In this document: positions 1 through 64,000 of the stretch, piece by piece
Layout: each line of letters opens with the position of its first letter
Position numbering within the stretch: position 1 is the stretch's first letter
Source of the DNA: Sphingobacteriales bacterium
GTDB lineage: Bacteria > Bacteroidota > Bacteroidia > Chitinophagales > Chitinophagaceae
Assembly (NCBI GenBank): GCA_024642285.1
Contig: JAHEBJ010000002.1
Location: 1 to 64,000, forward strand
Length of the DNA: 64,000 nucleotides
Direction of reading: 5' to 3'
The notes under the pieces: model-generated
The model's database searches: none
The model's input: only the letters and a program-made list of their open reading frames with translations
What the model was told of the DNA's origin: nothing
Program-made: the position numbers and the translations under genes

Positions 1-44
1 TTATGGTCGTAAGACTGCAATTTTATTCTGATTCTCTGTGACAT
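1..44 (-). CDS. rpsJ: 30S ribosomal protein S10, N-terminal fragment cut by window edge
   Basis: Reading the minus strand from the ATG at 42-44 gives MSQRIRIKLQSYDH before the sequence ends, which is the highly conserved start of ribosomal protein S10. S10 sits in the 30S head and also takes part in transcription antitermination with NusB. Only 14 full codons are present, so the call rests on this near-invariant N-terminus. In most Bacteroidota rpsJ directly follows fusA and opens the large S10 ribosomal protein operon. Here the neighbouring gene is an unrelated lipoprotein, and rpsJ has its own promoter just upstream. Confidence 0.9.
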   Translation of the reverse strand, partial: MSQRIRIKLQSYDH

Positions 45-84
45 ATAAAAAGAACTTTTTAAATCCGTTTTTTAATTTGGAGTG

Positions 85-116
85 CAAAGGTAAGGGGTTG
101 AATGTAAATAGCAAAA
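85..116 (-). promoter_or_regulatory. Promoter of rpsJ / S10 operon
   Basis: On the minus strand there is TTTTG, then 19 bases, then TACCTTTG, which matches the Bacteroidota housekeeping consensus (-33 TTTG, -7 TAnnTTTG). The -7 box lies about 40 bases before the rpsJ ATG. This would let the S10 operon be transcribed independently of fusA. Confidence 0.7.
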
Positions 117-215
117 GAAAGGTGAAAGTTTTTTGGAAATAGTTTTAACCCGGAGTTCAGAGATTGAACACCGGGAAATCTTATACCAAAATCAATAAAA
201 TAACCAGAAAACGAA

Positions 216-923
216 CTAATCTCTCTTTTTTACTGAACCACTGCTGCTGACAGACTGGTTTAGGGTAGCTGCCCCATGATATACTATGTCGGCGCTGCTG
301 CTGGCCTTAGCATCCAGACTTACACTGGCGTGCAGCTTGATAGTTGCGCTACTGCTGGCTTTTGCCGAAGTATTTTCCGATAACAGATCCCATGTTTTAA
401 TATCTGCACTGCTGGAGGCAGTGGCACGGTATGTTTTGGTTTTTCCCCTTAAAGTAATGGAACTGCTGCTGCTGGCCTCCGTTTCAACTTCAGGCGCATC
501 TATTTCTGCCTTAATATCAGCGCTGCTGGATGTCTTGAAGAATATTTTTTCTTTACTTGTCAATATACCATCTACTATCACATCAGCAGATGCAGAAGCC
601 TTAATTGCTGTTAAAGTGGGTACAGTTATATAAACCTTCATGTGAGTATTGGAAAACCCATGATTATTTTCAGTTCTAATTTTCAATGTGTTCCCCGACA
701 CAGTAGTTTCAATGTACTTGATCACATTATCATCAGCCTCTACCCTTACCTCCGTAGCCGGGCCGGTTCTGATTTCTACGTCAAAACTGCCTCCAACAGA
801 TATTTCGGTAAATGTACTTACACTGCGGGTTTCGCTAATTATGTTACCGCTTCCTTTGGTATACTCAAAGTCGCAGGCGCTTAAAATCAATAAAGAAGTT
901 AAAATCAGTAATACTTGTCTCAT
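216..923 (-). CDS. Head-GIN domain (DUF2807) lipoprotein
   Basis: This is a predicted outer-envelope lipoprotein of 235 residues. The start MRQVLLILTSLLILSAC has a clean lipobox (LSAC) with Cys17. The rest is a DUF2807 auto-transporter-adhesin head-GIN domain: regularly spaced short beta strands separated by Ser/Ala-rich turns such as ASSSADI, KASSSAT and VSSSGS, about seven times from residue 105 to the end. This suggests a right-handed beta-helix with a stacked serine ladder. Members of this family are common in Bacteroidota and their molecular role is not established. The repeat gives GCTGCTG-rich DNA that creates long false reading frames on the other strand. It is divergent from guaA, with 92 bases between the starts. 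Confidence 0.85.
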   Translation of the reverse strand: MRQVLLILTSLLILSACDFEYTKGSGNIISETRSVSTFTEISVGGSFDVEIRTGPATEVRVEADDNVIKYIETTVSGNTLKIRTENNHGFSNTHMKVYITVPTLTAIKASASADVIVDGILTSKEKIFFKTSSSADIKAEIDAPEVETEASSSSSITLRGKTKTYRATASSSADIKTWDLLSENTSAKASSSATIKLHASVSLDAKASSSADIVYHGAATLNQSVSSSGSVKKRD

Positions 924-1015
924 GGCTTTTGTTTTAGCGAAGATAAAAAATGTTACCGTTAACCTGGTAACCTCCCATCATTTACATCCAACTTATTATT
1001 TACCTTCGCTGCTCT

Positions 1016-2566
1016 ATGACAGAAAAAATACTTATCCTCGATTTTGGTTCTCAATACACCCAACTAATTGCACGTACTGTACGTGAAGCAAATGTATATT
1101 GTGAGATTGTACCTTATAATAATGAAATAGTGTACGAGCACGGATTAAAAGGTATTATTCTGGGAGGGTCGCCTTTTTCGGTTAACGAAGAAAAAGCTTT
1201 GATCGTAGATATTAAAGCCATGACATCTAAAGTGCCGGTATTAGGCGTTTGTTACGGGGCTCAGTTAACTGCAAAGTTATTTGGAGGTAAGGTAGAGAAA
1301 AGTGATAAAAGAGAATACGGCAGAGCAATTTTTACAACAGAAAAAAGTGATACTCTTTTTACCGATGTTCCAAAAACATCGCAGGTATGGATGAGCCATA
1401 GCGACACAATTAAAGTGTTGCCCGAAGGATTTGAATTACTTGGAACAACGGAGAGTATTCCGGTGGCGGCTTTCAGAAAGAAAACGGATAACGGACAGCC
1501 GAATACAGACCACCCATTGTACGGATTGCAGTTCCATCCTGAGGTTTACCATTCTGCCGAAGGCAAGACTATTATCAAAAACTTCTTAGTCAATATTTGT
1601 AATTGCAGTCAGGATTGGACGCCAGCCCATTTTATAACCGATACAGTGGCAGAACTTAAAAAACAGATCGGCGATAAAAAAGTGATCATGGGTTTGAGTG
1701 GTGGTGTGGATAGTACGGTAGCTGCAACCTTAATTCATAAAGCCATTGGAGAAAACCTGTTTGGCATTTTTGTAGATAATGGTGTTTTGCGTAAAGCAGA
1801 ATTTGAACAGGTTTTAGAAACTTACAACAAACTGGGCCTGCATGTAATTGGTGTTGATGCAAAAGAACATTTTTACAATAAACTTGTGGGATTATCGGAC
1901 CCCGAAGAAAAAAGAAAAGCAATTGGCGGTGGTTTTATTGAAATTTTTGACCAGGAAGCTCACAAAATAAACGGAGTTGAATTGTTGGGGCAGGGAACTA
2001 TTTATCCCGACGTGATTGAATCGCTGTCTGTACATGGGCCATCTGCAACTATTAAGTCGCACCATAACGTTGGCGGATTGCCCGATTATATGAAACTAGG
2101 GTTGGTTGAGCCGCTTCGGTCTTTATTTAAAGATGAGGTTAGAAAAGTTGGGCTTGAACTGGGAATACCTAAAGAAATGTTATTTCGGCATCCGTTTCCC
2201 GGGCCCGGATTAGGAATACGGATATTGGGAGAAGTAACTGAAGAGAAGGTACGGTTATTGCAGGATGCTGATGCGATATATATTAATGGTCTGAAAAAAC
2301 ACAATTTATACGAATCGGTTTGGCAGGCAGGCACTATTTTATTGCCGGTTAAAAGTGTTGGTGTAATGGGAGACGAACGAACTTATGAATTTACAGTTGC
2401 ATTAAGGGCGGTTACTTCGGTTGATGGAATGACTGCAGATTGGGCCCATTTACCGTACTCTTTCTTGGCAGAAGTTAGCAATGAGATAATAAATAATGTA
2501 CCGGGCATTAATCGGGTTGTTTATGATATCAGCAGCAAGCCGCCGGCTACCATTGAATGGGAATAA
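1016..2566 (+). CDS. guaA: GMP synthase (glutamine-hydrolysing)
   Basis: GuaA converts XMP to GMP using ATP and glutamine in the cytoplasm, the last step of guanine nucleotide synthesis. The 516 residues show the full layout. The class I amidotransferase domain has the nucleophile Cys79 (GVCYGAQL) and the catalytic His174 and Glu176 (FHPEVYH). The ATP-pyrophosphatase domain has its P-loop GLSGGVDST at 226-234. The C-terminal dimerisation domain carries [12 protein letters not shown] and ends in the conserved KPPATIEWE. The length is normal. The start ATG precedes the conserved [11 protein letters not shown] strand. A binding-protein-like gene follows 58 bases downstream on the same strand and may be cotranscribed. 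Confidence 0.97.
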
Positions 2567-2624
2567 ACACGAAAACCCCCAATTAAGTTTTTACCTGGGC
2601 TTAATTTTAAATAGACTTAGCACC

Positions 2625-3821
2625 ATGAACAAATTTTTTATTGTTTCGCTTGTTTTCTTTTTTGCGCTGTTTGGTTGTACAGAAGTTTCTGCACAAACTG
2701 ATAATGAAAATCAGGCTCCGCATTATAAAATCGGAATCTTTGCTCCTTTATATCTTGATTCAGTTTTTACTAAAACAACTTTTCGATACAGACAATCAGT
2801 TCCGCGTTTTATTCAACCTGCCGTAGATTTTGTGCAAGGCGCTTTAATTGCTCTTGATAGTCTGCAAGACGGTGAGGACTATATTGATGCTTTTGTTTAT
2901 GATACCAAATCTTATACTGAATCGGTTCCTGATTTGATTGGAAAAGGTAAGCTCGACAGTTTGCAACTGATAATTGGCAGCGTTAAAGACGCAGAATATT
3001 TACAACTAGCCGATTTTGCTTTGTTGAAGAATATCCCCTTCATTTCAGTTACGTATCCCAATGATGCAGGAATAACCAGCAACCCGTTTTTAGTCATCAT
3101 GAATCCAACGTTAAGGGCTCATTGCGATGCTATGTATAGCTACATTCTGCAAAACCACGGTACTGATAAGATTTATTTGGTTCGCCAAAAAGGTGCACAG
3201 GAAGATATGGTTGCTTCTTACTTTAAAGATTTTAACAACCAGGATGGGCAACCGTTGCTCCCAATAGAAGTAATAAACATCAGCAATAACAACTTAACCG
3301 CAGATTTTTTAAAAAACAAATTAGACAGCAACCGCCAAAGTGTTATTATAGGCGGCAGCCTCGACGAAACCTTCGCCGAAAACATTGCAAAAGCATGCTT
3401 TGGCCTTCAGAAGAGTTACCCGATAAAACTGATCGGTATGCCAAACTGGGATAATTTTCAGGCCTTGTTCAACAAAAAAAATTTGCCTGATCTCCCGATT
3501 TATTACACCACCGCTTATTATAACGACAAAACAGATGAATACAGCAAGTCGCTGAATTATGCTTATTACTCAAAGTACAAGATCAAACCCGGCGATATGG
3601 CATTTAAAGGTTACGAAGCGGTTTACAGGTTTACCAAATTACTCGTAAAAAATGGTGAAGAATTTATGAACAGGATAAATGACAAGACTATAAAAGTTTT
3701 TTGCGACTATAATTTCAGGGCTGTAAGAATGAACAACGTAGTGGCTATACCGGATTATTTTGAAAACAAACATTTGTATGTAAATAAAATAATGAACGGA
3801 CTTATTTCCAAAGCATGGTAA
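2625..3821 (+). CDS. Periplasmic substrate-binding-like protein (type I fold)
   Basis: The protein has 398 residues from the ATG at 2625; the frame is open further upstream into guaA, but the signal peptide begins at this ATG. The N-terminus is hydrophobic and ends in FGCTEVSAQT, which could be a lipobox Cys (second position unusual, Phe) or a signal peptidase I site after VSA. The mature part begins YKIGIFAPLYLDSVF and continues with alternating strands and helices of the Leu/Ile/Val-binding (periplasmic binding protein type I) kind, for example LIIGSVKDAEYL and VIIGGSLDETF. No transporter permease or ATPase gene is nearby. In Bacteroidota such orphan proteins are common and may sense or scaffold rather than transport. 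The ligand is unknown. Confidence 0.65.
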   Translation: MNKFFIVSLVFFFALFGCTEVSAQTDNENQAPHYKIGIFAPLYLDSVFTKTTFRYRQSVPRFIQPAVDFVQGALIALDSLQDGEDYIDAFVYDTKSYTESVPDLIGKGKLDSLQLIIGSVKDAEYLQLADFALLKNIPFISVTYPNDAGITSNPFLVIMNPTLRAHCDAMYSYILQNHGTDKIYLVRQKGAQEDMVASYFKDFNNQDGQPLLPIEVINISNNNLTADFLKNKLDSNRQSVIIGGSLDETFAENIAKACFGLQKSYPIKLIGMPNWDNFQALFNKKNLPDLPIYYTTAYYNDKTDEYSKSLNYAYYSKYKIKPGDMAFKGYEAVYRFTKLLVKNGEEFMNRINDKTIKVFCDYNFRAVRMNNVVAIPDYFENKHLYVNKIMNGLISKAW

Positions 3822-3834
3822 TAATTCGTTTCCT

Positions 3835-3871
3835 AAAAATTAAGGCAGGCTTTTTGGCCTGCCTTAATTTT
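3835..3871. terminator. Bidirectional terminator between convergent genes
   Basis: A long perfect stem (AATTAAGGCAGGC pairing with GCCTGCCTTAATT, loop TTTTTG) is flanked by A-runs on the left and T-runs on the right. It lies between the binding-protein gene ending at 3821 and the membrane-protein gene ending at 3888, so it can serve both strands. Confidence 0.85.
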
Positions 3872-3887
3872 ATAAGCTTATCTGATT

Positions 3888-4430
3888 TTAATATACCAAA
3901 TGCTTTCGCTGCATAGTATACAAAAGAATAAATAGCAAGGCAATGCCAATTCCAACATAAGCCCCAACTCCTGATAAGGAAAATGCTCCTATAAACAGAA
4001 TCTGTGTAAGGAACGGAAGCAGTTCGCCGATGATATAGAACATGTATCCCTGCTTTTTTAACTTGCGCATTTGTAACGCACCATAAAAACAAAGTCCCAC
4101 GGCCACCAATGATAACAAAAGAATAGGTATCCTGTTTTCGTAAGATTTTGTGATCGTCGCTATCATGTTTTCCGGATCACCCATCAGCGACTTTGCCCAG
4201 CCTGGCATACTATCAGAATTTATGCTGGCCATAGTCTTATCAATATTTTCATATGATGTTTTGGCGGAAAAGAAACCAAATAAAGAAAAAAGTGCCAATA
4301 TAGAACAACCTATAAAGGTTAAAATAGTAATTACGTTTAAACCAGATGGCAACTTAGGTTTGTTAGCTTCATCATAATTTAAAACATCTGTAGCGTTGTC
4401 TTGTGTCATATCAGTTATTTTTTGGTACAA
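3888..4430 (-). CDS. Membrane protein with four predicted helices, unknown function
   Basis: The protein has 180 residues, or 173 if the second Met (MTQDNAT, at 4409) is the start. After a polar N-terminus there is a helix at about 33-55 (VITILTFIGCSILALFSLFG), a loop of about 45 residues with conserved-looking MPGWAKSLMGDPENM, then three helices near 100-120, 128-148 and 152-172. No catalytic motif is visible. The layout (short cytoplasmic tail, four helices, DUF-type) is common in Bacteroidota housekeeping neighbourhoods. I do not recognise the family. It is convergent with the gene to its left and stands alone. Confidence 0.6.
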   Translation of the reverse strand: MYQKITDMTQDNATDVLNYDEANKPKLPSGLNVITILTFIGCSILALFSLFGFFSAKTSYENIDKTMASINSDSMPGWAKSLMGDPENMIATITKSYENRIPILLLSLVAVGLCFYGALQMRKLKKQGYMFYIIGELLPFLTQILFIGAFSLSGVGAYVGIGIALLFILLYTMQRKHLVY

Positions 4431-4498
4431 TATAGGCAGTTTGAATTTTATTTCAAAGCAATAGAACTATTAGTTTGATAAACGGGAGTTCGACACAA

Positions 4499-6958
4499 CT
4501 ATTTTTTACGTTTTAGTTTAAGGTAATCCAAAAAATAAACCAGCTTTACAGTTATCTCGTTACTGTGTGGATTTTCCAGCACTTTGCAAAAATTCCTGAA
4601 ATAGGTAGTATTTAAATACGGATCAATGAATGCATTGCCACCTAACGCATTTTTCCAGGCAATGGTCAATCGGCTACCCAATAAAAAATCCCAGGTAAAA
4701 AACATGTCTACATTAAATGTATTGAAGTTGAGATTTTCATTGGGAAAAAATGTAGTGTCTCTCCAGGACCCGTTATCATTTAAATTATAAAAATTGGTGT
4801 TTTGCAATAAGGACCAGTAATGACGCATGCGTATGGTGAGGTTCATTCGGGAAGTAAAATTATATTGAGCGCTGGCAATTGCCGTGTTTGTTTTTACATT
4901 ACGACGTGCAATCACAGGTGAGCCATCGGGGTTCGTTTTATATGCATATCCCCAGTTACCTCTATCCTGCACAATATTCATACTGGAACTTACCTGAAGT
5001 TTATTACTGAACCGATACCTTAAACCCAGTTCCCCGGTCCAGTACGGATCATTTGGCAACGGCGATTCAGCTCCGCCCAACTTCCAACTGACGAAAAGCT
5101 TTTTGCGACTGTCGGAGCTGCCATTAAATCCAAAATAGTAATAGGGTGTGCGGCGCAGAAAATAGCCGGTATATATATTGGTATGAACAAAATAATCTTT
5201 ATTCCACGCCGGGCTGGTTTGAAAAGAAAGTGAAAGATCCCAGAAATTTTTGAACAGGAAAAATGCACTTGCATTTATCTGAAAGCTTGCCCATGTAAAT
5301 GGCTTATATAAATACGTGTTATTAAAACTCAGTCGGAAATTATGATTAAGAAAATGACGGGTGGGTTTGTTTATTATATAATTTATGTTGGCATAATATT
5401 CAAACGAATTATTATTCTGGATAAAACCCAGATCGTTTGGATCGTATTTATCACTTTCAATACTAACACCGGCACGGTATTGAATTATTCCGCTCACCTT
5501 ACCAAAACCGGCAACTGTTGTAAATCCACTTTTATTTATCTCCCTACCCCAAATGTTACTATACCGGCCACTGAATAAAAAATTATAGTTGTTCCTTTTA
5601 TCAAATAGCGAAAGATCAACACTACTGACATTTGCGTTACGTTGATTTCCTTTACGCAAAACATTAGTATTGGTAAAGCTTATAGATGACCGGTTTTTTA
5701 AAGCCTGATCAAGCACAAGAATATTGTAGTTGGTGAGCGGTTCAGTTATTATGGTTGTATCTTTTCCTGCAACATGATCCCTTATTACGGCACGCATGGG
5801 TGCCGTAACTGAGTTGAATATTCCAATTCCCAGCTTGCCCTTTGTGCGGCCAGAAAATTTGGTAGCGTTGTATAACCTGGTTATGCCGGGGTTTTTTAAA
5901 ATCTGACAATCAACTTTATTGCCGTAGGTGTTTAGGATTTCGGAAGACCGTTGAGGCTCGCCTCCTATTCTTCGGCTATAAAACAAACCGGCTTTGTTAA
6001 ATAGTTCAGTTCCTTCGGTAAAAAACGGACGATAATCATCAAACTTTACTTGAAAGGGTGTAAGGTTTAAAAATACGTTATCGCTTTGCACCTGGGCAAA
6101 ATCCGGTATCAGGGTCATATCCAGCGTAAAACCCTCACTTACTCCATATTTAACATCCATTCCCCCACTTTTCAAAAATTCAGTAACCTTTCCTTTTGCA
6201 GTTGGAGATACCCTGAAACCGCCGGAGAGATAGGGTAAAAATGACAGCCTTGTTGGTGGTTTAATATTATTCAATCCGCTCCACACTCCCCATTGATTCA
6301 GTTCACCACTTACATTTGGATTGATAGGACTCCATGAGCTGTTTTCATTTTCGGCCCTGGTAAACCGGGCAAAATTTACTCCCCAATTCTGCAGTTCTTT
6401 TTTCGAAAACCTTATGGCACTAAATGGTATTTTTATTTCCGCAACCCAACCATCTGCTTTAATACTGGTTTTACTTTCCCAAACCGCATCCCAGCTATAG
6501 TCGTAAACAACGCCGCCATTATTGATACCGCTTTGAGATATTTTAAGATCGCCCTGCACATTTGCCGGAGTAAGTTTAAAAACAAACGCATTTTGTTTGT
6601 CGATGTAGGTATCAAATCCAACTGTAAAAATATCAACATCCTGCCTGTCAAGGACATCACGTGCGGTTAATTGTTTTCGAATCAACGTTGGATTATCATA
6701 CATGTATGCAGCTACATAAACTGCATTATCATCGTAAAGTATTCTTACCCATGTGTTTCGTTTAGACACGTTTCCGAATTCAGGCGAAATGGTTATGAAA
6801 TCGCTGATACCTTTATGATTTTTCCAAGCCACTTCGTCCAGATTACCATCAATTTTTATTGGGTAGGTTGTTTTGGAAGCAACAAAACTTTTGGCCTGTG
6901 CGTACATAACAGAGGGAATAAGGTAAAGGGACACAAATATTAACAGACGAATAAGCAT
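4499..6958 (-). CDS. DUF5916 outer-membrane protein with CBM9-like N-terminal domain
   Basis: The chosen start gives a signal peptide MLIRLLIFVSLYLIPSVMYAQ; an upstream in-frame Met would add 12 residues that spoil it. About 819 residues. Residues ~25-230 form a carbohydrate-binding-9-like beta sandwich (IDGNLDEVAWKNHKG, YDDNAVYVAAYMYDN, WVAEIKIPFSAIRFS). The rest is a DUF5916 region rich in aromatic, alternating beta strands typical of an outer-membrane barrel, with FFTEGTELFNKAGLFYSRRIG as the family hallmark. Function is not known; the family is sometimes linked to glycan binding because of the CBM9-like part. It lies 77 bases downstream of proline dehydrogenase on the same strand and may share its transcript. 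Confidence 0.8.
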   Translation of the reverse strand: MLIRLLIFVSLYLIPSVMYAQAKSFVASKTTYPIKIDGNLDEVAWKNHKGISDFITISPEFGNVSKRNTWVRILYDDNAVYVAAYMYDNPTLIRKQLTARDVLDRQDVDIFTVGFDTYIDKQNAFVFKLTPANVQGDLKISQSGINNGGVVYDYSWDAVWESKTSIKADGWVAEIKIPFSAIRFSKKELQNWGVNFARFTRAENENSSWSPINPNVSGELNQWGVWSGLNNIKPPTRLSFLPYLSGGFRVSPTAKGKVTEFLKSGGMDVKYGVSEGFTLDMTLIPDFAQVQSDNVFLNLTPFQVKFDDYRPFFTEGTELFNKAGLFYSRRIGGEPQRSSEILNTYGNKVDCQILKNPGITRLYNATKFSGRTKGKLGIGIFNSVTAPMRAVIRDHVAGKDTTIITEPLTNYNILVLDQALKNRSSISFTNTNVLRKGNQRNANVSSVDLSLFDKRNNYNFLFSGRYSNIWGREINKSGFTTVAGFGKVSGIIQYRAGVSIESDKYDPNDLGFIQNNNSFEYYANINYIINKPTRHFLNHNFRLSFNNTYLYKPFTWASFQINASAFFLFKNFWDLSLSFQTSPAWNKDYFVHTNIYTGYFLRRTPYYYFGFNGSSDSRKKLFVSWKLGGAESPLPNDPYWTGELGLRYRFSNKLQVSSSMNIVQDRGNWGYAYKTNPDGSPVIARRNVKTNTAIASAQYNFTSRMNLTIRMRHYWSLLQNTNFYNLNDNGSWRDTTFFPNENLNFNTFNVDMFFTWDFLLGSRLTIAWKNALGGNAFIDPYLNTTYFRNFCKVLENPHSNEITVKLVYFLDYLKLKRKK

Positions 6959-7035
6959 GTAATAGTGGTAAAGATAAAATATAACCTTTATCATTAGTCA
7001 AACTCAATTTTAATCAGTTAATTATTTATTCACTC

Positions 7036-8271
7036 TTAAGCATTGTCTTTTCTTCGCTGCATTTCTTTCCTGATTAAAGCAAGTTCTCTACCGGTTTGTC
7101 CGGCAACAGAACTGTTTTCCTGAGCTCGTCGCATTAAATAGGGTATTACGTCTTTAATAGGTCCAAATGGTAAATATTTGCTTATTGAACAACCAGATTT
7201 GGCAAGATTAAATGTGATATTATCACTCATGCCATAAAGTTGCGAAAAATGAACATGTTTATGATTGTGAGGCAGATTTTTCTTATCAAGTAACCGGGTA
7301 GTATACAAATTACTGTATTCGTTGTGAGAAGCAACAATAACAGCAATTCTATCAATGTTTTCAATACAAAACTCCACCGCCAAATTATAATCTTTGTCGC
7401 AGGATTCTTTATCGGGTTGAATTGGTGACTTATAATTCATTTCGGCGGCCCGGTTTCTTTCTTTTTCCATATAAGCACCCCGAACCAATTTTGCTCCCAA
7501 AACAAAATTGCGTTCCTCAGCTGCAGCAAACGAATCTTTCAAAAATGATAAACGGTCGTGCCGGTACAATTGTAGTGTGTTGTAGATGACCGGTTTTTCC
7601 CGGTTGAATATATCCATCATTAAAATGGTCAACGCATCCACTGGATCCTGAATCCATGTTTCCTCAGCATCAATTAATACTCCTATATTTTTTTTATCTG
7701 CCTGCTCACAAAGTTGTTGCATTCTCAACCGCACTTTATGCCACTCTTCTTTTTCTCCATCAGATAATGATTCAACTGCATTCAAATACCTTTTCATTAA
7801 AGTATCTTCCGATGCATGCATTGTTGCATCAAGTTTCTCCAGCAACGAAAATCTGGCAAAACCCGTTACCTTAATACTCATAAACGGAATATTGGGTTGA
7901 GTAGCTGCATAGTCTATCACTTTGCTGAACTCGTCTTTAGCATGCTCAAAATTCGCTTCTCCTTCTTTGCCTTCAACACCGTAATCCAGTATTACCTGCA
8001 CATTAAACTTCTCCAGTTTATCAGCAACCTTTGCAGTTTGCTCAAGCGTTTCGCCACCAACAAACTGTTTAAAAATAGTCTGCCTTATAGCGAGTTTTGT
8101 AAAAGGGATATGCCAGCGGATCGCCCAAGGCGTAATTTTTAACGCCAGATTTACTATCCAGGGTTTGCCCATAATATTATAAAGAAAATGGGCCTTTTTC
8201 AGCTCGGCATTCGACTTAGAGGCAAACGCAATCCCGGTATTTTCAAAAGAAATAGTTTTAGGTTCATTCAT
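7036..8271 (-). CDS. Proline dehydrogenase
   Basis: This is an FAD-dependent enzyme that oxidises proline to pyrroline-5-carboxylate, the first step of proline catabolism. The ATG giving MNEPKTISFENTGIAF (411 residues) is preferred to an upstream in-frame codon. The beta/alpha-barrel motifs of the family are present: VILDYGVEGKEG, FMSIKVTGFARF, VLIDAEETWIQDP, LGAKLVRGAYMEKER, VASHNEYS and the C-terminal YLMRRAQENSSV. It is a stand-alone PRODH of usual bacterial length, not the bifunctional PutA. No pyrroline-5-carboxylate dehydrogenase gene is in the window. Confidence 0.93.
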   Translation of the reverse strand: MNEPKTISFENTGIAFASKSNAELKKAHFLYNIMGKPWIVNLALKITPWAIRWHIPFTKLAIRQTIFKQFVGGETLEQTAKVADKLEKFNVQVILDYGVEGKEGEANFEHAKDEFSKVIDYAATQPNIPFMSIKVTGFARFSLLEKLDATMHASEDTLMKRYLNAVESLSDGEKEEWHKVRLRMQQLCEQADKKNIGVLIDAEETWIQDPVDALTILMMDIFNREKPVIYNTLQLYRHDRLSFLKDSFAAAEERNFVLGAKLVRGAYMEKERNRAAEMNYKSPIQPDKESCDKDYNLAVEFCIENIDRIAVIVASHNEYSNLYTTRLLDKKNLPHNHKHVHFSQLYGMSDNITFNLAKSGCSISKYLPFGPIKDVIPYLMRRAQENSSVAGQTGRELALIRKEMQRRKDNA

Positions 8272-8354
8272 AAACAGCAATTCATTCTTCGAAATTGATG
8301 AAACCAAAATGAATTACCAAATAAAATGACGAATAAGTGTAAACGGCAGGTGAT

Positions 8355-8362
8355 TATCTTTG
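8355..8362 (+). promoter_or_regulatory. -7 box for thioesterase gene
   Basis: TATCTTTG fits the Bacteroidota TAnnTTTG -7 element, 10 bases before the ATG. No clear TTTG lies 19-21 bases upstream, so this is only half a promoter and the transcript would have almost no leader. Confidence 0.35.
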
Positions 8363-8372
8363 CAGAAAAAAA

Positions 8373-8885
8373 ATGGAAAAGAAAGCAAGTGAATCATTGG
8401 TAGTGATGACAGAACTGGTATTACCAAATGATACCAACACCTTTGGCAACCTGATGGGTGGACGACTTATGTATTGGATGGATATTGCAGCAGCATTGGC
8501 GGCCATGAAACATTGCGGGGCGCCGGTTGTCACAGCGTCTGTTGATAATATTTCTTTTGAAAATCCGATAAAACTTGGAAACGTAGTACATATAGAAGCA
8601 TGCCTTTCCAGGGTTTTTAATACCAGTATGGAAGTTCATTTAACTGTGTGGGGAGAAGATGCGATACAACAATATAAATATAAGAGCAATGAGGCATATT
8701 ATACTTTTGTGTCGCTTGACCCCAATGGCAAACCCCGTAAAGTAAATCAACTGGTCCCCGAAACGGAAGAAGAAAAAAAATTATTTGAAGGTGCTTTAAG
8801 AAGGCGGCAATTAAGGTTGATACTGGGTGGTAAGATGAAACCCGAAGAAGCGGTTGAACTAAAAGCTTTGTTCGTTACTGACTAA
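8373..8885 (+). CDS. Acyl-CoA thioesterase (hotdog fold, YciA/BFIT type)
   Basis: Hydrolyses acyl-CoA to free fatty acid and CoA. The 170 residues carry the family signatures: TELVLPNDTNTFGNLMGGRL with the catalytic Asn/Asp region, WMDIAAALAAMKH helix, VVTASVDNISFENPIKLGNV and YTFVSLDPNGKPR. This is a single hotdog domain plus a C-terminal helix, which suggests a trimer of dimers. The substrate chain length cannot be told. The 3' end overlaps the tail of the convergent acyltransferase gene by 11 bases. Confidence 0.88.
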   Translation: MEKKASESLVVMTELVLPNDTNTFGNLMGGRLMYWMDIAAALAAMKHCGAPVVTASVDNISFENPIKLGNVVHIEACLSRVFNTSMEVHLTVWGEDAIQQYKYKSNEAYYTFVSLDPNGKPRKVNQLVPETEEEKKLFEGALRRRQLRLILGGKMKPEEAVELKALFVTD

Positions 8886-9624
8886 TACTTTCGGGCTTAT
8901 ATTTTTTACTCTGTTCTATAGCATCCATAATGTCCTGCAGAATTTTTTCAGTGGGATCGTCAAAATTGATTTGCATAGGATCTTTAAAAGTAACGCTAAG
9001 CCTGGTTCCTTTTTTTCTGAAGCGAATTCCCTTTTTATCAAATGCTGTGCTAAACCCATCAATTACGATGGGTACAACAATTGGTTTTTGATATTTGATA
9101 ATAAATGCAGTTCCTTTTCTTCCCGGTACAAAAGGTGTGGTAGTGCCTTGCGGAAAAGTAATTACCCAATTTTTATTGAGTGCTCTTTCTATCTTCCTGG
9201 TATCACTTGGATCTAACCCTTTTCTTACTTCTTTCGATTCATCCACCCAAACCCGTTTGATCATCACCGAACCTGCCAGCGCAAAAATTTTACTCATCAG
9301 ATTTTTTTTCATCGTCTCCTCTGCCGAAACAAAATTGATACGGGTATATGGCCATAATAAATAAAAAGGTATTCCTAGTTTGTGTTTTTTTCGCCAGCTG
9401 ACGGCGCAAAAAATATGTAAAAAAGTAATCACCTCGGCAAAATAGGTTTGGTGATTACTGACAAACAAAACATTTTTTTTCGGCAATTTGTGCAGCTTTT
9501 CCATTCCGTTAATCTGCAATTTATTTACTATTGCCAGGCCCGGATAGGATATAGCACCAACAACGGTGTAAACCAATTTCTTAACAATTACCGACTCCTT
9601 GATTGCATTAAGCAGCTTACTCAT
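8875..9624 (-). CDS. PlsC-like 1-acylglycerol-3-phosphate acyltransferase family protein
   Basis: The 249-residue protein belongs to the LPLAT family that moves acyl chains to glycerolipids or related acceptors at the inner membrane. Motif I reads NHQTYFAEV: the His is present, but the acidic residue is a Glu six positions on instead of the classical H-x4-D. Motif III reads FPQGTTTPF in place of FPEGT. A hydrophobic segment precedes motif I (LVYTVVGAISYPGLAIV). The remaining blocks (RINFVSAEE, KRVWVDESKE, GTAFIIKYQKPIVVPIVIDGF) fit the family. Because of the altered motifs the acceptor may not be lysophosphatidate. The tail overlaps the thioesterase gene by 11 bases. Confidence 0.8.
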   Translation of the reverse strand: MSKLLNAIKESVIVKKLVYTVVGAISYPGLAIVNKLQINGMEKLHKLPKKNVLFVSNHQTYFAEVITFLHIFCAVSWRKKHKLGIPFYLLWPYTRINFVSAEETMKKNLMSKIFALAGSVMIKRVWVDESKEVRKGLDPSDTRKIERALNKNWVITFPQGTTTPFVPGRKGTAFIIKYQKPIVVPIVIDGFSTAFDKKGIRFRKKGTRLSVTFKDPMQINFDDPTEKILQDIMDAIEQSKKYKPESISQ

Positions 9625-9730
9625 TGATCATTCTTTTTTCCTTCAACCATTTCTGCAATTTATGTAAACTCGGGTAGAGTTTATAAAATTAAACAAAGTA
9701 AAAGAATACATAAGCCACATCACGGAGCAT

Positions 9731-9738
9731 TATATTTG
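9731..9738 (+). promoter_or_regulatory. -7 box for HAD phosphatase gene
   Basis: TATATTTG, a perfect TAnnTTTG element, lies 5 bases before the ATG. No convincing TTTG is found at the proper distance upstream. Transcript would be nearly leaderless. Confidence 0.4.
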
Positions 9739-9743
9739 CACCC

Positions 9744-10400
9744 ATGAAAATTAACACAGTAATATTTGACATGGACGGGTTGCTGATAGATTCTGAACCG
9801 CTGTGGAAAGACGCCGCTGAAAAATTATTTGATGAATACGGATTAAAACTGACAGCCGCACAATACGCAAAAACAACCGGCTTGCGTACCAAAGAGTTTC
9901 TGGAGCATTGGTTTACACAGTTACATATTCCAGGCGAAAAATTAAACGATGCTGAAAAAAAGATTGTTGATGATGTCATCAACCTGATAAAACAAAAAGG
10001 CAGAGCTATGCCGGGGCTGGAGTATATTTTTAATTTTTTCGTTCAGCGTAATTTTAAAATAGGATTGGCCAGTTCTTCACCGATGGAGTTAATTCAAGTA
10101 GTTATTGACTTGATAGGAATCAGGTCTCATATATCAGCGGTTACCTCTGCTGCAGAATTAAATTATGGAAAACCGCACCCCGAAGTTTATTTGAAATGTG
10201 CTGTTGAACTTAAAAGTTCTCCAGACCAGTGTATCTGTTTCGAAGATTCCTTTAACGGGATGATTGCGGTAAAAGCAGCCAAAATGAAATGCATTGTTGT
10301 ACCATCGGTAGTCCAATTTAAAGATCCGGTATGGGAAGCCGCAGATTTTAAAATTGCCACACTAAATAATTTTAACGAGCTGCTTCTCAGTAGTTTTTAA
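9744..10400 (+). CDS. HAD-superfamily sugar-phosphate phosphatase (HxpB/beta-phosphoglucomutase-like)
   Basis: A cytoplasmic HAD hydrolase of 218 residues. Motif I is FDMDGLLIDSEPLW with nucleophile Asp9 and acid/base Asp11; motif II is GLASSSP; motif III is the Lys in YGKPHPEVYL; motif IV is CFEDSFNG. An alpha-helical cap (about residues 18-85) makes it a subfamily IA enzyme of the hexitol/2-deoxyglucose-6-phosphate phosphatase group. Beta-phosphoglucomutase is the main alternative. The neighbours give no clue to the substrate. Confidence 0.85.
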   Translation: MKINTVIFDMDGLLIDSEPLWKDAAEKLFDEYGLKLTAAQYAKTTGLRTKEFLEHWFTQLHIPGEKLNDAEKKIVDDVINLIKQKGRAMPGLEYIFNFFVQRNFKIGLASSSPMELIQVVIDLIGIRSHISAVTSAAELNYGKPHPEVYLKCAVELKSSPDQCICFEDSFNGMIAVKAAKMKCIVVPSVVQFKDPVWEAADFKIATLNNFNELLLSSF

Positions 10401-10511
10401 TGCATATATCAATAAATTGGCTTTATAAAGGTTTTTTATAACCAACTTATCGACAAAAAACCGGAATTCTTAATTATTTTCCCTTTTTTAATAGAAAATC
10501 ACTTGTAAAAG

Positions 10512-10541
10512 TTGAAAGTTTTACAAAAAAAAGTATATTTG
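10512..10541 (+). promoter_or_regulatory. Consensus promoter of the small secreted protein gene
   Basis: TTG, 19 bases, TATATTTG: a full match to the Bacteroidota two-part promoter. It leaves a 75-base A-rich leader before the ATG at 10617. Confidence 0.65.
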
Positions 10542-10616
10542 AATTCCAAAACGGTTTTAAATAACACTGTTTAAACTAATTAAAAATTATATTACTCAAA
10601 AACAAAAACACGAAAA

Positions 10617-10973
10617 ATGAAAAAATTATTCCTTGCATCCCTTGTTATGTTTGGCTTTTGCACATTTGCCACTGCACAAAGCGCTAAAGAAATTGAAGCT
10701 AAAAAAGCCGCTGCCCGAATTGAAACTCCGGCTACTACAGCTGCTGTAGGCCCAACTATTTCAGCTGCTCCGTCGGACGCACGTACTTCGGCAACAAATG
10801 ATGTAGATGCTGCGGGTGTAGTTGTACCAAGTGCAAAAACTACAACTAAAGCAGATGCTAAAGCAGAAGCGGTAAAAGTTGATGCTAACAAGACTGATCT
10901 TGAAAAGAAACAAGCTGCAAGAGCTGCAACTCCTACTAAAGCAATCAGACCAGCATCAAAAGGAAGTAATTAA
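10617..10973 (+). CDS. Small secreted Ala/Lys/Thr-rich protein
   Basis: An unrecognised protein of 118 residues. It begins with a signal peptide MKKLFLASLVMFGFCTFATAQ cut before SAKE. The mature 97 residues are low-complexity and hydrophilic, dominated by Ala, Lys, Thr and Val with spacing such as KAAARIETPATTAA, KTTTKADAKAEA and DLEKKQAARAATP, and are probably disordered or helical. No cysteine lies in the mature part. It is framed by a strong consensus promoter and a good terminator, so it is likely a single, well-expressed gene. The role may be structural in the periplasm, but this is a guess. Confidence 0.75.
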   Translation: MKKLFLASLVMFGFCTFATAQSAKEIEAKKAAARIETPATTAAVGPTISAAPSDARTSATNDVDAAGVVVPSAKTTTKADAKAEAVKVDANKTDLEKKQAARAATPTKAIRPASKGSN

Positions 10974-10995
10974 TTATACTTTTTAACTTTATTGA

Positions 10996-11025
10996 AAACA
11001 CTCCATTTTTGGGGTGTTTTTTTTT
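10996..11025 (+). terminator. Terminator of small secreted protein gene
   Basis: AACACTCC and GGGGTGTT form a stem around ATTTTT, followed by a run of nine T. Confidence 0.85.
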
Positions 11026-11037
11026 GACAGGAATTTT

Positions 11038-11663
11038 ATGAAAAATATTCTTTTGTTACATGGTGCTATTGGAGATAAGGATCAATTTGCGGATTTTGAG
11101 TTGAAACTGACAGATACTTTTCTTTTTACACCTTCCTAACATTAACGGCCATGGTGACTATCAATTCAAAAACCAGGATTATTCGATACCGGGTTTTGCC
11201 GAAGATGTTATGGATTATATGGATGAAAAAGAGATCAGCTCAGTTTCTGTTTTTGGATACAATATGGGCGGCTATGTTGCATTATACCTGGCAAAACACT
11301 ATCCAACACGTGTAAACAATTTAATTACATCAGCGACTAAATTTGAATGAGATTAATCTATCGCTTCAAAAGAGATTACAAAGTTGCAAACTGAAAAAAT
11401 TAAAGAGAAACTGCTTGCTTTAAACAGCTGGTATAAAGTACTTGAAAAAACTTCAGAACTACTTATCAACATGGGAAAGGATAACCCATTGAAAAAGGCC
11501 GACTTTCAATTAATAAATCAAAGGGTATTGCTCTTACGTGATAAAAAGACAAAATGGTTTCGCAGTAAGAAACTGATGATATTTTTAAATTATTACCCAA
11601 CACTCAATTATTAGTTTTGGCTGATACGTCCATCCTATTGAAGTGGTAAATCAGTTTATCTAG
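11038..11663 (+). pseudogene. Decayed alpha/beta-hydrolase gene
   Basis: Joined across frames, the region reads as an alpha/beta hydrolase: MKNILLLHGAIGDKDQF at 11038, a frameshift near 11131, then SIPGFAEDVMDYMDEKEISS and the nucleophile elbow VFGYNMGGYVALYLAKH, then YPTRVNNLITSATKFE. Stops follow at 11348 and 11354. The frame then continues (SIASKEITKLQTEKI, MGKDNPLKKADFQLI), shifts again near 11545 to KLLPNTQLLVLADTS with another stop, and shifts once more near 11625 to HPIEVVNQFI before TAG at 11661. The elbow has Asn where the catalytic Ser should be (G-x-S-x-G). With at least three frameshifts and three internal stops it cannot make an active enzyme. A 76-codon open stretch at 11384-11614 is a remnant, not a gene. 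Confidence 0.85.
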
Positions 11664-11813
11664 CCAAAAAAAATACTCTTTTTTTACAGTCAGATGAGTT
11701 TATTTAAACAGATAATCAGCTTAAATAAATAAAATCAGGCAAAAAATCAGTACTGAAAGAGATTTTAGCCAAAAATACACTCACTAAAAGAGCCAAAATC
11801 GGTCTTGTTTAGC

Positions 11814-11821
11814 TACCTTTG
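11814..11821 (+). promoter_or_regulatory. -7 box for rpsA
   Basis: TACCTTTG, identical to the -7 boxes of rpsJ, fusA, rpsL, yidC and rplY in this window, 31 bases before the rpsA ATG. The -33 region is not consensus. Confidence 0.5.
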
Positions 11822-11852
11822 CCCTCCCGTTTTAAAAACCACGGGGAATTTT

Positions 11853-13904
11853 ATGTCTTTTAAAATTAATAAACACTTAAACGCAGATGCACAGGAAGGT
11901 TCAGTCCCCGATACAACGGGAGGCGAATCTGCTGCGACACCAAAGGTACCTGAAGAAATTATGGAATCGAATGAAACAAATCCAACTGCGGAAATGGCGG
12001 TTGAAACAGAATCAAACATTGAAACTGCTGTAGAAACAGCGTCTGTTGTTGACATGGAAGTTAAAGAACCAGTTGATGAAAAAATTGTTACTGCTCACGA
12101 CGATTTTGACTGGAGTGTTGACAAGCGCAACGTAACCAGTTACTCAGCAGCTGAAACTGCCAAGTACGACGAAGTTTACGACAACACGTTCAAACAGATC
12201 AATGATGGTGAAATGATCATGGCTACCATCGAATCATTAACCAAAACTGATGCCGTTGTAAACATCGGATTTAAAAGTGATGGTCTTATTTCTTTGAACG
12301 AATTCAGAGACATGCCGGGCGGCGTAAAAGTTGGCGACATTGTTGAAGTAATGGTTGTTGAGAAAGAAGACAGGGCCGGCAATTTAAACCTGAGCCGTAA
12401 AAGTGCACGCACAACAAGGGCCTGGGAAAAAATTGTTGACGTTCACAAAACCGGTGAAATCGTTACTGGTACAGTTACCCACAAAACAAAGGGCGGACTT
12501 ATTGTTGACGTTTTTGGTATGGAAACTTTCTTACCCGGTTCTCAAATTGACGTTAAACCGGTTACTGATTACGATCAGTTTGTTGGTAAAACAATGGAAT
12601 TTAAAGTGGTTAAGATTAACGAAGCCATTAAGAATGCCGTTGTATCGCACAAAGCACTTATTGAAAGTGATATTGAAGCTCAAAGAGCTGAGATCATGGG
12701 TAAACTGGAGAAAGGCCAGGTACTGGAAGGAACTATCAAAAACATCACTGATTTTGGTGCGTTCCTTGATCTTGGTGGCTTAGACGGTTTACTTTACATC
12801 ACTGATATTTCGTGGGGTCGTATCAACCATCCTACCGAAGTATTGAAGATGGATCAGAAAATAAACGTTGTTGTATTAGATTTTGATGATGATAAGAAGC
12901 GTATCAGCCTTGGCCTAAAGCAACTTACTCCGCATCCCTGGGATACACTTACAGAGAGCCTGAAAGAAGGTGAAATTGTAAAAGGCAAGGTTGTAAATAT
13001 TGAAGACTATGGTGCATTCCTTGAGATTATGCCTGGTGTTGAAGGTTTGGTTCACGTAAGTGAAATTACATGGGCTAACACACCAATCAATGCTAAAGAA
13101 TTCTTCAACTTAAATGATGAGTACGAAGCGAAAGTTGTTACCCTTGATAAAGAAACCCGTAAGATGAGTTTGTCTATCAAGCAAATGACCGAAGATCCAT
13201 GGAGCACTATCGAAGTTTCTTTCCCTGAGGGAAGTAAACACAATGGTGTTGTTAAGAACATTACTCCTTACGGTGTGTTTGTTGAGTTAACAACAGGTAT
13301 TGGCGGTATGATCCACATCAGTGATCTGAGCTGGTTAAAGCGTTTCAACAATCCTAATGAGTACACCAAAGTAGGTAACGATATTGATGTTGTTATTATG
13401 AACATTGATAAAGAAGGACGCAAACTTCAGTTAGGGCATAAGCAGATTGAAGAAGATCCATGGAATACACTGGAAACTGCTTTCCCTGTTGGGAGTGAGC
13501 ATGAAGGTACCGTGGTAAAGAAAGATGATAAAGGTGCTATCGTTCAGTTGCCTTATGGCCTTGAAGGATTTGCTCCTGCACGTCACCTGGCGAAGGAAGA
13601 TGGTAAATCAGTTGGAATTGATGAGGTTGCTAAATTCTTAGTAATTGAATTCGACCGTAACGATAAGCGTATTGTTTTAAGTCATGCCCGCCTTTGGGAA
13701 GCAGTTATTGAAGAAGAAAAACAAGCGGTTATTAAAGAAAAGAAAGCTGATTTTGAACAAACCAAAAAAGCAGTTAAAACACTTCAGGGTAAGGTTGAAA
13801 AATCTACTTTGGGAGATCTAAGTGCATTGGCTGATATTAAGGCAAAATTGGACAGTAATGCGGCTGATGAAGCGGCTTCTGCTGAAGAGCCAAAAGGAGA
13901 ATAA
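11853..13904 (+). CDS. rpsA: 30S ribosomal protein S1
   Basis: S1 binds mRNA on the 30S platform and helps start translation, which matters in a phylum that hardly uses Shine-Dalgarno pairing. The ATG at 11853 (MSFKINKHLNADAQ) lies after the promoter box; the longer open frame starts before it. The 683 residues have an acidic low-complexity N-terminus of about 85 residues, then six S1 (OB-fold) repeats starting near GEMIMATIES, GEIVTGTVTH, GQVLEGTIKN, GEIVKGKVVN, GSKHNGVVKN and GSEHEGTVVK, each with the G-x-F/V-V/L-x-L pattern. The tail is Lys/Glu-rich. It is monocistronic with a clear terminator. Confidence 0.95.
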   Translation: MSFKINKHLNADAQEGSVPDTTGGESAATPKVPEEIMESNETNPTAEMAVETESNIETAVETASVVDMEVKEPVDEKIVTAHDDFDWSVDKRNVTSYSAAETAKYDEVYDNTFKQINDGEMIMATIESLTKTDAVVNIGFKSDGLISLNEFRDMPGGVKVGDIVEVMVVEKEDRAGNLNLSRKSARTTRAWEKIVDVHKTGEIVTGTVTHKTKGGLIVDVFGMETFLPGSQIDVKPVTDYDQFVGKTMEFKVVKINEAIKNAVVSHKALIESDIEAQRAEIMGKLEKGQVLEGTIKNITDFGAFLDLGGLDGLLYITDISWGRINHPTEVLKMDQKINVVVLDFDDDKKRISLGLKQLTPHPWDTLTESLKEGEIVKGKVVNIEDYGAFLEIMPGVEGLVHVSEITWANTPINAKEFFNLNDEYEAKVVTLDKETRKMSLSIKQMTEDPWSTIEVSFPEGSKHNGVVKNITPYGVFVELTTGIGGMIHISDLSWLKRFNNPNEYTKVGNDIDVVIMNIDKEGRKLQLGHKQIEEDPWNTLETAFPVGSEHEGTVVKKDDKGAIVQLPYGLEGFAPARHLAKEDGKSVGIDEVAKFLVIEFDRNDKRIVLSHARLWEAVIEEEKQAVIKEKKADFEQTKKAVKTLQGKVEKSTLGDLSALADIKAKLDSNAADEAASAEEPKGE

Positions 13905-13924
13905 GATTAAATCCTTTAATATAA

Positions 13925-13953
13925 AATCCCGTCCATTGGACGGGATTTTTTTT
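13925..13953. terminator. rpsA terminator
   Basis: AATCCCGTCC and GGACGGGATT form a perfect ten-pair stem with an ATT loop, followed by T8. The stem lies between convergent genes and may serve both. Confidence 0.9.
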
Positions 13954-13971
13954 ACCCTCATTATTTATTTA

Positions 13972-15099
13972 CTATTCATTGTCCAGTATCTTCACTTCTG
14001 TCCTTCTGTTTATTGCCCTTCCCTCTTCGGTTTTGTTAGATTCAACGGGCATGGTTAAGCCATAACCTTTTGCAGTAACTCGATCGGGGTTTATTCCTTT
14101 TAAAAGCAAATAATCTCTCACTGTATTTGCTCTTGCTTCCGATAAAATCAAATTACTTTTTGCAGTACCTACATTATCAGTATGTCCTCCCAATTCAATT
14201 CTCACATCTTCCTTTCGGTTTAAAAAAGCAACCAACTCATCAATCACTTTGTAAGAGTCTTCTTCAAGATCCGCTTTTCCGGTTTCAAAATTACAATCTT
14301 CCAATACAAAACTTTTTGATGGCATGAACTGTATATCAACCTTAAAGGGATCTTTATAATAGGCCTTTCCTGTTAATGGTGGTATATCCAATACCACATA
14401 ACTGGTTGAATCTTTAAACCCAAGGATAAAGATCTCATATTTATCACCGGCGGGCAGGCGAACAGAAAATTTGCCGGTTGTATCGGTAAGGCCATAATAT
14501 TCCCGTCCGTTTAAATCACTTCTGAAAATCACAACTTCGTGGGGCAGTATCTTACCCTTAAAATCAGTCATACGCACATCTACGGGTGCATCTTTAGGTA
14601 TGTTTCCATCCTGCACCTGGCTGTCCGTATTATTTTTCGCCGAAAAATCATAATTGCCCGTTCCGTTCATTATTGTAATCACATGGTTAGCAAAATCAAG
14701 TTGTATCGACCCCAATTTGGCAATGCCAGACTGCCCCAGCATGATAGGAGCATTTAAATTTTTGGTAACTGTGGCCCTAACATTTTCAAGAACTAATCCT
14801 GCAAATTCTATGGTCTTTATATTAACCACAACACCTTCATGTAACTCCGTACTATTATAATTGGCCGGACTGATAACATCGCCTGTGGTAAGTTGCCCGT
14901 TCTTCAGCATAAAGTTTGCTTCGCCATATCCAATCGTTACATCAGGAGCTGCGGTAGCCAAACTAAAAGTAAGGTTCAGCCCGTTTGCTTTACAGGGTAC
15001 AATAGATAATCCATCCACCTGTTTCATCTTTATAGTTGTTTGAGAAATAGCAAATACTGATACGCCGAGCAATATCAAAAGCGATGAAATTCGTTTCAT
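13972..15099 (-). CDS. OmpA-family protein with degenerate retropepsin-like domain
   Basis: The 375-residue protein has a signal peptide (MKRISSLLILLGVSVFAISQ). Residues ~22-145 align by pattern with clan AA retropepsin-like proteases (IVPCKANGLNLTF, FMLKNGQLTTGDVI, APIMLGQSGIAKLG), but the catalytic DTGAS block reads ATAAP at 48-52. The Asp nucleophile and Gly are lost, so it should not be a protease. Next comes a transthyretin/carboxypeptidase-regulatory-like sandwich (~165-245; GLTDTTGKFSVRLPAGD), then a C-terminal OmpA peptidoglycan-binding domain (~255-375; ELGGHTDNVG, LSEARANTVRDYLL, AINRRTEVKI). Likely a periplasmic or outer-membrane cell-wall anchor in which the dead protease fold binds something. 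It stands alone, convergent to rpsA. Confidence 0.8.
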   Translation of the reverse strand: MKRISSLLILLGVSVFAISQTTIKMKQVDGLSIVPCKANGLNLTFSLATAAPDVTIGYGEANFMLKNGQLTTGDVISPANYNSTELHEGVVVNIKTIEFAGLVLENVRATVTKNLNAPIMLGQSGIAKLGSIQLDFANHVITIMNGTGNYDFSAKNNTDSQVQDGNIPKDAPVDVRMTDFKGKILPHEVVIFRSDLNGREYYGLTDTTGKFSVRLPAGDKYEIFILGFKDSTSYVVLDIPPLTGKAYYKDPFKVDIQFMPSKSFVLEDCNFETGKADLEEDSYKVIDELVAFLNRKEDVRIELGGHTDNVGTAKSNLILSEARANTVRDYLLLKGINPDRVTAKGYGLTMPVESNKTEEGRAINRRTEVKILDNE

Positions 15100-15195
15100 A
15101 TGATTTGGTTTAAACTCTAACTAAAGATAATTATAAAAAGGACATTTAGGCTTTTTCAATTATTGCGTGTTATTGTAAGACTAAAACTGCTGGCT

Positions 15196-16335
15196 CTAAA
15201 GCTTTTGCTGCAATTGAACCATCATCTCTCCCTTCCAGCTTTTAAAATCGTGGGCCATAATATGTTTACGGGCCTCCCCAACCAGCCAAAGATAAAACGC
15301 AAGATTATGTACACTGGCAATGGTGAGTCCCAGGTATTCCTGCGCTTTCATCAAATGCCTGAGATAGGCTTTGCTATAGTAATTACTAATAGCACAATCA
15401 ATGCCATCATCAATCACCGAAAAATCATGCTCCCATTTTTTGTTATCGATATTGATTACACCCTTGCTGGTAAACAACATCGCATTGCGGCCGTTGCGGG
15501 TTGGCATCACGCAATCAAACATATCAACTCCCAATGCGATTGCTTCCAGTATGTTCCAGGGCGTACCCACACCCATTAAATAACGCGGCTTTTCTTTGGG
15601 CAGGATATCGCAACACAGTTCGGTAAACTCGTACATCATTTCCATTGGTTCGCCAACACTTAAACCTCCAATGGCATTACCGGTTGCGTTTTTTGAAGAG
15701 ATGTATTCTGCCGAAGCAGTTCGAAGATCTTTAAACGTACTTCCCTGAACGATTGGAAATAAATTCTGAGTGTAACCATATTTGTCGGGTGTGGTTTCAA
15801 ATCTTTCGAAACAGCGGTCAAGCCAGCGGTGAGTTAGTTCCATACTTTTTTTGGCGTAATCATAATCGCTGGGATATGGCGGGCATTCGTCAAAAGCCAT
15901 AATTATATCTCCACCAATTGTTCTTTGGGTATCCATCACGTTTTCCGGTGTAAACAAATGCCTGCTGCCGTCAATATGGCTTTGAAACAAGGCCCCTTTT
16001 TCAGTCAGTTTTCGATTGTTGGCCAGCGAAAAAACCTGGTAACCGCCGCTATCCGTTAAAATAGGCTTATCCCAACCGTTAAATTTATGCAGCCCACCTG
16101 CAGCTTCCAGCACTTCCAGACCCGGCCGCAAGTATAAATGATAGGTATTGCCCAAAATAATTTGAGCATTTACATCAGTTTTCAATTGTTGCTGGGTAAC
16201 TGCTTTTACACTACCAACAGTTCCAACAGGCATAAAAATAGGCGTAACAATTTCTCCGTGATCGGTAGTTATTTTCCCTGCCCGGGCTTTTGTAGCCTTA
16301 TCGGTATTTTCCAGCTTGAATTGTAATGCTGCCAT
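15196..16335 (-). CDS. tgt: tRNA-guanine transglycosylase
   Basis: Tgt swaps guanine-34 of GUN-anticodon tRNAs for the queuosine precursor preQ1. The 379 residues show TPIFMPVGTVGSVKAVT, GNTYHLYLRPG, LTDSGGYQVFSLA with the general acid/base Asp, GGLSVGEP and FDCVMPTRNGRNAM with nucleophile Asp274. The usual structural zinc site CxCxxC is IDCAIS at 312-317, so only one Cys remains, although the distal His343 (SVHNL) is kept. I recall similar loss in other Bacteroidota Tgt proteins, so it may be a lineage trait and not a defect. No queuosine synthesis genes are nearby. Confidence 0.93.
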   Translation of the reverse strand: MAALQFKLENTDKATKARAGKITTDHGEIVTPIFMPVGTVGSVKAVTQQQLKTDVNAQIILGNTYHLYLRPGLEVLEAAGGLHKFNGWDKPILTDSGGYQVFSLANNRKLTEKGALFQSHIDGSRHLFTPENVMDTQRTIGGDIIMAFDECPPYPSDYDYAKKSMELTHRWLDRCFERFETTPDKYGYTQNLFPIVQGSTFKDLRTASAEYISSKNATGNAIGGLSVGEPMEMMYEFTELCCDILPKEKPRYLMGVGTPWNILEAIALGVDMFDCVMPTRNGRNAMLFTSKGVINIDNKKWEHDFSVIDDGIDCAISNYYSKAYLRHLMKAQEYLGLTIASVHNLAFYLWLVGEARKHIMAHDFKSWKGEMMVQLQQKL

Positions 16336-16389
16336 AAAATAAACGCCTGTCCTTTATTAAGATTTTATAATACTGATTCCTTTTACTGC

Positions 16390-16397
16390 TATTTTTG
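16390..16397 (+). promoter_or_regulatory. -7 box for glycosyltransferase gene
   Basis: TATTTTTG fits TAnnTTTG and ends 4 bases before the ATG at 16402. No consensus -33 box is visible. Confidence 0.3.
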
Positions 16398-16401
16398 CCA
16401 A

Positions 16402-17523
16402 ATGAATTTTACCCAAATCTGGCAAATTGTTTTTTATACCTTTTGCCTGGTGACCCTTGTACAGCTTTTCTACTACCTGTTCTTTTTTACGAGGCTGGCC
16501 TTTTATAAACCAAAACCAAAGGATAATTCGCAAACCCATCCGGTATCAGTAATTATTTGTGCCCGTGATGAGGCCGCAAATTTAGCGAAAAATCTTCCGG
16601 GAGCATTGGTTCAGCAATATCGCACCACCCATGAAGTTATTGTAGTAAACGATAACTCTTTTGATGACAGTAAATACTTACTGGAAGAATATCAAAAAAC
16701 ATATAAGCAACTGCAGGTTGTTGAACTGAAACAGGAAGCCAAACTGATACCCGGAAAGAAATTTCCATTGAGCATCGGTATTAAAACTGCCAAACACGAA
16801 ATTGTTTTATTGACAGATGCTGATTGTGTTCCTGCCAGTGAATTCTGGATAGATAAGATGCAGGAATCCTTTGATGAAAATACAGAGATCGTATTAGGCT
16901 ACGGTGCATTTCACAAAAAATCTGGTTTATTGAATAAAATAGTACGTTGGGAAACTTTTCATACTGCCCTTCAATATTTTTCATACGCATTGGCCGGGCG
17001 GCCATACATGGGTGTTGGCCGTAATCTGAGTTATAAGAAAACCATTTTTTACAGGCACAAAGGATTCTCAGCACATAATAATATACCCAGCGGCGACGAT
17101 GACCTTTTTATCAATATGGCCGCAACCAAAAAAAATACAAAGATCAATATAGACAAAGCTGCTTTCACGCTAAGTGAGCCTCCCAAAACATGGGCTGCGT
17201 GGGTAAGGCAAAAAAACCGTCATTACAGCACAGGGAAATTTTATAAAACAAGCCATAAGCTATTGTTGGGATTATATACGCTGTCACATTTTTTGTTTTA
17301 TCCCTTGCTGGCGGTATCACTGATCTTTTTTAACTGGCAACTGGCTTTGATCGTTTTTGGTATACGTTTTTTAGCACAGGCCTTTGTTTTATACCCCTGC
17401 CTGAAAAAACTAAATGAGCAGGCAATGTATCCCTGGTTTTTGTTTATTGATATATGGATGTTTTTTTATTACCTGGTATTTTCGGCTGCGGTATTTAAAA
17501 AGCCAAAGAAAGCATGGAAATAA
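16402..17523 (+). CDS. Family 2 glycosyltransferase, membrane-bound
   Basis: The 373-residue protein starts with one transmembrane helix (IVFYTFCLVTLVQLFYYLFFF), then a GT-A catalytic domain with PVSVIICARDEAANL, VNDNSFDDS (first Asp pair), LLTDADC (DxD-like) and a C-terminal QKNRHYSTG block resembling the QxxRW motif. Two to three more helices follow (LLLGLYTLSHFLFYPLLAV, LALIVFGIRFLAQAFVLY, WFLFIDIWMFFYYLVFSA). This layout fits processive or lipid-linked sugar transfer at the inner membrane. Donor and acceptor are unknown. Its end overlaps the start of rsmG by 10 bases, so the two are translationally coupled. Confidence 0.83.
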   Translation: MNFTQIWQIVFYTFCLVTLVQLFYYLFFFTRLAFYKPKPKDNSQTHPVSVIICARDEAANLAKNLPGALVQQYRTTHEVIVVNDNSFDDSKYLLEEYQKTYKQLQVVELKQEAKLIPGKKFPLSIGIKTAKHEIVLLTDADCVPASEFWIDKMQESFDENTEIVLGYGAFHKKSGLLNKIVRWETFHTALQYFSYALAGRPYMGVGRNLSYKKTIFYRHKGFSAHNNIPSGDDDLFINMAATKKNTKINIDKAAFTLSEPPKTWAAWVRQKNRHYSTGKFYKTSHKLLLGLYTLSHFLFYPLLAVSLIFFNWQLALIVFGIRFLAQAFVLYPCLKKLNEQAMYPWFLFIDIWMFFYYLVFSAAVFKKPKKAWK

Positions 17524-18146
17524 TTCAAAAATATTTTGGTGATTTTACAGAGCAGCAGATTGAACAATTTGCAGCGCTTAAAGATTTGTATATCGACTGG
17601 AACTCCAAGATCAACGTGATATCTAGAAAAGACATGGATAATTTTTATGAACACCATGTTTTGCATTCGCTGGCCATTGCTGCAAAGTTTGATTTTATCG
17701 ATGGCATGCGGGTGATGGACCTTGGATGCGGCGGCGGTTTTCCCGGCATACCATTAGCCATAATGTTTCCGCAGGCAAAATTTCATATGGTGGACAGTGT
17801 CAATAAAAAATTAAAAGTAGTTTCCGAAATATCTGAAGCTTTAGGCTTACAAAATATTACCGTACAACATGCACGTGCCGAGGAAATTAAAAACAAGAAA
17901 TTTGATGCTGTAATTTCAAGAGCCGTTGCACCACTGAAAGATCTTTGGCGATGGAGCAAACCCTTAATTCAAAAAAATAAAAAGTCGGTAAAAGGAGTCC
18001 CTAACGGATTGGTTTGTTTAAAAGGCGGAGATTTAACGAATGAAATTTTTGAAAGCGGCTGTAAACCGCTGGTTTGGGAGGTAAATAAAATATTTGAGGA
18101 GCCTTTTTTTAATGAAAAGTATATTTTATTTATTCCGGTAAATTAA
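17514..18146 (+). CDS. rsmG: 16S rRNA (guanine-527-N7)-methyltransferase
   Basis: RsmG adds a 7-methyl group to G527 in the decoding centre of 16S rRNA; its loss is a known route to low-level streptomycin resistance. The 210 residues carry the SAM-binding motif VMDLGCGGGFPGIPLAIMFP, the VDSVNKKLKVV strand, and the family VISRAVAPLKDLWRWSKP block. The length is normal. It overlaps the upstream glycosyltransferase gene by 10 bases. Confidence 0.93.
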   Translation: MEIIQKYFGDFTEQQIEQFAALKDLYIDWNSKINVISRKDMDNFYEHHVLHSLAIAAKFDFIDGMRVMDLGCGGGFPGIPLAIMFPQAKFHMVDSVNKKLKVVSEISEALGLQNITVQHARAEEIKNKKFDAVISRAVAPLKDLWRWSKPLIQKNKKSVKGVPNGLVCLKGGDLTNEIFESGCKPLVWEVNKIFEEPFFNEKYILFIPVN

Positions 18147-18207
18147 CATTAACTACCACTTTGTGGTATTGCTATTTTCATTATTTTATATAACATTTGT
18201 GCTAATT

Positions 18208-18846
18208 ATGAGCTATTCTGTTGCAATAGTAGAAGACAATAACGACATTCGCCATGCTCTGGAGCAAATTATTGATACTTCTGATGACTTTGTCCTTGCA
18301 GGGTCCTGTATAACCGGCGAAGAAGCATTGGTGAAATTACCCATCCTTAATCCCAAAGTTGTTTTAATGGACATTGGCCTTGGCGAAGGCATAAATGGAA
18401 TTCAAGTTGTGAGGGAACTCAAGCAAACAAATCCGAACATTCTTTTCATGATGTGTACTATTTACGAGGAAGATGAAAAAATATTTGAAGCATTAAGTTC
18501 GGGCGCAAATGGTTATATCCTTAAAAAAACGTCTCCGGTTAAATTACTCGAAGGCATCAAGGAATTGATTGAGGGCGGTGCACCAATGAGCAGCCAGATA
18601 GCCAGCAAGGTAGTAGCGGCTTTTCAAAACAAGTCGATTAAAACATCGCAGGGTTCGTCTTTGGATGCTTTGTCTAAGAGAGAGAATGAAATTCTCGAAA
18701 TGCTGTCAACCGGTTTGTTATACAAAGAAATTTCAGATAAACTCACTATCAGTTCCGAAACGGTACGTAAACATGTTTACCATATTTACGAAAAGTTGCA
18801 TGTAAGCAATCGTGTTGAAGCCGTGAATAAATTTTTCGGACGTTAA
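18208..18846 (+). CDS. NarL/LuxR-type response regulator, orphan
   Basis: The ATG at 18208 gives MSYSVAIVEDNNDIRHALEQ, the proper receiver start; the longer open frame adds a hydrophobic stretch unlikely to be translated. Of 212 residues, 1-120 form the receiver (acidic pair in VEDN, phosphoacceptor Asp in VVLMDIGLG, switch Thr in MCTIYEED, Lys in ILKKTSP). Residues ~148-212 are a LuxR helix-turn-helix (LSKRENEILEMLSTG, YKEISDKLTISSETVRKHV). No histidine kinase gene is adjacent, so its partner is elsewhere. Targets are unknown. Confidence 0.92.
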   Translation: MSYSVAIVEDNNDIRHALEQIIDTSDDFVLAGSCITGEEALVKLPILNPKVVLMDIGLGEGINGIQVVRELKQTNPNILFMMCTIYEEDEKIFEALSSGANGYILKKTSPVKLLEGIKELIEGGAPMSSQIASKVVAAFQNKSIKTSQGSSLDALSKRENEILEMLSTGLLYKEISDKLTISSETVRKHVYHIYEKLHVSNRVEAVNKFFGR

Positions 18847-18872
18847 AAATTACACCAAGCAAGCACAAATAC

Positions 18873-18898
18873 TAAACCCCCGATCCGTCCGGGGTTTA
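18873..18898. terminator. Bidirectional terminator
   Basis: TAAACCCC and GGGGTTTA form a stem around a CGATCCGTCC loop, between the convergent response regulator and acetyltransferase genes. Confidence 0.7.
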
Positions 18899-18901
18899 TG
18901 A

Positions 18902-19423
18902 TTATAGAAATTTCCATAGCCAAACATCCGTCTGCGGCGTATTGCCTATTGGAAAGTCATGGGTATAGCCCGATAACTTAAATCCGTATTTTTCGTAAAA
19001 TTTTTGGGCCCTTAAATTATGCTCCCAAACACCTAACCAAACCACTTCATATTTTTTTTCTTTAGCAAAATCCAGGATCAGGTCCATCAGTTGTTGAGCA
19101 ATGCCTTGTCCATGAAATTCCTTCAACACATAAATGCGTTTTAATTCCAAAGCTTTCCATTTTTTCATCATCGGAAAACTTTTATACTCTTCTTTAAACT
19201 GCAGATAGGCAACTGGAGCATCATTAAATTCAGCAAAAAAACAAAAAGTTTCGGGGTCGCTAAGTTCATTACCCAATTGTGCGGAATTATAATACTGATC
19301 GAGAAAAGACTGCATATCAGCTTCTGTACAGGTTCCGGTAAATGTATCAAAAAAGGTTTGCCTTGCAATGGCCGTCAATGCATCTGCATCATCTGGGGTT
19401 ACCCTCCGGATATTTACTTCCAT
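18902..19423 (-). CDS. GNAT-family N-acetyltransferase
   Basis: A 173-residue GCN5-related acetyltransferase. The acetyl-CoA loop is visible as ELKRIYVLKEFHGQGIAQQLM (near 92-112, R/Q-x-x-G-x-A pattern), followed by the motif B strand VVWLGVWEHNLRAQKFYEKYGF. The N-terminal part (RRVTPDDADALTAIARQTF) is of the kind seen in small-molecule or polyamine acetyltransferases. The acceptor cannot be inferred. It is close to and codirectional with the M1 peptidase gene upstream (40 bases). Confidence 0.85.
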   Translation of the reverse strand: MEVNIRRVTPDDADALTAIARQTFFDTFTGTCTEADMQSFLDQYYNSAQLGNELSDPETFCFFAEFNDAPVAYLQFKEEYKSFPMMKKWKALELKRIYVLKEFHGQGIAQQLMDLILDFAKEKKYEVVWLGVWEHNLRAQKFYEKYGFKLSGYTHDFPIGNTPQTDVWLWKFL

Positions 19424-19463
19424 AAAAAGCTAAAATTTGTTAAACCGGAATCTCAATTAAGTT

Positions 19464-21398
19464 TTACCAGTTTAATTCCAGTTTATTATTGCTTCTGTCA
19501 ATATCAGCCATTCTATTCGAAGGATCAATTTCCACCAGCTTTACATCAGTAAGCCTGCGTTTGATTTCAACAACATAAGTAGGGTGTGTCCATTTCCACT
19601 CTTCCATGATCTGTCTTTTTTGTCCTGCATTTTCAGCAGGCTTGTTTCCAAACATCAAATTCAATGGCACATAATACATTTCGGTGCTGCCATCGCTAAA
19701 GCTAAGCTGCAGATCTATGGGCATTGGCATGTGCCCAATCCTGCGTAACCTTATTTTAGTAACGCCGCTCTCTTCCCATAAACTGTCAATTTTATAATCG
19801 ATAGTTTTAGTGGTATTCACAAAATACTCTTTATACCAATCGAGTTGTAAGCCACTTACCTGCTCTGCCACTCTCATCAGGTCTGTAGAATTTGGATGTT
19901 TAAAACGCCACAGTTTGTAATACTCAAGCAAGAATTTATCCCGTACATCAGCTCCAATAACATATCCAAGTTGCTCCATGAACACTTCGCCTTTTGAATA
20001 AGCAGCCGTGCTATAACCATAATTAGAATTGTAGTGATCGCTATGTGTTGTCATCGGCTCTTCAAAATTACTTTTGGCAAGGTTAAAATAACTTGCGTAT
20101 GCTGAGCTATGATCTTCCGGAACAATATCAATCATCGCTGCCAGATTTTTATTGTTCGGATTTCTTTGAAGTGCATCCTTTAAATTTTGCAGGGATGATT
20201 TTTTGTTATAAAATTTCGATATCAGGTCTTCGGCATAACTGGTAAATCCTTCGTCCATCCAGGCATACATACTTTCATTTGTACCCAGCATCATCTGGTA
20301 CCAACTATGCATCCATTCATGAATAACTGTCCCTAAACCAGGACCAACTAGTAAAGTTGCCATGGGGTATTCCATTCCCCCATCGCCGCCTTGAATAAAT
20401 GAATATTGAGGATAAGGGTACTTTCCAAAATGCTCCTCAATAAATGGTAATGCTGTTGATGCCGCAGTTAGTACAGTAGCCCAGGCAGAATCATTCCGAG
20501 GATTATTTTCCTTGAAATTATAGATCGAATGTAATGTTGGACCGCCATTTGGCATTTTATAACTCAGGTGTTTGTATTCCGGATCGGCACACCAAACAAA
20601 GTCGTGAATATTTTCACCAATAAAATGCCAGCTACGTTTTTCTTTGGTAGTGGGTTTCAGTTCGGTACCCGGTGCATCATAACCCCAGCCAATTTCATTG
20701 GCGTTCATCAGCACACCTGTTCCTCCAATTTTATAATCTTTATCTATGTTGATGGTAACATCAAAATCGCCCCATACACCATAAAATTCCCGGGCTATAT
20801 AAGGTGTAGGGTGCCATCCCTCATAATCGTACTCACACATTTTAGGATACCATTGAGCCATGCTTAATCTCACTCCGGTTGCAGGATTGTCTCTTCCGCT
20901 ACGACGGATCTGCAACGGAACCTGGGCTTCAAATTCCATGTCGAAAACAACCTTGCTTTTTGGAGCAATCGGCTTGGTTAAAAAAACCTGTAAAACGGTT
21001 TCGTGATATTTAAATGGTTGCGGCACTCCATTCATTTTAAGAGAAACTATTTTTTGATATCCAATTTCATCTTCTTTTAAATTGGCAATGCGGTCTTTAA
21101 CCCGGCCATCCCAATCCTGTCTTCCATTAATTAAAACTTTTCCCAATTCCTGGCTTCTTACATCCATATTACTGCCCGGCTGAAATGCGTTAAAATACAA
21201 ATGGTAAAACACTTTATCCAAAGCATAAGGTGAATTATTACTGTACTCCAGTTTTTGTTTTCCGGTAAACCGGTTTGTATTAACATCCATATCAATATTC
21301 ATCTTGTATTTAGCGCCTTGCTGCCATCTATCGGGCTGTGCTGTTGCCATAAACTGAAAACAAATAGTTGTAATCAGTAAAAAAAGTATTTTCTTCAT
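19464..21398 (-). CDS. M1-family zinc metallopeptidase, secreted
   Basis: A 644-residue gluzincin with signal peptide MKKILFLLITTICFQFMATA cut before QPDR. The zinc site HEWMH lies at 360-364 with the third ligand Glu383 in MDEGFTSYAED, the exact H-E-x-x-H-x18-E spacing. The exopeptidase GAMEN loop is replaced by GGMEY (340-344), as in many Bacteroidota M1 proteins. An N-terminal saddle of beta strands and a C-terminal helical part with GEVFMEQLGYVIG and EYFVNTTKTIDY fill the rest. It probably acts on peptides in the periplasm. I see no type IX secretion C-terminal domain. Confidence 0.9.
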   Translation of the reverse strand: MKKILFLLITTICFQFMATAQPDRWQQGAKYKMNIDMDVNTNRFTGKQKLEYSNNSPYALDKVFYHLYFNAFQPGSNMDVRSQELGKVLINGRQDWDGRVKDRIANLKEDEIGYQKIVSLKMNGVPQPFKYHETVLQVFLTKPIAPKSKVVFDMEFEAQVPLQIRRSGRDNPATGVRLSMAQWYPKMCEYDYEGWHPTPYIAREFYGVWGDFDVTINIDKDYKIGGTGVLMNANEIGWGYDAPGTELKPTTKEKRSWHFIGENIHDFVWCADPEYKHLSYKMPNGGPTLHSIYNFKENNPRNDSAWATVLTAASTALPFIEEHFGKYPYPQYSFIQGGDGGMEYPMATLLVGPGLGTVIHEWMHSWYQMMLGTNESMYAWMDEGFTSYAEDLISKFYNKKSSLQNLKDALQRNPNNKNLAAMIDIVPEDHSSAYASYFNLAKSNFEEPMTTHSDHYNSNYGYSTAAYSKGEVFMEQLGYVIGADVRDKFLLEYYKLWRFKHPNSTDLMRVAEQVSGLQLDWYKEYFVNTTKTIDYKIDSLWEESGVTKIRLRRIGHMPMPIDLQLSFSDGSTEMYYVPLNLMFGNKPAENAGQKRQIMEEWKWTHPTYVVEIKRRLTDVKLVEIDPSNRMADIDRSNNKLELNW

Positions 21399-21441
21399 TT
21401 ATTATAATTTAGATAGTGGTAAATTTCGGTAAAATAAACTT

Positions 21442-22125
21442 ATGAAAAATATAAAACTGATAAATGGTTATCCATTTACGAAATTCAGCAGAGAAACATA
21501 TAATGCTGTTGAAATGAAAGAAAGAGCTGCTTCATTTTATGAATGGATGAATAGAAGAAGAACCTGCCGTGATTTTTCGGATAAACCAATACCCAAAGAA
21601 GTAATTGAAAATATTGTACTGACAGCTTCTACTGCACCAAGCGGGGCCCACAAACAACCCTGGACTTTCTGCGTTGTAAGTGATGCCGAAATAAAAAGTA
21701 AAATTCGGGTTGAAGCAGAGAAAGAGGAATATGAAAGTTACAATGGCCGTATGCCGGAAGATTGGAAGAACGACCTGCTGCCATTACAAACCGACTGGAA
21801 AAAAGAATTTCTTGACATTGCTCCTTACCTCATTATTGTATTTAAAAAAAGTTATGATTTTGATGAAGAAGGAAAAAAGGCAAATACTTATTACGCCAAT
21901 GAAAGCTGTGGACTGGCCTGTGGTTTTTTATTGGCTGCTATACACAGCGCAGGTTTGGTTGCATTGACGCACACACCAAGCCCTATGAATTTTTTAAGTA
22001 AAATATTAAACAGGCCGGTAAATGAAAAACCTTACTTGTTGATACCTGTTGGATATGCAGCTGATGAATGTTGGGTGCCTGATATTAAAAGAAAAGAATT
22101 GGATGACGTAGCACAGTTTTATTAA
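21442..22125 (+). CDS. Nitroreductase-fold flavoprotein resembling iodotyrosine deiodinase
   Basis: The 227-residue protein matches the iodotyrosine deiodinase (IYD) branch of the nitroreductase superfamily. FMN contacts are NRRRTCRDFSDKPIP and ASTAPSGAHKQPWTF. The IYD active-site lid is present: Glu96 and Tyr100 in EEYESYNGRM and Lys121 in TDWKKEFLD. These correspond to human E157, Y161 and K182, which hold the zwitterion of halotyrosine. The tail GLVALTHTPSPM and EKPYLLIPVGYAADE also fit. The family reductively removes halogen from iodo-, bromo- or chlorotyrosine with NAD(P)H-derived electrons. It starts 43 bases from, and divergent to, the M1 peptidase gene. Substrate in this organism is not known. 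Confidence 0.82.
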   Translation: MKNIKLINGYPFTKFSRETYNAVEMKERAASFYEWMNRRRTCRDFSDKPIPKEVIENIVLTASTAPSGAHKQPWTFCVVSDAEIKSKIRVEAEKEEYESYNGRMPEDWKNDLLPLQTDWKKEFLDIAPYLIIVFKKSYDFDEEGKKANTYYANESCGLACGFLLAAIHSAGLVALTHTPSPMNFLSKILNRPVNEKPYLLIPVGYAADECWVPDIKRKELDDVAQFY

Positions 22126-22132
22126 AGTTGAA

Positions 22133-22798
22133 CTATTTTTTCCCTTCAATAACAATTACAATTTCGCCTTTAACTATTTTAGTATTAAAATGATCGTGCA
22201 CTTCCTGTAAACTACCCCTTGCATTTTCTTCAAATTTTTTGGTAAGCTCCCTGCTGACACTGCATTGCCGGTCGGCACCAAAATATTGGATAAAGTCGTT
22301 CAGAGTTCTTACCAAACGCATAGGACTTTCGTAAAAAACCATGGTGCGTTCTTCTTCGGCTAATTTCTTCATCATCGTTTGTCTTCCTTTTTTAAGCGGA
22401 AGAAACCCTTCGAAACAAAAACTGTTGATGGGAAGGCCACTGTTTACCAAAGCAGGTACAAAGGCCGTAGCACCGGGCAAGCATTCAACATTGATATTGT
22501 TTTTTATACACTCTCTTACCAATAAAAAAGCCGGATCGCTTATACCCGGCGTGCCGGCATCAGTTATCAATGCCATTGTTTTACCTGTACCCAGTTGTTT
22601 AACTAAATGTGTAAGTATTTTATGTTCGTTATGCTGATGGTAAGGCGTTATTGGTTTTTGAACCTGATAGTGATTTAATAAAACCGAGGAAGTACGGGTA
22701 TCTTCTGCAAGGATAAGATCAACAGATTTTAGGATCTCTATCGCCCTGAAAGTGATATCAGCAAGGTTGCCTATGGGAGAAGGAATGAGATAAAGCAT
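22133..22798 (-). CDS. rsmI: 16S rRNA (cytidine-1402-2'-O)-methyltransferase
   Basis: RsmI methylates the ribose of C1402 in the 16S rRNA P-site. The ATG at 22798 (MLYLIPSPIGNLADITFRA) is the conserved start; the open frame runs 15 codons further. The 221 residues contain LILAEDTRTSSVLLNHY, YHQHNE, ALITDAGTPGISDPAF, CLPGATAFVPALVNSG and the FVFYESPMRL-like block, all hallmarks of the tetrapyrrole-methylase-fold RsmI family. It is the last gene of a likely pepP-pssA-purS-rsmI transcript, though a repeat-rich hairpin lies just before it. Confidence 0.93.
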   Translation of the reverse strand: MLYLIPSPIGNLADITFRAIEILKSVDLILAEDTRTSSVLLNHYQVQKPITPYHQHNEHKILTHLVKQLGTGKTMALITDAGTPGISDPAFLLVRECIKNNINVECLPGATAFVPALVNSGLPINSFCFEGFLPLKKGRQTMMKKLAEEERTMVFYESPMRLVRTLNDFIQYFGADRQCSVSRELTKKFEENARGSLQEVHDHFNTKIVKGEIVIVIEGKK

Positions 22799-22800
22799 TT

Positions 22801-22850
22801 TGATTTGATGATTTGGTGATTTGATGATTCCCTGAAATCCCAATCACCAA
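22801..22850. repeat. Direct and inverted repeats between purS and rsmI
   Basis: A 13-base direct repeat TGATTTGATGATT occurs at 22801 and 22817. The inverted arms TTGGTGATT (22813) and AATCACCAA (22842) enclose it partly. The whole 60-base gap can fold into a hairpin. It could end some purS transcripts or shape the rsmI leader. Confidence 0.6.
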
Positions 22851-22858
22851 TATTTACT

Positions 22859-23104
22859 TTAGCTGACAGTAATTTCAAACACTTCCATCACCGGGTTTGC
22901 CAGTAATTTTTTTGCAGCTTCCTCGGCAGTGGCAACCGCTGCCTCCTTATTATCTGCTTCTATCTGAAGATCGATATGTTTACCAATCCGCACATCCGAA
23001 ACATTCTTAAGACCCAAATTTTGTAAACCGCCCATTACCGCCTTGCCTTGCGGGTCCAGCAAATCTTTAAGCGGCATCACTTTTATCTGTACAGTAAATA
23101 TCAT
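22859..23104 (-). CDS. purS: Phosphoribosylformylglycinamidine synthase subunit PurS
   Basis: PurS is the small bridging subunit of the PurLQS complex that makes FGAM in purine synthesis. The start at 23104 (MIFTVQIKVMPLKDLLDPQG) is set by the ATGA overlap with the pssA stop; the open frame itself extends into pssA. The 81 residues show the alpha/beta core LQNLGLKNVSDVRIGKHIDL and the C-terminal AKKLLANPVMEVFEI. purQ and purL are not in this window, so the gene is separated from its partners. Confidence 0.92.
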   Translation of the reverse strand: MIFTVQIKVMPLKDLLDPQGKAVMGGLQNLGLKNVSDVRIGKHIDLQIEADNKEAAVATAEEAAKKLLANPVMEVFEITVS

Positions 23105-23871
23105 GATTGTTTTTGTTTGAGGAGCAAAGATAAAATTATATAAGCGATAAAAACAATTGGCACCGCAAGCCAATGTAAAAACAATGCTGCAACAATTGCA
23201 ATTACAAGCAATATGATTTTAGGGAGATTATTCTTAATGCTGAAGTCTTTAAACTTCAGGGCCATCATCGGCAGATTACTCACCATCAGCCAGCTAAGGA
23301 AAACAATCAGCCCGTATAAAAACCATTTGTTGAAAATAATATCAACCATTATCTGACTATGAATATTCCAATAGATAAGTGGTAGGGAAGCTATCAACAA
23401 TCCAACTGCAGGTGTTGGCATTCCTTTAAACCCAAAAGACTGAGAATCATCTAAATTAAATTTCGCCAATCGCCAGGCTGCTGCTGCTGCTAAAATAAAT
23501 GCCGGTAAAAGCCAGATGATAGTTGCATTTAGTCCATCTTCTTCTTGTGCAATACTCATGCGTAAAAACTGGAACAAGATCATGGCGGGAGCTACGCCAA
23601 AGCTTACCACATCGGCCAGTGAATCAAGCTGCTTTCCCATTTCGGAGCTGGCTTTAAATAACCGTGCAACAAATCCATCTAAAAAATCAACAAGGGCAGC
23701 AAGGCCGATAAACAGCGATGCCATCCATATTTTTTCGGGGATATCAATCAGCTGCATTCCATCAGCCGCATATTGAATAACTATACCGTTTTGAAGCGTA
23801 ACTACAATTGCGAGGCAACCAAAAACTAAATTCAACAGTGTAAAAAGATTCGGAATATGTCTGGTCATCAA
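23101..23871 (-). CDS. pssA: CDP-diacylglycerol-serine O-phosphatidyltransferase
   Basis: This inner-membrane enzyme makes phosphatidylserine, the precursor of phosphatidylethanolamine. The 256-residue protein has the CDP-alcohol phosphotransferase signature D-x2-D-G-x2-A-R-x8-G-x3-D-x3-D as DFLDGFVARLFKASSEMGKQ followed by LDSLAD, plus about seven membrane helices. The conserved NLFTLLNLVFGCLAI start supports the ATG. Its stop overlaps the purS start (ATGA), and it begins one base after the pepP stop, so the three genes are tightly coupled. Confidence 0.93.
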   Translation of the reverse strand: MMTRHIPNLFTLLNLVFGCLAIVVTLQNGIVIQYAADGMQLIDIPEKIWMASLFIGLAALVDFLDGFVARLFKASSEMGKQLDSLADVVSFGVAPAMILFQFLRMSIAQEEDGLNATIIWLLPAFILAAAAAWRLAKFNLDDSQSFGFKGMPTPAVGLLIASLPLIYWNIHSQIMVDIIFNKWFLYGLIVFLSWLMVSNLPMMALKFKDFSIKNNLPKIILLVIAIVAALFLHWLAVPIVFIAYIILSLLLKQKQS

Positions 23872-23872
23872 A

Positions 23873-25162
23873 TTATTTTTTCATGTAAGCTTCAATCTCC
23901 TCAGCAGTAATCGGAATATTTTTCATCAGATCTTTATTACCGTTCTTAGTGATCCAGAAATTATTTTCGATCCGTACGCCCATTTGTTCCTGTTCAATAT
24001 AAATACCTGGCTCAATAGTGAATACCATACCGGCTTTTATGGGTTCTGTTCTGGTACCAAGGTCATGTACATCTAAACCAAGGTGATGAGAAATACCATG
24101 GTACAGATATTTTCTATAGGCTCTGTTATCAGGATCTTCATTTTTAATATCTGTTTTTCTAAGCAGCCCTATTTTTTGAAAAACAATCGTCGCTTCGTCG
24201 CCAACTTTTTCGGTGTAGTCAACAATACTGATTCCCGGTTTTAAAATACTGGCAGCATATTGATGCAGATGCAGACAGGCATTATACACAGTCTTCTGCC
24301 GGCGGCCAAACTTACCACTCACCGGTACGGTACGTGAAAGATCGGCATTATAACCTCCGTAATCGGCACCAAAATCCATCAATATCAATTCTCCGGCTTT
24401 ACACTCACGGCTGTTATCAACATAGTGAAGCGTACGTGCTCTGTCGCCACTTGCGATAATGCAGCCATAACCCGGCCCTGTTGATCTTTGCGATAAAAAC
24501 GAATGATAAATTTCTGCTTCAATTTCATACTCCATTACACCCGGTTCAATCATTTGCATCACCCTGCGGAAAGTAATATCGGTAATATCAATGGCCTTTT
24601 GCAGCACATCTACTTCCAGTGCGGTTTTTATGGCTCGCAGGTCCTTCATCAACTTAGCGCTGCGCATGTAATTATGCAAGGGAAAACGTTCCTGCATTAA
24701 CTGGGCGTAGCGATAATCACGAACGTTAACCTTATTTGCTTTGCGGTCGTTCTCGTTTGTGTTCAAATAAATAGTGTCTGCTAAATGAACCCATGCTTGC
24801 ATTTGAGCATCGGCTGTATCCAGCCAGATGATTGTACCAATACCTGAAATAGCTGTGCCCTCATCAGCCCGCAATCTGTGCCCATCCCATTTTTCTTTTA
24901 CCTCATTAGGACGGACTAAAACCAACACTTCCCTAAACTTGGGATCGGGGTTATCTGGAAACAAAATCAACATCGTGTCCTCCTGTTCAATACCGGTCAG
25001 CCAATACAAATCGGAATTTTGTTTGAACCGGTGAAGTTGATCACCATTGGTTGGTAGTTCATCATTACTGTTAAATATGGCAATGGAATTTTTTACCATT
25101 TTTCCAACAAAACGTTTCCTGTTCTGTATAAAAATTTCGGGATTGAGGGGTAGATATTTCAT
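23873..25162 (-). CDS. pepP: Xaa-Pro aminopeptidase (aminopeptidase P)
   Basis: Removes the N-terminal residue from peptides with proline second. The 429 residues have the aminopeptidase P N-terminal domain (about 1-160; NRKRFVGKMVKNSIAIFNSN, YWLTGIEQEDTMLIL) and the pita-bread M24 domain. Its five metal ligands are visible: Asp in LMDFGADYGG and NADLSRT, His in HHLGLDVHD, Glu in FTIEPGIYIE and Glu in GVRIENNFW. No signal peptide is present, so it is cytoplasmic. It is the first gene of the pepP-pssA-purS run. Confidence 0.93.
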   Translation of the reverse strand: MKYLPLNPEIFIQNRKRFVGKMVKNSIAIFNSNDELPTNGDQLHRFKQNSDLYWLTGIEQEDTMLILFPDNPDPKFREVLVLVRPNEVKEKWDGHRLRADEGTAISGIGTIIWLDTADAQMQAWVHLADTIYLNTNENDRKANKVNVRDYRYAQLMQERFPLHNYMRSAKLMKDLRAIKTALEVDVLQKAIDITDITFRRVMQMIEPGVMEYEIEAEIYHSFLSQRSTGPGYGCIIASGDRARTLHYVDNSRECKAGELILMDFGADYGGYNADLSRTVPVSGKFGRRQKTVYNACLHLHQYAASILKPGISIVDYTEKVGDEATIVFQKIGLLRKTDIKNEDPDNRAYRKYLYHGISHHLGLDVHDLGTRTEPIKAGMVFTIEPGIYIEQEQMGVRIENNFWITKNGNKDLMKNIPITAEEIEAYMKK

Positions 25163-25506
25163 GGTTCTATATTTTAGGGATAAAATAAAAAATGAATTGC
25201 AATATACATTTTAATCGTGTTTTATACTATTGACAAACAGTTTACAACAGGCTTATTAATTCTCGATAGTTTAATACCAGCTGAAAAGAATGAACAAACG
25301 TAAAAATGCACCCGTTATCAACAATATCGAAATAAATCCAGTATTATTCAAACTTTTTTAAAATAAGCTCCTATTATTTAATAATTCTGATTATATAAAC
25401 GATTTTAATTCCTGATTTATAAATATACGTCGGCCATTTTACTTTTTTGAAATTACAATTGCCTAACTTTGTGGCAACGATTGCATAACCTAAATATCTA
25501 CTTGCT
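25163..25506. other. AT-rich intergenic region between divergent pepP and pckA
   Basis: The 344 bases contain no open frame of note and no tRNA-like fold. The only signal I can support is the -7 box of pckA at the right end. The rest is AT-rich, with palindromic AT stretches such as TTATTTAATAATT that could bind a regulator. pckA is usually carbon-regulated, so an operator here is plausible but not shown. Confidence 0.6.
25464..25471 (+). promoter_or_regulatory. -7 box for pckA
   Basis: TAACTTTG matches TAnnTTTG. A TTTTTTG lies upstream but only 14 bases away, shorter than the usual 17-23, so the -33 match is poor. Leader of about 35 bases. Confidence 0.4.
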
Positions 25507-27111
25507 ATGTCAGTATCATCGATGCTAGCTGTACCTAAAACAGCGTTAATAGAACTCGGTTTTTCCAATGCAAACAATATCCATTATCAATTATCACCCG
25601 AATCTTTGACTGAGCAGGCTGTTCAGCGTGGAGATGGTGTTTTAAATGATACCGGAGCTTTGCTTATTAATACCGGAAAATTCACCGGAAGGAGCCCAAA
25701 GGATAAATTCACAGTTAAAGACGCTCTTACTGAAAATACTGTTCACTGGAACGATTTTAATATTCCTTTTGAGGAAAAGAATTTTTTTCAGCTAAAGGAA
25801 AAAATGCTTGCCCACATGAGCGATAAGGAACTTTGGGTACGTGATTGTTATGCCTGTGCTGAGGAATCTTACAGGCTTAAACTAAGGGTGATCAATGAAA
25901 ATCCATGGAGCAATTTATTTTGCTACAATATGTTCATCCGCCCCGAGGAAAAAGATCTGGAAAATTTTACGCCAAACTGGCACATTATTCAGGCGCCGAG
26001 TTTTAAAGCCGATCCTGCTGTTGATGGCACACGTGCTGAAAATTTTGCGGTGATCAGCTTTACACATAAAACTATTTTAATTGGGGGTACCGGGTATACC
26101 GGCGAAATGAAGAAAGGCATTTTTACGATGCTGAATTTTGTGTTGCCAACAAAAGCCAATGTTTTAAGTATGCATTGCAGCGCCAATATGGGTGAGGATG
26201 GCGACACGGCAGTTTTCTTTGGACTTAGTGGAACAGGTAAAACAACTTTAAGTGCCGATCCTAACCGTAAATTAATTGGTGACGATGAACATGGCTGGAC
26301 GGAGAACAGCGTGTTTAATTTTGAAGGCGGTTGCTATGCAAAATGTATTGACCTGAGCGCAGAGAAAGAGCCTGAAATTTATAATGCCATTAAACCAGGC
26401 GCATTGGTGGAGAATGTAACTTTTATTGAAGGCACTAATAAAATTGATTTTGCCAGCAAAAAAATTACAGAGAATACAAGAGTTAGTTATCCACTAACCT
26501 TTATCAGCAATGCGCTGGAACCTTCTATTGGAAAGACACCTAAAAATCTGTTTTTCTTAACCTGTGATGCGTATGGAGTTTTACCACCCATCAGCAAGTT
26601 AACTGCCGGACAGGCCATGTACCAGTTCATCAGCGGCTATACGGCAAAGGTGGCAGGTACTGAAGCTGGAGTAACTGAGCCTAAATCTACTTTCAGCGCC
26701 TGTTTTGGTGCACCGTTTTTACCGTTGCATCCTGCACAATATGCTGAGATGCTGGGTAAAAAAATGAACGACCATAATGTAAATGTATGGATGATAAACA
26801 CCGGCTGGAGCGGCGGCGCTTACGGTGTTGGAAGCCGTATGAAACTTGGATTTACCCGTGCGATGATCACTGCAGCGCTGGAAGGTAAACTGGATAATGT
26901 TTCTTACGAGGCTCATCCGGTATTTGGTATGCTGATGCCTACTGAATGCCCCAATGTACCAACCGAAATTTTAAACCCACGAAATACCTGGGCCGATAAA
27001 AATGCTTACGATGCCATGGCTAAAAACCTTGCCGGACAATTTGTGAAAAATTTTGAGAAATATGCCAGCGGCGCTAATGAAGAGATCTTAGCAGCTGCAC
27101 CTAAAGTTTAA
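25507..27111 (+). CDS. pckA: Phosphoenolpyruvate carboxykinase (ATP)
   Basis: Interconverts oxaloacetate plus ATP with phosphoenolpyruvate plus CO2, the key step of gluconeogenesis. The 534 residues match the ATP-type enzyme: NTGKFTGRSPKDKF, the kinase-1a P-loop FFGLSGTGKTTLSAD, the metal site IGDDEHGW, RVSYPLTFI, and the substrate-binding WMINTGWSGGAYGVG. The length is normal. It is a single gene with a terminator at its end. A fermentative, CO2-fixing direction is also possible in Bacteroidota. Confidence 0.96.
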   Translation: MSVSSMLAVPKTALIELGFSNANNIHYQLSPESLTEQAVQRGDGVLNDTGALLINTGKFTGRSPKDKFTVKDALTENTVHWNDFNIPFEEKNFFQLKEKMLAHMSDKELWVRDCYACAEESYRLKLRVINENPWSNLFCYNMFIRPEEKDLENFTPNWHIIQAPSFKADPAVDGTRAENFAVISFTHKTILIGGTGYTGEMKKGIFTMLNFVLPTKANVLSMHCSANMGEDGDTAVFFGLSGTGKTTLSADPNRKLIGDDEHGWTENSVFNFEGGCYAKCIDLSAEKEPEIYNAIKPGALVENVTFIEGTNKIDFASKKITENTRVSYPLTFISNALEPSIGKTPKNLFFLTCDAYGVLPPISKLTAGQAMYQFISGYTAKVAGTEAGVTEPKSTFSACFGAPFLPLHPAQYAEMLGKKMNDHNVNVWMINTGWSGGAYGVGSRMKLGFTRAMITAALEGKLDNVSYEAHPVFGMLMPTECPNVPTEILNPRNTWADKNAYDAMAKNLAGQFVKNFEKYASGANEEILAAAPKV

Positions 27112-27137
27112 TACCGAACAAACTAACCGCTTATTTA

Positions 27138-27166
27138 AAAACCTCTGAAGTTTCAGAGGTTTTTTA
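27138..27166. terminator. pckA terminator
   Basis: AACCTCTGAA and TTCAGAGGTT form a ten-pair stem with a two-base loop, followed by T-rich sequence. The flanks are A-rich on the other side, so it may also serve the CoA-transferase genes on the minus strand. Confidence 0.85.
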
Positions 27167-27185
27167 TTTAAATCTTTTTATTTTT

Positions 27186-27842
27186 TTAGAATTGCATTTC
27201 CGGAATCTCTCCTTCAACAATCAGCTTTCCAGCAGTTTTACCAACTATTTCCTCAACAGAAACACCCGGCGCTCTTTCTAATAATTTAAATCCATCGTCA
27301 GTAATTTCTAAAACAGCTATTTCCGTTACAATTTTTTTAATACACTTAATTCCTGTGAGCGGTAAAGTACAGGCAGGTAATAATTTACTTTCCCCCGCCC
27401 GGTTTGTATGCATCATGGCAACAATAATATTTTTGGCACTTGCAACAAGATCCATAGCGCCGCCCATTCCTTTAACCATCTTGCCGGGTATTTTCCAGTT
27501 GGCAATATCTCCCTGCTCACTTACTTCCATAGCGCCTAAGACGGTGAGGTCAACTTTGCCGGCACGTATCATTCCAAAGCTCATAGCGCTGTCGAAAATA
27601 GAAGAGCCGGGTAATGTGGTAATGGTTTGCTTACCTGCATTGATAAGATCTGCATCTTCTTTACCTTCAACAGGAAAAGGTCCCATACCCAATAAACCGT
27701 TTTCGCTTTGCAACACTACATTAATCCCTTCGGGAATGTAATTGGCTACCAGCGTTGGTATTCCAATGCCCAGGTTTACATAGTACCCGTCTTTGAGTTC
27801 CTTTGCTATGCGTTGTGCTATTTGTTCTTTAGTTAAAGCCAT
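27186..27842 (-). CDS. 3-oxoacid CoA-transferase subunit B
   Basis: Small subunit of a family I CoA-transferase that moves CoA between succinate (or acetate) and a 3-oxoacid such as acetoacetate. The ATG at 27842 (MALTKEQIAQRIAKEL) is preferred to a TTG two codons upstream. The 218 residues contain the catalytic Glu in VVLQSENGLLGMGPFP, GIGIPTLVANYIPEG, and KGMGGAMDLVASAKNIIV. Subunit A is the next gene upstream, 108 bases away. Substrate preference (succinyl-CoA or acetyl-CoA) cannot be told from sequence alone. Confidence 0.9.
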   Translation of the reverse strand: MALTKEQIAQRIAKELKDGYYVNLGIGIPTLVANYIPEGINVVLQSENGLLGMGPFPVEGKEDADLINAGKQTITTLPGSSIFDSAMSFGMIRAGKVDLTVLGAMEVSEQGDIANWKIPGKMVKGMGGAMDLVASAKNIIVAMMHTNRAGESKLLPACTLPLTGIKCIKKIVTEIAVLEITDDGFKLLERAPGVSVEEIVGKTAGKLIVEGEIPEMQF

Positions 27843-27950
27843 GGTCAATTCGATAATTTGATAATCAGCTGATTTGCTAATTTCTTAAATTCAAAATCTA
27901 ATGCTGATTCTAAAAATGCCGACACTACCTTTATCACGCCAGCAAATTGG

Positions 27951-28652
27951 TTATTTAGCAGATTTTGTTACTGTTCTTTGTTCAATTCTTTTTTCGTAAT
28001 TCACCCCCTCGAAAATGCGATGTACATAAATCCCGGGCGTATGAATAGTATTCGGGTCTAACTCTCCAGGCTCAACCAATTCATCCACTTCGGCAATGGT
28101 AATCTTTCCGGCCATAGCCATCAGCGGATTAAAATTGCGGGCTGTGTCTTTAAAAATAAGATTGCCATCAGTATCTCCCTTCCATGCTTTTACAATGGCA
28201 AAGTCAGCATCAAAAGCATATTCCAGTAAATACTCTTTATCATTAAATACTCTTGATTCTTTTCCTTCTGCAACTTCGGTTCCAACGCCGGCTGGCGTAA
28301 ATATAGCCGGCATGCCATAACCGGCAGCCATGCACCTTGTAGCCAATGTACCCTGCGGTATTAATTCTACTTCCAGTTCGCCACTTAGCAATTGTCTTTC
28401 AAACTCGGCATTCTCTCCTACATAAGAGGACACCATTTTCTTAACCTGCTTTTGTTGCAGCATCAATCCTATTCCAAAATCATCAACGCCTGCATTATTC
28501 GAAATGCAGGTAAGATTCTTTGGACCTTTTTTTACAAGTGCGGCAATACTGTTTTCGGGAATGCCACAAAGGCCAAATCCTCCGAGCATTAAAACTGCTC
28601 CATCATTAATATCTGCAACTGCAGCATCCGCATTTTTATAAACTTTATTCAT
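27951..28652 (-). CDS. 3-oxoacid CoA-transferase subunit A
   Basis: Large-partner subunit A of the CoA-transferase, 233 residues. The signature GAVLMLGGFGLCGIPENSI lies near residue 20, followed by LTCISNNAGVDDFGIG, ELIPQGTLATRCMAAG and GMPAIFTPAGVGTEVAEGK, the oxyanion and CoA-binding regions of the family. It starts one base after the stop of the DUF4296 gene, so it is probably read from the coaBC-DUF4835 transcript. Together the pair would allow ketone-body or 3-oxoacid use. Confidence 0.9.
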   Translation of the reverse strand: MNKVYKNADAAVADINDGAVLMLGGFGLCGIPENSIAALVKKGPKNLTCISNNAGVDDFGIGLMLQQKQVKKMVSSYVGENAEFERQLLSGELEVELIPQGTLATRCMAAGYGMPAIFTPAGVGTEVAEGKESRVFNDKEYLLEYAFDADFAIVKAWKGDTDGNLIFKDTARNFNPLMAMAGKITIAEVDELVEPGELDPNTIHTPGIYVHRIFEGVNYEKRIEQRTVTKSAK

Positions 28653-28653
28653 C

Positions 28654-29022
28654 TTATTCCGGTGAGAGGTTTGTTGGTCTTATCTTTTCATTATTCTTTC
28701 GTTCGGCCTGCGTGGTCATACTATCCAGAATTTGTTTGAACGCCGACGTATTGGTTTTATAATAATCAAAACTTTTATAAAAAGCTTCTTTACTCACTTT
28801 GTGAATGGCAAATATCTGTTGCTGTAAATTCAGGTTTTCTTTTACTGCATCTTTTGCCGAATCTTTACTAATAAACTCTTTGGTGTATGCATCCGCATTG
28901 ATCACATCCCACAACACAGCCTGCATTTTTTCGGGATTAAGTACACCCTCAGGTATTTCTTCATTGCTGCCACAGGAAGATAATAAAAACAAAGAGAAAA
29001 ACAATATGAATATCCTGCTCAT
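28654..29022 (-). CDS. DUF4296 lipoprotein
   Basis: Small lipoprotein of 122 residues with signal MSRIFILFFSLFLLSSC and lipobox Cys17. The mature part has the family pattern VLNPEKMQAVLWDVINADAY, a long helical region, and FYKSFDYYKTNTSAFKQILDSM. This matches DUF4296, found next to conserved envelope genes across Bacteroidota; function unknown. Its ATG overlaps the stop of the DUF4835 gene by four bases (ATGA), so the two products are likely made together. Confidence 0.83.
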   Translation of the reverse strand: MSRIFILFFSLFLLSSCGSNEEIPEGVLNPEKMQAVLWDVINADAYTKEFISKDSAKDAVKENLNLQQQIFAIHKVSKEAFYKSFDYYKTNTSAFKQILDSMTTQAERKNNEKIRPTNLSPE

Positions 29023-29936
29023 TTCAATTCATCTTTATATTTACCTGCATTGGTAATATCAAGCTTTTGCAGTAATTCGGATGCTCTGCTTTTGTCTTGT
29101 TGAGGTGCTTTGGTAAATATTTTTATCATTTCGGTTGATTTTCCCTGGAAAAAAAACTGGCTGATCATTTTATTAGGGTTATCGGTGATGAAATTATTGA
29201 GCAGGTTTAACACGTTCATTATTTCAACCCTTGCGCCATTTTCATCTTCGTACAATTTATCCAAGCCCAGTCGGTAATAATTATAGTATACGTCATGCAT
29301 AATGGTGTAGCGACTGTTCATCATATTCTCAACCAGCCAATAACGGTTTCTAATACCATCGAAAGCTTTCCATCCCGCAATTCCACGACCATCAGGTGCA
29401 TTATTAACAATGTTCTGGGCTTTTTGGAAGTAAGGATCGCCTCCACGTAATGAAAACGAATCGTAATCAAATCCCAATATCATATAAACATAGTAGGCCA
29501 ACACCGCTGTCAGGTTTGAAGTTAAAGCATCAGCACCGGACACCCGATTTTCATTAAATTCCCCCACTTGAAACTCAACATACTTGAAAATAAAATTATC
29601 GTCCTTAAAATTAATAATTGGAGACAAATAAGATGTGTTGTAAACGGGTCTGGCGGCCTGCACCGTAAGGGAAGCAGTGTAAACATTCAGCTCGCTGGTA
29701 GATTGAAGGTTTAATAAAAAATTACATTCTATTTTTTCATTTTGCTGGTAAGTATCAGAAGTCCATTTTCGATTATTAATAAAATTATACAACGCAGTCT
29801 GTAACGTACGAAACACATTCTGATTGACATTGTTTTGCACCTGGCTGCTTACGATCGTAACATTTGCCTTTAATTCCTGGGCACCAGCAATTTTAAATGC
29901 AACGAGCAGTATAATAAGTAATTTAATTTTACGCAT
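29019..29936 (-). CDS. DUF4835 family secreted protein
   Basis: A 305-residue protein with signal peptide MRKIKLLIILLVAFKIAGA cut before QELKANV. Hallmarks of DUF4835 are LKANVTIVSSQVQNNVNQNV, FRTLQTALYNFINNRKW and ADALTSNLTAVLAYYVYMILG, and GWKAFDGIRNRYWLVENMM. The family is near-universal in Bacteroidota next to coaBC and DUF4296. Some annotation sets call it PorD and link it to type IX secretion; I recall this but cannot confirm it here. It overlaps coaBC by eight bases and DUF4296 by four, in a coupled operon. Confidence 0.83.
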   Translation of the reverse strand: MRKIKLLIILLVAFKIAGAQELKANVTIVSSQVQNNVNQNVFRTLQTALYNFINNRKWTSDTYQQNEKIECNFLLNLQSTSELNVYTASLTVQAARPVYNTSYLSPIINFKDDNFIFKYVEFQVGEFNENRVSGADALTSNLTAVLAYYVYMILGFDYDSFSLRGGDPYFQKAQNIVNNAPDGRGIAGWKAFDGIRNRYWLVENMMNSRYTIMHDVYYNYYRLGLDKLYEDENGARVEIMNVLNLLNNFITDNPNKMISQFFFQGKSTEMIKIFTKAPQQDKSRASELLQKLDITNAGKYKDELK

Positions 29937-31122
29937 GTAACAGATTAATAATTGAGTTTACAATATCTATGGCTACTTCTTTTTTCGATTTTATACCGAA
30001 CGGGTAAGAATTTCCGCTTCTGTCAAAAATAGTGATTTTGTTAGTATCATGTCCAAATCCGGCGCCGGCATCGTTTAGGGAGTTCAATACAATCAAGTCA
30101 GCATTTTTTGATTCCAGTTTTTTTAAAGCATTTTCTTTTTCGTTATTTGTTTCCAAAGCAAAACCTATCAGCAATTGTCCATTCTTCTTTTGGGAACCAA
30201 GTGTTTTTAAAATATCGGCTGTTTTAGTCAGATGAACAGATAAGTCATCTTCGGTTTTTTTAATTTTTTCTGATGCTGTATTTACTGGTGTATAATCTGC
30301 AACGGCAGCACTCATTACTGCAATGTCGGTGTCGGAGAAAATACTTTGCGAAGCTTCGAACATTTCTGCTGCAGTTTTCACTTTAATAATATTTATTCCT
30401 GCAGCAACTGAAATATTTGAAGGACCAAGTACCAGAGTTACATCAGCTCCGCGGTTTCGCATTTCTTCGGCAATGGCTACACCCATTTTTCCGCTGGAAT
30501 GATTACCAATAAATCGAACGGGATCAATCGGCTCGTAGGTAGGCCCTGCGGTAATTAAAACCTTCTTGCCCGCCAACTCATTTTTCTGCAAAAAAAAACC
30601 GTTGAGCCATGTCAGAATAGCCTCAGGCTCTGCCATCCTGCCCTTACCTACCAGTCCGCTGGCGAGTTCTCCTTCCTCAACCGGGATAATTTGATTGCCA
30701 AAACCTGATATGGTCTCCAGGTTTTTCCTGGTTGATCCGTGTTCCCACATATCCTCATCCATTGCCGGCGCTACAACAACCGGGCAGGTTGCCGACAGAT
30801 AGACTGCCATCAACAGATTGTCGCACAGTCCTGCAGCCATTTTAGCAAGCGTATTTGCACTTAAAGGGGCAATCAACATAATATCGGCCCAACGGCCAAG
30901 CATTACGTGATTGGCCCAGGAATCGTTCTCAGACAGATCGGATAAAACCGGATTTTTTGAAAGTGTTGACAAAGAAAGCGGTGTTACAAAATCTTTAGCA
31001 GCCGATGTCATTACAATTTTTACTTCTGCGCCGGCCTTTACCAATAAACGGGTGAGTATTGCGGCTTTATATGCAGCAATACTTCCACTTACTCCTAATA
31101 ATATTTTTTTTCCTTCTAACAT
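29929..31122 (-). CDS. coaBC: Bifunctional phosphopantothenoylcysteine decarboxylase / phosphopantothenate-cysteine ligase
   Basis: CoaBC carries out two steps of coenzyme A synthesis: ligation of phosphopantothenate with cysteine and decarboxylation to phosphopantetheine. The 397 residues have the CoaC flavoprotein domain (GVSGSIAAYKAAILTRLL, active-site His in WANHVMLGRWAD, PAMDEDMWEH) and the CoaB domain (VLITAGPTYEPIDPVRFIGN, SSGKMGVAIAEE, VMSAAVADYTP, IGFALETNNE). The length is normal. A terminator-like hairpin with a T-run ends directly against its ATG, which may set expression relative to bamD-rpoZ upstream. Confidence 0.95.
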   Translation of the reverse strand: MLEGKKILLGVSGSIAAYKAAILTRLLVKAGAEVKIVMTSAAKDFVTPLSLSTLSKNPVLSDLSENDSWANHVMLGRWADIMLIAPLSANTLAKMAAGLCDNLLMAVYLSATCPVVVAPAMDEDMWEHGSTRKNLETISGFGNQIIPVEEGELASGLVGKGRMAEPEAILTWLNGFFLQKNELAGKKVLITAGPTYEPIDPVRFIGNHSSGKMGVAIAEEMRNRGADVTLVLGPSNISVAAGINIIKVKTAAEMFEASQSIFSDTDIAVMSAAVADYTPVNTASEKIKKTEDDLSVHLTKTADILKTLGSQKKNGQLLIGFALETNNEKENALKKLESKNADLIVLNSLNDAGAGFGHDTNKITIFDRSGNSYPFGIKSKKEVAIDIVNSIINLLHA

Positions 31123-31158
31123 AAAAAATCCCCGCCACCAATTAAAAGTGAACGGGGT
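31123..31158 (-). terminator. Terminator-like hairpin abutting the coaBC start codon
   Basis: On the minus strand CCCCG pairs with CGGGG, with an inner CAC/GTG stem, followed by ATTTTTT and then directly the coaBC ATG. It would end most rpoZ transcripts or act as an attenuator or start-site-masking structure for coaBC. Confidence 0.65.
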
Positions 31159-31207
31159 TAAAATTATGACTTCTTAATTAAATAAGATGCTAAAATATAG
31201 ATGGCGA

Positions 31208-31549
31208 TTAACTAAACAGATCTTCATCATTCTTACGGAAGTACACTTTTTCTTCCATGAATTCGGTTGTAGCCATTAACGCAGGATTGGGCATACGCTC
31301 GTAAGCTTTTGATATTTCTATCTGCTCTTTATTCTCATGAATCTCTTCGAGGCTGTCGGTGTGACTGGCAAATTCTTCGAGTTTGTTATGCAATTCTTCC
31401 TTCAGTGTTATATTGATCTGATTTGCTCTCTTTGCAATGATGGCAATAGATTCATAAAGGTTACCGGTTTTTTCTTTGATATCCGATAATTTTTTAGGTT
31501 CAACAACGCTGCTGGTATTAGCGCTTAGCTGACGTCTGAGTTTGCTCAT
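31208..31549 (-). CDS. rpoZ: RNA polymerase omega-family subunit (Bacteroidota type)
   Basis: The 113-residue protein shows the Rpb6/omega core: KTGNLYESIAIIAKRANQIN (conserved helix that grips the beta-prime subunit), followed by a charged helix and PNPALMATTEFMEEKVYFRK. This is the divergent omega common to Bacteroidota, longer at both ends than E. coli omega. It helps assemble and stabilise RNA polymerase. It overlaps the end of bamD by 32 bases, an unusually long coupling overlap, and is the usual neighbour of bamD and coaBC in this phylum. Confidence 0.82.
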   Translation of the reverse strand: MSKLRRQLSANTSSVVEPKKLSDIKEKTGNLYESIAIIAKRANQINITLKEELHNKLEEFASHTDSLEEIHENKEQIEISKAYERMPNPALMATTEFMEEKVYFRKNDEDLFS

Positions 31550-32348
31550 TTTTTATTTCTTTAATGTGATTTAAACTTAAATTACTATAACTTTCTGCTT
31601 CCTTCAAAAGTTTACTTTCGGGGTAACGGTCAACAAAATCCTGATATTCATCAGTAACCTGCTCGTAGCGCTCAATTTGTTTTTCTTTGACACTCAACTT
31701 TGCAAATTTATAAAACGATTTTACGATCTTCAGCTTGTATTCCTCACCTCTTGCAGATTCGGGATAGTTGTTGCTGATATTTGTAAATGCTATTGCCGCT
31801 GCCCTGTACTGCCCCATATTGTAATACAATTCTGCTGCTCTGTATTCTTTTTTTTCCAGCTTGGCTCTGCACTTGTCAATTATATCACTTGCTTCCTTAT
31901 TCCTTTCTGAGCCAGGGTGCGTATTTATGAAAGTCTGCATCATGCCCATTGCCCTTACTGTATTCACCTGTTCAAGCTCAAGTTTTGGAGACTGTTTATA
32001 AAAGCAATAAGAACGCATGTAATCAACTTCCTCTGCACTATTACTATTGGGAAACACTTCTAAAAAGCCTTTAAACAGGTTTTCAGCATCGGCATACATT
32101 TCCATGTTATAAAAACAGTAAGCATATTTATAATACAGTTCTTCAAACTTAACCGTTCCTTTAAATACGGGGAAAGATTCCTCATACAATTGCTGGGCTA
32201 TCTTAAACTTCTTTTTACCATAATACTCATCAGCCATTTTAAGCTTATACTCATAGTCTTTGCTTTTGAGTACTTTATTGTATTTATTACAGGAAGTCGT
32301 AAAAAACAACAAAACAGAGACAGCCAGTAAAATTCTAAATAATTTCAT
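31518..32348 (-). CDS. bamD: Outer membrane protein assembly factor BamD
   Basis: BamD is an essential lipoprotein of the BAM complex that inserts beta-barrels in the outer membrane. The ATG at 32348 gives MKLFRILLAVSVLLFFTTSC with lipobox Cys20; the open frame extends 20 codons upstream with no support. The 276-residue protein has tetratricopeptide-type helix pairs (AQQLYEESFPVFKGTVKFEE, AENLFKGFLEVFPNSNSAEE, AAIAFTNISNNYPESARGEE). A TAATTTTG box lies 10 bases before the start. Its last 32 bases overlap rpoZ. Confidence 0.9.
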   Translation of the reverse strand: MKLFRILLAVSVLLFFTTSCNKYNKVLKSKDYEYKLKMADEYYGKKKFKIAQQLYEESFPVFKGTVKFEELYYKYAYCFYNMEMYADAENLFKGFLEVFPNSNSAEEVDYMRSYCFYKQSPKLELEQVNTVRAMGMMQTFINTHPGSERNKEASDIIDKCRAKLEKKEYRAAELYYNMGQYRAAAIAFTNISNNYPESARGEEYKLKIVKSFYKFAKLSVKEKQIERYEQVTDEYQDFVDRYPESKLLKEAESYSNLSLNHIKEIKNEQTQTSAKR

Positions 32349-32459
32349 AAAGGATTGCAAAATTAAACTAAATAACCCAAAAATGAAGGCAAAAAAACAA
32401 ATGACCAAAATTCAATAGTTAATCATTTGATAAAGAGATAGTTTAGCTTGAAATAACGA

Positions 32460-32487
32460 GATAGCCTTCCAATATTGGAAGGCTATC
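32460..32487. repeat. Perfect 28-base palindrome
   Basis: GATAGCCTTCCAAT is followed at once by its exact complement ATTGGAAGGCTATC, with no loop and no T-run. It lies between the OmpA gene ending at 32512 and the bamD promoter. It may work as a terminator of the OmpA gene, or as a binding site for a dimeric protein. Confidence 0.75.
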
Positions 32488-32511
32488 ACATCTATTTAAG
32501 AAAACCAGTAA

Positions 32512-34185
32512 TTAATTACACTTGATATCTATAGTATTCTTCTCTCCGCCACCAACTTCGCAATTAGTAGTAATCCTGTCGGCACTAATTCCCTCGCTCT
32601 CAATCAGGTATATTTTGATTGTTTCTAATCTCTTCTGGCAATTAGCCTGAGCAGATTTAGACGCTTCGGGATATCCGTTTATCGTAATCATACACTTAGG
32701 ATTAGCCTTTAACTTAGAAGCCACCGTAGCCAACATAGCCTTGTTATCTCTGCTTAGTGAGGTTGCGTTACCCTGGTAAATAAGACTAGGGTAATCGCAA
32801 GGACAAGGTATTTCTTGTACGATTGGGTCTTTGCAACATTCAGGATCGGGGCATTTACCAACACCTTCCGCATTCACAGGCTGACATTCTGTTGGAGTAA
32901 TCAACTGCTTATCCTTACAATCAGGAACGCCGTCACCATCTGTATCTCTTGTTACACCATGCGTGTCAACAGGACAACCTGCAGGGGTATTTGGCTCTCT
33001 GTCCAAATGATCACATACACCATCACCATCCGCATCATTACAGTCTGATTTAGGTATTTTAACATTACGATGATTTCTCAACTCATCATATGCGTAATCC
33101 AATGGATTGATCCACCATAAGGGTTCAACAGATTTACCACCAATGTTAACATTTATACCGATAGAAGCATAATTATAAGAATCGTAATCTCGGGTTTGGG
33201 AAGCATCACCCCATGCATGTTCTTGCCATTGCTGCCCATCAAGCAAATCAGATTTTACTATTGTAAACCTGTCTTCTATAGCTAAATTAATTCTTTTTCC
33301 CAACCTGATTGCAACACCCGCAATAAATGTGGCAGATGGTTTCAATGTGTTGTCACCCAACAAAGGTCTCCGCGTATTCTCATTATCAGCTTCTGTTTCA
33401 TATGTCTTATCCATTCCAGCTTTCAGGTCTTTTAGAATATCCTTACGCTGTTTATATGAACCGGTACCATATTTACCAACTAAACTTCTATAAAAAGTTT
33501 CATAGTTACTTCCATTGTCATCAAGAGCATTCACTTTTACATTAAACGCTGATATGCCTAACCCAGCTCCTCCATAAATAACAATGCCAGTTTTTTGTTT
33601 GTGAAAACGAATATTATTTAAAGTAAAAATACCCTGTATACTCAAGTCCTGTAACCGTGTTTGATAATTATAATATACATAATCATTTCCACGTTGCCCG
33701 ATATTTCCGTTCGCATCAGTAGGAACTGTAATACCTGTAGTGTTAGAATTTATTAAAGCATCGGGAGCATAATAACGCTGTCCAAAAGCTATATTAGAAT
33801 TCCAGGCTGGATTCTTTAAAAAATTCTCAGATGCATTATAATTCAGTCCCTGCCCTTTTGCATTCAAATATTGCAAACGCAGAGAAAACACATAGCCAAA
33901 TGCTTTACGTACATGAACTTCAAAATTGGGAAAAGTAAACGGTCTTGAAGTTACATCACCACTAATAGTGAAAACCCCAAGAGATGCACCTACTTCCCAC
34001 ATATTACGCGGTTTAGCCGGGAAATTGTATGTCCCGTTCCAAAACTCGTTTTGCTGAGACATGCCTTTTTTAGTAATTACTGAAGAGTCATAAACACTGC
34101 CAGCACCACCAACCTGAGCTGTTAATCCTGTGGAAAGTAATAATGAGAATAAACCCAACAACAATTTGCACTTTTTGCTTACCAT
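32512..34185 (-). CDS. Large OmpA-like protein with thrombospondin type 3 repeats
   Basis: A 557-residue outer-membrane protein with signal peptide MVSKKCKLLLGLFSLLLSTGLTAQ. Residues ~45-365 form a predicted beta-barrel (WEVGASLGVFTISGDV, FGYVFSLRLQYL, ATFIAGVAIRLGKRINLAIED). Two calcium-binding thrombospondin type 3 repeats follow (DADGDGVCDHLD, DTDGDGVPDCKD at ~380-425), then a Cys-rich linker (CPDPECC, CPCDYP), then an OmpA-like C-terminus. There the HTD motif reads YPE (NGYPEASKSAQ) and the LSxxRA block reads CQKRLETIKIYL, so peptidoglycan binding may be weakened. Stand-alone gene. Confidence 0.82.
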   Translation of the reverse strand: MVSKKCKLLLGLFSLLLSTGLTAQVGGAGSVYDSSVITKKGMSQQNEFWNGTYNFPAKPRNMWEVGASLGVFTISGDVTSRPFTFPNFEVHVRKAFGYVFSLRLQYLNAKGQGLNYNASENFLKNPAWNSNIAFGQRYYAPDALINSNTTGITVPTDANGNIGQRGNDYVYYNYQTRLQDLSIQGIFTLNNIRFHKQKTGIVIYGGAGLGISAFNVKVNALDDNGSNYETFYRSLVGKYGTGSYKQRKDILKDLKAGMDKTYETEADNENTRRPLLGDNTLKPSATFIAGVAIRLGKRINLAIEDRFTIVKSDLLDGQQWQEHAWGDASQTRDYDSYNYASIGINVNIGGKSVEPLWWINPLDYAYDELRNHRNVKIPKSDCNDADGDGVCDHLDREPNTPAGCPVDTHGVTRDTDGDGVPDCKDKQLITPTECQPVNAEGVGKCPDPECCKDPIVQEIPCPCDYPSLIYQGNATSLSRDNKAMLATVASKLKANPKCMITINGYPEASKSAQANCQKRLETIKIYLIESEGISADRITTNCEVGGGEKNTIDIKCN

Positions 34186-34461
34186 AATTTAATAATTAAT
34201 GTTTATTTTAAATACGTGTTTGTTAATTTTGTTCAAAAATATCAATTGCTAACCAATAATCAAATTATTTTATAACTTATTTCCTTTTGTTCAGTGTATT
34301 TTCCAGAATTTCTTAGTCAAGATACCAATTCTGTTATTTCGTTGCACACAAAATTAAGTAATTTGTTCATTGTCTGCTTTATTTTCCGGTGATAAAAACC
34401 CAAAAAAATTAAATTTATTTGACGGATATTCATTCGGTGGTATATTGCTTCAATTTTATAC

Positions 34462-35424
34462 ATGGATTTTATCAAAAATATAATTGGAGAGGAATTAAAA
34501 CTCTTTGAGAAAAAGTTTGCCGAAGCTGTCAAATCAGAAACCCGTTTGCTGGATACAATAATGAAATACATTATCAAACGCAAAGGCAAACAACTGCGAC
34601 CAATGTTTGTTTTTTTGAGTGCGAAACTACATGGCGAAATAAATGAAAGTACTTACCGGGCGGCTGCATTAGTTGAGCTTTTGCATACAGCAACACTTGT
34701 TCACGACGATGTTGTGGATGATTCATTTGAAAGACGAGGTTTTTTTTCAATCAATGCTTTATGGAATAAAAAAATAGCCGTGCTGGTTGGCGATTACCTG
34801 CTTTCTAAGGGATTGCTTCTGGCCACCACTAATAATGATTTCAGGCACCTGCATTTACTTTCGGATGCAGTGAAACAAATGAGCGAAGGTGAGCTTTTGC
34901 AATTGCAAAAAACCAGGAAACTGAATCTGGATGAAGCTGTCTATTTTGAAATCATCCGAAACAAAACTGCGTCGTTGCTTTCTTCGGCTTGTGCGGCTGG
35001 AGCATACAGCTCCAGCAAAAATGAAACGCTCACTTCGCAAATGAAAATATTTGGCGAAAAAGTTGGCATCGCCTTCCAGATTAAAGACGATTTATTTGAC
35101 TACGGTACAGATGACATTGGCAAACCTACCGGCAACGATATAAAAGAAAAAAAACTAACCCTTCCGTTGATCTACACATTGAATAAAGTATCTCCGGCTG
35201 TAAAACGAAAGATAGTTTATATCGTAAAAAATGAAAACAAAGATCCGCAAAAAGTAAAATTTGTAATTGATACGGTTGCTGAAACAGGCGGTATTATTTA
35301 TGCCACCGAAAAGATGAACAAATACCGGGATGATGCGCTTGAAATATTAAACGGTTTTACTGAAAGCCCTGTAAGAAAGGGATTAGAGGAACTTGTGAGA
35401 TATACTACCGACAGAAAATATTAA
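34462..35424 (+). CDS. Polyprenyl diphosphate synthase (trans-isoprenyl)
   Basis: Condenses isopentenyl diphosphate onto allylic diphosphates to build the long side chain of menaquinone or similar. The 320 residues have the first Asp-rich motif LVHDDVVDD near 87-93, the second in FQIKDDLFDYG, plus KRKGKQLRPMFVFLSAKL and GKPTGNDIKEKKLTLPLIY. Small residues before the first motif favour a long product (C30-C40), but chain length is not certain. recJ starts one base after the stop, so they share a transcript. Confidence 0.88.
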   Translation: MDFIKNIIGEELKLFEKKFAEAVKSETRLLDTIMKYIIKRKGKQLRPMFVFLSAKLHGEINESTYRAAALVELLHTATLVHDDVVDDSFERRGFFSINALWNKKIAVLVGDYLLSKGLLLATTNNDFRHLHLLSDAVKQMSEGELLQLQKTRKLNLDEAVYFEIIRNKTASLLSSACAAGAYSSSKNETLTSQMKIFGEKVGIAFQIKDDLFDYGTDDIGKPTGNDIKEKKLTLPLIYTLNKVSPAVKRKIVYIVKNENKDPQKVKFVIDTVAETGGIIYATEKMNKYRDDALEILNGFTESPVRKGLEELVRYTTDRKY

Positions 35425-35425
35425 C

Positions 35426-37123
35426 ATGAACAAACGGTGGAAAATATTAACCCCCGACGAAGAGAAGGTAACTTCCGTATGCAATGCTCTAAAAATTAAC
35501 CCTGCCATTTGTCGTGTTTTAGTTGAACGGGGCTTTGATACATTTGATAGTACAAAAGAATTTTTCAGGCCCGAGCTAACCCAACTTCACGATCCTTTTC
35601 TCATGAAGGATATGGATAAGGCGGTAACACGAATCCTCTCAGCTTTCGAAAAAAATGAAAAGATTTTAGTCTTTGGCGATTACGATGTTGATGGCACAAC
35701 TTCGGTTGCCAGCATGTATAAATTTTTGTGTAAAATTTATGATCCGGCACTCATCGATTTTTATATTCCGCATCGATACAGGGAAGGTTACGGTGTAAGT
35801 AAGATGGGTATTGATTTTGCCGCTGATAATAATTTCGCTTTAATTATTTCGCTTGATTGCGGAATTAAATCAGTTGAACTCATTGCCTATGCAAAAAACA
35901 AAGGCATAGACTTTATTGTTTGCGACCATCATTTACCCGATAACGTATTACCGGCGGCGATTGCCATTCTAAATCCTAAACAAAATGACTGCGACTATCC
36001 TTATAAAGAGCTTTGCGGATGTGGCGTTGGCTTTAAATTGATAACTGCACTTGCTCAACAATTAAACATTGAAGAAGAGCATTATTATTGTTATTTAGAT
36101 TTGGTTGCGGTTGCCATTGCAGCCGACATAGTGCCCATGACCGGCGAAAACAGGGTTCTTGCCTATTTCGGACTTGAAAAAATTAACAGCCAGCCCAACC
36201 CCGGCATTAAAGCACTTATACTTTTAGGTAATATTCAAACAAAATTATCGATCAACAATGTGGTTTTTGTAATTGCTCCCCGTGTAAATGCAGCGGGCCG
36301 TATGGACGATGCGAAAAAAGCAGTGCAGTTATTTATTGAAGAAGACTATGAGAAGGCGTTGGAGTTCGCAGAAATGCTGCACAGCGATAATACTGATCGA
36401 AAGGAAGCCGACAGCAGCATTACTGCCGAAGCTCTGGAATTAATTGCTGAAGACCCATCTCTGCAAAATAAAAAAACTACAGTTGTTTACCGAAAAAACT
36501 GGCACAAAGGTGTTGTTGGCATTGTTGCCAGCCGGCTCATTGAAACCTATTACAGACCTACAGTTGTGCTTACACAAAGTGGTGAGGTTGTTGCTGGCAG
36601 CGCCAGGAGTGTTGCAGGATTTAATTTGTACGAAGCCGTTCACGCCTGCAGGGAACACCTGTTGGGTTACGGCGGACATTTTGCTGCTGCAGGACTTTCA
36701 CTTTTGCCCGAAAATGTAGATGCTTTTGCAAACAAATTTGAAGAAGTGGTTTCGGCAACCATTCCCGATCATCTGCTGATTCCGGAAATTATAATTGACA
36801 CTGAAATTTCTTTTGCTGACCTGACTAAAAGTTTTTACCAGATCATTTGCCAGATGGAACCCTTTGGTCCGGAAAATATGAGACCGGTTTTTGTTGCCAG
36901 GAATGTTACCGACACAGGTTATTCAAAAATCGTAAAGGAAAAACATATTCGTTTTGTGGTAAAGCAGGATAAATTCTCATTTACAGGTATTGGTTTTAAC
37001 CTTGCCGAAAAATTTGATCTACTCAAAAAACCAATTGACCTTGTTTTTACGCTCGACGAAAATGATTGGAACGGCAATATCAGTTTACAACTAAAAGTTA
37101 TTGATCTGCGAAGCAGTGAGTAA
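35426..37123 (+). CDS. recJ: Single-stranded-DNA-specific exonuclease RecJ
   Basis: RecJ degrades single-stranded DNA 5' to 3' in recombination and mismatch repair. The 565 residues contain the DHH phosphoesterase motifs: VFGDYDVDGTTSVASMY, LDCGIKS, VCDHHLPD, DLVAVAIAADIVPM, PRVNAAGRMDDAKKAVQLF, and the DHHA1 signature GGHFAAAGLSL, followed by an OB-fold C-terminus. Full length. Its stop overlaps the ATG of the methyltransferase gene (TAATG). Confidence 0.95.
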   Translation: MNKRWKILTPDEEKVTSVCNALKINPAICRVLVERGFDTFDSTKEFFRPELTQLHDPFLMKDMDKAVTRILSAFEKNEKILVFGDYDVDGTTSVASMYKFLCKIYDPALIDFYIPHRYREGYGVSKMGIDFAADNNFALIISLDCGIKSVELIAYAKNKGIDFIVCDHHLPDNVLPAAIAILNPKQNDCDYPYKELCGCGVGFKLITALAQQLNIEEEHYYCYLDLVAVAIAADIVPMTGENRVLAYFGLEKINSQPNPGIKALILLGNIQTKLSINNVVFVIAPRVNAAGRMDDAKKAVQLFIEEDYEKALEFAEMLHSDNTDRKEADSSITAEALELIAEDPSLQNKKTTVVYRKNWHKGVVGIVASRLIETYYRPTVVLTQSGEVVAGSARSVAGFNLYEAVHACREHLLGYGGHFAAAGLSLLPENVDAFANKFEEVVSATIPDHLLIPEIIIDTEISFADLTKSFYQIICQMEPFGPENMRPVFVARNVTDTGYSKIVKEKHIRFVVKQDKFSFTGIGFNLAEKFDLLKKPIDLVFTLDENDWNGNISLQLKVIDLRSSE

Positions 37124-37788
37124 TGAAATTATTTACCTACATAAGTTATTTCTATTTCCTGCTGGATAATTGGGATTTTAAAATTGCATGGTACCTGATG
37201 AGGCAGGAAATAACCGGCGAAAAAAAATACAAAATAAATACCACCGGTGCTGATGAACTAGATAACCTGGAAGAAAAAGGCATTGATATTTCGCATGCCA
37301 CCGTTTACATGCCGGTAAGTTATTTTCTGCTTGAAGAAATTTTCAAACAATTACCAAATACCTGCAGAAATCATTTTTTGGACCTGGGTTGCGGAAAAGG
37401 AAGAGCGCTGTGTTTGTCTGCTCATGCAGGTTTCAAGCAGATAACAGGCGTTGACTTCGCTAAAGCACTGTGCGACCAGTCATTGGCAAACCTTGTGCTT
37501 ACCAAACTACAGCTTCCTGATTTTGAGTTTACTGTAATTAATAATGATGCTTTTTATTATGAAATTTCGGATGATGTGGATTGCATTTTTTTCTTCAACC
37601 CTTTTGATGAGATCATCTTGAGTGGGGTAGTAAAAAATATATCCGAAAGTTTACAAAACAAACCACGAAAGATTCATATCATCTACGTTAATCCATTATT
37701 TAAAGAATTGTTTTTAAAAGCGGGCTACACTCAAACCTGGCACAGCCAGAAAATGAAATATATAGAAGCAGTAATTTTAGAAAACTAA
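37123..37788 (+). CDS. Class I SAM-dependent methyltransferase
   Basis: A 221-residue methyltransferase with motif I in FLDLGCGKGRALCLSAHAG, motif II at ITGVDFAKALCDQS, and DCIFFFNPFDE as motif IV. Overall it resembles the small Dot1/class I family seen in bacteria. The substrate is unknown. The start is set by the TAATG overlap with recJ, which makes it the third gene of the prenyl synthase-recJ transcript. Confidence 0.8.
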   Translation: MKLFTYISYFYFLLDNWDFKIAWYLMRQEITGEKKYKINTTGADELDNLEEKGIDISHATVYMPVSYFLLEEIFKQLPNTCRNHFLDLGCGKGRALCLSAHAGFKQITGVDFAKALCDQSLANLVLTKLQLPDFEFTVINNDAFYYEISDDVDCIFFFNPFDEIILSGVVKNISESLQNKPRKIHIIYVNPLFKELFLKAGYTQTWHSQKMKYIEAVILEN

Positions 37789-37820
37789 AAAAGGGATTGC
37801 AGTTTTTGCAATCCCTTTTC
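37788..37820. terminator. Bidirectional terminator between methyltransferase and htpG
   Basis: AAAGGGATTGCA and TGCAATCCCTTT form a twelve-pair stem with a short T-rich loop, flanked by A-run and T-run. It serves two convergent genes. Confidence 0.9.
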
Positions 37821-37834
37821 TTTCACTTAGTGTT

Positions 37835-39652
37835 CTAACTCATCAGTTCTACACTACGGTTTATAAAACTTGTTAAACTGTTTCCTTTTAACAATCCCTG
37901 AGAAAGTAAAGCCAGGTCGGCAAGATTATGAACTAATTTTTCTTGTTTTTCCGGCGCCACTTCTGCAAGTACTGTTTTATAAATAGCATGGTTACCATTT
38001 ACTGTAAGCGTAACTTCGTCAGGCATTTGAGAATAAAATGCACCCATCCCGCCCTGCATAGCCGCCATATCTTTCATCCGGCGTATAAACTCGGGCCTTG
38101 TTGCCACAACTGGCGGCGCTTCCGTACTCAATCCTTTTACTTCTACCGACACATTTAATTCAGGAATCTGCACTGCAAATAATCCTTTCAGCTTTTCTTC
38201 ATCTTCTTTGCTCAAAACGCTATCACCACCCTCTTGTTTATCGATTAAGTTGTCGACTATATCACTGTCCACTCTCACAAACTGAACATTCTCCCACTTC
38301 ATTTCTATCTGACTAATGAAACCATTGTCGATAATAGTTTCGAGACTTACTACAATGTAACCCTTGGCTGACGCCTGTTGTATGTAAGCATCCTGCTGAA
38401 CCGGATTGGTTGTATAAAGTATAACCAGTTTACCATCTTTATTCTTTTGCAAAGTTTCCGTGGCCAACCTCAGCTCTTCTAACGTGTAATATTTATTTTC
38501 TTTACTGTCTTTTAAGATGTGAAACTTGTTTGCTTTCTCTAAAAATTTGTCATCCGTCATCATTCCGTACTTAACAAAAAGTCCCAGGCTCTCCCATTTT
38601 TCTTCAAATTGTTTCCGGTCTGCTTTAAAGATCTCTTCCAGTTTATCGGCTACTTTTTTAGTAATATGCGAATTAATCTTCCGCACATTTGGATCACCCT
38701 GCAGATAGCTGCGACTCACGTTCAGAGGGATATCCGGACTGTCGATCACACCATGCATAAGCATTAAAAATTCAGGTACAATATCTTTTACCTCATCGGT
38801 TACAAAAACCTGATTACAATACAATTGAATTTTATCTTTCTGAATCTCGTAGCTCTGCTTGATCTTTGGGAAGTACAAAATTCCTGTAAGATTAAATGGA
38901 TAATCAACATTCAGATGGATCCAAAACAATGGCGGCTCTCCAAATGGATATAATTCTTTATAAAAATTCTGGTAATCTTCGTCAGTTAATTCAGAAGGTT
39001 TTTTAGTCCATGCTGGCGCAGGATTATTGATCTGCTTGTCTTCAAAAAAGATTGGAATAGGTAAAAAGCGACAAAATTTTTCCAGCACGGTACTGATTCT
39101 TGATGGCTCCAGAAACTCTTCGCTTTCGGTATTCAGATGAAGGACAATATCTGTTCCCCTGTTTTCCTTTTCTGTTTCTTCCAAACTAAATTCCGGACTG
39201 CCATCACATTCCCAACGAACTGCTTTGCTACCTTCCTTAAAACTTTTTGAAATAACTTCTACTTTATCACTCACCATAAAAGAGCTGTAAAAGCCAAGTC
39301 CAAAATGACCAATGATGTTGGCCTCATTCTGTCCTTTATATTTCTCTAAAAATTCTTCGGCTCCGCTAAATGCAACCTGATTTAAATACTTATCAATCTC
39401 CTCTTCGGTCATTCCCAATCCGGTATCAGAAATGGTCAATGTCTTTTTCTCTTTATCAATTTTTATGTCAATTTTCAGATCGCCCAGTTCGCCTTTGGCT
39501 TCGCCGATGGAAGACAGGGTCTTCAATTTTTGGTTGGCATCAACGGCATTACTTACCAGTTCACGTATAAAAATGTCATGTTCGCTGTATAAAAATTTCT
39601 TAATAATTGGGAAAATGTTCTCGGTTTGTACCCGTATACTACCTTTTTGCAT
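37835..39652 (-). CDS. htpG: Hsp90-family chaperone HtpG
   Basis: HtpG is the bacterial Hsp90, an ATP-driven cytoplasmic chaperone. The true start is the ATG at 39652 (MQKGSIRVQTENIFPIIKKF, 605 residues); the open frame before it has no Hsp90 likeness. The GHKL ATPase site shows RELVSNAVDAN, ISDTGLGMTEEE and IGHFGLGFYSSFMV. The middle domain has NVSRSYLQGD and the C-terminal dimer domain follows. It is single, with a TATGTTTG box upstream. Confidence 0.95.
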   Translation of the reverse strand: MQKGSIRVQTENIFPIIKKFLYSEHDIFIRELVSNAVDANQKLKTLSSIGEAKGELGDLKIDIKIDKEKKTLTISDTGLGMTEEEIDKYLNQVAFSGAEEFLEKYKGQNEANIIGHFGLGFYSSFMVSDKVEVISKSFKEGSKAVRWECDGSPEFSLEETEKENRGTDIVLHLNTESEEFLEPSRISTVLEKFCRFLPIPIFFEDKQINNPAPAWTKKPSELTDEDYQNFYKELYPFGEPPLFWIHLNVDYPFNLTGILYFPKIKQSYEIQKDKIQLYCNQVFVTDEVKDIVPEFLMLMHGVIDSPDIPLNVSRSYLQGDPNVRKINSHITKKVADKLEEIFKADRKQFEEKWESLGLFVKYGMMTDDKFLEKANKFHILKDSKENKYYTLEELRLATETLQKNKDGKLVILYTTNPVQQDAYIQQASAKGYIVVSLETIIDNGFISQIEMKWENVQFVRVDSDIVDNLIDKQEGGDSVLSKEDEEKLKGLFAVQIPELNVSVEVKGLSTEAPPVVATRPEFIRRMKDMAAMQGGMGAFYSQMPDEVTLTVNGNHAIYKTVLAEVAPEKQEKLVHNLADLALLSQGLLKGNSLTSFINRSVELMS

Positions 39653-39679
39653 AGTTTGACTAGTTTTTTCAGAAGGGTG

Positions 39680-39687
39680 CAAACATA
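39680..39687 (-). promoter_or_regulatory. -7 box for htpG
   Basis: TATGTTTG on the minus strand fits TAnnTTTG, 28 bases before the ATG. No consensus -33 box, and no CIRCE-type inverted repeat is visible. Confidence 0.4.
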
Positions 39688-39801
39688 GTACCAAGCAAAA
39701 TTTGCTGTCAGCTTGGCATTTGGGGTGACTAAATAATCGCCACGAATGAGCGTAAGAATCATGAATTAAGGCCAACTGGGTTTTGCCAGTTTTTACAAAC
39801 T

Positions 39802-40524
39802 CTACTTTACTATTTCAATCTGATCATTGGTAAGCAGCGGCAGATTTTTAAACCGCAGGACAATGTTTCCGGTGGTGATCACATCTTTTTCGCAGTAGGC
39901 AACAATGCGTTCCAGGTTTTTCTCTTTCCAATAAACATCACCTACCATGCTACCGTCTATATCATCTTTGGGAGAAGGCACATCCAATACCGCCGCTAAA
40001 AGCTTTAGGGAAGTATAATGTTTGTAGTCACCGAAACGCCAATATTGAAAGGTATCGATCATATTGGTTTCCCAAGGTTTCATATTTTGAAAGTCGAGAA
40101 AGGGAGGAATTGACATGCGGTTGATCAACAATCTACGGCAGATGAATGGGATATCAAACTCTTTAATGTTATGTCCTGTAAAACTCCACCGGTTATTGTT
40201 CACTTCCATCTTCTGCAGGGTTTCAATAAAATCCTGCAGCAATAACTTTTCATCATCGCCATAAAAAGATTTTAAACGCAGTTGAAATGATTTTCCCTCC
40301 CGTTTAAAATAGCCAACGCTAATGCAGATCACTTTTGCGAATTCGGCCATAACACCTGCCCTTTGCGGATAAAATTCAGCCGCCATTATCTCTTCGGGTA
40401 ACTGGCGTAGCACTTTTTCCTGCCATAGCGTTTGCCAATCCTCACTCAATTCGGCAAATGTTGCCTTTTCAGATACCGTTTCAATATCTATCAGCAGCAG
40501 GTTTTCTAATCTTATGTTTTGCAT
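39802..40524 (-). CDS. Predicted 3'-5' exonuclease, DnaQ/PolB-like
   Basis: A 240-residue DEDD-type exonuclease. ExoI is LLLIDIETVSE near residue 12, ExoII is SFTGHNIKEFDIPFI, and ExoIII is AYCEKDVITT. This is the predicted PolB-like exonuclease family that stands alone without a polymerase, thought to act in DNA repair or nucleic acid turnover. Its true substrate is unknown. Stand-alone gene. Confidence 0.82.
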   Translation of the reverse strand: MQNIRLENLLLIDIETVSEKATFAELSEDWQTLWQEKVLRQLPEEIMAAEFYPQRAGVMAEFAKVICISVGYFKREGKSFQLRLKSFYGDDEKLLLQDFIETLQKMEVNNNRWSFTGHNIKEFDIPFICRRLLINRMSIPPFLDFQNMKPWETNMIDTFQYWRFGDYKHYTSLKLLAAVLDVPSPKDDIDGSMVGDVYWKEKNLERIVAYCEKDVITTGNIVLRFKNLPLLTNDQIEIVK

Positions 40525-40638
40525 CCTCTATCATTAAGAGTTACAAAATACAAATCGAAATCTAAATATGCAATTGGGAAAATGCTGAATGATGAATGAT
40601 AAATTCTTCCACAAAAACTCACTACTTAAAACTCACGC

Positions 40639-41259
40639 CTAAAACGTCACCCCTATAAAAATCTGAATACTCTGGCTCTTCCAGCTCTGCCTGTTATCAA
40701 TAGCATTCAATTCGGTTAACCCTAATTTATAACGAGCTCCAATATTTACAACCGGAATCTGTATCCAGATGCCGCCAATAGCCGCCCATTCACCATTCTT
40801 ATAAATATTGCCATTGCTTTTCAAACTGTCCACAGTTTCTTTAATCAATCCGCCATATGCAGGGCCAATTTGAAGTTTTACCCTTTTGCTATTTCCAACA
40901 TTAATATTCAATAAAACCGGCACTTCAAGATAGTTCATGCTGGCTTTTTTTTGACTGCCGCCAAGGAACAGATCATAATAAATATCATTGGCATCGTTAC
41001 TAAACTCAGAAGAAGTTTGTACAAAATTAATTTCGGGTTGTATACCAAATCGCCTGGTAATATTAAACTGCATAAAAGCCCCTGCCTGAAAATTAAATTT
41101 AAACCCTTCTTTATACGACATCCCCGTTATCTTATTAATATTAACACCTCCCTTTGCGCCAAAGCGAAAAAAGTTTTCACGATCGCCGTTTAAAGGATTG
41201 CGTTGTGCAAACGAACCTGTAGAAATTAAAAGAAAAACAACCAGAAGTAATTTTTGCAT
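40639..41259 (-). CDS. Small outer-membrane beta-barrel protein (PorT-like fold)
   Basis: A 206-residue protein with signal peptide MQKLLLVVFLLISTGSFA cut before QRNPLNG. The rest alternates hydrophobic residues in strands of about ten (FRFGAKGGVNINKI, FNFQAGAFMQFNI, FGIQPEINFVQTSSE, NYLEVPVLLNINVG, VKLQIGPAYGGLI) and ends in IQIFIGVTF, a typical terminal strand with Phe last. It fits the outer membrane beta-barrel/PorT domain group. The role is not known. Confidence 0.82.
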   Translation of the reverse strand: MQKLLLVVFLLISTGSFAQRNPLNGDRENFFRFGAKGGVNINKITGMSYKEGFKFNFQAGAFMQFNITRRFGIQPEINFVQTSSEFSNDANDIYYDLFLGGSQKKASMNYLEVPVLLNINVGNSKRVKLQIGPAYGGLIKETVDSLKSNGNIYKNGEWAAIGGIWIQIPVVNIGARYKLGLTELNAIDNRQSWKSQSIQIFIGVTF

Positions 41260-41348
41260 GATATTATTTTTATGGAGGATATCACATTTATGCCAATATT
41301 ATGCCAAAGAAAAACAATGTTTCGTAATCTTATTAAAAGAAAATAAAA

Positions 41349-41374
41349 AACCCCATCCTTTTCAGAATGGGGTT
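41349..41374 (-). terminator. fusA terminator
   Basis: AACCCCAT and ATGGGGTT form the stem, followed on the minus strand by TTTTTTATTT. It lies 25 bases after the fusA stop, so fusA transcripts end here and do not reach rpsJ. Confidence 0.85.
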
Positions 41375-41398
41375 GTATATAAAATAAATCAAACCGAT

Positions 41399-43549
41399 TT
41401 AATCTTCTGCAATCTTCACTTTACCTTTTTGTTTAGCTATCACTTCTTCTGCAATATTATTTGGTGCAGGATTGTAATGACTAAACTCCATGGTAGAAGT
41501 GGCACGACCGCTCGATAATGAACGCAGCTGCGTTACATAACCAAACATTTCACTCAACGGAACTTTGGCTTTAATAACCTGTACACCATGCTTGCTGTCC
41601 ATACCTTCCAGCATTCCACGGCGACGGTTTAAGTCACCCGTAACATCACCCATGTATTGATCAGGAGTAAGTACTTCTACTTTCATGATCGGCTCAAGTA
41701 AAACAGGTTTTGCTTTACGGCCGGCTTCACGGTAACCCTGCTTGGCACAAAGTTCAAATGACATGGCATCTGAATCCACCTGGTGGAAGCTACCGTCCTT
41801 AACAGTCACTTTCATACTCTCCATTGGGTAACCTGCCAATACACCTGTTGTCATTGCAGTTTCAAAACCTTTTTGAATGGCCGGTACAAATTCTTTTGGA
41901 ATGCTACCACCAAACAATTTATTCTCGAACTGGAAATTTGATTTTCCTTCTTTCAGGAACTCTTCATCCGCTGGCCCTATCTCAAAAATGATATCGGCAA
42001 ACTTACCACGACCGCCGGTTTGCTTTTTCAGAGTCTCCCGATGATCAATTGTATTGTGAAATGCTTCTTTATAAGCCACCTGAGGTGCTCCCTGGTTGAT
42101 CTCAACTTTGAACTCACGTTTCATCCTGTCGATGATGATCTCAAGGTGTAATTCACCCATTCCACTTAAAATGGTTTGTCCGGTTTCCTCATCAGTCTTT
42201 ACACGCAAGGTTGGATCTTCTTCCACCAGTTTGGCGATAGCCATACCCATCTTATCAACGTCGGCCTGTGTTTTAGGTTCTACCGCAACACTGATAACCG
42301 GCTCAGGGAAAGTCATTGCTTCCAGAACGATCGGATGATCTTCATTACAAAGTGTATCTCCTGTTTTGATATCCTTAAATCCTACAGCAGCTCCAATATC
42401 ACCGGCTTCAATATAATCAACCGGGTTTTGTTTGTTGGCATGCATCTGCATGATACGGCTGATACGCTCGTTCTTTCCGGTACGGGTGTTCAACACATAC
42501 GAACCCGAATCTAAACGACCGCTATATGCCCGGAAGAAGGCTAGACGACCCACAAATGGATCCGTCATTATCTTAAATGCCAATGCGCTGAATGGCTCCT
42601 TAGGATCGCAACTGCGCAATAACTCTTCACCTGTATCAGGATTTGTTCCTTTAACAGCTTCAATATCCTTTGGACCCGGCAGGTAACGTACGATAGCATC
42701 CAATGCTGTTTGAACTCCTTTGTTTTTAAAAGAAGAACCACACATCATCGGGATAATAGAAATATCGATTGTAGCCTTACGGATTGCTTCATGAATTTCA
42801 GCTTCGGTAATGGTATTCGGATCATCAAAGAATTTCTCTAACAGATTATCATCATAATCGGCAACGGCTTCAATCAGGTGCTGCCTCCACTCGTTCACTT
42901 CTTCCACCATATCTTCCGGAATGGGCACTTCGCTAAAAGTCATTCCTAAAGTGGCATCATCCCAAACCATGGCTTTCATGGTGATCAGATCAACCACACC
43001 TTTAAAATTATCTTCGGCACCTATCGGCAACTGCAAAGGCACAGCTTTAGCACCCAGCATTTCTTTGATCTGCTTTACAACATTTAAGAAATCTGCTCCG
43101 GCGCGGTCCATCTTGTTTACAAAACCAATACGTGGTACTTTGTAACGGTTAGCCTGGCGCCATACAGTTTCGCTCTGTGGCTCAACGCCAGATACAGCAC
43201 AAAACAGAGCTAATAAACCATCCAATACACGTAATGAACGCTCTACCTCTACAGTAAAGTCCACGTGACCCGGGGTATCAATAATGTTGAATTTATATTG
43301 CTTGGTATCGGGTGTTTTCTGCCCCTGTTCCATTGGAAAATTCCAAAAACAGGTAGTAGCAGCCGAAGTAATAGTAATACCTCTTTCCTGCTCCTGGGCC
43401 ATCCAGTCCATGGTAGCGGCACCATCGTGTACCTCACCTATTTTGTGGTTAACACCGGTATAATACAATATACGCTCGGTTGTGGTGGTTTTACCGGCAT
43501 CAATATGAGCGGCAATTCCAAAATTTCTTTGATAACGTAAATCTGCCAT
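41399..43549 (-). CDS. fusA: Elongation factor G
   Basis: EF-G drives translocation on the ribosome. The 716-residue protein has all GTPase motifs: [15 protein letters not shown] (G1), RGITITSA (G2), DTPGHVDF (G3), NKMDRAGAD (G4), CGSSFKNKG (G5), then domains II to V ending in [14 protein letters not shown]. It is the canonical housekeeping type, not a GTPase-dead variant. Unlike most Bacteroidota, it is not joined to rpsG on one side or rpsJ on the other: about 9.3 kb and 41 kb intervene. It has a full promoter with a long leader (about 190 bases) and its own terminator. Confidence 0.96.
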
Positions 43550-43725
43550 TTTTTTTTGTTTGCTCCTTTATCCAGTTAAGAAAAAAGGTTTGTTATTAAT
43601 TAAATTTTAATGTGATTGTTGATGAATGATATCTCCCGTAGGTAGTTCCCTGTAACGGGCTGGGCTGATATGTTTTACAATACTCTCATAGTGTGCTAAA
43701 TAAATACCGCTCCATCCTTGTATTA

Positions 43726-43744
43726 CCGCTGTACCTTTTAGCGG
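43726..43744 (-). other. 5' leader hairpin of fusA mRNA
   Basis: On the minus strand CCGCT pairs with AGCGG around a nine-base loop, at about the expected transcription start of the fusA promoter. Such a structure at the extreme 5' end could protect the mRNA or bind a regulator. The remaining ~170 bases of leader show no open frame. Confidence 0.45.
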
Positions 43745-43746
43745 CG

Positions 43747-43777
43747 CAAAGGTATGGTTTATTTGAATACGGGCAAA
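43747..43777 (-). promoter_or_regulatory. Promoter of fusA
   Basis: On the minus strand TTTG, 19 bases, TACCTTTG: a perfect Bacteroidota promoter. It sits between the stop of the GMC small subunit gene and fusA, about 197 bases before the fusA ATG. It makes fusA independent of the genes upstream. Confidence 0.7.
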
Positions 43778-43794
43778 GCGAAATATCTGCCTTT

Positions 43795-44409
43795 TTAAGC
43801 CCAGGCCTTATCGCCTTTTTTGTACGGATAAGCTCCGTCATATTTACCCGGTATGGGTAAAAACCGTAAAGCCTGCTTTGTACCAATCTCCGATGTGAAA
43901 TATCCCAACAGGGTTAGCTGTTTCATCAATGTATAATAATGTGGCGGTTCACCATAAAATTCTTTGAAGGCTTCCTTTGCCGCATCACGGGCGGATTTTT
44001 CCTTTTCATTTTTTGCTTCATTGAAAGCTTTTGCTTCGGCCTCAAGTGCAGTTAAAACGGCCATTCGCTGTTCGGGTGCCAGATCCACAAAATTCTTATC
44101 AAATTGTTTTTTACAACCTGCATCAAGGCTTGTCAAACCTTCTGTAAATGCTTTTTGCACTTCGGGGCGATAGCAATCGGTTGTGTACACATTCATAAAC
44201 TCACCAATCTTTGCTGCTTTTGCTCCGGGCGTATCGGTGTCTGGCAGGATGGTATCTCCTACTTCATCAAGCGTAGCAATGTTTGAAGCGGATAATAATC
44301 CCATTCCTTCTTTTACCGAAGATCTGCATCCCGATAAAAACACATCACCACCAATTAAAGCACCGCCGGTTAAAACGGCAATCATTTTTAAAAGCTCCCT
44401 ACGTTCCAT
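43795..44409 (-). CDS. Gluconate 2-dehydrogenase subunit 3-type small subunit, Tat signal
   Basis: A 204-residue partner subunit of a membrane-bound GMC dehydrogenase. The N-terminus MERRELLKMIAVLTGG has a twin-arginine pattern and then a lipobox-like FLSGC, so the complex is probably exported folded through Tat and held at the membrane. The mature part has the family pattern LDEVGDTILPDTDTPGAKAA, and FYGEPPHYYTLMKQLTLLGYFTSEIG near the end. The GMC catalytic subunit is the gene directly upstream (29 bases). Pairing with cytochrome c, as in glucoside 3-dehydrogenases, would complete the enzyme; a cytochrome c gene lies in the divergent half of the locus. Confidence 0.85.
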   Translation of the reverse strand: MERRELLKMIAVLTGGALIGGDVFLSGCRSSVKEGMGLLSASNIATLDEVGDTILPDTDTPGAKAAKIGEFMNVYTTDCYRPEVQKAFTEGLTSLDAGCKKQFDKNFVDLAPEQRMAVLTALEAEAKAFNEAKNEKEKSARDAAKEAFKEFYGEPPHYYTLMKQLTLLGYFTSEIGTKQALRFLPIPGKYDGAYPYKKGDKAWA

Positions 44410-44438
44410 AAAATTTATTTACTCAATTTTTAATTGGG

Positions 44439-46121
44439 TTACAGGTTACCCTTTTTCAATTCCTTTACTGCAAAGTCAGCTGCTCTTGCAGTAATTGCCA
44501 TGTAGGTTAGAGAAGGATTCACACAGCTGGCACTTGTCATACAGGCACCGTCGGTAACAAAAACATTGGGTGCATCCCAAACCTGATTATTACCATTGAG
44601 TACCGAAGTTTTAGGATCACGGCCCATACGTGCAGTTCCCATTTCATGTATGCCCATGCCCGGTGTATAGCCCCAATCATTCTGACTTACATTTTTAATC
44701 CCCGCTGCTTCCAGCATTTCAGCCGCATCGGCCATCATATCTTTCCGCATGCGTATTTCGTTCTCTTTCATTTCAACATCCATTGCCAAAACCGGTAATC
44801 CCCATTTATCGGTTACAGTTTTATTCAGGTATATTCTGTTACTGTGATCGGGCAGCATTTCTCCAAAGCCGGTCAGGCCAATTCCCCATTTCCCCGGTTC
44901 GGTCAACGATTCTTTTAGTGCCGCACCGATTGTCATCTCAGCAATCTCAACACCCCTTCCCCTACCGGCACCTCCCTGATAGCCGAAGCCACGCAGGTAA
45001 TCACGTTTATCATCATAAATATTGCGGAACCTCGGAATATAAATACCAGTTGGCCTTTTTCCATACACATACATATCTTCAAAACCTTCGGCTGTTCCCG
45101 AAGCACCGATTCTGAAATGATGATCCATAACATTGTGTCCCAATTCGCCGCTACTGCTGCCCAAACCATCGGGCCAGATATCGGTGGCACTGTTCATCAA
45201 CAACCAGGTGCTGTTGAATGAGGAGGCACAAACAAAAATTATTTTGGCGGTGTAGGTATAGGTTTTGTTTTCAACAGCATCAATCACTTCAACGCTGGTT
45301 GCTTTCTTCTTGTCTTTATCAAAAATTATCTTAGTTACGATCTTATCGGTTTCCAATGTAAGGTTACCGGTTGCGTTAGCCGCAGGTAAGGTTGCAGATT
45401 GTGTACTAAAATATGCACCAAAAGGGCAACCCCGCCAGCAGCGGTTCCGGTACTGGCAGCTCACCCTGTTCTGCTCGGGTTTGGCCTGCGTGATATTTGC
45501 ACTGCGGCCGATGATCATGTGGCGTTTTCCGTTATAATGTGCTTTTATTTTTGCGGCCACATCTTTTTCTACAACATTTAAATCCATCGCCGGTAAAAAT
45601 TCACTGTCTGGTAACACCTCAAGACCTTCCTTACTGCCCTGTATACCGGCAAATTTTTCTACATAACTGTACCAGGGAGCAAGGTCGTCGTACCGGATCG
45701 GCCAGTCAACAGCAATGCCTTCTTTTGCATTGGCTTCAAAATCCCATTTGTTCCAGCGGTAACTCTGCCGGCCCCAAAGTAAAGAGCGGCCACCCAGATG
45801 ATAGCCACGGTACCAGTCAAAACGTTTGTCTTCGGTATAGGGATTTTCTTTTTCGTTGGCCCACATTCCGTCTGTTTCTTCATTGAGTGGATAATCCCGC
45901 CGCAGTACCGGATGATCCTCTTTCATCTTCTGTGTTGCATGGCCACGGTGCGGAAATTCCCATGCTTCTTTATTGGCATTCACATAGTCTTTCACATGTT
46001 CGATATTTCTGCCTCGTTCAAGCATCACTACTTTCAATCCTTTTTCGGTCAGTTCCTTAGCCGCCCATCCGCCGGCAATTCCCGATCCAACTACTATGGC
46101 ATCGAAATCAAATTTTGACAT
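44439..46121 (-). CDS. GMC-family FAD oxidoreductase, probable periplasmic sugar dehydrogenase
   Basis: The 560-residue flavoprotein has the ADP-binding loop VVGSGIAGGWAAKELTEKG at the N-terminus, WGRQSYRWNKWDF, and the C-terminal catalytic blocks GIHEMGTARMG (active-site His) and CVNPSLTYMAITARAAD (Asn). It has a Cys-rich insert CQYRNRCWRGCPFGAY. It lacks its own signal peptide and would ride through Tat with the small subunit. GMC enzymes with this small subunit oxidise sugars or glycosides, for example gluconate at C2 or glucosides at C3. The DUF1080 gene in the same locus favours glycoside C3 oxidation. The substrate is not proven. Confidence 0.85.
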   Translation of the reverse strand: MSKFDFDAIVVGSGIAGGWAAKELTEKGLKVVMLERGRNIEHVKDYVNANKEAWEFPHRGHATQKMKEDHPVLRRDYPLNEETDGMWANEKENPYTEDKRFDWYRGYHLGGRSLLWGRQSYRWNKWDFEANAKEGIAVDWPIRYDDLAPWYSYVEKFAGIQGSKEGLEVLPDSEFLPAMDLNVVEKDVAAKIKAHYNGKRHMIIGRSANITQAKPEQNRVSCQYRNRCWRGCPFGAYFSTQSATLPAANATGNLTLETDKIVTKIIFDKDKKKATSVEVIDAVENKTYTYTAKIIFVCASSFNSTWLLMNSATDIWPDGLGSSSGELGHNVMDHHFRIGASGTAEGFEDMYVYGKRPTGIYIPRFRNIYDDKRDYLRGFGYQGGAGRGRGVEIAEMTIGAALKESLTEPGKWGIGLTGFGEMLPDHSNRIYLNKTVTDKWGLPVLAMDVEMKENEIRMRKDMMADAAEMLEAAGIKNVSQNDWGYTPGMGIHEMGTARMGRDPKTSVLNGNNQVWDAPNVFVTDGACMTSASCVNPSLTYMAITARAADFAVKELKKGNL

Positions 46122-46157
46122 GTTGTAAAGATTATAAAATGATCAGTTAATTTCTGT

Positions 46158-47027
46158 TTATACATCGCATACTTTTATCGCATCTGCAAGCGATGCAATC
46201 TTGTCATTCTTTTTTGGAATAAATTCCTGCGCCACGTACCCTTTAAAACCCGTTACTACAATCGCATTCATGATGGCAGGATAAAAAAGTTCCTGCGTTT
46301 CATCTATTTCATTCCTTCCGGGTACTCCGGCCGTATGGTAATGACCGAAATATTCATGATTTTGCTGAATGGTACGTATTACATCGCCCTCATTGATCTG
46401 CATATGGTAAATATCGTAGAGCAGTTTAAAATTAGGACTGCCGAGTTTTTTGCAAAGTGCAACTCCCCATTCCGATTTATCGGCCATATAATCCTTATGA
46501 TCAACCTTACTGTTGAATAGTTCCATCTGTATTACAACGCCTTTCTTTTCGGCAAGTCCGATTATTTTTTTCAGTCCTTCCACACAATTGTTCATCCCGG
46601 TTTCATTATCCATACCGTTTCTGTTTCCGCTAAAGCAGATTAAATTTTTGTACCCCGCTGCAGCAACAAGTTCAATGTGTTCGGTATAATTTTTTATTAA
46701 AGTATCATGGTATTGCAGATCATTCCATCCTTTTGTCAAACCAATTTCGGCACCGTTACACATGCTGCTGTCCATGCCATGTGTTTTTAATATAGCCCAG
46801 TCTTTGGGACCAACAAGATCAATTGCTTTAATTCCGATTTTTTTGGCTGCTAGACAAAGTTCATCCAGCGAAAGAAAACCGTAGGTCCAGCGGCACACGG
46901 AATGATTGATATTGTTTTTCAGATCGAAAGAATGATTATCAAAACTTCGGGCCACCGATTGAACAGGTGCCAATGCAACTGCAGCAGTACCTGTAATCAA
47001 TGTTTGAATTAGTTTTCTTCTTTTCAT
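46158..47027 (-). CDS. Periplasmic TIM-barrel hydroxypyruvate isomerase-like protein
   Basis: The 289-residue protein belongs to the xylose isomerase-like TIM-barrel superfamily. The N-terminus MKRRKLIQTLITGTAAVA has a twin-arginine-type signal, which suggests export. The barrel has SVCRWTYGFLSLDELCLAAK, NLICFSGNRNG, VVIQMELFNSKVDH, LLYDIYHMQINEGD and GHYHTAGVPGRNE, with the Glu/Asp/His/Glu metal ligands of the hydroxypyruvate isomerase group. The overlapping start with the MFS gene (ATGA) and closeness to the GMC genes indicate a shared role in sugar conversion. The true substrate is probably not hydroxypyruvate. Confidence 0.83.
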   Translation of the reverse strand: MKRRKLIQTLITGTAAVALAPVQSVARSFDNHSFDLKNNINHSVCRWTYGFLSLDELCLAAKKIGIKAIDLVGPKDWAILKTHGMDSSMCNGAEIGLTKGWNDLQYHDTLIKNYTEHIELVAAAGYKNLICFSGNRNGMDNETGMNNCVEGLKKIIGLAEKKGVVIQMELFNSKVDHKDYMADKSEWGVALCKKLGSPNFKLLYDIYHMQINEGDVIRTIQQNHEYFGHYHTAGVPGRNEIDETQELFYPAIMNAIVVTGFKGYVAQEFIPKKNDKIASLADAIKVCDV

Positions 47028-48247
47028 GTTGTAAGTGGTTCAACGGGTTTTTTCCCGTTTTTGAAAATCAGTAAAAATAAAAGTGAAACGCCAGTAGCAA
47101 ATAGGCAAGGGATGAGCCAGATTGCTTTCCAGTCATGACCTCCATCAGCCAATACATATTTATCAACAATCAATCCGGCCATATAAAAACCTATATACAT
47201 GCCCACCCCATAAGTTGCCAATGTTATTAACCCTTGTGCCGAGGAACGGATTTGCGGACCTGCTTTCTGGTCGGTATAAATTTGGCCTGTCACAAAAAAG
47301 AAATCATAACAAATACCATGTAAAATAATACCCGTGTATAACATCCACACATTGCCGCCCACATCCCCGTATGCAAAAAGCAGGTAACGGAGTATCCAGG
47401 CAATCATCCCTATCAATAACATTTGTTTTATGCCAAACCGGGCAAAGAAAAAAGGCATCAGGAATAAAAACACGGTTTCTGCAATTTGCCCCATTGTCAT
47501 CTTGCCAGCAGCACCAACCATGCCTGCCTCATTCAAAAACAAATTGGCCTGTCCATAATAAAATGCCAATGGAATACAAATGAGGATTGAGGCAATAAAA
47601 AAAACGAGGTAATTTTTATCTTTTAGTATTTTGATCGCATCAAGTCCCAGCACTTCACTAACAGTAACTTTTTGTCCGGCTTTTGGTGGTGGCGTGCCGG
47701 GAAGAAAGAAACTACCAATGCCAAGCAGGGCAGAAACAGCCGCCGCAACTTTAAATGTGATAGACAAGGTATCCGGATTTTTTTCCCAGGCCATTCCGCC
47801 GATGATCAGTCCGGCAACTATCCAGCCGATTGTACCCCACATGCGTATGCCCGAAAATTCCTTCTCGGCATTGGTTACCTGTTTCAACGTGATGGCATTC
47901 ACCAATGCCAGCGTGGGCATATAAATGACCATGTAAATGATGAGCAAAGAATAGAATGATGCAAAGCCGGTTTGTCCGGCAATAAAATATAAAACGCCGG
48001 CACCCGCCAGATGCAGTAATCCCAATATTTTTTGCGCCGAAAAAAACTTATCAGCAATAAGACCGATGATGAATGGAGCAATGATGGCACCCAGGCATTG
48101 TGTACCGTAAGCCAGCCCCGTTTGTTCGCCGGTGGCAGCGATATTACCTTTCATTAAAAAAGTTCCCATGGTAACAAACCATATTCCCCAAACAAAAAAG
48201 TTCAGGAACATCATGGACGACAATTTCAATCGGATGGTTAGATTCAT
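47024..48247 (-). CDS. MFS transporter, nucleoside/sugar permease type
   Basis: A 407-residue protein with about twelve membrane helices. It starts MNLTIRLKLSSMMFLNFFVW and has GIWFVTMGTF, YGTQCLGAIIAPFIIGLIAD, and GIRMWGTIGWIVAGLIIG, the pattern of the nucleoside:proton symporter (NupG/XapB) family. In Bacteroidota, members within sugar loci probably carry sugars or derivatives. It is first in the minus-strand operon with the TIM barrel, GMC and small subunit genes, and would bring the cleaved product into the cytoplasm. Confidence 0.82.
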   Translation of the reverse strand: MNLTIRLKLSSMMFLNFFVWGIWFVTMGTFLMKGNIAATGEQTGLAYGTQCLGAIIAPFIIGLIADKFFSAQKILGLLHLAGAGVLYFIAGQTGFASFYSLLIIYMVIYMPTLALVNAITLKQVTNAEKEFSGIRMWGTIGWIVAGLIIGGMAWEKNPDTLSITFKVAAAVSALLGIGSFFLPGTPPPKAGQKVTVSEVLGLDAIKILKDKNYLVFFIASILICIPLAFYYGQANLFLNEAGMVGAAGKMTMGQIAETVFLFLMPFFFARFGIKQMLLIGMIAWILRYLLFAYGDVGGNVWMLYTGIILHGICYDFFFVTGQIYTDQKAGPQIRSSAQGLITLATYGVGMYIGFYMAGLIVDKYVLADGGHDWKAIWLIPCLFATGVSLLFLLIFKNGKKPVEPLTT

Positions 48248-48453
48248 GCAGCAGCAATTTGTAAGTTGGTAAAAAGTAAATCCTCAGGTAAATATAAATT
48301 TTTTGCCTTTATAAAACTGATAAAATAGTTCCCTTTATTCTTCGGGTGCTTGTATATTAAAACCGTCAATTATATTCCGATGCATTTTTGATAACAGTTG
48401 CTAATTATTTTTCTTTTAAATTTACTGAACTGATAATTCACTAATTTTTGGCA

Positions 48454-49611
48454 ATGCAACGAAAACTGAATATGGGCATGGTTGGCGGAGGCAAAGATGC
48501 TTTCATAGGAGCAGTACACCGCATGGCGGCAAACCTGGATGGACATATTCAATTGGTATGTGGAGCTTTCAGCAGCGATGCACAAAAAAGCAAGGTAAGC
48601 GGAGCGGCTTTAAACCTGCCTGCCCAAAGGGTTTATGGCAGCTATGCCGAAATGTTTGAGCAGGAAAAATTATTGCCCGATGGCGAACGGATGGATTTTG
48701 TAAGCATTGTAACGCCCAATCACCTGCATTTTGAACCAGCAAAAATGGCTTTGGAAAATGGCTTTGATGTGCTACTGGATAAGCCCATGACATTTGATCT
48801 TGCCGAAGCAAAAGATCTGAAATCAATTTTAGATAAAAGCGGGAGACTACTTTGTCTTACACATACGTACACAGGTTATCCCATGGTTAAGGAAGCAAAA
48901 GAAATCATCCGTCAAAATAAACTGGGGGCCATCAGAAAAATATATGTCAGTTATCCGCAGGGATGGCTGAGTACTTTTTTAGAAGGCAGCAACCAGAAAC
49001 AGGCTGCCTGGCGTACCGACCCCAAACGCAGCGGCATGGCCGGAAGCATGGGCGATATCGGAACACATGCTTTTAACCTGGCAGAATATATCAGCGGTTT
49101 GCAGGTTGCAAAGATTTGTGCTGATATAAATACTGTTGTTGATGGCCGTAAACTGGATGATGATGGAACCGTGTTACTTAAATTTAATAAGGGTGCTTCT
49201 GGAATGTTGTACGCCACGCAGATAGCTGCAGGCGAGGAAAATAATATCCGGCTAAATATTTACTGCGAAAAAGGCGGACTGGAATGGAAACAGGAGGATA
49301 ACAATTCACTGATTATTAAATGGCTGGATAAGCCGGCAGAAATTTTAAGGGCCGGTAATGATTATTTAAGTCCGTTTGCAAAATTCAATTGCAGAGTACC
49401 CGCCGGACATCCTGAAGGATACCTGGAAGCATTTGCCAACCTGTACCGGAATTTTGCATTGACATTGATGGCAAAACAAAACGGAACAATAGCATTGGAG
49501 GAGTGGAAAGATTTTCCGGGAATGGAAGAAGGCATCAGAGGCATGGCTTTTATTGAAAATGTAATTGCCAGCGGCAAGAGTGAAACCAAATGGAAAGAAT
49601 TTGAAGTATGA
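48454..49611 (+). CDS. Gfo/Idh/MocA-family oxidoreductase
   Basis: NAD(P)-dependent sugar oxidoreductase of 386 residues; the ATG at 48454 is used (an in-frame TTG lies two codons earlier). The Rossmann fold starts LNMGMVGGGKDAFIGAVHRM. The catalytic Lys lies in LLDKPMTFDLAEAK, where the usual EKP is DKP. GDIGTHAFNLAEYISG supplies the His/Asp motif. No signal peptide, so cytoplasmic. In this locus it could reduce a 3-keto sugar back to the hexose or oxidise a sugar. It opens the plus-strand operon, divergent from the MFS gene with 206 bases between. Confidence 0.85.
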   Translation: MQRKLNMGMVGGGKDAFIGAVHRMAANLDGHIQLVCGAFSSDAQKSKVSGAALNLPAQRVYGSYAEMFEQEKLLPDGERMDFVSIVTPNHLHFEPAKMALENGFDVLLDKPMTFDLAEAKDLKSILDKSGRLLCLTHTYTGYPMVKEAKEIIRQNKLGAIRKIYVSYPQGWLSTFLEGSNQKQAAWRTDPKRSGMAGSMGDIGTHAFNLAEYISGLQVAKICADINTVVDGRKLDDDGTVLLKFNKGASGMLYATQIAAGEENNIRLNIYCEKGGLEWKQEDNNSLIIKWLDKPAEILRAGNDYLSPFAKFNCRVPAGHPEGYLEAFANLYRNFALTLMAKQNGTIALEEWKDFPGMEEGIRGMAFIENVIASGKSETKWKEFEV

Positions 49612-49642
49612 CAGCAGGCAGTTTATTTATAAAAAATAAAAT

Positions 49643-50698
49643 ATGCAAACAATTAAAGGGCCGGGAATTTTTTTAGCTCAGTTCATGTGCGATAAAGAAC
49701 CGTTCAATTCGCTGGAAGGAATTTGCAGATGGGCTGCATCATTAGGATTCAAAGCAGTGCAGATACCCACCTGGGAAAAAAGACTGATTGATTTGAAACT
49801 GGCTGCAGAAAGTAAAGACTATTGTGATGAGCTGAAAGGAAAGATAAATTCTTATGGTCTGGCCATTTCAGAATTGAGTACGCATTTGCAGGGACAGCTG
49901 GTGGCTGTTCATCCGGCATACGATGTACAATTTGATTCTTTTGCACCTGAAGAACTGCATGGCAATTCAAAAGCAAGACAGGAGTGGGCGGTACAACAGG
50001 TTATGTACGGGGCCAAAGCCTCGCAGCACCTCGGGCTTACTGCCCATGGTACTTTTAGTGGCTCCTTGCTCTGGCATACTTTTCATCCCTGGCCGCAGCG
50101 GCCCGAGGGGTTGGTGGATGAAGGCTTTACTGAACTGGCAAAACGATGGATGCCTATCTTAAATTATTTTGATGAATGCGGCGTGAATGTCTGTTATGAA
50201 ATTCATCCGGGAGAAGACCTTTTTGATGGCATCACTTATGAAATGTTTTTGGAGAAAGTGAATAACCATCAGCGTGCCTGCTTGTTATACGATCCATCGC
50301 ATTTTGTTTTACAACAACTGAATTATATTGAGTACATAGATATTTATCACGAACGCATCAAAGCCTTTCATGTAAAAGATGCCGAGTTTAATGCAACCGG
50401 AAGACAGGGAACTTTTGGTGGATACCAAAGCTGGTTGAAACGTGCCGGCCGCTACCGCAGTCCGGGCGACGGGCAGGTAGATTTTAAAACCATCTTCAGC
50501 AAACTCACCGAATATGGTTACGATGGCTGGGCTGTTATGGAATGGGAATGTTGCATTAAACATCCCGAAGACGGAGCAAGAGAAGGTGCAGCGTTCATCA
50601 ACGATCATATCATAAGAGTAACTGATAAAGCTTTTGATGATTTTGCAGGCACCTTGCCCGATGCTGATCGGAATAAAAAAATTCTTGGGATTAAATAA
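49643..50698 (+). CDS. Cytoplasmic sugar phosphate isomerase/epimerase-like TIM barrel
   Basis: The 351-residue protein is a xylose isomerase-like TIM barrel without signal peptide. Visible blocks are WAASLGFKAVQIPTWEKRL, ELSTHLQGQL, CYEIHPGEDLFDG (metal-binding Glu), LLYDPSHFVLQQ (Asp/His), KAFHVKDAEFN (His) and AVMEWECCIKHPEDG (Glu). Two relatives in this locus (at 46158 and 51889) carry export signals, so this one would act inside the cell. Likely isomerises or epimerises a sugar or keto-sugar. The cytochrome c gene follows 13 bases later. Confidence 0.82.
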   Translation: MQTIKGPGIFLAQFMCDKEPFNSLEGICRWAASLGFKAVQIPTWEKRLIDLKLAAESKDYCDELKGKINSYGLAISELSTHLQGQLVAVHPAYDVQFDSFAPEELHGNSKARQEWAVQQVMYGAKASQHLGLTAHGTFSGSLLWHTFHPWPQRPEGLVDEGFTELAKRWMPILNYFDECGVNVCYEIHPGEDLFDGITYEMFLEKVNNHQRACLLYDPSHFVLQQLNYIEYIDIYHERIKAFHVKDAEFNATGRQGTFGGYQSWLKRAGRYRSPGDGQVDFKTIFSKLTEYGYDGWAVMEWECCIKHPEDGAREGAAFINDHIIRVTDKAFDDFAGTLPDADRNKKILGIK

Positions 50699-50711
50699 AA
50701 AACTACTGATC

Positions 50712-51086
50712 ATGAAGAAATTAATTGCAATCTTTTTTGTTGCAACTTATTTATACGCTTGCAGTGGCGGCGATGATAAAAAAATTGAATCCGGCAATAA
50801 ATCAACTTCTGCAATGGACAATCCCGATTATGATGCCGGGCTGAACCTGATTGCGAAATCGGATTGTTTTACCTGCCATAAATTAAGAGAGCCGTTGGTT
50901 GGTCCGCCTTATGGAGAAGTTGCAAAAAAATACCCTAATACGCCTGAGAACGTGAGTTTGCTTGCGGACCGGATATTAAAAGGAAGTTCTGGTATTTGGG
51001 GACAGGTACCTATGCTGGCACACCCCAACATAAAAAAAGAAGATGCAGAAAAAATGGTAAAATATATTTTATTGCTAAAGGAATAA
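50712..51086 (+). CDS. Lipoprotein c-type cytochrome, single haem
   Basis: The start at 50712 gives MKKLIAIFFVATYLYAC with lipobox Cys17; the longer open frame would overlap the gene before it. The 124-residue protein has one CxxCH haem site in SDCFTCHKL and a distal Met ligand in VPMLAHPNIK, with VGPPYGEVAKKY in between, a class I cytochrome c. It is anchored on the periplasmic side and is a good candidate for the electron acceptor of the GMC dehydrogenase. It sits between a TIM-barrel gene and the DUF1080 gene. Confidence 0.9.
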   Translation: MKKLIAIFFVATYLYACSGGDDKKIESGNKSTSAMDNPDYDAGLNLIAKSDCFTCHKLREPLVGPPYGEVAKKYPNTPENVSLLADRILKGSSGIWGQVPMLAHPNIKKEDAEKMVKYILLLKE

Positions 51087-51096
51087 ATCAATTAAA

Positions 51097-51831
51097 ATGA
51101 AAAGAACAGGATTTATCATGCTGCTGGCAATTGGTTTTGCCGCATGTAATTCTCAATCAGAAAAAAAAGAAGAAACAGTAATGGCTGAAACAAACACTGA
51201 TAGCGGATGGATTTCGCTGTTCGACGGGCAGAGTTTAAAAGGCTGGCACAATTACGGAAAGGCATCAGTAGGCGAAGCATGGAAAGTTGCTGATGGAAAT
51301 CTATACCTTGACACAACGCAAAAAGATGGTTGGCAAATAAAGGGTGGTGGCGATATTATAACCGATGAGGCCTTTGAAAATTTTCATCTTAAACTGGAAT
51401 GGAAAATAGCGCCCAATGGCAACAGTGGTATCATATTTTATATACATGAAGACACGGCTAAATATGACCATGTTTGGCAAACGGGCCCCGAAATGCAGGT
51501 GCTGGACAATGACGGGCATGGGGATGGAAAAATCACCAAACACCGGGCAGGCGATTTGTACGACCTTATTTCCTGCAGCACTGAAACGGTGAAACCCGTT
51601 GGCGAATGGAACGCAGTTGAAATTATTTCAAACAACGGCAAACTTGATTTTATTTTAAATGGAACAAATGTAGTCAGTACCATTTTATGGGATGAAGCAT
51701 GGACCAATCTCGTTGCAGGCAGCAAGTTTAAGCAATGGCCAGGATTTGGAACTTATAAGGAAGGGCATATTGCATTACAGGATCATGGCAATACGGTTTG
51801 GTATCGAAACATAAAAATAAAACGACTTTAA
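51097..51831 (+). CDS. DUF1080 lipoprotein, 3-keto-glycoside hydrolase family
   Basis: A 244-residue lipoprotein (MKRTGFIMLLAIGFAAC, lipobox Cys17). The mature part is a concanavalin-like beta sandwich with DUF1080 marks: WISLFDGQSLKGWHNYG, FHLKLEWKIAPNGNSGIIFY, GPEMQVLDNDGHGDGK, AGDLYDLI and GEWNAVEIISNNGKLDF. The family is now named 3-keto-disaccharide hydrolase, from enzymes that cleave glycosides after oxidation at C3. With the GMC dehydrogenase and cytochrome c in the same locus, this fits well. The lipid anchor places cleavage outside the inner membrane. Confidence 0.88.
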   Translation: MKRTGFIMLLAIGFAACNSQSEKKEETVMAETNTDSGWISLFDGQSLKGWHNYGKASVGEAWKVADGNLYLDTTQKDGWQIKGGGDIITDEAFENFHLKLEWKIAPNGNSGIIFYIHEDTAKYDHVWQTGPEMQVLDNDGHGDGKITKHRAGDLYDLISCSTETVKPVGEWNAVEIISNNGKLDFILNGTNVVSTILWDEAWTNLVAGSKFKQWPGFGTYKEGHIALQDHGNTVWYRNIKIKRL

Positions 51832-51849
51832 CCGATAAAGCGAATACAT

Positions 51850-51878
51850 AAAAAGCAGCTCAAATAAGCTGCTTTTTA
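51850..51878. terminator. Bidirectional terminator
   Basis: AAAAAGCAGCT and AGCTGCTTTTT form a stem around CAAATA, with A-run and T-run flanks, between the DUF1080 gene and the convergent TIM-barrel gene. Confidence 0.9.
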
Positions 51879-51888
51879 TTTACCGTAT

Positions 51889-52764
51889 CTATATTTTTCG
51901 AAGCAGTTTTTTTACTTCCTTATTGCTGGTGGTAATACTTCCAAAATAGTCAGGTGCATAATTAGTTTCCTGTTCAACAATAAAATGTTTTACACCGGCC
52001 AGCTTAGCCGATTTAAATATCTTTTTAAAATCCAGCATACCGTTGCATATCTCTGTGTTCTGCGTTTTATCAGTTTTCGACATATCTTTTACATGCCATA
52101 AATGAAACCTGCCGGGATGAGCGTTAAACAATTCTATAGGATCATAACCGGCCTTTACCACCCAATAGAGATCCATTTCCATCTTCATCAGATCTTTATC
52201 TGTATTATTCAGCAATACATCATAACCGTTTCCTCCGCCAAGATCTGTAAATTCAAAATCGTGGTTATGGTAAGCCAGTTGAAGATTGGCTTTTTTACAA
52301 ATCTCTCCTGCCTTATTCAGACGTTCGGCTAGTATTTTATATTGGTCTATAGTTTTACGTTTGTCTGCACTTAACCATGGAATGATGATATACCTGTTCC
52401 CCAATTCATTGGCAACTTCACATAAATTTTTTACATCATCGCCATTGCCATTCTCAAATAAAAATTTGTCGGGCATGTAATGGCCACTGGGGCTGCTGAG
52501 GTTATTAGCCTTTAACAATGTAGCAATTTCCTTTACCGTTTTGCCAAAAAAAGTATTTCCTCCAGCAAGTCCGTACATTTCCACTTCGCCATATCCTGCT
52601 TTTGCAATCTGGCTTAAAACGCCGGGTACATCTTTACTGATTATATCCCGAAGGGTGTATAGTTGCAATCCTATTCCTGGTGTTTTACCAAATACCAATT
52701 GCGGCATGGCTACAAATCCTGCAGATAATACAGCCGAATGTTTTAAAAATTCTCTTCTTTTCAT
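51889..52764 (-). CDS. Exported TIM-barrel sugar isomerase/epimerase-like protein
   Basis: A 291-residue protein with a classic twin-arginine signal (MKRREFLKHSAVLSAGFVA). The xylose isomerase-like barrel shows IGLQLYTLRDIISKDVPGVL, YGEVEMYGLAGGN, LAYHNHDFEFTDLGG (metal-binding His/Glu region), MEMDLYWVVKAG, LWHVKDMSK (His) and FIVEQETNY (Glu). It is the third TIM barrel of the locus and acts outside the cytoplasm. Related proteins in oxidative sugar pathways convert or cleave 3-keto sugars. It is convergent with the DUF1080 gene and separated from rpsG by a strong terminator. Confidence 0.83.
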   Translation of the reverse strand: MKRREFLKHSAVLSAGFVAMPQLVFGKTPGIGLQLYTLRDIISKDVPGVLSQIAKAGYGEVEMYGLAGGNTFFGKTVKEIATLLKANNLSSPSGHYMPDKFLFENGNGDDVKNLCEVANELGNRYIIIPWLSADKRKTIDQYKILAERLNKAGEICKKANLQLAYHNHDFEFTDLGGGNGYDVLLNNTDKDLMKMEMDLYWVVKAGYDPIELFNAHPGRFHLWHVKDMSKTDKTQNTEICNGMLDFKKIFKSAKLAGVKHFIVEQETNYAPDYFGSITTSNKEVKKLLRKI

Positions 52765-52802
52765 CTGCCTATTTGTTTTAATATACTGAAAATAAGAAAA
52801 TA

Positions 52803-52833
52803 AAATGGCCGCTCCAAAAATGGAGCGGCCGTA
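52803..52833 (-). terminator. rpsG terminator
   Basis: GGCCGCTCC and GGAGCGGCC form a perfect nine-pair GC-rich stem with an ATTTTT loop, then a T-rich tail on the minus strand. It ends the rpsL-rpsG transcript 21 bases after the rpsG stop. Confidence 0.9.
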
Positions 52834-52853
52834 TAAAATTTATCTCAATTTAA

Positions 52854-53321
52854 TTAGATCCTGAAGTGAGCGAAAGCTTTGTTAGCCTCAGCCATACGAT
52901 GTGTATCTTCTTTTTTCTTGTATGAAGCACCTTCACCTTTACTTGCTGCTACAATTTCATTGGCTAACTTATCTGCCATACTGCGTCCGTTACGCTCACG
53001 GCTGTATTTGATCATCCACTTGATGCTCAAAGAAACTTTTCTGTCTTGGCGAACTTCAGCAGGAATCTGGAAAGTTGCACCACCAATACGGCGGCTCTTT
53101 ACTTCTACTCCAGGTGTAATATTAGCCAGCGCTTTTTTCCAAACCTCATATCCATCTTCTCCGGTCTGCTTGGCAACTTTATCCAATGCATCATAAAAAA
53201 TTATGTAAGCACCACTTTTTTTACCAGCCCACATCAGGTTGTTTACAAAACGTGTAACCAACTTATCATTGAATTTAGGATCTGGTGCTAAGGGAATCTT
53301 TTTCGGTTGTGTTTTCCTCAT
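52854..53321 (-). CDS. rpsG: 30S ribosomal protein S7
   Basis: S7 nucleates the assembly of the 30S head and contacts E-site tRNA. The 155 residues show [56 protein letters not shown] and [18 protein letters not shown], all family hallmarks. It follows rpsL by 53 bases, but the next gene is not fusA as is normal in the phylum. The strong terminator after it confirms that the transcript stops here. Confidence 0.96.
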
Positions 53322-53343
53322 TGTTATTTATTTATTGACTTTT

Positions 53344-53374
53344 TCAGGATTGTAGCCCTGAGCCTGTCGAAGGG
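53344..53374. repeat. Short repeat-like hairpin in rpsL-rpsG gap
   Basis: The gap holds CCCTGAGCCTGTCGAAGGG, with CCCT/AGGG arms, and an alternative TCAGG/CCTGA pairing. I recall this core (GACAGGCTCAGG) as a dispersed repeat in many unrelated bacterial genomes, but only one copy is in this window. Confidence 0.5.
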
Positions 53375-53755
53375 TTATTTTTTAGCTTTTTCTTTTTTAG
53401 TTCCGTACTTACTGCGGCTCTGCTTACGGTCTTTTACACCTGCAGTATCTAAACTACCACGTACAATATGATACCGTACACCCGGTAAATCTTTTACCCT
53501 TCCGCCTCGTATCAACACGATACTGTGCTCTTGTAAATTGTGACCCTCACCCGGTATATAGGCAATTACCTCAATTTTATTGGTTAAACGTACTTTAGCA
53601 ACCTTACGTAAAGCTGAGTTAGGTTTTTTAGGTGTGGTTGTATATACCCTTGTACATACGCCACGACGCTGCGGACAACTGTCCAAAGCCCTTGATTTGC
53701 TTTTCGCTTTAATTACTTCTCTTCCTTTTCTTACTAATTGTTGTATTGTAGGCAT
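53375..53755 (-). CDS. rpsL: 30S ribosomal protein S12
   Basis: S12 lies in the decoding centre. The 126-residue protein shows [35 protein letters not shown] and [29 protein letters not shown]. The two lysines at which streptomycin-resistance changes usually occur (in TPKKPNSA and GRVKDLP) are wild type. It leads the rpsL-rpsG pair, with a TACCTTTG box 25 bases upstream. Confidence 0.97.
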
Positions 53756-53779
53756 TTTATCCTTTTATTTTTCGGACGG

Positions 53780-53787
53780 CAAAGGTA
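53780..53787 (-). promoter_or_regulatory. -7 box of rpsL promoter
   Basis: TACCTTTG on the minus strand, same as in rpsJ and fusA promoters, 25 bases before the rpsL ATG. The -33 position is TTCT, a poor match to TTTG. Confidence 0.55.
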
Positions 53788-53850
53788 GGATTTACAATTT
53801 GATTTGAGAAACTAAAAGTTAAAAAAAATCAATTTTTATTCACATTAATG

Positions 53851-53875
53851 AAAAAAACCGCCTTAAAGAGGCGGC
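53851..53875 (-). terminator. ilvE terminator
   Basis: CCGCC and GGCGG form a stem with a seven-base loop, followed on the minus strand by seven T, 28 bases after the ilvE stop. Confidence 0.85.
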
Positions 53876-53902
53876 TGTATTGAAATTCAGTAGGTTTTTG
53901 GC

Positions 53903-54967
53903 TTATACCTTCAGCATCCAACCGTGATTATCAGTTGTTTGGCCGTAGCGAATGGCGTTTAATTTATCCTTTACTGCAGGGGCAGTTTTCCAACTATCCA
54001 CGTCAAATTCCATCACATAATCTTTGTATCGCAGCTCTTTTATCAACGATATGGTAGCTGCAGTACCGGTACCAAACACTTCTTTAAGTTCGCCGGCCTT
54101 TTGTGACGTAATAATCTCATCAATATTCAGTCTTCTTTCCTCCACTTCAAAACCCATTTCTTTTAATACGGTAAGTACGCTGTCCCGGGTTACGCCGGCC
54201 AGTATAGTTCCCGTTTCCAGGCCGGGAGTTATGACCTTATTGCCTATTATGAAAAATACATTCATCGTACCACACTCCTGTACAAATTTGTGTTCGAAGG
54301 CATCGGTCCACAAAACCTGGTCGTAACCCTTTTTCTTAGCTTCAGCAGTAGCATACATGGCTGCTCCATAATTTCCGGCAGCTTTTGCATATCCTACACC
54401 ACCCGGCACTGCTCTCACATAATGCTCTTCAACATAAATACGCATAGGATTGCTATAGTAAGGCCCGGTTGGGCTAAGCAGGATCATGAATTTGTATTTA
54501 TCGCTGGGCCTCACACCAATCATTGGGTCGCAGCTAAACATAAACGGTCTAATATACAATGAATGATCTTTTTGTTGTGGAATCCAGTTCTTATCCAGAT
54601 CGATCAACATGCGCATACCTTCCATGAATAATTCTTCGGGTACCTGTGGCATTTGCATTCTTTCGGCCGAAATATTAAATCGCTTACAATTATCAAGAGG
54701 CCTGAATATGAACGCTTCTCCAGCCGAGTTTTTATAGGCTTTTACGCCTTCAAATATGGCCTGACCGTAATGTAAGGCTGCAGTAGATGGATCTAATAAT
54801 AGTGGTTGATAGGGTTTTATTTCTGCATTCTTCCAAACTCCGTCCTCATAATCCACTTCCAGCATATGATCAGTAAAGTATTTGCCAAAGGGAATATTCT
54901 CAAGGTTTATATCTTTAAGTTTACTTCGTTCAACTTTTGTGATATTAATATTTACAGCTGCAATCAT
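53903..54967 (-). CDS. ilvE: Branched-chain amino acid aminotransferase
   Basis: A fold-type IV PLP enzyme that transfers amino groups in leucine, isoleucine and valine metabolism. The 354 residues have ALHYGQAIFEGVKAYK, YIRPFMFSCDPMIGVRPS, the PLP Lys in YAKAAGNYGAAMYA, and TGTAATISLIKELRYKD. This matches the long (type II) branched-chain aminotransferase. Start at MIAAVNINITKVERS. Divergent from the next gene with a 55-base gap. Confidence 0.93.
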   Translation of the reverse strand: MIAAVNINITKVERSKLKDINLENIPFGKYFTDHMLEVDYEDGVWKNAEIKPYQPLLLDPSTAALHYGQAIFEGVKAYKNSAGEAFIFRPLDNCKRFNISAERMQMPQVPEELFMEGMRMLIDLDKNWIPQQKDHSLYIRPFMFSCDPMIGVRPSDKYKFMILLSPTGPYYSNPMRIYVEEHYVRAVPGGVGYAKAAGNYGAAMYATAEAKKKGYDQVLWTDAFEHKFVQECGTMNVFFIIGNKVITPGLETGTILAGVTRDSVLTVLKEMGFEVEERRLNIDEIITSQKAGELKEVFGTGTAATISLIKELRYKDYVMEFDVDSWKTAPAVKDKLNAIRYGQTTDNHGWMLKV

Positions 54968-55022
54968 ATTCGTTAATTTTACGACAAAGAAACGAAAAAA
55001 ACAAGACTATAATTTCCAATTT

Positions 55023-55526
55023 ATGAGTTTAGATAATGTACAATTGCCGGAATCCGTACTACAAGGTTTATATAACAAATCATTATATACTTCAAAGTCA
55101 AACGAATCAAAAGAAAAATCTGTTGAGAATTCAAACATTAGTTTTTTAGGCGACAATTGTAAAAAAATCACAGTTATCGTAAGTTCAACAGAGGCCATAT
55201 ATTTACCCGATGATGAATTGAATTTTTTATTGGGAATCTTAAATGCATGTAATTTAAGTATGGCCGATGTGGCCTTAGTCAATGTTCATAAAAATGCATC
55301 AGCTAACTATACTGATATAACAGATCAGCTTAAAGCTGAAAAAATATTTTTATTTGGATTAGATTCGGATAGGATCAGCTTGCCGTTGCAATTTCCAAAT
55401 TATCAAATTCAAAAATTTAATAACCAGATGTATCTGTCCTCACAATCCTTAAAAGCGTTACAAGGTGACAAGGAAGAAAAATTAAAGTTGTGGAATTGCC
55501 TGAAAAAGATTTTTTTACCTGCTTAA
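55023..55526 (+). CDS. Conserved hypothetical protein, small alpha/beta
   Basis: A 167-residue protein from the ATG at 55023 (MSLDNVQLPESVLQGLYNKS); the open frame goes further upstream across the ilvE start and is not real there. It has no signal peptide and alternating strands and helices (KKITVIVSSTEAIYLPDDEL, LLGILNACNLSMADVALVNV, AEKIFLFGLDSDRISLPLQF). I do not recognise the family. The size and the pattern loosely recall small DNA polymerase III accessory proteins such as psi, but I cannot support that. rdgB starts 13 bases later, so it may share a transcript. Confidence 0.6.
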   Translation: MSLDNVQLPESVLQGLYNKSLYTSKSNESKEKSVENSNISFLGDNCKKITVIVSSTEAIYLPDDELNFLLGILNACNLSMADVALVNVHKNASANYTDITDQLKAEKIFLFGLDSDRISLPLQFPNYQIQKFNNQMYLSSQSLKALQGDKEEKLKLWNCLKKIFLPA

Positions 55527-55539
55527 TTGATTCTGTAAG

Positions 55540-56130
55540 ATGAATACTTTAATATTTGCCACTAATAATCAAAATAAAGTAACTGAGGTAAGATCTGTAT
55601 TGGCCGACAGCTTTAATATAATTACATTAAGAGAAGCTGGTATTGATATTGACATTCCGGAACCACATAATACGCTGGAAGCAAATGCGAAAGAAAAATC
55701 GAAGACAATTTTTGAACTCACCAAAAAAAATTGCTTCAGTGAAGACACGGGCCTTGAAGTTGAAACCTTACATGGTGAACCTGGGGTGAAAAGTGCCCGA
55801 TATGCAGGTGACAACAGGAGCTTTGATGATAATATTGACAAACTGTTGCTTAATCTAAAAGATAAAGAGAACAGGGCGGCCCGCTTTAGAACAGTTATCT
55901 CCCTGATTTTTGATGATAAAGAATATTTTTTTGAAGGTATTTGCAACGGAAAAATAACAGACGAACGAAAAGGTTTGAATGGATTTGGTTACGACCCTGT
56001 TTTTATACCCGATGGTAGTGACAAAACATTTGCTGAGATGCACATTACTGAAAAAAACAAATTCAGTCATCGAAAAAAAGCATTGGAAAAATTAATTAAT
56101 TTTTTGAACATAAACTATGGCCAGAATTAA
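55540..56130 (+). CDS. rdgB: RdgB/HAM1 non-canonical purine NTP pyrophosphatase
   Basis: Cleaves dITP, ITP and XTP to the monophosphate, which keeps deaminated purines out of nucleic acids. The 196-residue protein shows LIFATNNQNKVTEVRSVL, NAKEKSKTIFE, FSEDTGLEVETLHGEPGVKS, NGFGYDPVFIPDGSDKTFAEM and FSHRKKALEKL. Full length. Its last 14 bases overlap the thioesterase gene. Confidence 0.95.
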   Translation: MNTLIFATNNQNKVTEVRSVLADSFNIITLREAGIDIDIPEPHNTLEANAKEKSKTIFELTKKNCFSEDTGLEVETLHGEPGVKSARYAGDNRSFDDNIDKLLLNLKDKENRAARFRTVISLIFDDKEYFFEGICNGKITDERKGLNGFGYDPVFIPDGSDKTFAEMHITEKNKFSHRKKALEKLINFLNINYGQN

Positions 56131-56548
56131 ACTTGACATACCGGAAAGAATTATTGCCTCGTTTCAGATTCCAGTGCGAATTACCGATATTAATTATGGA
56201 AACCATGTGGGCAACGATGCATTTGTAAGCATCATTCATGAATCCAGAATGCAATGGCTAAATCAATATGGATATACCGAGTTAAAGATTGAGGGTATTG
56301 GGTTGATCATGAGCGACCTGGCAATAGAATTTAAGAATGAGTCTTTTTATGGTGATGTACTTGATGTAAAAATTGGAGCTGATGGATTATCAAGGGTAGG
56401 ATTTGATCTGTATTATCAATTGTTCGCCATTAGAAATAATGAAACAATATTATTGGCAAAAGCAAAGACCGGAATGGTATGTTACGATTATGAATTAAAA
56501 AAAGTGGTTCCCGTTCCTGAACAACTTTTGAATATTTTAGCTGGCTAA
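56117..56548 (+). CDS. Hotdog-fold acyl-CoA thioesterase (4HBT/FadM type)
   Basis: A 143-residue single hotdog domain. PVRITDINYGNHVGNDAFVS is the 4-hydroxybenzoyl-CoA thioesterase-type signature, with Asp in place as catalytic residue, followed by IHESRMQWLNQYGYTEL and MSDLAIEFKNESFYGDVLDV. The substrate is unknown and it is different in sequence type from the thioesterase at 8373. The ATG overlaps the 3' end of rdgB by 14 bases. Confidence 0.85.
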   Translation: MARIKLDIPERIIASFQIPVRITDINYGNHVGNDAFVSIIHESRMQWLNQYGYTELKIEGIGLIMSDLAIEFKNESFYGDVLDVKIGADGLSRVGFDLYYQLFAIRNNETILLAKAKTGMVCYDYELKKVVPVPEQLLNILAG

Positions 56549-56552
56549 ATTA

Positions 56553-57293
56553 CTATTCATCGTTCCAGATTTTCCAGTTTGCTTCGGCCTGGATAATCAG
56601 CATTTCGTACCCATTACAAATCAGTGCTCCTTTCTCCTCTCCCTTTTTCAGAAATAAAGTTTTAGTGGGTTTATAAACCAGGTCGAACAAATAATGACGG
56701 GGAGTTAAAAAATTATAGGGAATATCAGGACATGTATTCTCATCCGGCGACATGCCTAAAGGTGTTGTGTTAATGATGATATTATATTCCTCAAGTAATT
56801 CCCTGTTCAACTGGGAGTAAAGTATGAAATTATCTTTTTCGACTACCAGTCTCGACACTACTAAAAACGCTATCCCCAGTTTTTTAAGAACAAACTGAAC
56901 TGCTTTCGAGGCACCTCCCGAGCCCAAAACCAGCGCCTTTTTATGTTCGGGCTTTAAATTTTTAATAAACGATTCTTCGAATCCGATTATATCAGTGTTA
57001 AAACCTTTTATTTCATTCCCGGTAATTTTTATACAATTGGTGGCGCCAATTTCAGCCACTTCCGCCGAAAAATGTGTTAAGAAAGGCAACACTTTTTCCT
57101 TGTATGGAATAGTAACACTCAACCCTTTTAGCAATGGATTATTTACTAATAGTTCGGAAAACTCGGTGATTGAATGTAAAGGAAAGGAATGGTAAACAGC
57201 ATCGTTAATCCCCAGTTTCTCAATTTTCTCTGTAAAATATTTTTTAGAAAATGAGTGCGTTAGCGGAAAACCAATAATGCCGTAGCTGGCCAT
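56553..57293 (-). CDS. aroE: Shikimate dehydrogenase
   Basis: Reduces 3-dehydroshikimate to shikimate with NADPH in the aromatic amino acid pathway. The 246 residues show YGIIGFPLTHSFSKKYFTEK, SVTIPYKEKVLPFL with the catalytic Lys, GATNCIKI, NTDIIGFEES, LGSGGASKAVQFVLKKLG (NADP loop) and NTTPLGMSPDE. It is on the short side for the family, as common in Bacteroidota. Its ATG overlaps the stop of the ComA-like gene by one base, so they are coupled. Confidence 0.92.
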   Translation of the reverse strand: MASYGIIGFPLTHSFSKKYFTEKIEKLGINDAVYHSFPLHSITEFSELLVNNPLLKGLSVTIPYKEKVLPFLTHFSAEVAEIGATNCIKITGNEIKGFNTDIIGFEESFIKNLKPEHKKALVLGSGGASKAVQFVLKKLGIAFLVVSRLVVEKDNFILYSQLNRELLEEYNIIINTTPLGMSPDENTCPDIPYNFLTPRHYLFDLVYKPTKTLFLKKGEEKGALICNGYEMLIIQAEANWKIWNDE

Positions 57294-58063
57294 TAAACTG
57301 ATTCTTTATTTAAATACAAATGGAAAGTATCACCACGCAAACCTATTCGCATGGCTTCTAATGGAATCACTTCATTGGGTGCAATATTTCCGAGGTTAAC
57401 ATTACAACCAATCAGTTCCAAAAAGTAAAGCTGCTGAGCTTTTTGGGGCGCCTCCCAAATAATTTTCTCTTCGGGTATCTGCGTAAGTATTTCCTGAACT
57501 AACCCCTCTCTTACTTCTCCCGTTCCCCGGTAAATTCCCACATTTCCGGCTTCACGTGCTTCGGCAATCACATACGTTGATCCTGCTTCAAGTTCAGCCC
57601 TCATTAATTCTATCCATTTATACGGAGGAATAATATGGGCTGCATCTTTGCTTCCTACTTCGCTCAACACAACGCCATGTTTAGCCAGCTTTTCAATATA
57701 ACCGCATTTTTCGGCATGAGGAATCTCTATTGAACCATCACTCACTTCCATGTAACTCACCCCAAACTCTTTACAAACTTTTATATAATCGTCAAACTGG
57801 TTACGTATAAGAAAGGCTTCAAATAGAGTTCCACCGAGATAAATAGGCATATCATAGGAGCGATAAACCTCGAGTTTGTCCCTTAAATTAGGCGTAACAA
57901 AAGAAGTTCCAAACCCCAGTTTAACCACATCAACATGCGGATGTGTGACACTCATGAAATTTTTGGCCTCTTCAATGCTCAGGCCTTTGTCCATAACCAT
58001 GGTTATGCCGTGTGCTCTGGGTTTTTTATTACGTTCGGGAATCTGTGAAAGTTTAAAGTTCAT
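57293..58063 (-). CDS. Phosphosulfolactate synthase (ComA family)
   Basis: The 256 residues match the ComA family that adds sulfite to phosphoenolpyruvate to make (R)-phospho-3-sulfolactate. Visible: RAHGITMVMDKGLSIEEAK, VDVVKLGFGTSFVTPN, YLGGTLFEAFLIRNQ, YMEVSDGSIEIPHAEK, VLSEVGSKDA, VIAEAREAGNVGIYRG and IWEAPQKAQQLYFLELIG. In methanogens this begins coenzyme M synthesis, which makes no sense here. In Bacteroidota it may serve sulfonate or sulfonolipid production or a related reaction. It is coupled to aroE, which also lies in PEP-derived metabolism. Confidence 0.85.
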   Translation of the reverse strand: MNFKLSQIPERNKKPRAHGITMVMDKGLSIEEAKNFMSVTHPHVDVVKLGFGTSFVTPNLRDKLEVYRSYDMPIYLGGTLFEAFLIRNQFDDYIKVCKEFGVSYMEVSDGSIEIPHAEKCGYIEKLAKHGVVLSEVGSKDAAHIIPPYKWIELMRAELEAGSTYVIAEAREAGNVGIYRGTGEVREGLVQEILTQIPEEKIIWEAPQKAQQLYFLELIGCNVNLGNIAPNEVIPLEAMRIGLRGDTFHLYLNKESV

Positions 58064-58155
58064 CCTTGCTAATTTTACGAATGCAAATATAACCGATGCA
58101 AATTACATGCAGCTACTATCCAAATCATGTTTTGAATAAACTACCTGAGTAAACT

Positions 58156-59577
58156 TTATAAAGACCTGCGCTTTTTAAAACGGGCAATTACATCAACTAC
58201 CTGCTGCACCTGCAAAAGAGCAGGATTTATTGCAACGAATTTTTTTACCAGTTTAGGATTTCTATTCATACCAGCTTCAAGATTGAGCAGCGCTTCCTTT
58301 GATTTGCCCATTGCGTAAAGCACCGCACTTTTATAGAATAAAAATATGGGCTTACCATCAGTTTGTTCAAAAGCAAAACCTGCATATTCAAGCGCCTCTT
58401 CAAACATCCCGGCTTTATAAAGGCAATTCAAGAGTTCGGTCCATCCATTTATATTTTTGGGCCTTACCCTTACAACATTTCCAAAATGGGTTATGGCATC
58501 ATCCAGTTTTTCCAATTCCAGATAACATTGGCCCATGGCGAGGTTATACTCAGGTTGCATTTTGTGAACACGCATGGCTATTTCCAGATTTTTTATAGCG
58601 CTGGTCCAGTTACCTTCGTTCATGTATGTGCAGGCAATTTTATAATTTAACTGCGTATCCTCAATATTCAGATGACTTGCTTTTTTGTAATTAAATCTTG
58701 CCTGGGCGTAGTTGCCCGTTTTATCGTAACAATGACCAATGGCTTCATAAATAACATCTTCAGGTCTTGCCAATTCCAGTACTTTTTCAAGTACTTCCAC
58801 AGCCTCTTTATATTTACGCAACCTGATCAAAGCATCACCCATATTTCGCAATGCATAATCAAATTTTTCGTCGATGGCGATGGCGTACTGATAAGCATCA
58901 ATTGCTTTTTCATAAAGTTTTAAACCCTGATAGGCTGCCGCCAGATTAAACCAGGCCAACTCATTAAATGGAAAATCCTCAATTATTTTTTGGTGTAAAC
59001 AAATACCCTCCTCATTCCGGCCAGTAAAATCTGTCCAGAAACAGATCTTGTACAAGGCTTCTTCATTATTAGGTTCCTGAGTTAATATCATTTTAAGGCA
59101 ATCAAAAACCTTATCAAAATTTTCGTAATCATCATAAACATCACACAGCTCAAACAATAGATCTAATTTCTCCTCGCCTTCAAAATTTTCAATTGCAGCT
59201 TCAAGCACCGCAGCCGCTTTTTGTTGCATATCAAGTGCCAGATAAACATCGGTTTTTAAAATATAAAGATTGGTATCGTTTCTGTCAAGCAACTCTGCCT
59301 GATCTAAAATATACAGAGCCTCCTTATAATGACGCAGGGCGATCAGCAGGTCTGCCTTTTTAAGCAATAACATTGCGGAATAAGGGTATTGATCAATTCC
59401 ATACTCAGCTACCTCTAAAGCTGCCGGTAATTTTTCATTTTCATCATAATAATCTATAATGCGTTCAAATGAATCTTCTTCTAAAAAAGAATTGGGTTTG
59501 CCTGTTTTTAGGTTCTCAAATTGCCGGAGTAAAGCTTTTAATTCTTCTCTGTCCTGGCGATATGGAAATTTACTCAT
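58156..59577 (-). CDS. Tetratricopeptide repeat protein, cytoplasmic
   Basis: A 473-residue all-helical protein with no signal peptide. From about residue 45 onward it has ten or more tandem TPR-type helix pairs, for example LAWFNLAAAYQGLKLYEKAI, ALRNMGDALIRLRKYKEAVE, AIGHCYDKTGNYAQARFNYK and YNLAMGQCYLELEKLDDAI. It probably acts as a protein-binding scaffold. The partner is unknown. The C-terminus (VVDVIARFKKRRSL) is basic. Confidence 0.85.
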   Translation of the reverse strand: MSKFPYRQDREELKALLRQFENLKTGKPNSFLEEDSFERIIDYYDENEKLPAALEVAEYGIDQYPYSAMLLLKKADLLIALRHYKEALYILDQAELLDRNDTNLYILKTDVYLALDMQQKAAAVLEAAIENFEGEEKLDLLFELCDVYDDYENFDKVFDCLKMILTQEPNNEEALYKICFWTDFTGRNEEGICLHQKIIEDFPFNELAWFNLAAAYQGLKLYEKAIDAYQYAIAIDEKFDYALRNMGDALIRLRKYKEAVEVLEKVLELARPEDVIYEAIGHCYDKTGNYAQARFNYKKASHLNIEDTQLNYKIACTYMNEGNWTSAIKNLEIAMRVHKMQPEYNLAMGQCYLELEKLDDAITHFGNVVRVRPKNINGWTELLNCLYKAGMFEEALEYAGFAFEQTDGKPIFLFYKSAVLYAMGKSKEALLNLEAGMNRNPKLVKKFVAINPALLQVQQVVDVIARFKKRRSL

Positions 59578-59709
59578 TGGCTGTAGGTTATTGTAAATTA
59601 GGTACTTTTAAAGAAATAATCAACTTTAGTCAACCTTTTTTATACTTAAACGTTAATATTATGTAAAAAAGAATTGATGAATGGTATGGTAATACCAAAA
59701 AAAAATCGA

Positions 59710-59717
59710 TATATTTG
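59710..59717 (+). promoter_or_regulatory. -7 box for small secreted protein gene
   Basis: TATATTTG, a perfect TAnnTTTG; the nearest TTG upstream is 33 bases away, too far for the consensus. Confidence 0.4.
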
Positions 59718-59737
59718 TTTTGAATTAAATTAAACCA

Positions 59738-60088
59738 ATGATAAAAAAGTCCAAAATGATACTGGTTATTGTTATGCTTAGCGGCATAACTTTCAGTGCT
59801 TTGGCTGATAAAGGCATCGGTAAGAAAAGTAAAGCTAAGGTTAACCTTAATATAGCTACTGCTAATTCACTCCGTAATTCTATATCTCTTAATTTAACAA
59901 GTGGTTTAAAGTATACAGGAAGTTTGATCGTAAATCAAAAGGATAACGGAACTTCTTTATTCAGTAATACTTTACTTACTTACCAAAAAGGTAATACTGT
60001 TTACATCATACCGCACAAGCAGGTAATTGCAGTTCCTGATATGAAACAGGGCTATACTGGAATGAAACTGATAATTAAAACTCACTAA
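59738..60088 (+). CDS. Small secreted protein, unknown function
   Basis: A 116-residue protein with signal peptide MIKKSKMILVIVMLSGITFSALA cut before DKGIG. The mature part has a basic KKSKAKVNLNIATAN stretch, followed by likely beta strands (SGLKYTGSLIVNQ, NTLLTYQKGNTVYIIPHKQV) and ends in MKLIIKTH. No cysteine, no recognised domain. A TATATTTG box lies 21 bases before the ATG, and a good terminator follows, so it is likely expressed by itself. Confidence 0.7.
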   Translation: MIKKSKMILVIVMLSGITFSALADKGIGKKSKAKVNLNIATANSLRNSISLNLTSGLKYTGSLIVNQKDNGTSLFSNTLLTYQKGNTVYIIPHKQVIAVPDMKQGYTGMKLIIKTH

Positions 60089-60092
60089 ATAT

Positions 60093-60117
60093 AAAAGCTT
60101 AAGAAATTAAGCTTTTT
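60093..60117. terminator. Terminator of small secreted protein gene
   Basis: AAAAGCTTAA and TTAAGCTTTT form a ten-pair stem with GAAA loop, then T-run. It lies between convergent genes and may be used on both strands. Confidence 0.85.
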
Positions 60118-60134
60118 TTATTCCTGCTACTTTT

Positions 60135-60791
60135 TTAATTTCCTTTTTTTAGACTTTGATTCTCTTCATAAGTCATCGTACGATATCCAGACAATGGAAA
60201 ATCAAATTGAGAAACCGGTACAAGGTCGTAACTTATTTTAGCAATCGTATATACAAATGTCATTTTTCCGGATTCAATTTCATATTGAATAGCCAAGCCC
60301 GGAAGTTTACTGAATGTTGCATCATAATCTTTATTTGCAGTAACCAGTTCGGGTGAATAATATACTTCAAAAGTCTTTCCATCAGGCATTTTTGCGATCG
60401 CTTTTCGGGTATTATACCCTTCGATCGTTTTATACTCATTAGTGAGGTCAAAAGTTATATCACTATACATTTTGTTTTTTTCTTTCCAATTATCTTTTGT
60501 TAGTGTGATCATCAGTTTTTGTCCGCTAAATTCTTTTAAGATAACAGCATTATCTAACTTGGAATTAAATATCGTAATTTCTTTACCCAATGGACTTACC
60601 ATATCGGTTCGGTTGTTTTTACCTTTCAAATATATAGTAGTGCTTGCACCCTTCAACGCATTACCCTGAGATCCTGCATTGATTGTCATATCGTAAACGA
60701 TGGTTGCCTCAGCAATAACTTTCTGTGAAAATGCTTCGTTGCCTGCCAAAATCAAATAGACAAAAAACACTAAAATTATCATCTTCTTCAT
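60135..60791 (-). CDS. Secreted protein of GLPGLI/DUF4412-like type
   Basis: A 218-residue protein with signal peptide MKKMIILVFFVYLILAGNEAFS cut before QKVIAEA. The mature part reads as a beta-rich envelope protein: VIAEATIVYDMTINAG at the start, then STTIYLKGKNNRTDMVSPLG, and a FSKLPGLAIQYEIESGKM block that resembles the GLPGLI signature of Bacteroidota. The end SQFDFPLSGYRTMTYEE is also typical. Function unknown. Single gene downstream of nothing obvious, with its stop near the convergent terminator. Confidence 0.7.
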   Translation of the reverse strand: MKKMIILVFFVYLILAGNEAFSQKVIAEATIVYDMTINAGSQGNALKGASTTIYLKGKNNRTDMVSPLGKEITIFNSKLDNAVILKEFSGQKLMITLTKDNWKEKNKMYSDITFDLTNEYKTIEGYNTRKAIAKMPDGKTFEVYYSPELVTANKDYDATFSKLPGLAIQYEIESGKMTFVYTIAKISYDLVPVSQFDFPLSGYRTMTYEENQSLKKGN

Positions 60792-60854
60792 TACTTATTT
60801 TGTTTGCTTAAAGATAATAAAATCCTGTGCCAAGATTATGATAATGTCTAATAA

Positions 60855-60889
60855 AAAACCTGCAAACCGTATTTTGGTCTGCAGGTTGT
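60855..60889 (-). terminator. yidC terminator
   Basis: AACCTGCA and TGCAGGTT, with an inner ACC/GGT pair, form the stem; T6 follows on the minus strand, close after the yidC stop at 60907. Confidence 0.85.
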
Positions 60890-60906
60890 GATTTAATTAA
60901 CTAAAC

Positions 60907-62751
60907 TTATTTCTTATTGCCCTTTTTTCGTTGTTCCTGCATTTTCTTATTGCTTTCCTGCATGGCTATCATTCGTTCCTGAAATTTGCTCTGTTTCACC
61001 GGTTTCTTGCGGTTTTCCTCTATTTGAGCAAGTATCTTTTCATGATTAATGATATACTTCTGAATAATAATTTGCAAAATCAGGGTGATGGTATTTGAAA
61101 CAGTGTAATACCATGTTAATGCTGAAGGAAGATTATTGAAAACGCCCAACAATAAAACCGGAAATATATACGGCATGTACTTCATCACCGGATTACTGTT
61201 ATCCTGCATGGTGCTCATACTATATATCGAGATCACCAAACTGGTTAATGTAGCCGTAATAGTAAACAAACTCACGTGATCGCCATAAAAAGGAATTGAG
61301 AACGGTAATGATGCAATTGAATCATAAGCAGCCAGATCAGTCGCCCAAAGAAAATTTTCGCCCCGTAAAGAAATATTGGATTGAAAGAAATAGTATAACG
61401 ACATAAAGATCGGTATCTGTAGCAATGCAGGTAAACAGCCTCCTAAAGGACTTACTCCGGCAGATTTCCAAAGTTTCATCTGGTCCATACTGAACCCTTG
61501 TTTATCATCACCATGTTTTTCTTTCAGCCTGTCTATTTCTGGTTTAAGCGCTTTCATTTTTGCGCCGCTTAAATAACTCTTATACAATATTGGCGAAGTA
61601 ATCAACCTGATAAGAAAGGTCAATAAAAAAATCACCATTCCCATGCTGGCAATATGCTTCCTCAAAAAGTCGAACGCTGGTAAAAGAAAATACCTGTTTA
61701 TATATTTTACAAATGCAAACACTCCACTTCCATAAGGAACTATGTTTTCCATTTTGTTATTCTCTTTGCGTAAAATATTATAATCGCTGGGGCCATAATA
61801 TAACTGCATGGGCACATTCGCGATAGCTCCAACCGGCAACGCAATATTACAATTGGCGGTTGTTTGTGAAATAATTCGAAGTGAGTCCACAGGAACTTCC
61901 CATTTAACTGCTGCAGTTTGGAATTTATTCTTCGCTATTAAGGCAGACACAAAGAACTGCTGTTTAACCGCCAGCCAGTTCACTCCCTTATCAAATTTAA
62001 TATCATCGCCCGAACCTACATATTCAAAATCGTAGCTATCATCTTCCAGATAGCAAATATGTGTTTGCTGCCTTTCATATTTTATGTCTTTCTCAACCTG
62101 AGGAGTTTCGGTTTGCCATAACATATTTATGGTATTTTTAGAAACAAGCTTGTCAGCACCATTCAATGAGATGCTGAAATCAACCATATAACTATCGGAC
62201 TTTAAAGTGTAATGATGACTAATTTCTTTTCCGGTGGAATCTTTAAGTAGAAAACTGATACTTTCAGATTTATCTGCATTAGTGACCTTACTACTGCTTA
62301 CGAATGAAATTTCTGCAGTTTGTGTGGTGGTATTAACTCCGGTGTTAATAAGGTAGGATAGTTTTCCAAATTTTCCGTTGTCCAACATAATAGGTTTCCC
62401 GTCAAAAGTTTTAAATTTTTTCAATTCAACTTTCTTTGGCTGACCTCCTTTATTCGTAAATACGATCTTCAGTAAATTATTTTCCAGCGTGTCCAGGCGC
62501 TCCTCCTTAACAGAATCAGTAATAAATACAGCTGGCAATTGATTTTTGGCTTTTACCAATGAATCTGTTTTTACAGAATCTGCCAAAGCTGCAACCGGAT
62601 CTATTTTTGGCTTTGTTGCCGCAATTGAATCTTCAATTCTTTTCTTCTCTGTTAAAAAGGCCTGGTTACTACGGCTATTAATAATAAACATGCCTATTAA
62701 TAGTGCTCCAATTAAAACAAATCCAATAACCGTATTCTTATCCATTCCCAT
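60907..62751 (-). CDS. yidC: Membrane protein insertase YidC
   Basis: YidC inserts and folds inner-membrane proteins. The 614 residues have an N-terminal helix (NTVIGFVLIGALLIGMFII), a large periplasmic beta domain (about 30-350), and the conserved five-helix insertase core: SPILYKSYLSGAKMKALKPE with the hydrophilic groove Arg, SPLGGCLPALLQIPIFMSLY, YMPYIFPVLLLGVFNNLPSA. The tail is basic (QERMIAMQESNKKMQEQRKK), as typical for ribosome contact. The start may be at the first or third codon; both are Met. A TACCTTTG box lies just upstream. Confidence 0.95.
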   Translation of the reverse strand: MGMDKNTVIGFVLIGALLIGMFIINSRSNQAFLTEKKRIEDSIAATKPKIDPVAALADSVKTDSLVKAKNQLPAVFITDSVKEERLDTLENNLLKIVFTNKGGQPKKVELKKFKTFDGKPIMLDNGKFGKLSYLINTGVNTTTQTAEISFVSSSKVTNADKSESISFLLKDSTGKEISHHYTLKSDSYMVDFSISLNGADKLVSKNTINMLWQTETPQVEKDIKYERQQTHICYLEDDSYDFEYVGSGDDIKFDKGVNWLAVKQQFFVSALIAKNKFQTAAVKWEVPVDSLRIISQTTANCNIALPVGAIANVPMQLYYGPSDYNILRKENNKMENIVPYGSGVFAFVKYINRYFLLPAFDFLRKHIASMGMVIFLLTFLIRLITSPILYKSYLSGAKMKALKPEIDRLKEKHGDDKQGFSMDQMKLWKSAGVSPLGGCLPALLQIPIFMSLYYFFQSNISLRGENFLWATDLAAYDSIASLPFSIPFYGDHVSLFTITATLTSLVISIYSMSTMQDNSNPVMKYMPYIFPVLLLGVFNNLPSALTWYYTVSNTITLILQIIIQKYIINHEKILAQIEENRKKPVKQSKFQERMIAMQESNKKMQEQRKKGNKK

Positions 62752-62772
62752 TTTAGCTTGTTTTTAAGGTGG

Positions 62773-62780
62773 CAAAGGTA
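62773..62780 (-). promoter_or_regulatory. -7 box for yidC
   Basis: TACCTTTG on the minus strand, 21 bases before the yidC ATG. No good -33 box is visible. Confidence 0.45.
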
Positions 62781-62816
62781 ATTAAAGTTTTTGCCTTAAT
62801 CTTACCTGTTACAAAA

Positions 62817-62842
62817 AAGCCTTCCCCGGGCAGGGAAGGCTT
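62817..62842 (-). terminator. rplY terminator
   Basis: AAGCCTTCCC and GGGAAGGCTT form a ten-pair stem with CGGGCA loop, followed by T-run on the minus strand, just downstream of the rplY stop at 62861. Confidence 0.9.
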
Positions 62843-62860
62843 GTATTCAGATAAAGTATT

Positions 62861-63502
62861 TTATTTTTTTGCTTCCGGTGCAGCTTCTGCAGCAGCTTCA
62901 GCAGCCGGTGCAGCTGCACCAGCTTGAGCTTTAGGAGCAGTTGCTTCCTCCTGCTTCAATTGCCTTGTTAAAGTAACAGAAGCAATAGGAATACGAGGAG
63001 AGTTCAATACTTCCATATTATCGGCAGGCACATCCTGCACCCTGATATTCTCATTCAATTTCAGCTTTTCTATATTTACATCAATATGCTCTGCCAGGTG
63101 TCTTGGAAGCACTTTTACTTTCAACGACTTCATTTTAATAACCAGTTTACCCCCTTCTTTAACGCCGGCAGGTACACCAATGTAATTGAGCGGCAAAGTG
63201 GCTATCACTTTTTTATTATCAACCAGTTCTAAAAAGTCAACATGCAATAACTGATCGGTTACCTTATGAAACTGCATATCTTTTAAAATACAACGGTAAC
63301 TGTTTCCATCAATTGTTATGTTGATGATTATAAATTCTGGTGTGTACACGATGTCTTTAAAAGCAGTTGCCGGAGCTGAGAAATTAATCTCGGTAGAACC
63401 ACCATAAATTACACCAGGCACCATTTTCTGAGAGCGAAGTTGGCGGGTGGCTTTTTTTCCGCTTTCGGTCCTCAGTTGTCCTTCGATGTTAATTGATTTC
63501 AT
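62861..63502 (-). CDS. rplY: 50S ribosomal protein L25 (CTC form)
   Basis: L25 binds 5S rRNA. The ATG at 63502 (MKSINIEGQLRTESGKKATR) is the conserved start; the open frame goes nine codons further. The 213 residues carry the N-terminal L25 beta-barrel (VPGVIYGG, LLHVDFLEL), a C-terminal CTC/TL5 domain (AEHIDVNIEKLKLNENIRV), and an Ala/Glu-rich tail. It follows prs, the usual neighbour. A TACCTTTG box lies 25 bases upstream. Confidence 0.94.
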   Translation of the reverse strand: MKSINIEGQLRTESGKKATRQLRSQKMVPGVIYGGSTEINFSAPATAFKDIVYTPEFIIINITIDGNSYRCILKDMQFHKVTDQLLHVDFLELVDNKKVIATLPLNYIGVPAGVKEGGKLVIKMKSLKVKVLPRHLAEHIDVNIEKLKLNENIRVQDVPADNMEVLNSPRIPIASVTLTRQLKQEEATAPKAQAGAAAPAAEAAAEAAPEAKK

Positions 63503-63526
63503 TTTTAATGATTTTTTAATGAGGCG

Positions 63527-63534
63527 CAAAGGTA
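63527..63534 (-). promoter_or_regulatory. -7 box for rplY
   Basis: TACCTTTG on the minus strand, 25 bases before the rplY ATG. -33 region not consensus. Confidence 0.45.
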
Positions 63535-63561
63535 GGTATTTAAAGGATAATTCTATAATGA

Positions 63562-63597
63562 ATTAATGGATTATTGCCGTGGCAATAACCCATTAAT
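63562..63597 (-). terminator. Hairpin after prs
   Basis: ATTAATGG-TTATTGCC pairs with GGCAATAA-CCCATTAAT with one mismatch and a two-base loop; no strong T-run. It is positioned after the prs stop and before the rplY promoter. Confidence 0.6.
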
Positions 63598-63614
63598 AAT
63601 TACCTTATAGCCCA

Positions 63615-64000
63615 TTATTTCTTATTCGCCATTCGGCTACGCATAAACAGGCTGTTTATACTCTTATTTTCAAAGGCATTACGTATGGTAACAGCAAATA
63701 ATTCGTCGGTCGACAATACCTTAATTTTCTTGCTTTCGCCCCGTAAAGGAATAGTGTCGCAAACCACCAATTCTTCCAAAACACTATTATCAATATTTTC
63801 ATAAGCTTTACCACTTAATACCGGGTGAGTACATAGCGCCCTGACACTTCTGGCACCATTATCTTTCATCAATGCGGCACTTTTACATAATGTTCCTCCG
63901 GTATCGCAAATATCATCTATCAATACCACATCCCTATCGGTTACATCACCAATTACCACCATACTGGCTATCTCATTGGCCCGTTTACGGTGTTTATCAC
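63615..64000 (-). CDS. prs: Ribose-phosphate pyrophosphokinase, C-terminal part (cut by window edge)
   Basis: Prs makes PRPP from ribose 5-phosphate and ATP for nucleotide and amino acid synthesis. The C-terminal ~128 residues are present, beginning DKHRKRANEIASMVVIGDV at the right edge. The PRPP-binding motif DVVLIDDICDTGGTLCKSA is seen, followed by ALCTHPVLSGKAYENI and VCDTIPL. The usual continuation to rplY is retained. The remaining two-thirds lies beyond 64000. Confidence 0.95.
   Translation of the reverse strand, partial: DKHRKRANEIASMVVIGDVTDRDVVLIDDICDTGGTLCKSAALMKDNGARSVRALCTHPVLSGKAYENIDNSVLEELVVCDTIPLRGESKKIKVLSTDELFAVTIRNAFENKSINSLFMRSRMANKK

Follow-up and report, generated by a model that had tools for sequence, protein, structure and literature searches.

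A nine-gene locus in the rpsG-fusA gap of a Chitinophagaceae genome: a probable route for oxidative glycoside cleavage

The nine genes lying between rpsG and fusA in a Sphingobacteriales bacterium of the Chitinophagaceae are best read, with a probability of roughly 80%, as encoding a periplasm-to-cytoplasm pathway that would cleave glycosides by oxidation rather than by direct hydrolysis. The pathway is already described, and the locus is another copy of it, not a new system. Apart from illustrating the conservation of the C3-oxidation route in Bacteroidota and allowing elimination and hydration each to be given to one of its barrels, this copy adds little. What may be new is the rpsG-fusA junction and the leader of fusA rather than the pathway.

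Gene content and layout of the locus

The window, meaning the whole stretch of 64,000 nucleotides that was analyzed (contig JAHEBJ010000002.1, positions 1 to 64,000), contains the following features.

41399..43549, minus strand: fusA (EF-G), downstream flank (Pfam EF-G domains)
43666..43754, minus strand: candidate fusA RNA leader (18-relative model, hairpin covariation in those relatives)
43795..44409, minus strand: small subunit of the GMC complex, Gluconate_2-dh3, PF13618 (Pfam; N-terminal signal judged by eye)
44439..46121, minus strand: GMC flavoprotein dehydrogenase, putative glycoside 3-dehydrogenase large subunit (Pfam, PDB match)
46158..47027, minus strand: TIM1, xylose-isomerase-like barrel, probably exported (Pfam, alignment, AlphaFold model, PDB searches)
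47024..48247, minus strand: MFS carrier, Nuc_H_symport, putative importer of oxidized sugar (Pfam)
48454..49611, plus strand: Gfo/Idh/MocA oxidoreductase, putative 3-keto-glucose reductase (Pfam, PDB 3v5n, neighborhood)
49643..50698, plus strand: TIM2, homologue of 2-hydroxy-3-keto-glucal hydratase (PDB 8ro4)
50712..51086, plus strand: cytochrome c lipoprotein, putative electron acceptor of the GMC enzyme (Pfam, CxxCH; lipobox by eye)
51097..51831, plus strand: DUF1080/3-keto-disaccharide hydrolase lipoprotein (PF06439, PDB matches)
51889..52764, minus strand: TIM3, AtOGE-type beta-eliminase homologue bearing a Tat-like signal (PDB matches, residue mapping)
52807..52830, minus strand: terminator-like hairpin immediately 3' of rpsG (10-pair stem, T-rich tail)
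52854..53321, minus strand: rpsG, upstream flank (named from sequence)

All nine genes that the earlier note had placed in the interval were found there, each with at least one Pfam domain above cut-off, and the two divergent operons and one flanking gene that it described agree with the strands and coordinates: one unit runs from 48247 to 43795 on the minus strand and the other from 48454 to 51831 on the plus strand, with a convergent barrel gene from 52764 to 51889 on the minus strand. Pfam scores, in bits with cut-offs in parentheses, were 70.3 (23) and 83.5 (24.6) for the N and C domains of the GMC dehydrogenase, 129.6 (23.4) for Gluconate_2-dh3, 72.6, 128.1, and 70.8 (31.1) for AP_endonuc_2 in the three barrels, 370.4 (25.9) for Nuc_H_symport, 90.4, 64.7, and 56.3 (27, 24, and 22.9) for the Gfo/Idh/MocA domains, 29.1 (21.3) for Cytochrom_C, and 171.1 (26.8, the curated cut-off) for PF06439. 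The flanking fusA was identified by its EF-G domains, while rpsG and rpsL, which adjoin one another in relatives, were named from our own reading of the sequence; rpsG gave a single match per genome in 92 of 98 Chitinophagaceae genomes.

Proposed steps of the pathway

The reactions proposed for the nine proteins are transferred from homologues, and we infer the substrate, the specificity of the carrier, the electron route, the compartment of each step, and what the third barrel does. Oxidation of a sugar at C3 would take place outside the inner membrane, by a GMC dehydrogenase exported along with its Tat small subunit, and the electrons would pass through the cytochrome c lipoprotein to the respiratory chain. 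An exported, AtOGE-like TIM3 would then split the 3-keto-glycoside by beta-elimination into a 2-hydroxy-3-keto-glycal and the aglycone, and the DUF1080 lipoprotein may open the activated 3-keto-glycoside alongside or in place of TIM3. Following import of the cleavage product by the MFS carrier, cytoplasmic TIM2 could convert the glycal to a 3-keto-sugar, which the Gfo/Idh/MocA enzyme would reduce to glucose or a related hexose. Much of the scheme put forward in the earlier note appears to fit, namely the GMC-cytochrome c couple, extracytoplasmic 3-keto cleavage, import, and reduction, but its roles for the barrels were misassigned.

The small-subunit gene adjoins the GMC gene, and its product carries an N-terminal RRELLK motif and a lipobox-like LSGC, noted by eye; export is predicted. 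The best PDB match of the GMC dehydrogenase was the fructose dehydrogenase large subunit (E = 1.4e-36), and among proteins of solved structure the nearest to it are fructose and glucose dehydrogenases. These two kinds of enzyme oxidize carbons other than C3, so the sequence does not show C3 selectivity. Matches to the GMC protein at E <= 1e-80 occur in 100 of 147 Chitinophagaceae genomes. The cytochrome has a single CxxCH heme site (CFTCH at residue 52), and the genome gave a single COX1 match, as would be expected if it has a terminal oxidase.

TIM2 matched PDB 8ro4, a solved 2-hydroxy-3-keto-glucal hydratase, over residues 1 to 350 (E = 3.9e-162, 543 bits), and its likely step is hydration. 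TIM3 matched 8tcd (E = 6.1e-30) and 8bvk (E = 1.7e-20), the latter being the Agrobacterium beta-eliminase AtOGE according to PMC10628242. TIM3 keeps all eight of the residues to which metal binding or catalysis is ascribed in AtOGE, with E39, H66, H132, H134, E161, D163, H189, and E233 of AtOGE corresponding to E62, H95, H166, H168, E196, D198, H224, and E264, and these eight are invariant in an alignment of 25 sequences. The TIM3 N terminus bears a Tat-like signal, and beta-elimination is the likely step. Together, the hydratase match and the homology to AtOGE argue for the order of oxidation, beta-elimination, hydration, and reduction described in Agrobacterium.

As these two steps can be assigned to TIM3 and TIM2, glycoside cleavage need not depend on the DUF1080 protein alone. 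The earlier note had given cleavage to that protein. The PDB matches of the DUF1080 protein (8rr2, 8tda, and 9fbe; E = 1e-41 to 1e-42) bear the names 3-keto-disaccharide hydrolase or glycosyl hydrolase. Reading by eye, rather than with a predictor, revealed no evident signal peptide on TIM2 or the Gfo/Idh/MocA enzyme, so hydration probably follows import, contrary to the earlier proposal that the barrels convert the product beforehand. The best PDB match of the Gfo/Idh/MocA enzyme was 3v5n (376 bits), and a relative lies near the hydratase gene in 76 of 80 named loci. Its superfamily and gene neighborhood fit a 3-keto-glucose reductase, a specificity that the sequence does not show.

Comparison with known systems

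The published system closest in steps is the pathway of Agrobacterium tumefaciens, in which an operon of GlycDH, the eliminase AtOGE, the hydratase AtHYD, and a Gfo oxidoreductase was assigned the four steps, with preliminary evidence for hydration (PMC10628242). The window shares with it a GMC-type flavoprotein with a Tat-type partner, an eliminase with all of the named active-site residues, a hydratase homologue with a very high score, and a putative Gfo/Idh/MocA reductase, but additionally clusters a cytochrome c, a DUF1080 protein, an MFS carrier, and a third barrel, and it differs in its divergent operons and in the Tat-like signal of its eliminase. GlycDH of Rhizobium sp. GIN611 is likewise described as expressed together with a Tat-pathway protein.

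BT2157-BT2158 of Bacteroides thetaiotaomicron (PMC11300592, PMC9007349) resembles the window in having a DUF1080 protein and in periplasmic C3 oxidation, which in the window would instead begin with a GMC enzyme. The levoglucosan pathway LgdA/B1/B2/C of Bacillus smithii (PMC7676230) has the same succession of oxidation, elimination, hydration, and reduction, but its first step belongs to the levoglucosan dehydrogenase LgdA. Two candidates for a first step by the Gfo/Idh/MocA enzyme of the window were rejected, a BT2158-type glycoside 3-dehydrogenase (NF058561, 29.5 bits where the cut-off is 750) and a levoglucosan dehydrogenase (NF052479, 99.3 bits against 650).

The lac cluster of Caulobacter crescentus, for which there are fitness data, comprises lacABC, a DUF1080 gene, a transporter, two epimerases, and a reductase (PMC9007349). 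Compared by family description only, its list of protein families is identical to that of the window, although the window has three barrels. The same source places LacA and DUF1080 genes near one another in Indibacter, a genus that it classes under Bacteroidetes.

The third barrel and the substrate

In TIM1, residues E169, D205, H231, and E268 are invariant across a 38-sequence alignment. Its AlphaFold model aligned with the 3-keto-D-glucoside 4-epimerase YcjR with a TM-score of 0.77 by target length and equally well with the hydroxypyruvate-isomerase-like 3ngf, which is also nearer by sequence (E = 3e-18, against 2.3e-6 for YcjR). TIM1 probably epimerizes or isomerizes a pathway intermediate in a metal-dependent reaction.

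A narrower form of the main reading, which we regard as possible but less likely than not, is that of a dedicated lactose pathway, with the GMC enzyme as lactose 3-dehydrogenase, the DUF1080 protein as 3'-ketolactose hydrolase, and TIM1 as a 4-epimerase channeling galactosides and glucosides together. The family list shared with the Caulobacter cluster and the alignment of TIM1 with YcjR would favor this, but 3ngf fits TIM1 as well or better, the substrate is not legible in the sequence, and Caulobacter LacABC has salicin and raffinose phenotypes in addition (PMC9007349).

It is improbable that the locus serves inositol or polyol catabolism, where the Gfo/Idh/MocA enzyme and barrels would be an inositol dehydrogenase and an inosose dehydratase/isomerase and the GMC enzyme would oxidize a polyol or free monosaccharide. 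The resemblance of the latter to fructose and glucose dehydrogenases would suit such a role, as would the weak similarity that TIM2 and TIM3 show to myo_inos_iolE (71.9 and 51.6 bits) and that the Gfo/Idh/MocA enzyme shows to iolG (56.5 bits); yet the curated cut-offs lie far higher, at 290 and 355 bits, and inositol catabolism was rejected on these scores. The 8ro4 match of TIM2, the AtOGE active site retained in TIM3, and the DUF1080 protein in the gene set also speak against it.

Distribution of the gene set

A search for the gene set in other genomes, as the earlier note had advised, showed that seven core genes co-occur in 15 of 20 Chitinophagaceae loci, these being stretches fetched around good GMC matches. 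Among the named Bacteroidota loci that span 20 kb or more, the seven were present in 34 of 58 when identity floors were applied (36 of 58 without them). Among the five Chitinophagaceae loci without the seven-gene set, L042 and L047 are cut by the fetched stretch, and L044 and L059 are without most of the set; the MFS gene is absent from several otherwise complete loci. That sugar genes merely came to be neighbors by chance, in a gap rich in cargo, is very improbable, since, although the gap carries unrelated cargo in other genomes and TIM3 can adjoin rpsG while the remaining genes sit elsewhere, the seven genes co-occur in 15 of the 20 loci and recur across Bacteroidota, and away from the rpsG-fusA site they are clustered in the majority of these loci, usually with order and orientation preserved.

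In the congener G154, six of the nine genes occupy the same site without TIM1, the GMC gene, or the small-subunit gene, and the best GMC protein elsewhere in that genome is only 34% identical, indicating that the remaining pathway genes can occur where this GMC is absent. In a plasmid operon of Pseudoalteromonas, the annotation lists side by side a reductase, a hydratase-like barrel, an MFS carrier, a DUF1080 protein, a GMC enzyme, a small subunit, and a barrel; identity to the window is only 24% for TIM3 and 32% for GMC, and the MFS carrier and small subunit were matched by annotation only.

The contig of the window gave no match to SusD (PF07980), GH3 (PF00933), or alpha-amylase (PF00128). 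Other contigs of the genome hold six SusD matches, three GH3 matches, and four alpha-amylase hits in two open frames, so the earlier description of the locus as an alternative to polysaccharide utilization loci, with neither a SusCD pair nor a classical glycoside hydrolase, is true only of the rpsG-fusA interval.

The rpsG-fusA gap and the fusA leader

The gap between rpsG and fusA is a recurrent cargo site in Chitinophagaceae. The gene set occupies it in two genomes of another genus, other cargo such as an efflux set or a two-component system is found there elsewhere in the family, and in some congeners it is empty. To call the genes inserted is therefore fair for the site, with the qualification that the gap takes up cargo repeatedly. 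The terminator-like hairpin after rpsG and the promoter-like motif and leader belonging to fusA itself make the location of the pathway look incidental. A terminator scan returned 16 sites against 10.0 expected, which is weak by itself; by eye, hairpins are also present on the rpsG side of empty gaps in congeners.

The leader starts at a promoter-like TACCTTTG and carries a conserved UAUGAGAG and CAUAUC; no Rfam family matches it. UAUGAGAG may resemble the sarcin-ricin loop of 23S rRNA. The first model was built from 16 sequences picked by a pattern fixing GCTAAA, TTTAGC, ATGAGA, and CATA, so the invariance of these elements in that set is by construction, and the outer stem, which never varies there, gave no covariation among the 16. 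Folded singly, 14 of the 16 formed the stem, the exceptions being L164 and the window, whose own minimum-energy fold does not form it. Eighteen later sequences (17 from other genera and the congener G034) were found with the 16-sequence model, which already contained a six-pair stem, and not with the pattern; the model of these 18 detects the leader of the window at E = 2e-11. The hairpin covaries in the 18 relatives: of five measures compared with 500 shuffles, four were never equaled, while the number of pairs in which both partners change was equaled or exceeded in 9 shuffles, the 12-pair structure having been derived from the same 18 sequences.

We consider it an evenly balanced possibility that the rpsL-rpsG-fusA operon is split in part of the Chitinophagaceae, with the leader perhaps controlling EF-G and the gap serving as a landing site for lineage-specific sets; such a split would let the gap tolerate cargo that settles and persists. 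One of the most conserved gene neighborhoods of bacteria would then be open in this family, and a leader that controls EF-G synthesis would constitute a directly testable autoregulation system. Horizontal acquisition of fusA was considered, since the window's fusA shares 94% identity with that of G045 but 82% with that of the congener G034, and was dropped when several other congeners showed 94 to 95% identity in this gene.

Gene content and predicted route of the cluster between rpsG and fusA

Nine genes occupy 43795-52764 and are flanked by rpsG and fusA. Using a Pfam scan, a domain above the cut-off was found in all nine, three of which encode AP_endonuc_2 barrels (TIM1 to TIM3). The remaining products were assigned to the Gluconate_2-dh3 small subunit, GMC dehydrogenase, Nuc_H_symport MFS carrier, Gfo/Idh/MocA oxidoreductase and cytochrome c families, with the DUF1080 protein representing the 3-keto-disaccharide hydrolase domain.

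41399-43549, minus strand, fusA
46158-47027, TIM1, AP_endonuc_2 barrel
49643-50698, TIM2, AP_endonuc_2 barrel
51889-52764, TIM3, AP_endonuc_2 barrel
52854-53321, minus strand, rpsG

Read by eye, the N-termini of the small subunit, TIM1 and TIM3 carry twin-arginine-like export signals and those of cytochrome c and the DUF1080 protein lipobox-like sequences; neither type was seen at the N-termini of TIM2 and the Gfo/Idh/MocA enzyme. In the route we infer, the GMC complex would oxidize a sugar at C3 with cytochrome c as the acceptor, periplasmic cleavage would be performed by TIM3 (by beta-elimination) and/or the DUF1080 protein, the MFS carrier would import the product, and TIM2 and the Gfo/Idh/MocA enzyme would hydrate and reduce it in the cytoplasm. 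The same sequence of four steps has been reported for enzymes of Agrobacterium, with preliminary evidence for the hydration (PMC10628242), and for a levoglucosan pathway of Bacillus smithii (PMC7676230). The protein families listed for the Caulobacter lac cluster, for which there are fitness data, equal those found here (PMC9007349), and PMC11300592 describes B. thetaiotaomicron BT2158 as a glycoside 3-dehydrogenase of the periplasm. The pathway belongs to an already known kind, and the finding, though genuine, is largely ordinary. The overall idea of an oxidative 3-keto-glycoside pathway, put forward in an earlier note, was right; its description as an alternative to polysaccharide utilization loci holds for 43795-52764 only and fails beyond that interval.

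The three barrels had been treated in that note as a group converting the cleavage products, which was vague or wrong, as TIM2 matches a hydratase and TIM3 a beta-eliminase. TIM2 aligned across residues 1-350 with PDB 8ro4, named 2-hydroxy-3-keto-glucal hydratase (E 3.9e-162). TIM3 matched 8tcd, 8tcs and 8tct (E about 1e-29 to 1e-30) as well as 8bvk (E 1.7e-20), the Agrobacterium O-glycoside beta-eliminase AtOGE, and the eight residues that the AtOGE study assigns to metal binding, alternative metal binding or catalysis (PMC10628242) are all conserved in TIM3 and all invariant across 25 aligned sequences. Among the parts of the cluster, TIM1 is the least explained. Residues E169, D205, H231 and E268 are invariant in an alignment of 38 sequences, and we take them to be an epimerase-type metal site. 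The AlphaFold model of TIM1 (mean pLDDT 86.3) gave an equal TM-score (0.77 by target length) for 6wn6, the 3-keto-D-glucoside 4-epimerase YcjR, and 3ngf, which is hydroxypyruvate-isomerase-like, whereas the sequence profile was clearly closer to 3ngf (E 3e-18) than to 6wn6 (E 2.3e-6); the top NCBIfam model, hydroxypyruvate isomerase, scored 92.5 bits, far under its cut-off of 353.

Solved relatives of the DUF1080 protein include 8rr2, named 3-keto-disaccharide hydrolase domain protein. The nearest solved structures to GMC are fructose and glucose dehydrogenase large subunits, and the nearest to the Gfo/Idh/MocA enzyme is 3v5n. A single COX1 match in the genome is in line with an aerobic chain.

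Distribution of the cluster

GMC matches at E<=1e-80 were present in 100 of 147 family genomes, and up to 20 kb was fetched around each of 20 such matches. Fifteen of these 20 loci contained all seven core genes (GMC, small subunit, TIM1, Gfo/Idh/MocA, TIM2, cytochrome c and DUF1080); among the other five, L042 and L047 were truncated by the limits of the fetched stretch, while L044 and L059 are without most of the set. The usual order in the family is DUF1080, cytochrome c, TIM2 and Gfo/Idh/MocA, divergent from MFS, TIM1, GMC and small subunit. MFS was not in every one of the 20 loci, and a TIM3 relative (31-48% identity) followed the small subunit in 16.

Named Bacteroidota loci were found via TIM2; the best 80 of 591 confirmed loci were used, with matches counted above self-set identity floors. 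Relatives of Gfo/Idh/MocA (n = 76), cytochrome c (72), DUF1080 (71), GMC (62), MFS (61), TIM1 (57), TIM3 (56) and the small subunit (56) were identified in these 80, of which 22 are shorter than 20 kb. The core set was complete in 34 of the 58 loci of at least 20 kb, or 36 without identity floors. Within the same best 80, the nearest named TIM2 relatives are from Lacibacter luteus and Chitinophagaceae MAGs, pointing to a probable origin of the window in the Chitinophagaceae.

TIM2 relatives were also found in 372 plasmid records, four of which were read. A Pseudoalteromonas plasmid carries an annotated seven-gene operon of the same families as the cluster (identities: reductase, 57%; hydratase, 67%; DUF1080, 35%; GMC, 32%; TIM3, 24%), its MFS and small subunit being assigned by annotation only. 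Reductase, hydratase, small subunit and GMC are present on a Croceicoccus plasmid. Plasmids of Phyllobacterium and Azospirillum (loci L158 and L159) have hydratase-reductase pairs near ABC sugar transporters. As no GMC or DUF1080 relative was detected within the 17 kb read at these two loci, the alphaproteobacterial pair may process other inputs.

The rpsG-fusA gap as a cargo site

Across 98 family genomes, rpsG was matched in 92 and fusA in 90, and 43 had both genes on one strand with fusA no more than 30 kb downstream. The gap was below 600 bases in 18 of these, 600-1500 in 9 and at least 1500 in 16, including the window. In nine more genomes the two genes share a contig but are distant, reversed or on opposite strands; the remainder were uninformative, with the genes on separate draft contigs or one match absent. 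Of the 15 large gaps from other genomes, 13 were read: that of G066, a genome of another genus, contains the whole cluster, and the other 12 yielded no cluster gene at the thresholds used and held different cargo instead; examples, named by sequence reading, are a two-component system and an RND efflux set accompanied by a regulator. Cargo of differing content thus recurs at this site in the family.

Within the genus, rpsG was matched in 51 of 59 genomes. In six of the 30 nearest congeners, a set that includes the window, TIM3 is immediately downstream of rpsG; fusA follows rpsG within about 1.4 kb in six, four of these gaps being below 400 bases. Three of the gaps read contain the full cluster: those of the window, G066 and genome G203. 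The gap of congener G154 (locus L194) holds six genes (TIM3, DUF1080, cytochrome c, hydratase, reductase and MFS) and is without TIM1, GMC and the small subunit, the top GMC elsewhere in that genome being 34% identical. The gap of G191 has cytochrome c and DUF1080 relatives, and in G166 TIM3 adjoins rpsG while TIM1, GMC and the small subunit adjoin fusA on a different contig. The association of cluster and site is therefore common to several species in at least two genera. None of the best 80 of 591 named TIM2 loci contained rpsG, rpsL or fusA.

A candidate leader RNA upstream of fusA

Two further features border the cluster:

43666-43754, minus strand, candidate leader RNA 5' of fusA
52830-52807, terminator-like hairpin after rpsG

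The sequence TACCTTTG 5' of fusA, promoter-like by the Bacteroidetes -7 promoter consensus, is followed by a conserved leader. Of 39 fusA upstream stretches extracted from the loci, some of which share a genome, 35 contain TANNTTTG. In relatives, the leader's hairpin shows covariation and its UAUGAGAG...CAUAUC segment is conserved. A first model, built from 16 genus sequences that had been selected with a pattern, had matches in 27 of 195 family genomes (E<=0.01, strict filters). All 20 fetched matches share the strand of fusA and lie some 80-215 bases from it on the 5' side, and the leader is beside fusA in 21 of the 27 genomes, window counted, a figure that leaves out G217, G227 and G132; the weak matches in G097, G050 and G056 are on a contig other than that of the fusA match.

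Using RNAalifold on 18 of these leader sequences, a 12-pair hairpin was obtained with both-side changes at nine pairs. Paired cells amounted to 91.5%, versus 71.6% in shuffles, and the covariation score was 0.555, a value reached by none of 500 shuffles, versus 0.189 in the shuffles, although related sequences can surpass shuffles without any structure. With the partner slid, the score was at most 0.208, which speaks against an excess due to kinship only. A second model built from the 18 sequences recovered every one of the genus loci given, the window (E 2e-11) and 14 others. Of 17 other sources, 15 with the fusA start included, it matched none; the leader is thus a feature of part of the family. 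Counting against the leader reading, the stem is absent when the window sequence is folded by itself, whereas 14 of 16 genus sequences do form it.

No Rfam family matched the candidate leader; a CRISPR repeat (E 2.7) was far below its gathering score. A fusA leader is a known kind of element, since one study reports such leaders from streptococci and cites a further case in Pelagibacter (PMC2965389). A search of literature available in part, with subscription journals largely outside its scope, found no report of a Bacteroidetes fusA leader or interrupted str operon.

The fusA genes of congeners are 82% to 95% identical to that of the window, and that of G045, from another genus, is 94% identical; G051 and G006 have two fusA-like genes each. 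By reading, exonuclease-like and outer-membrane-like proteins are encoded downstream of fusA at 39802-41259, and rpsJ-like and rplC-like genes follow fusA in G066 (locus L061).
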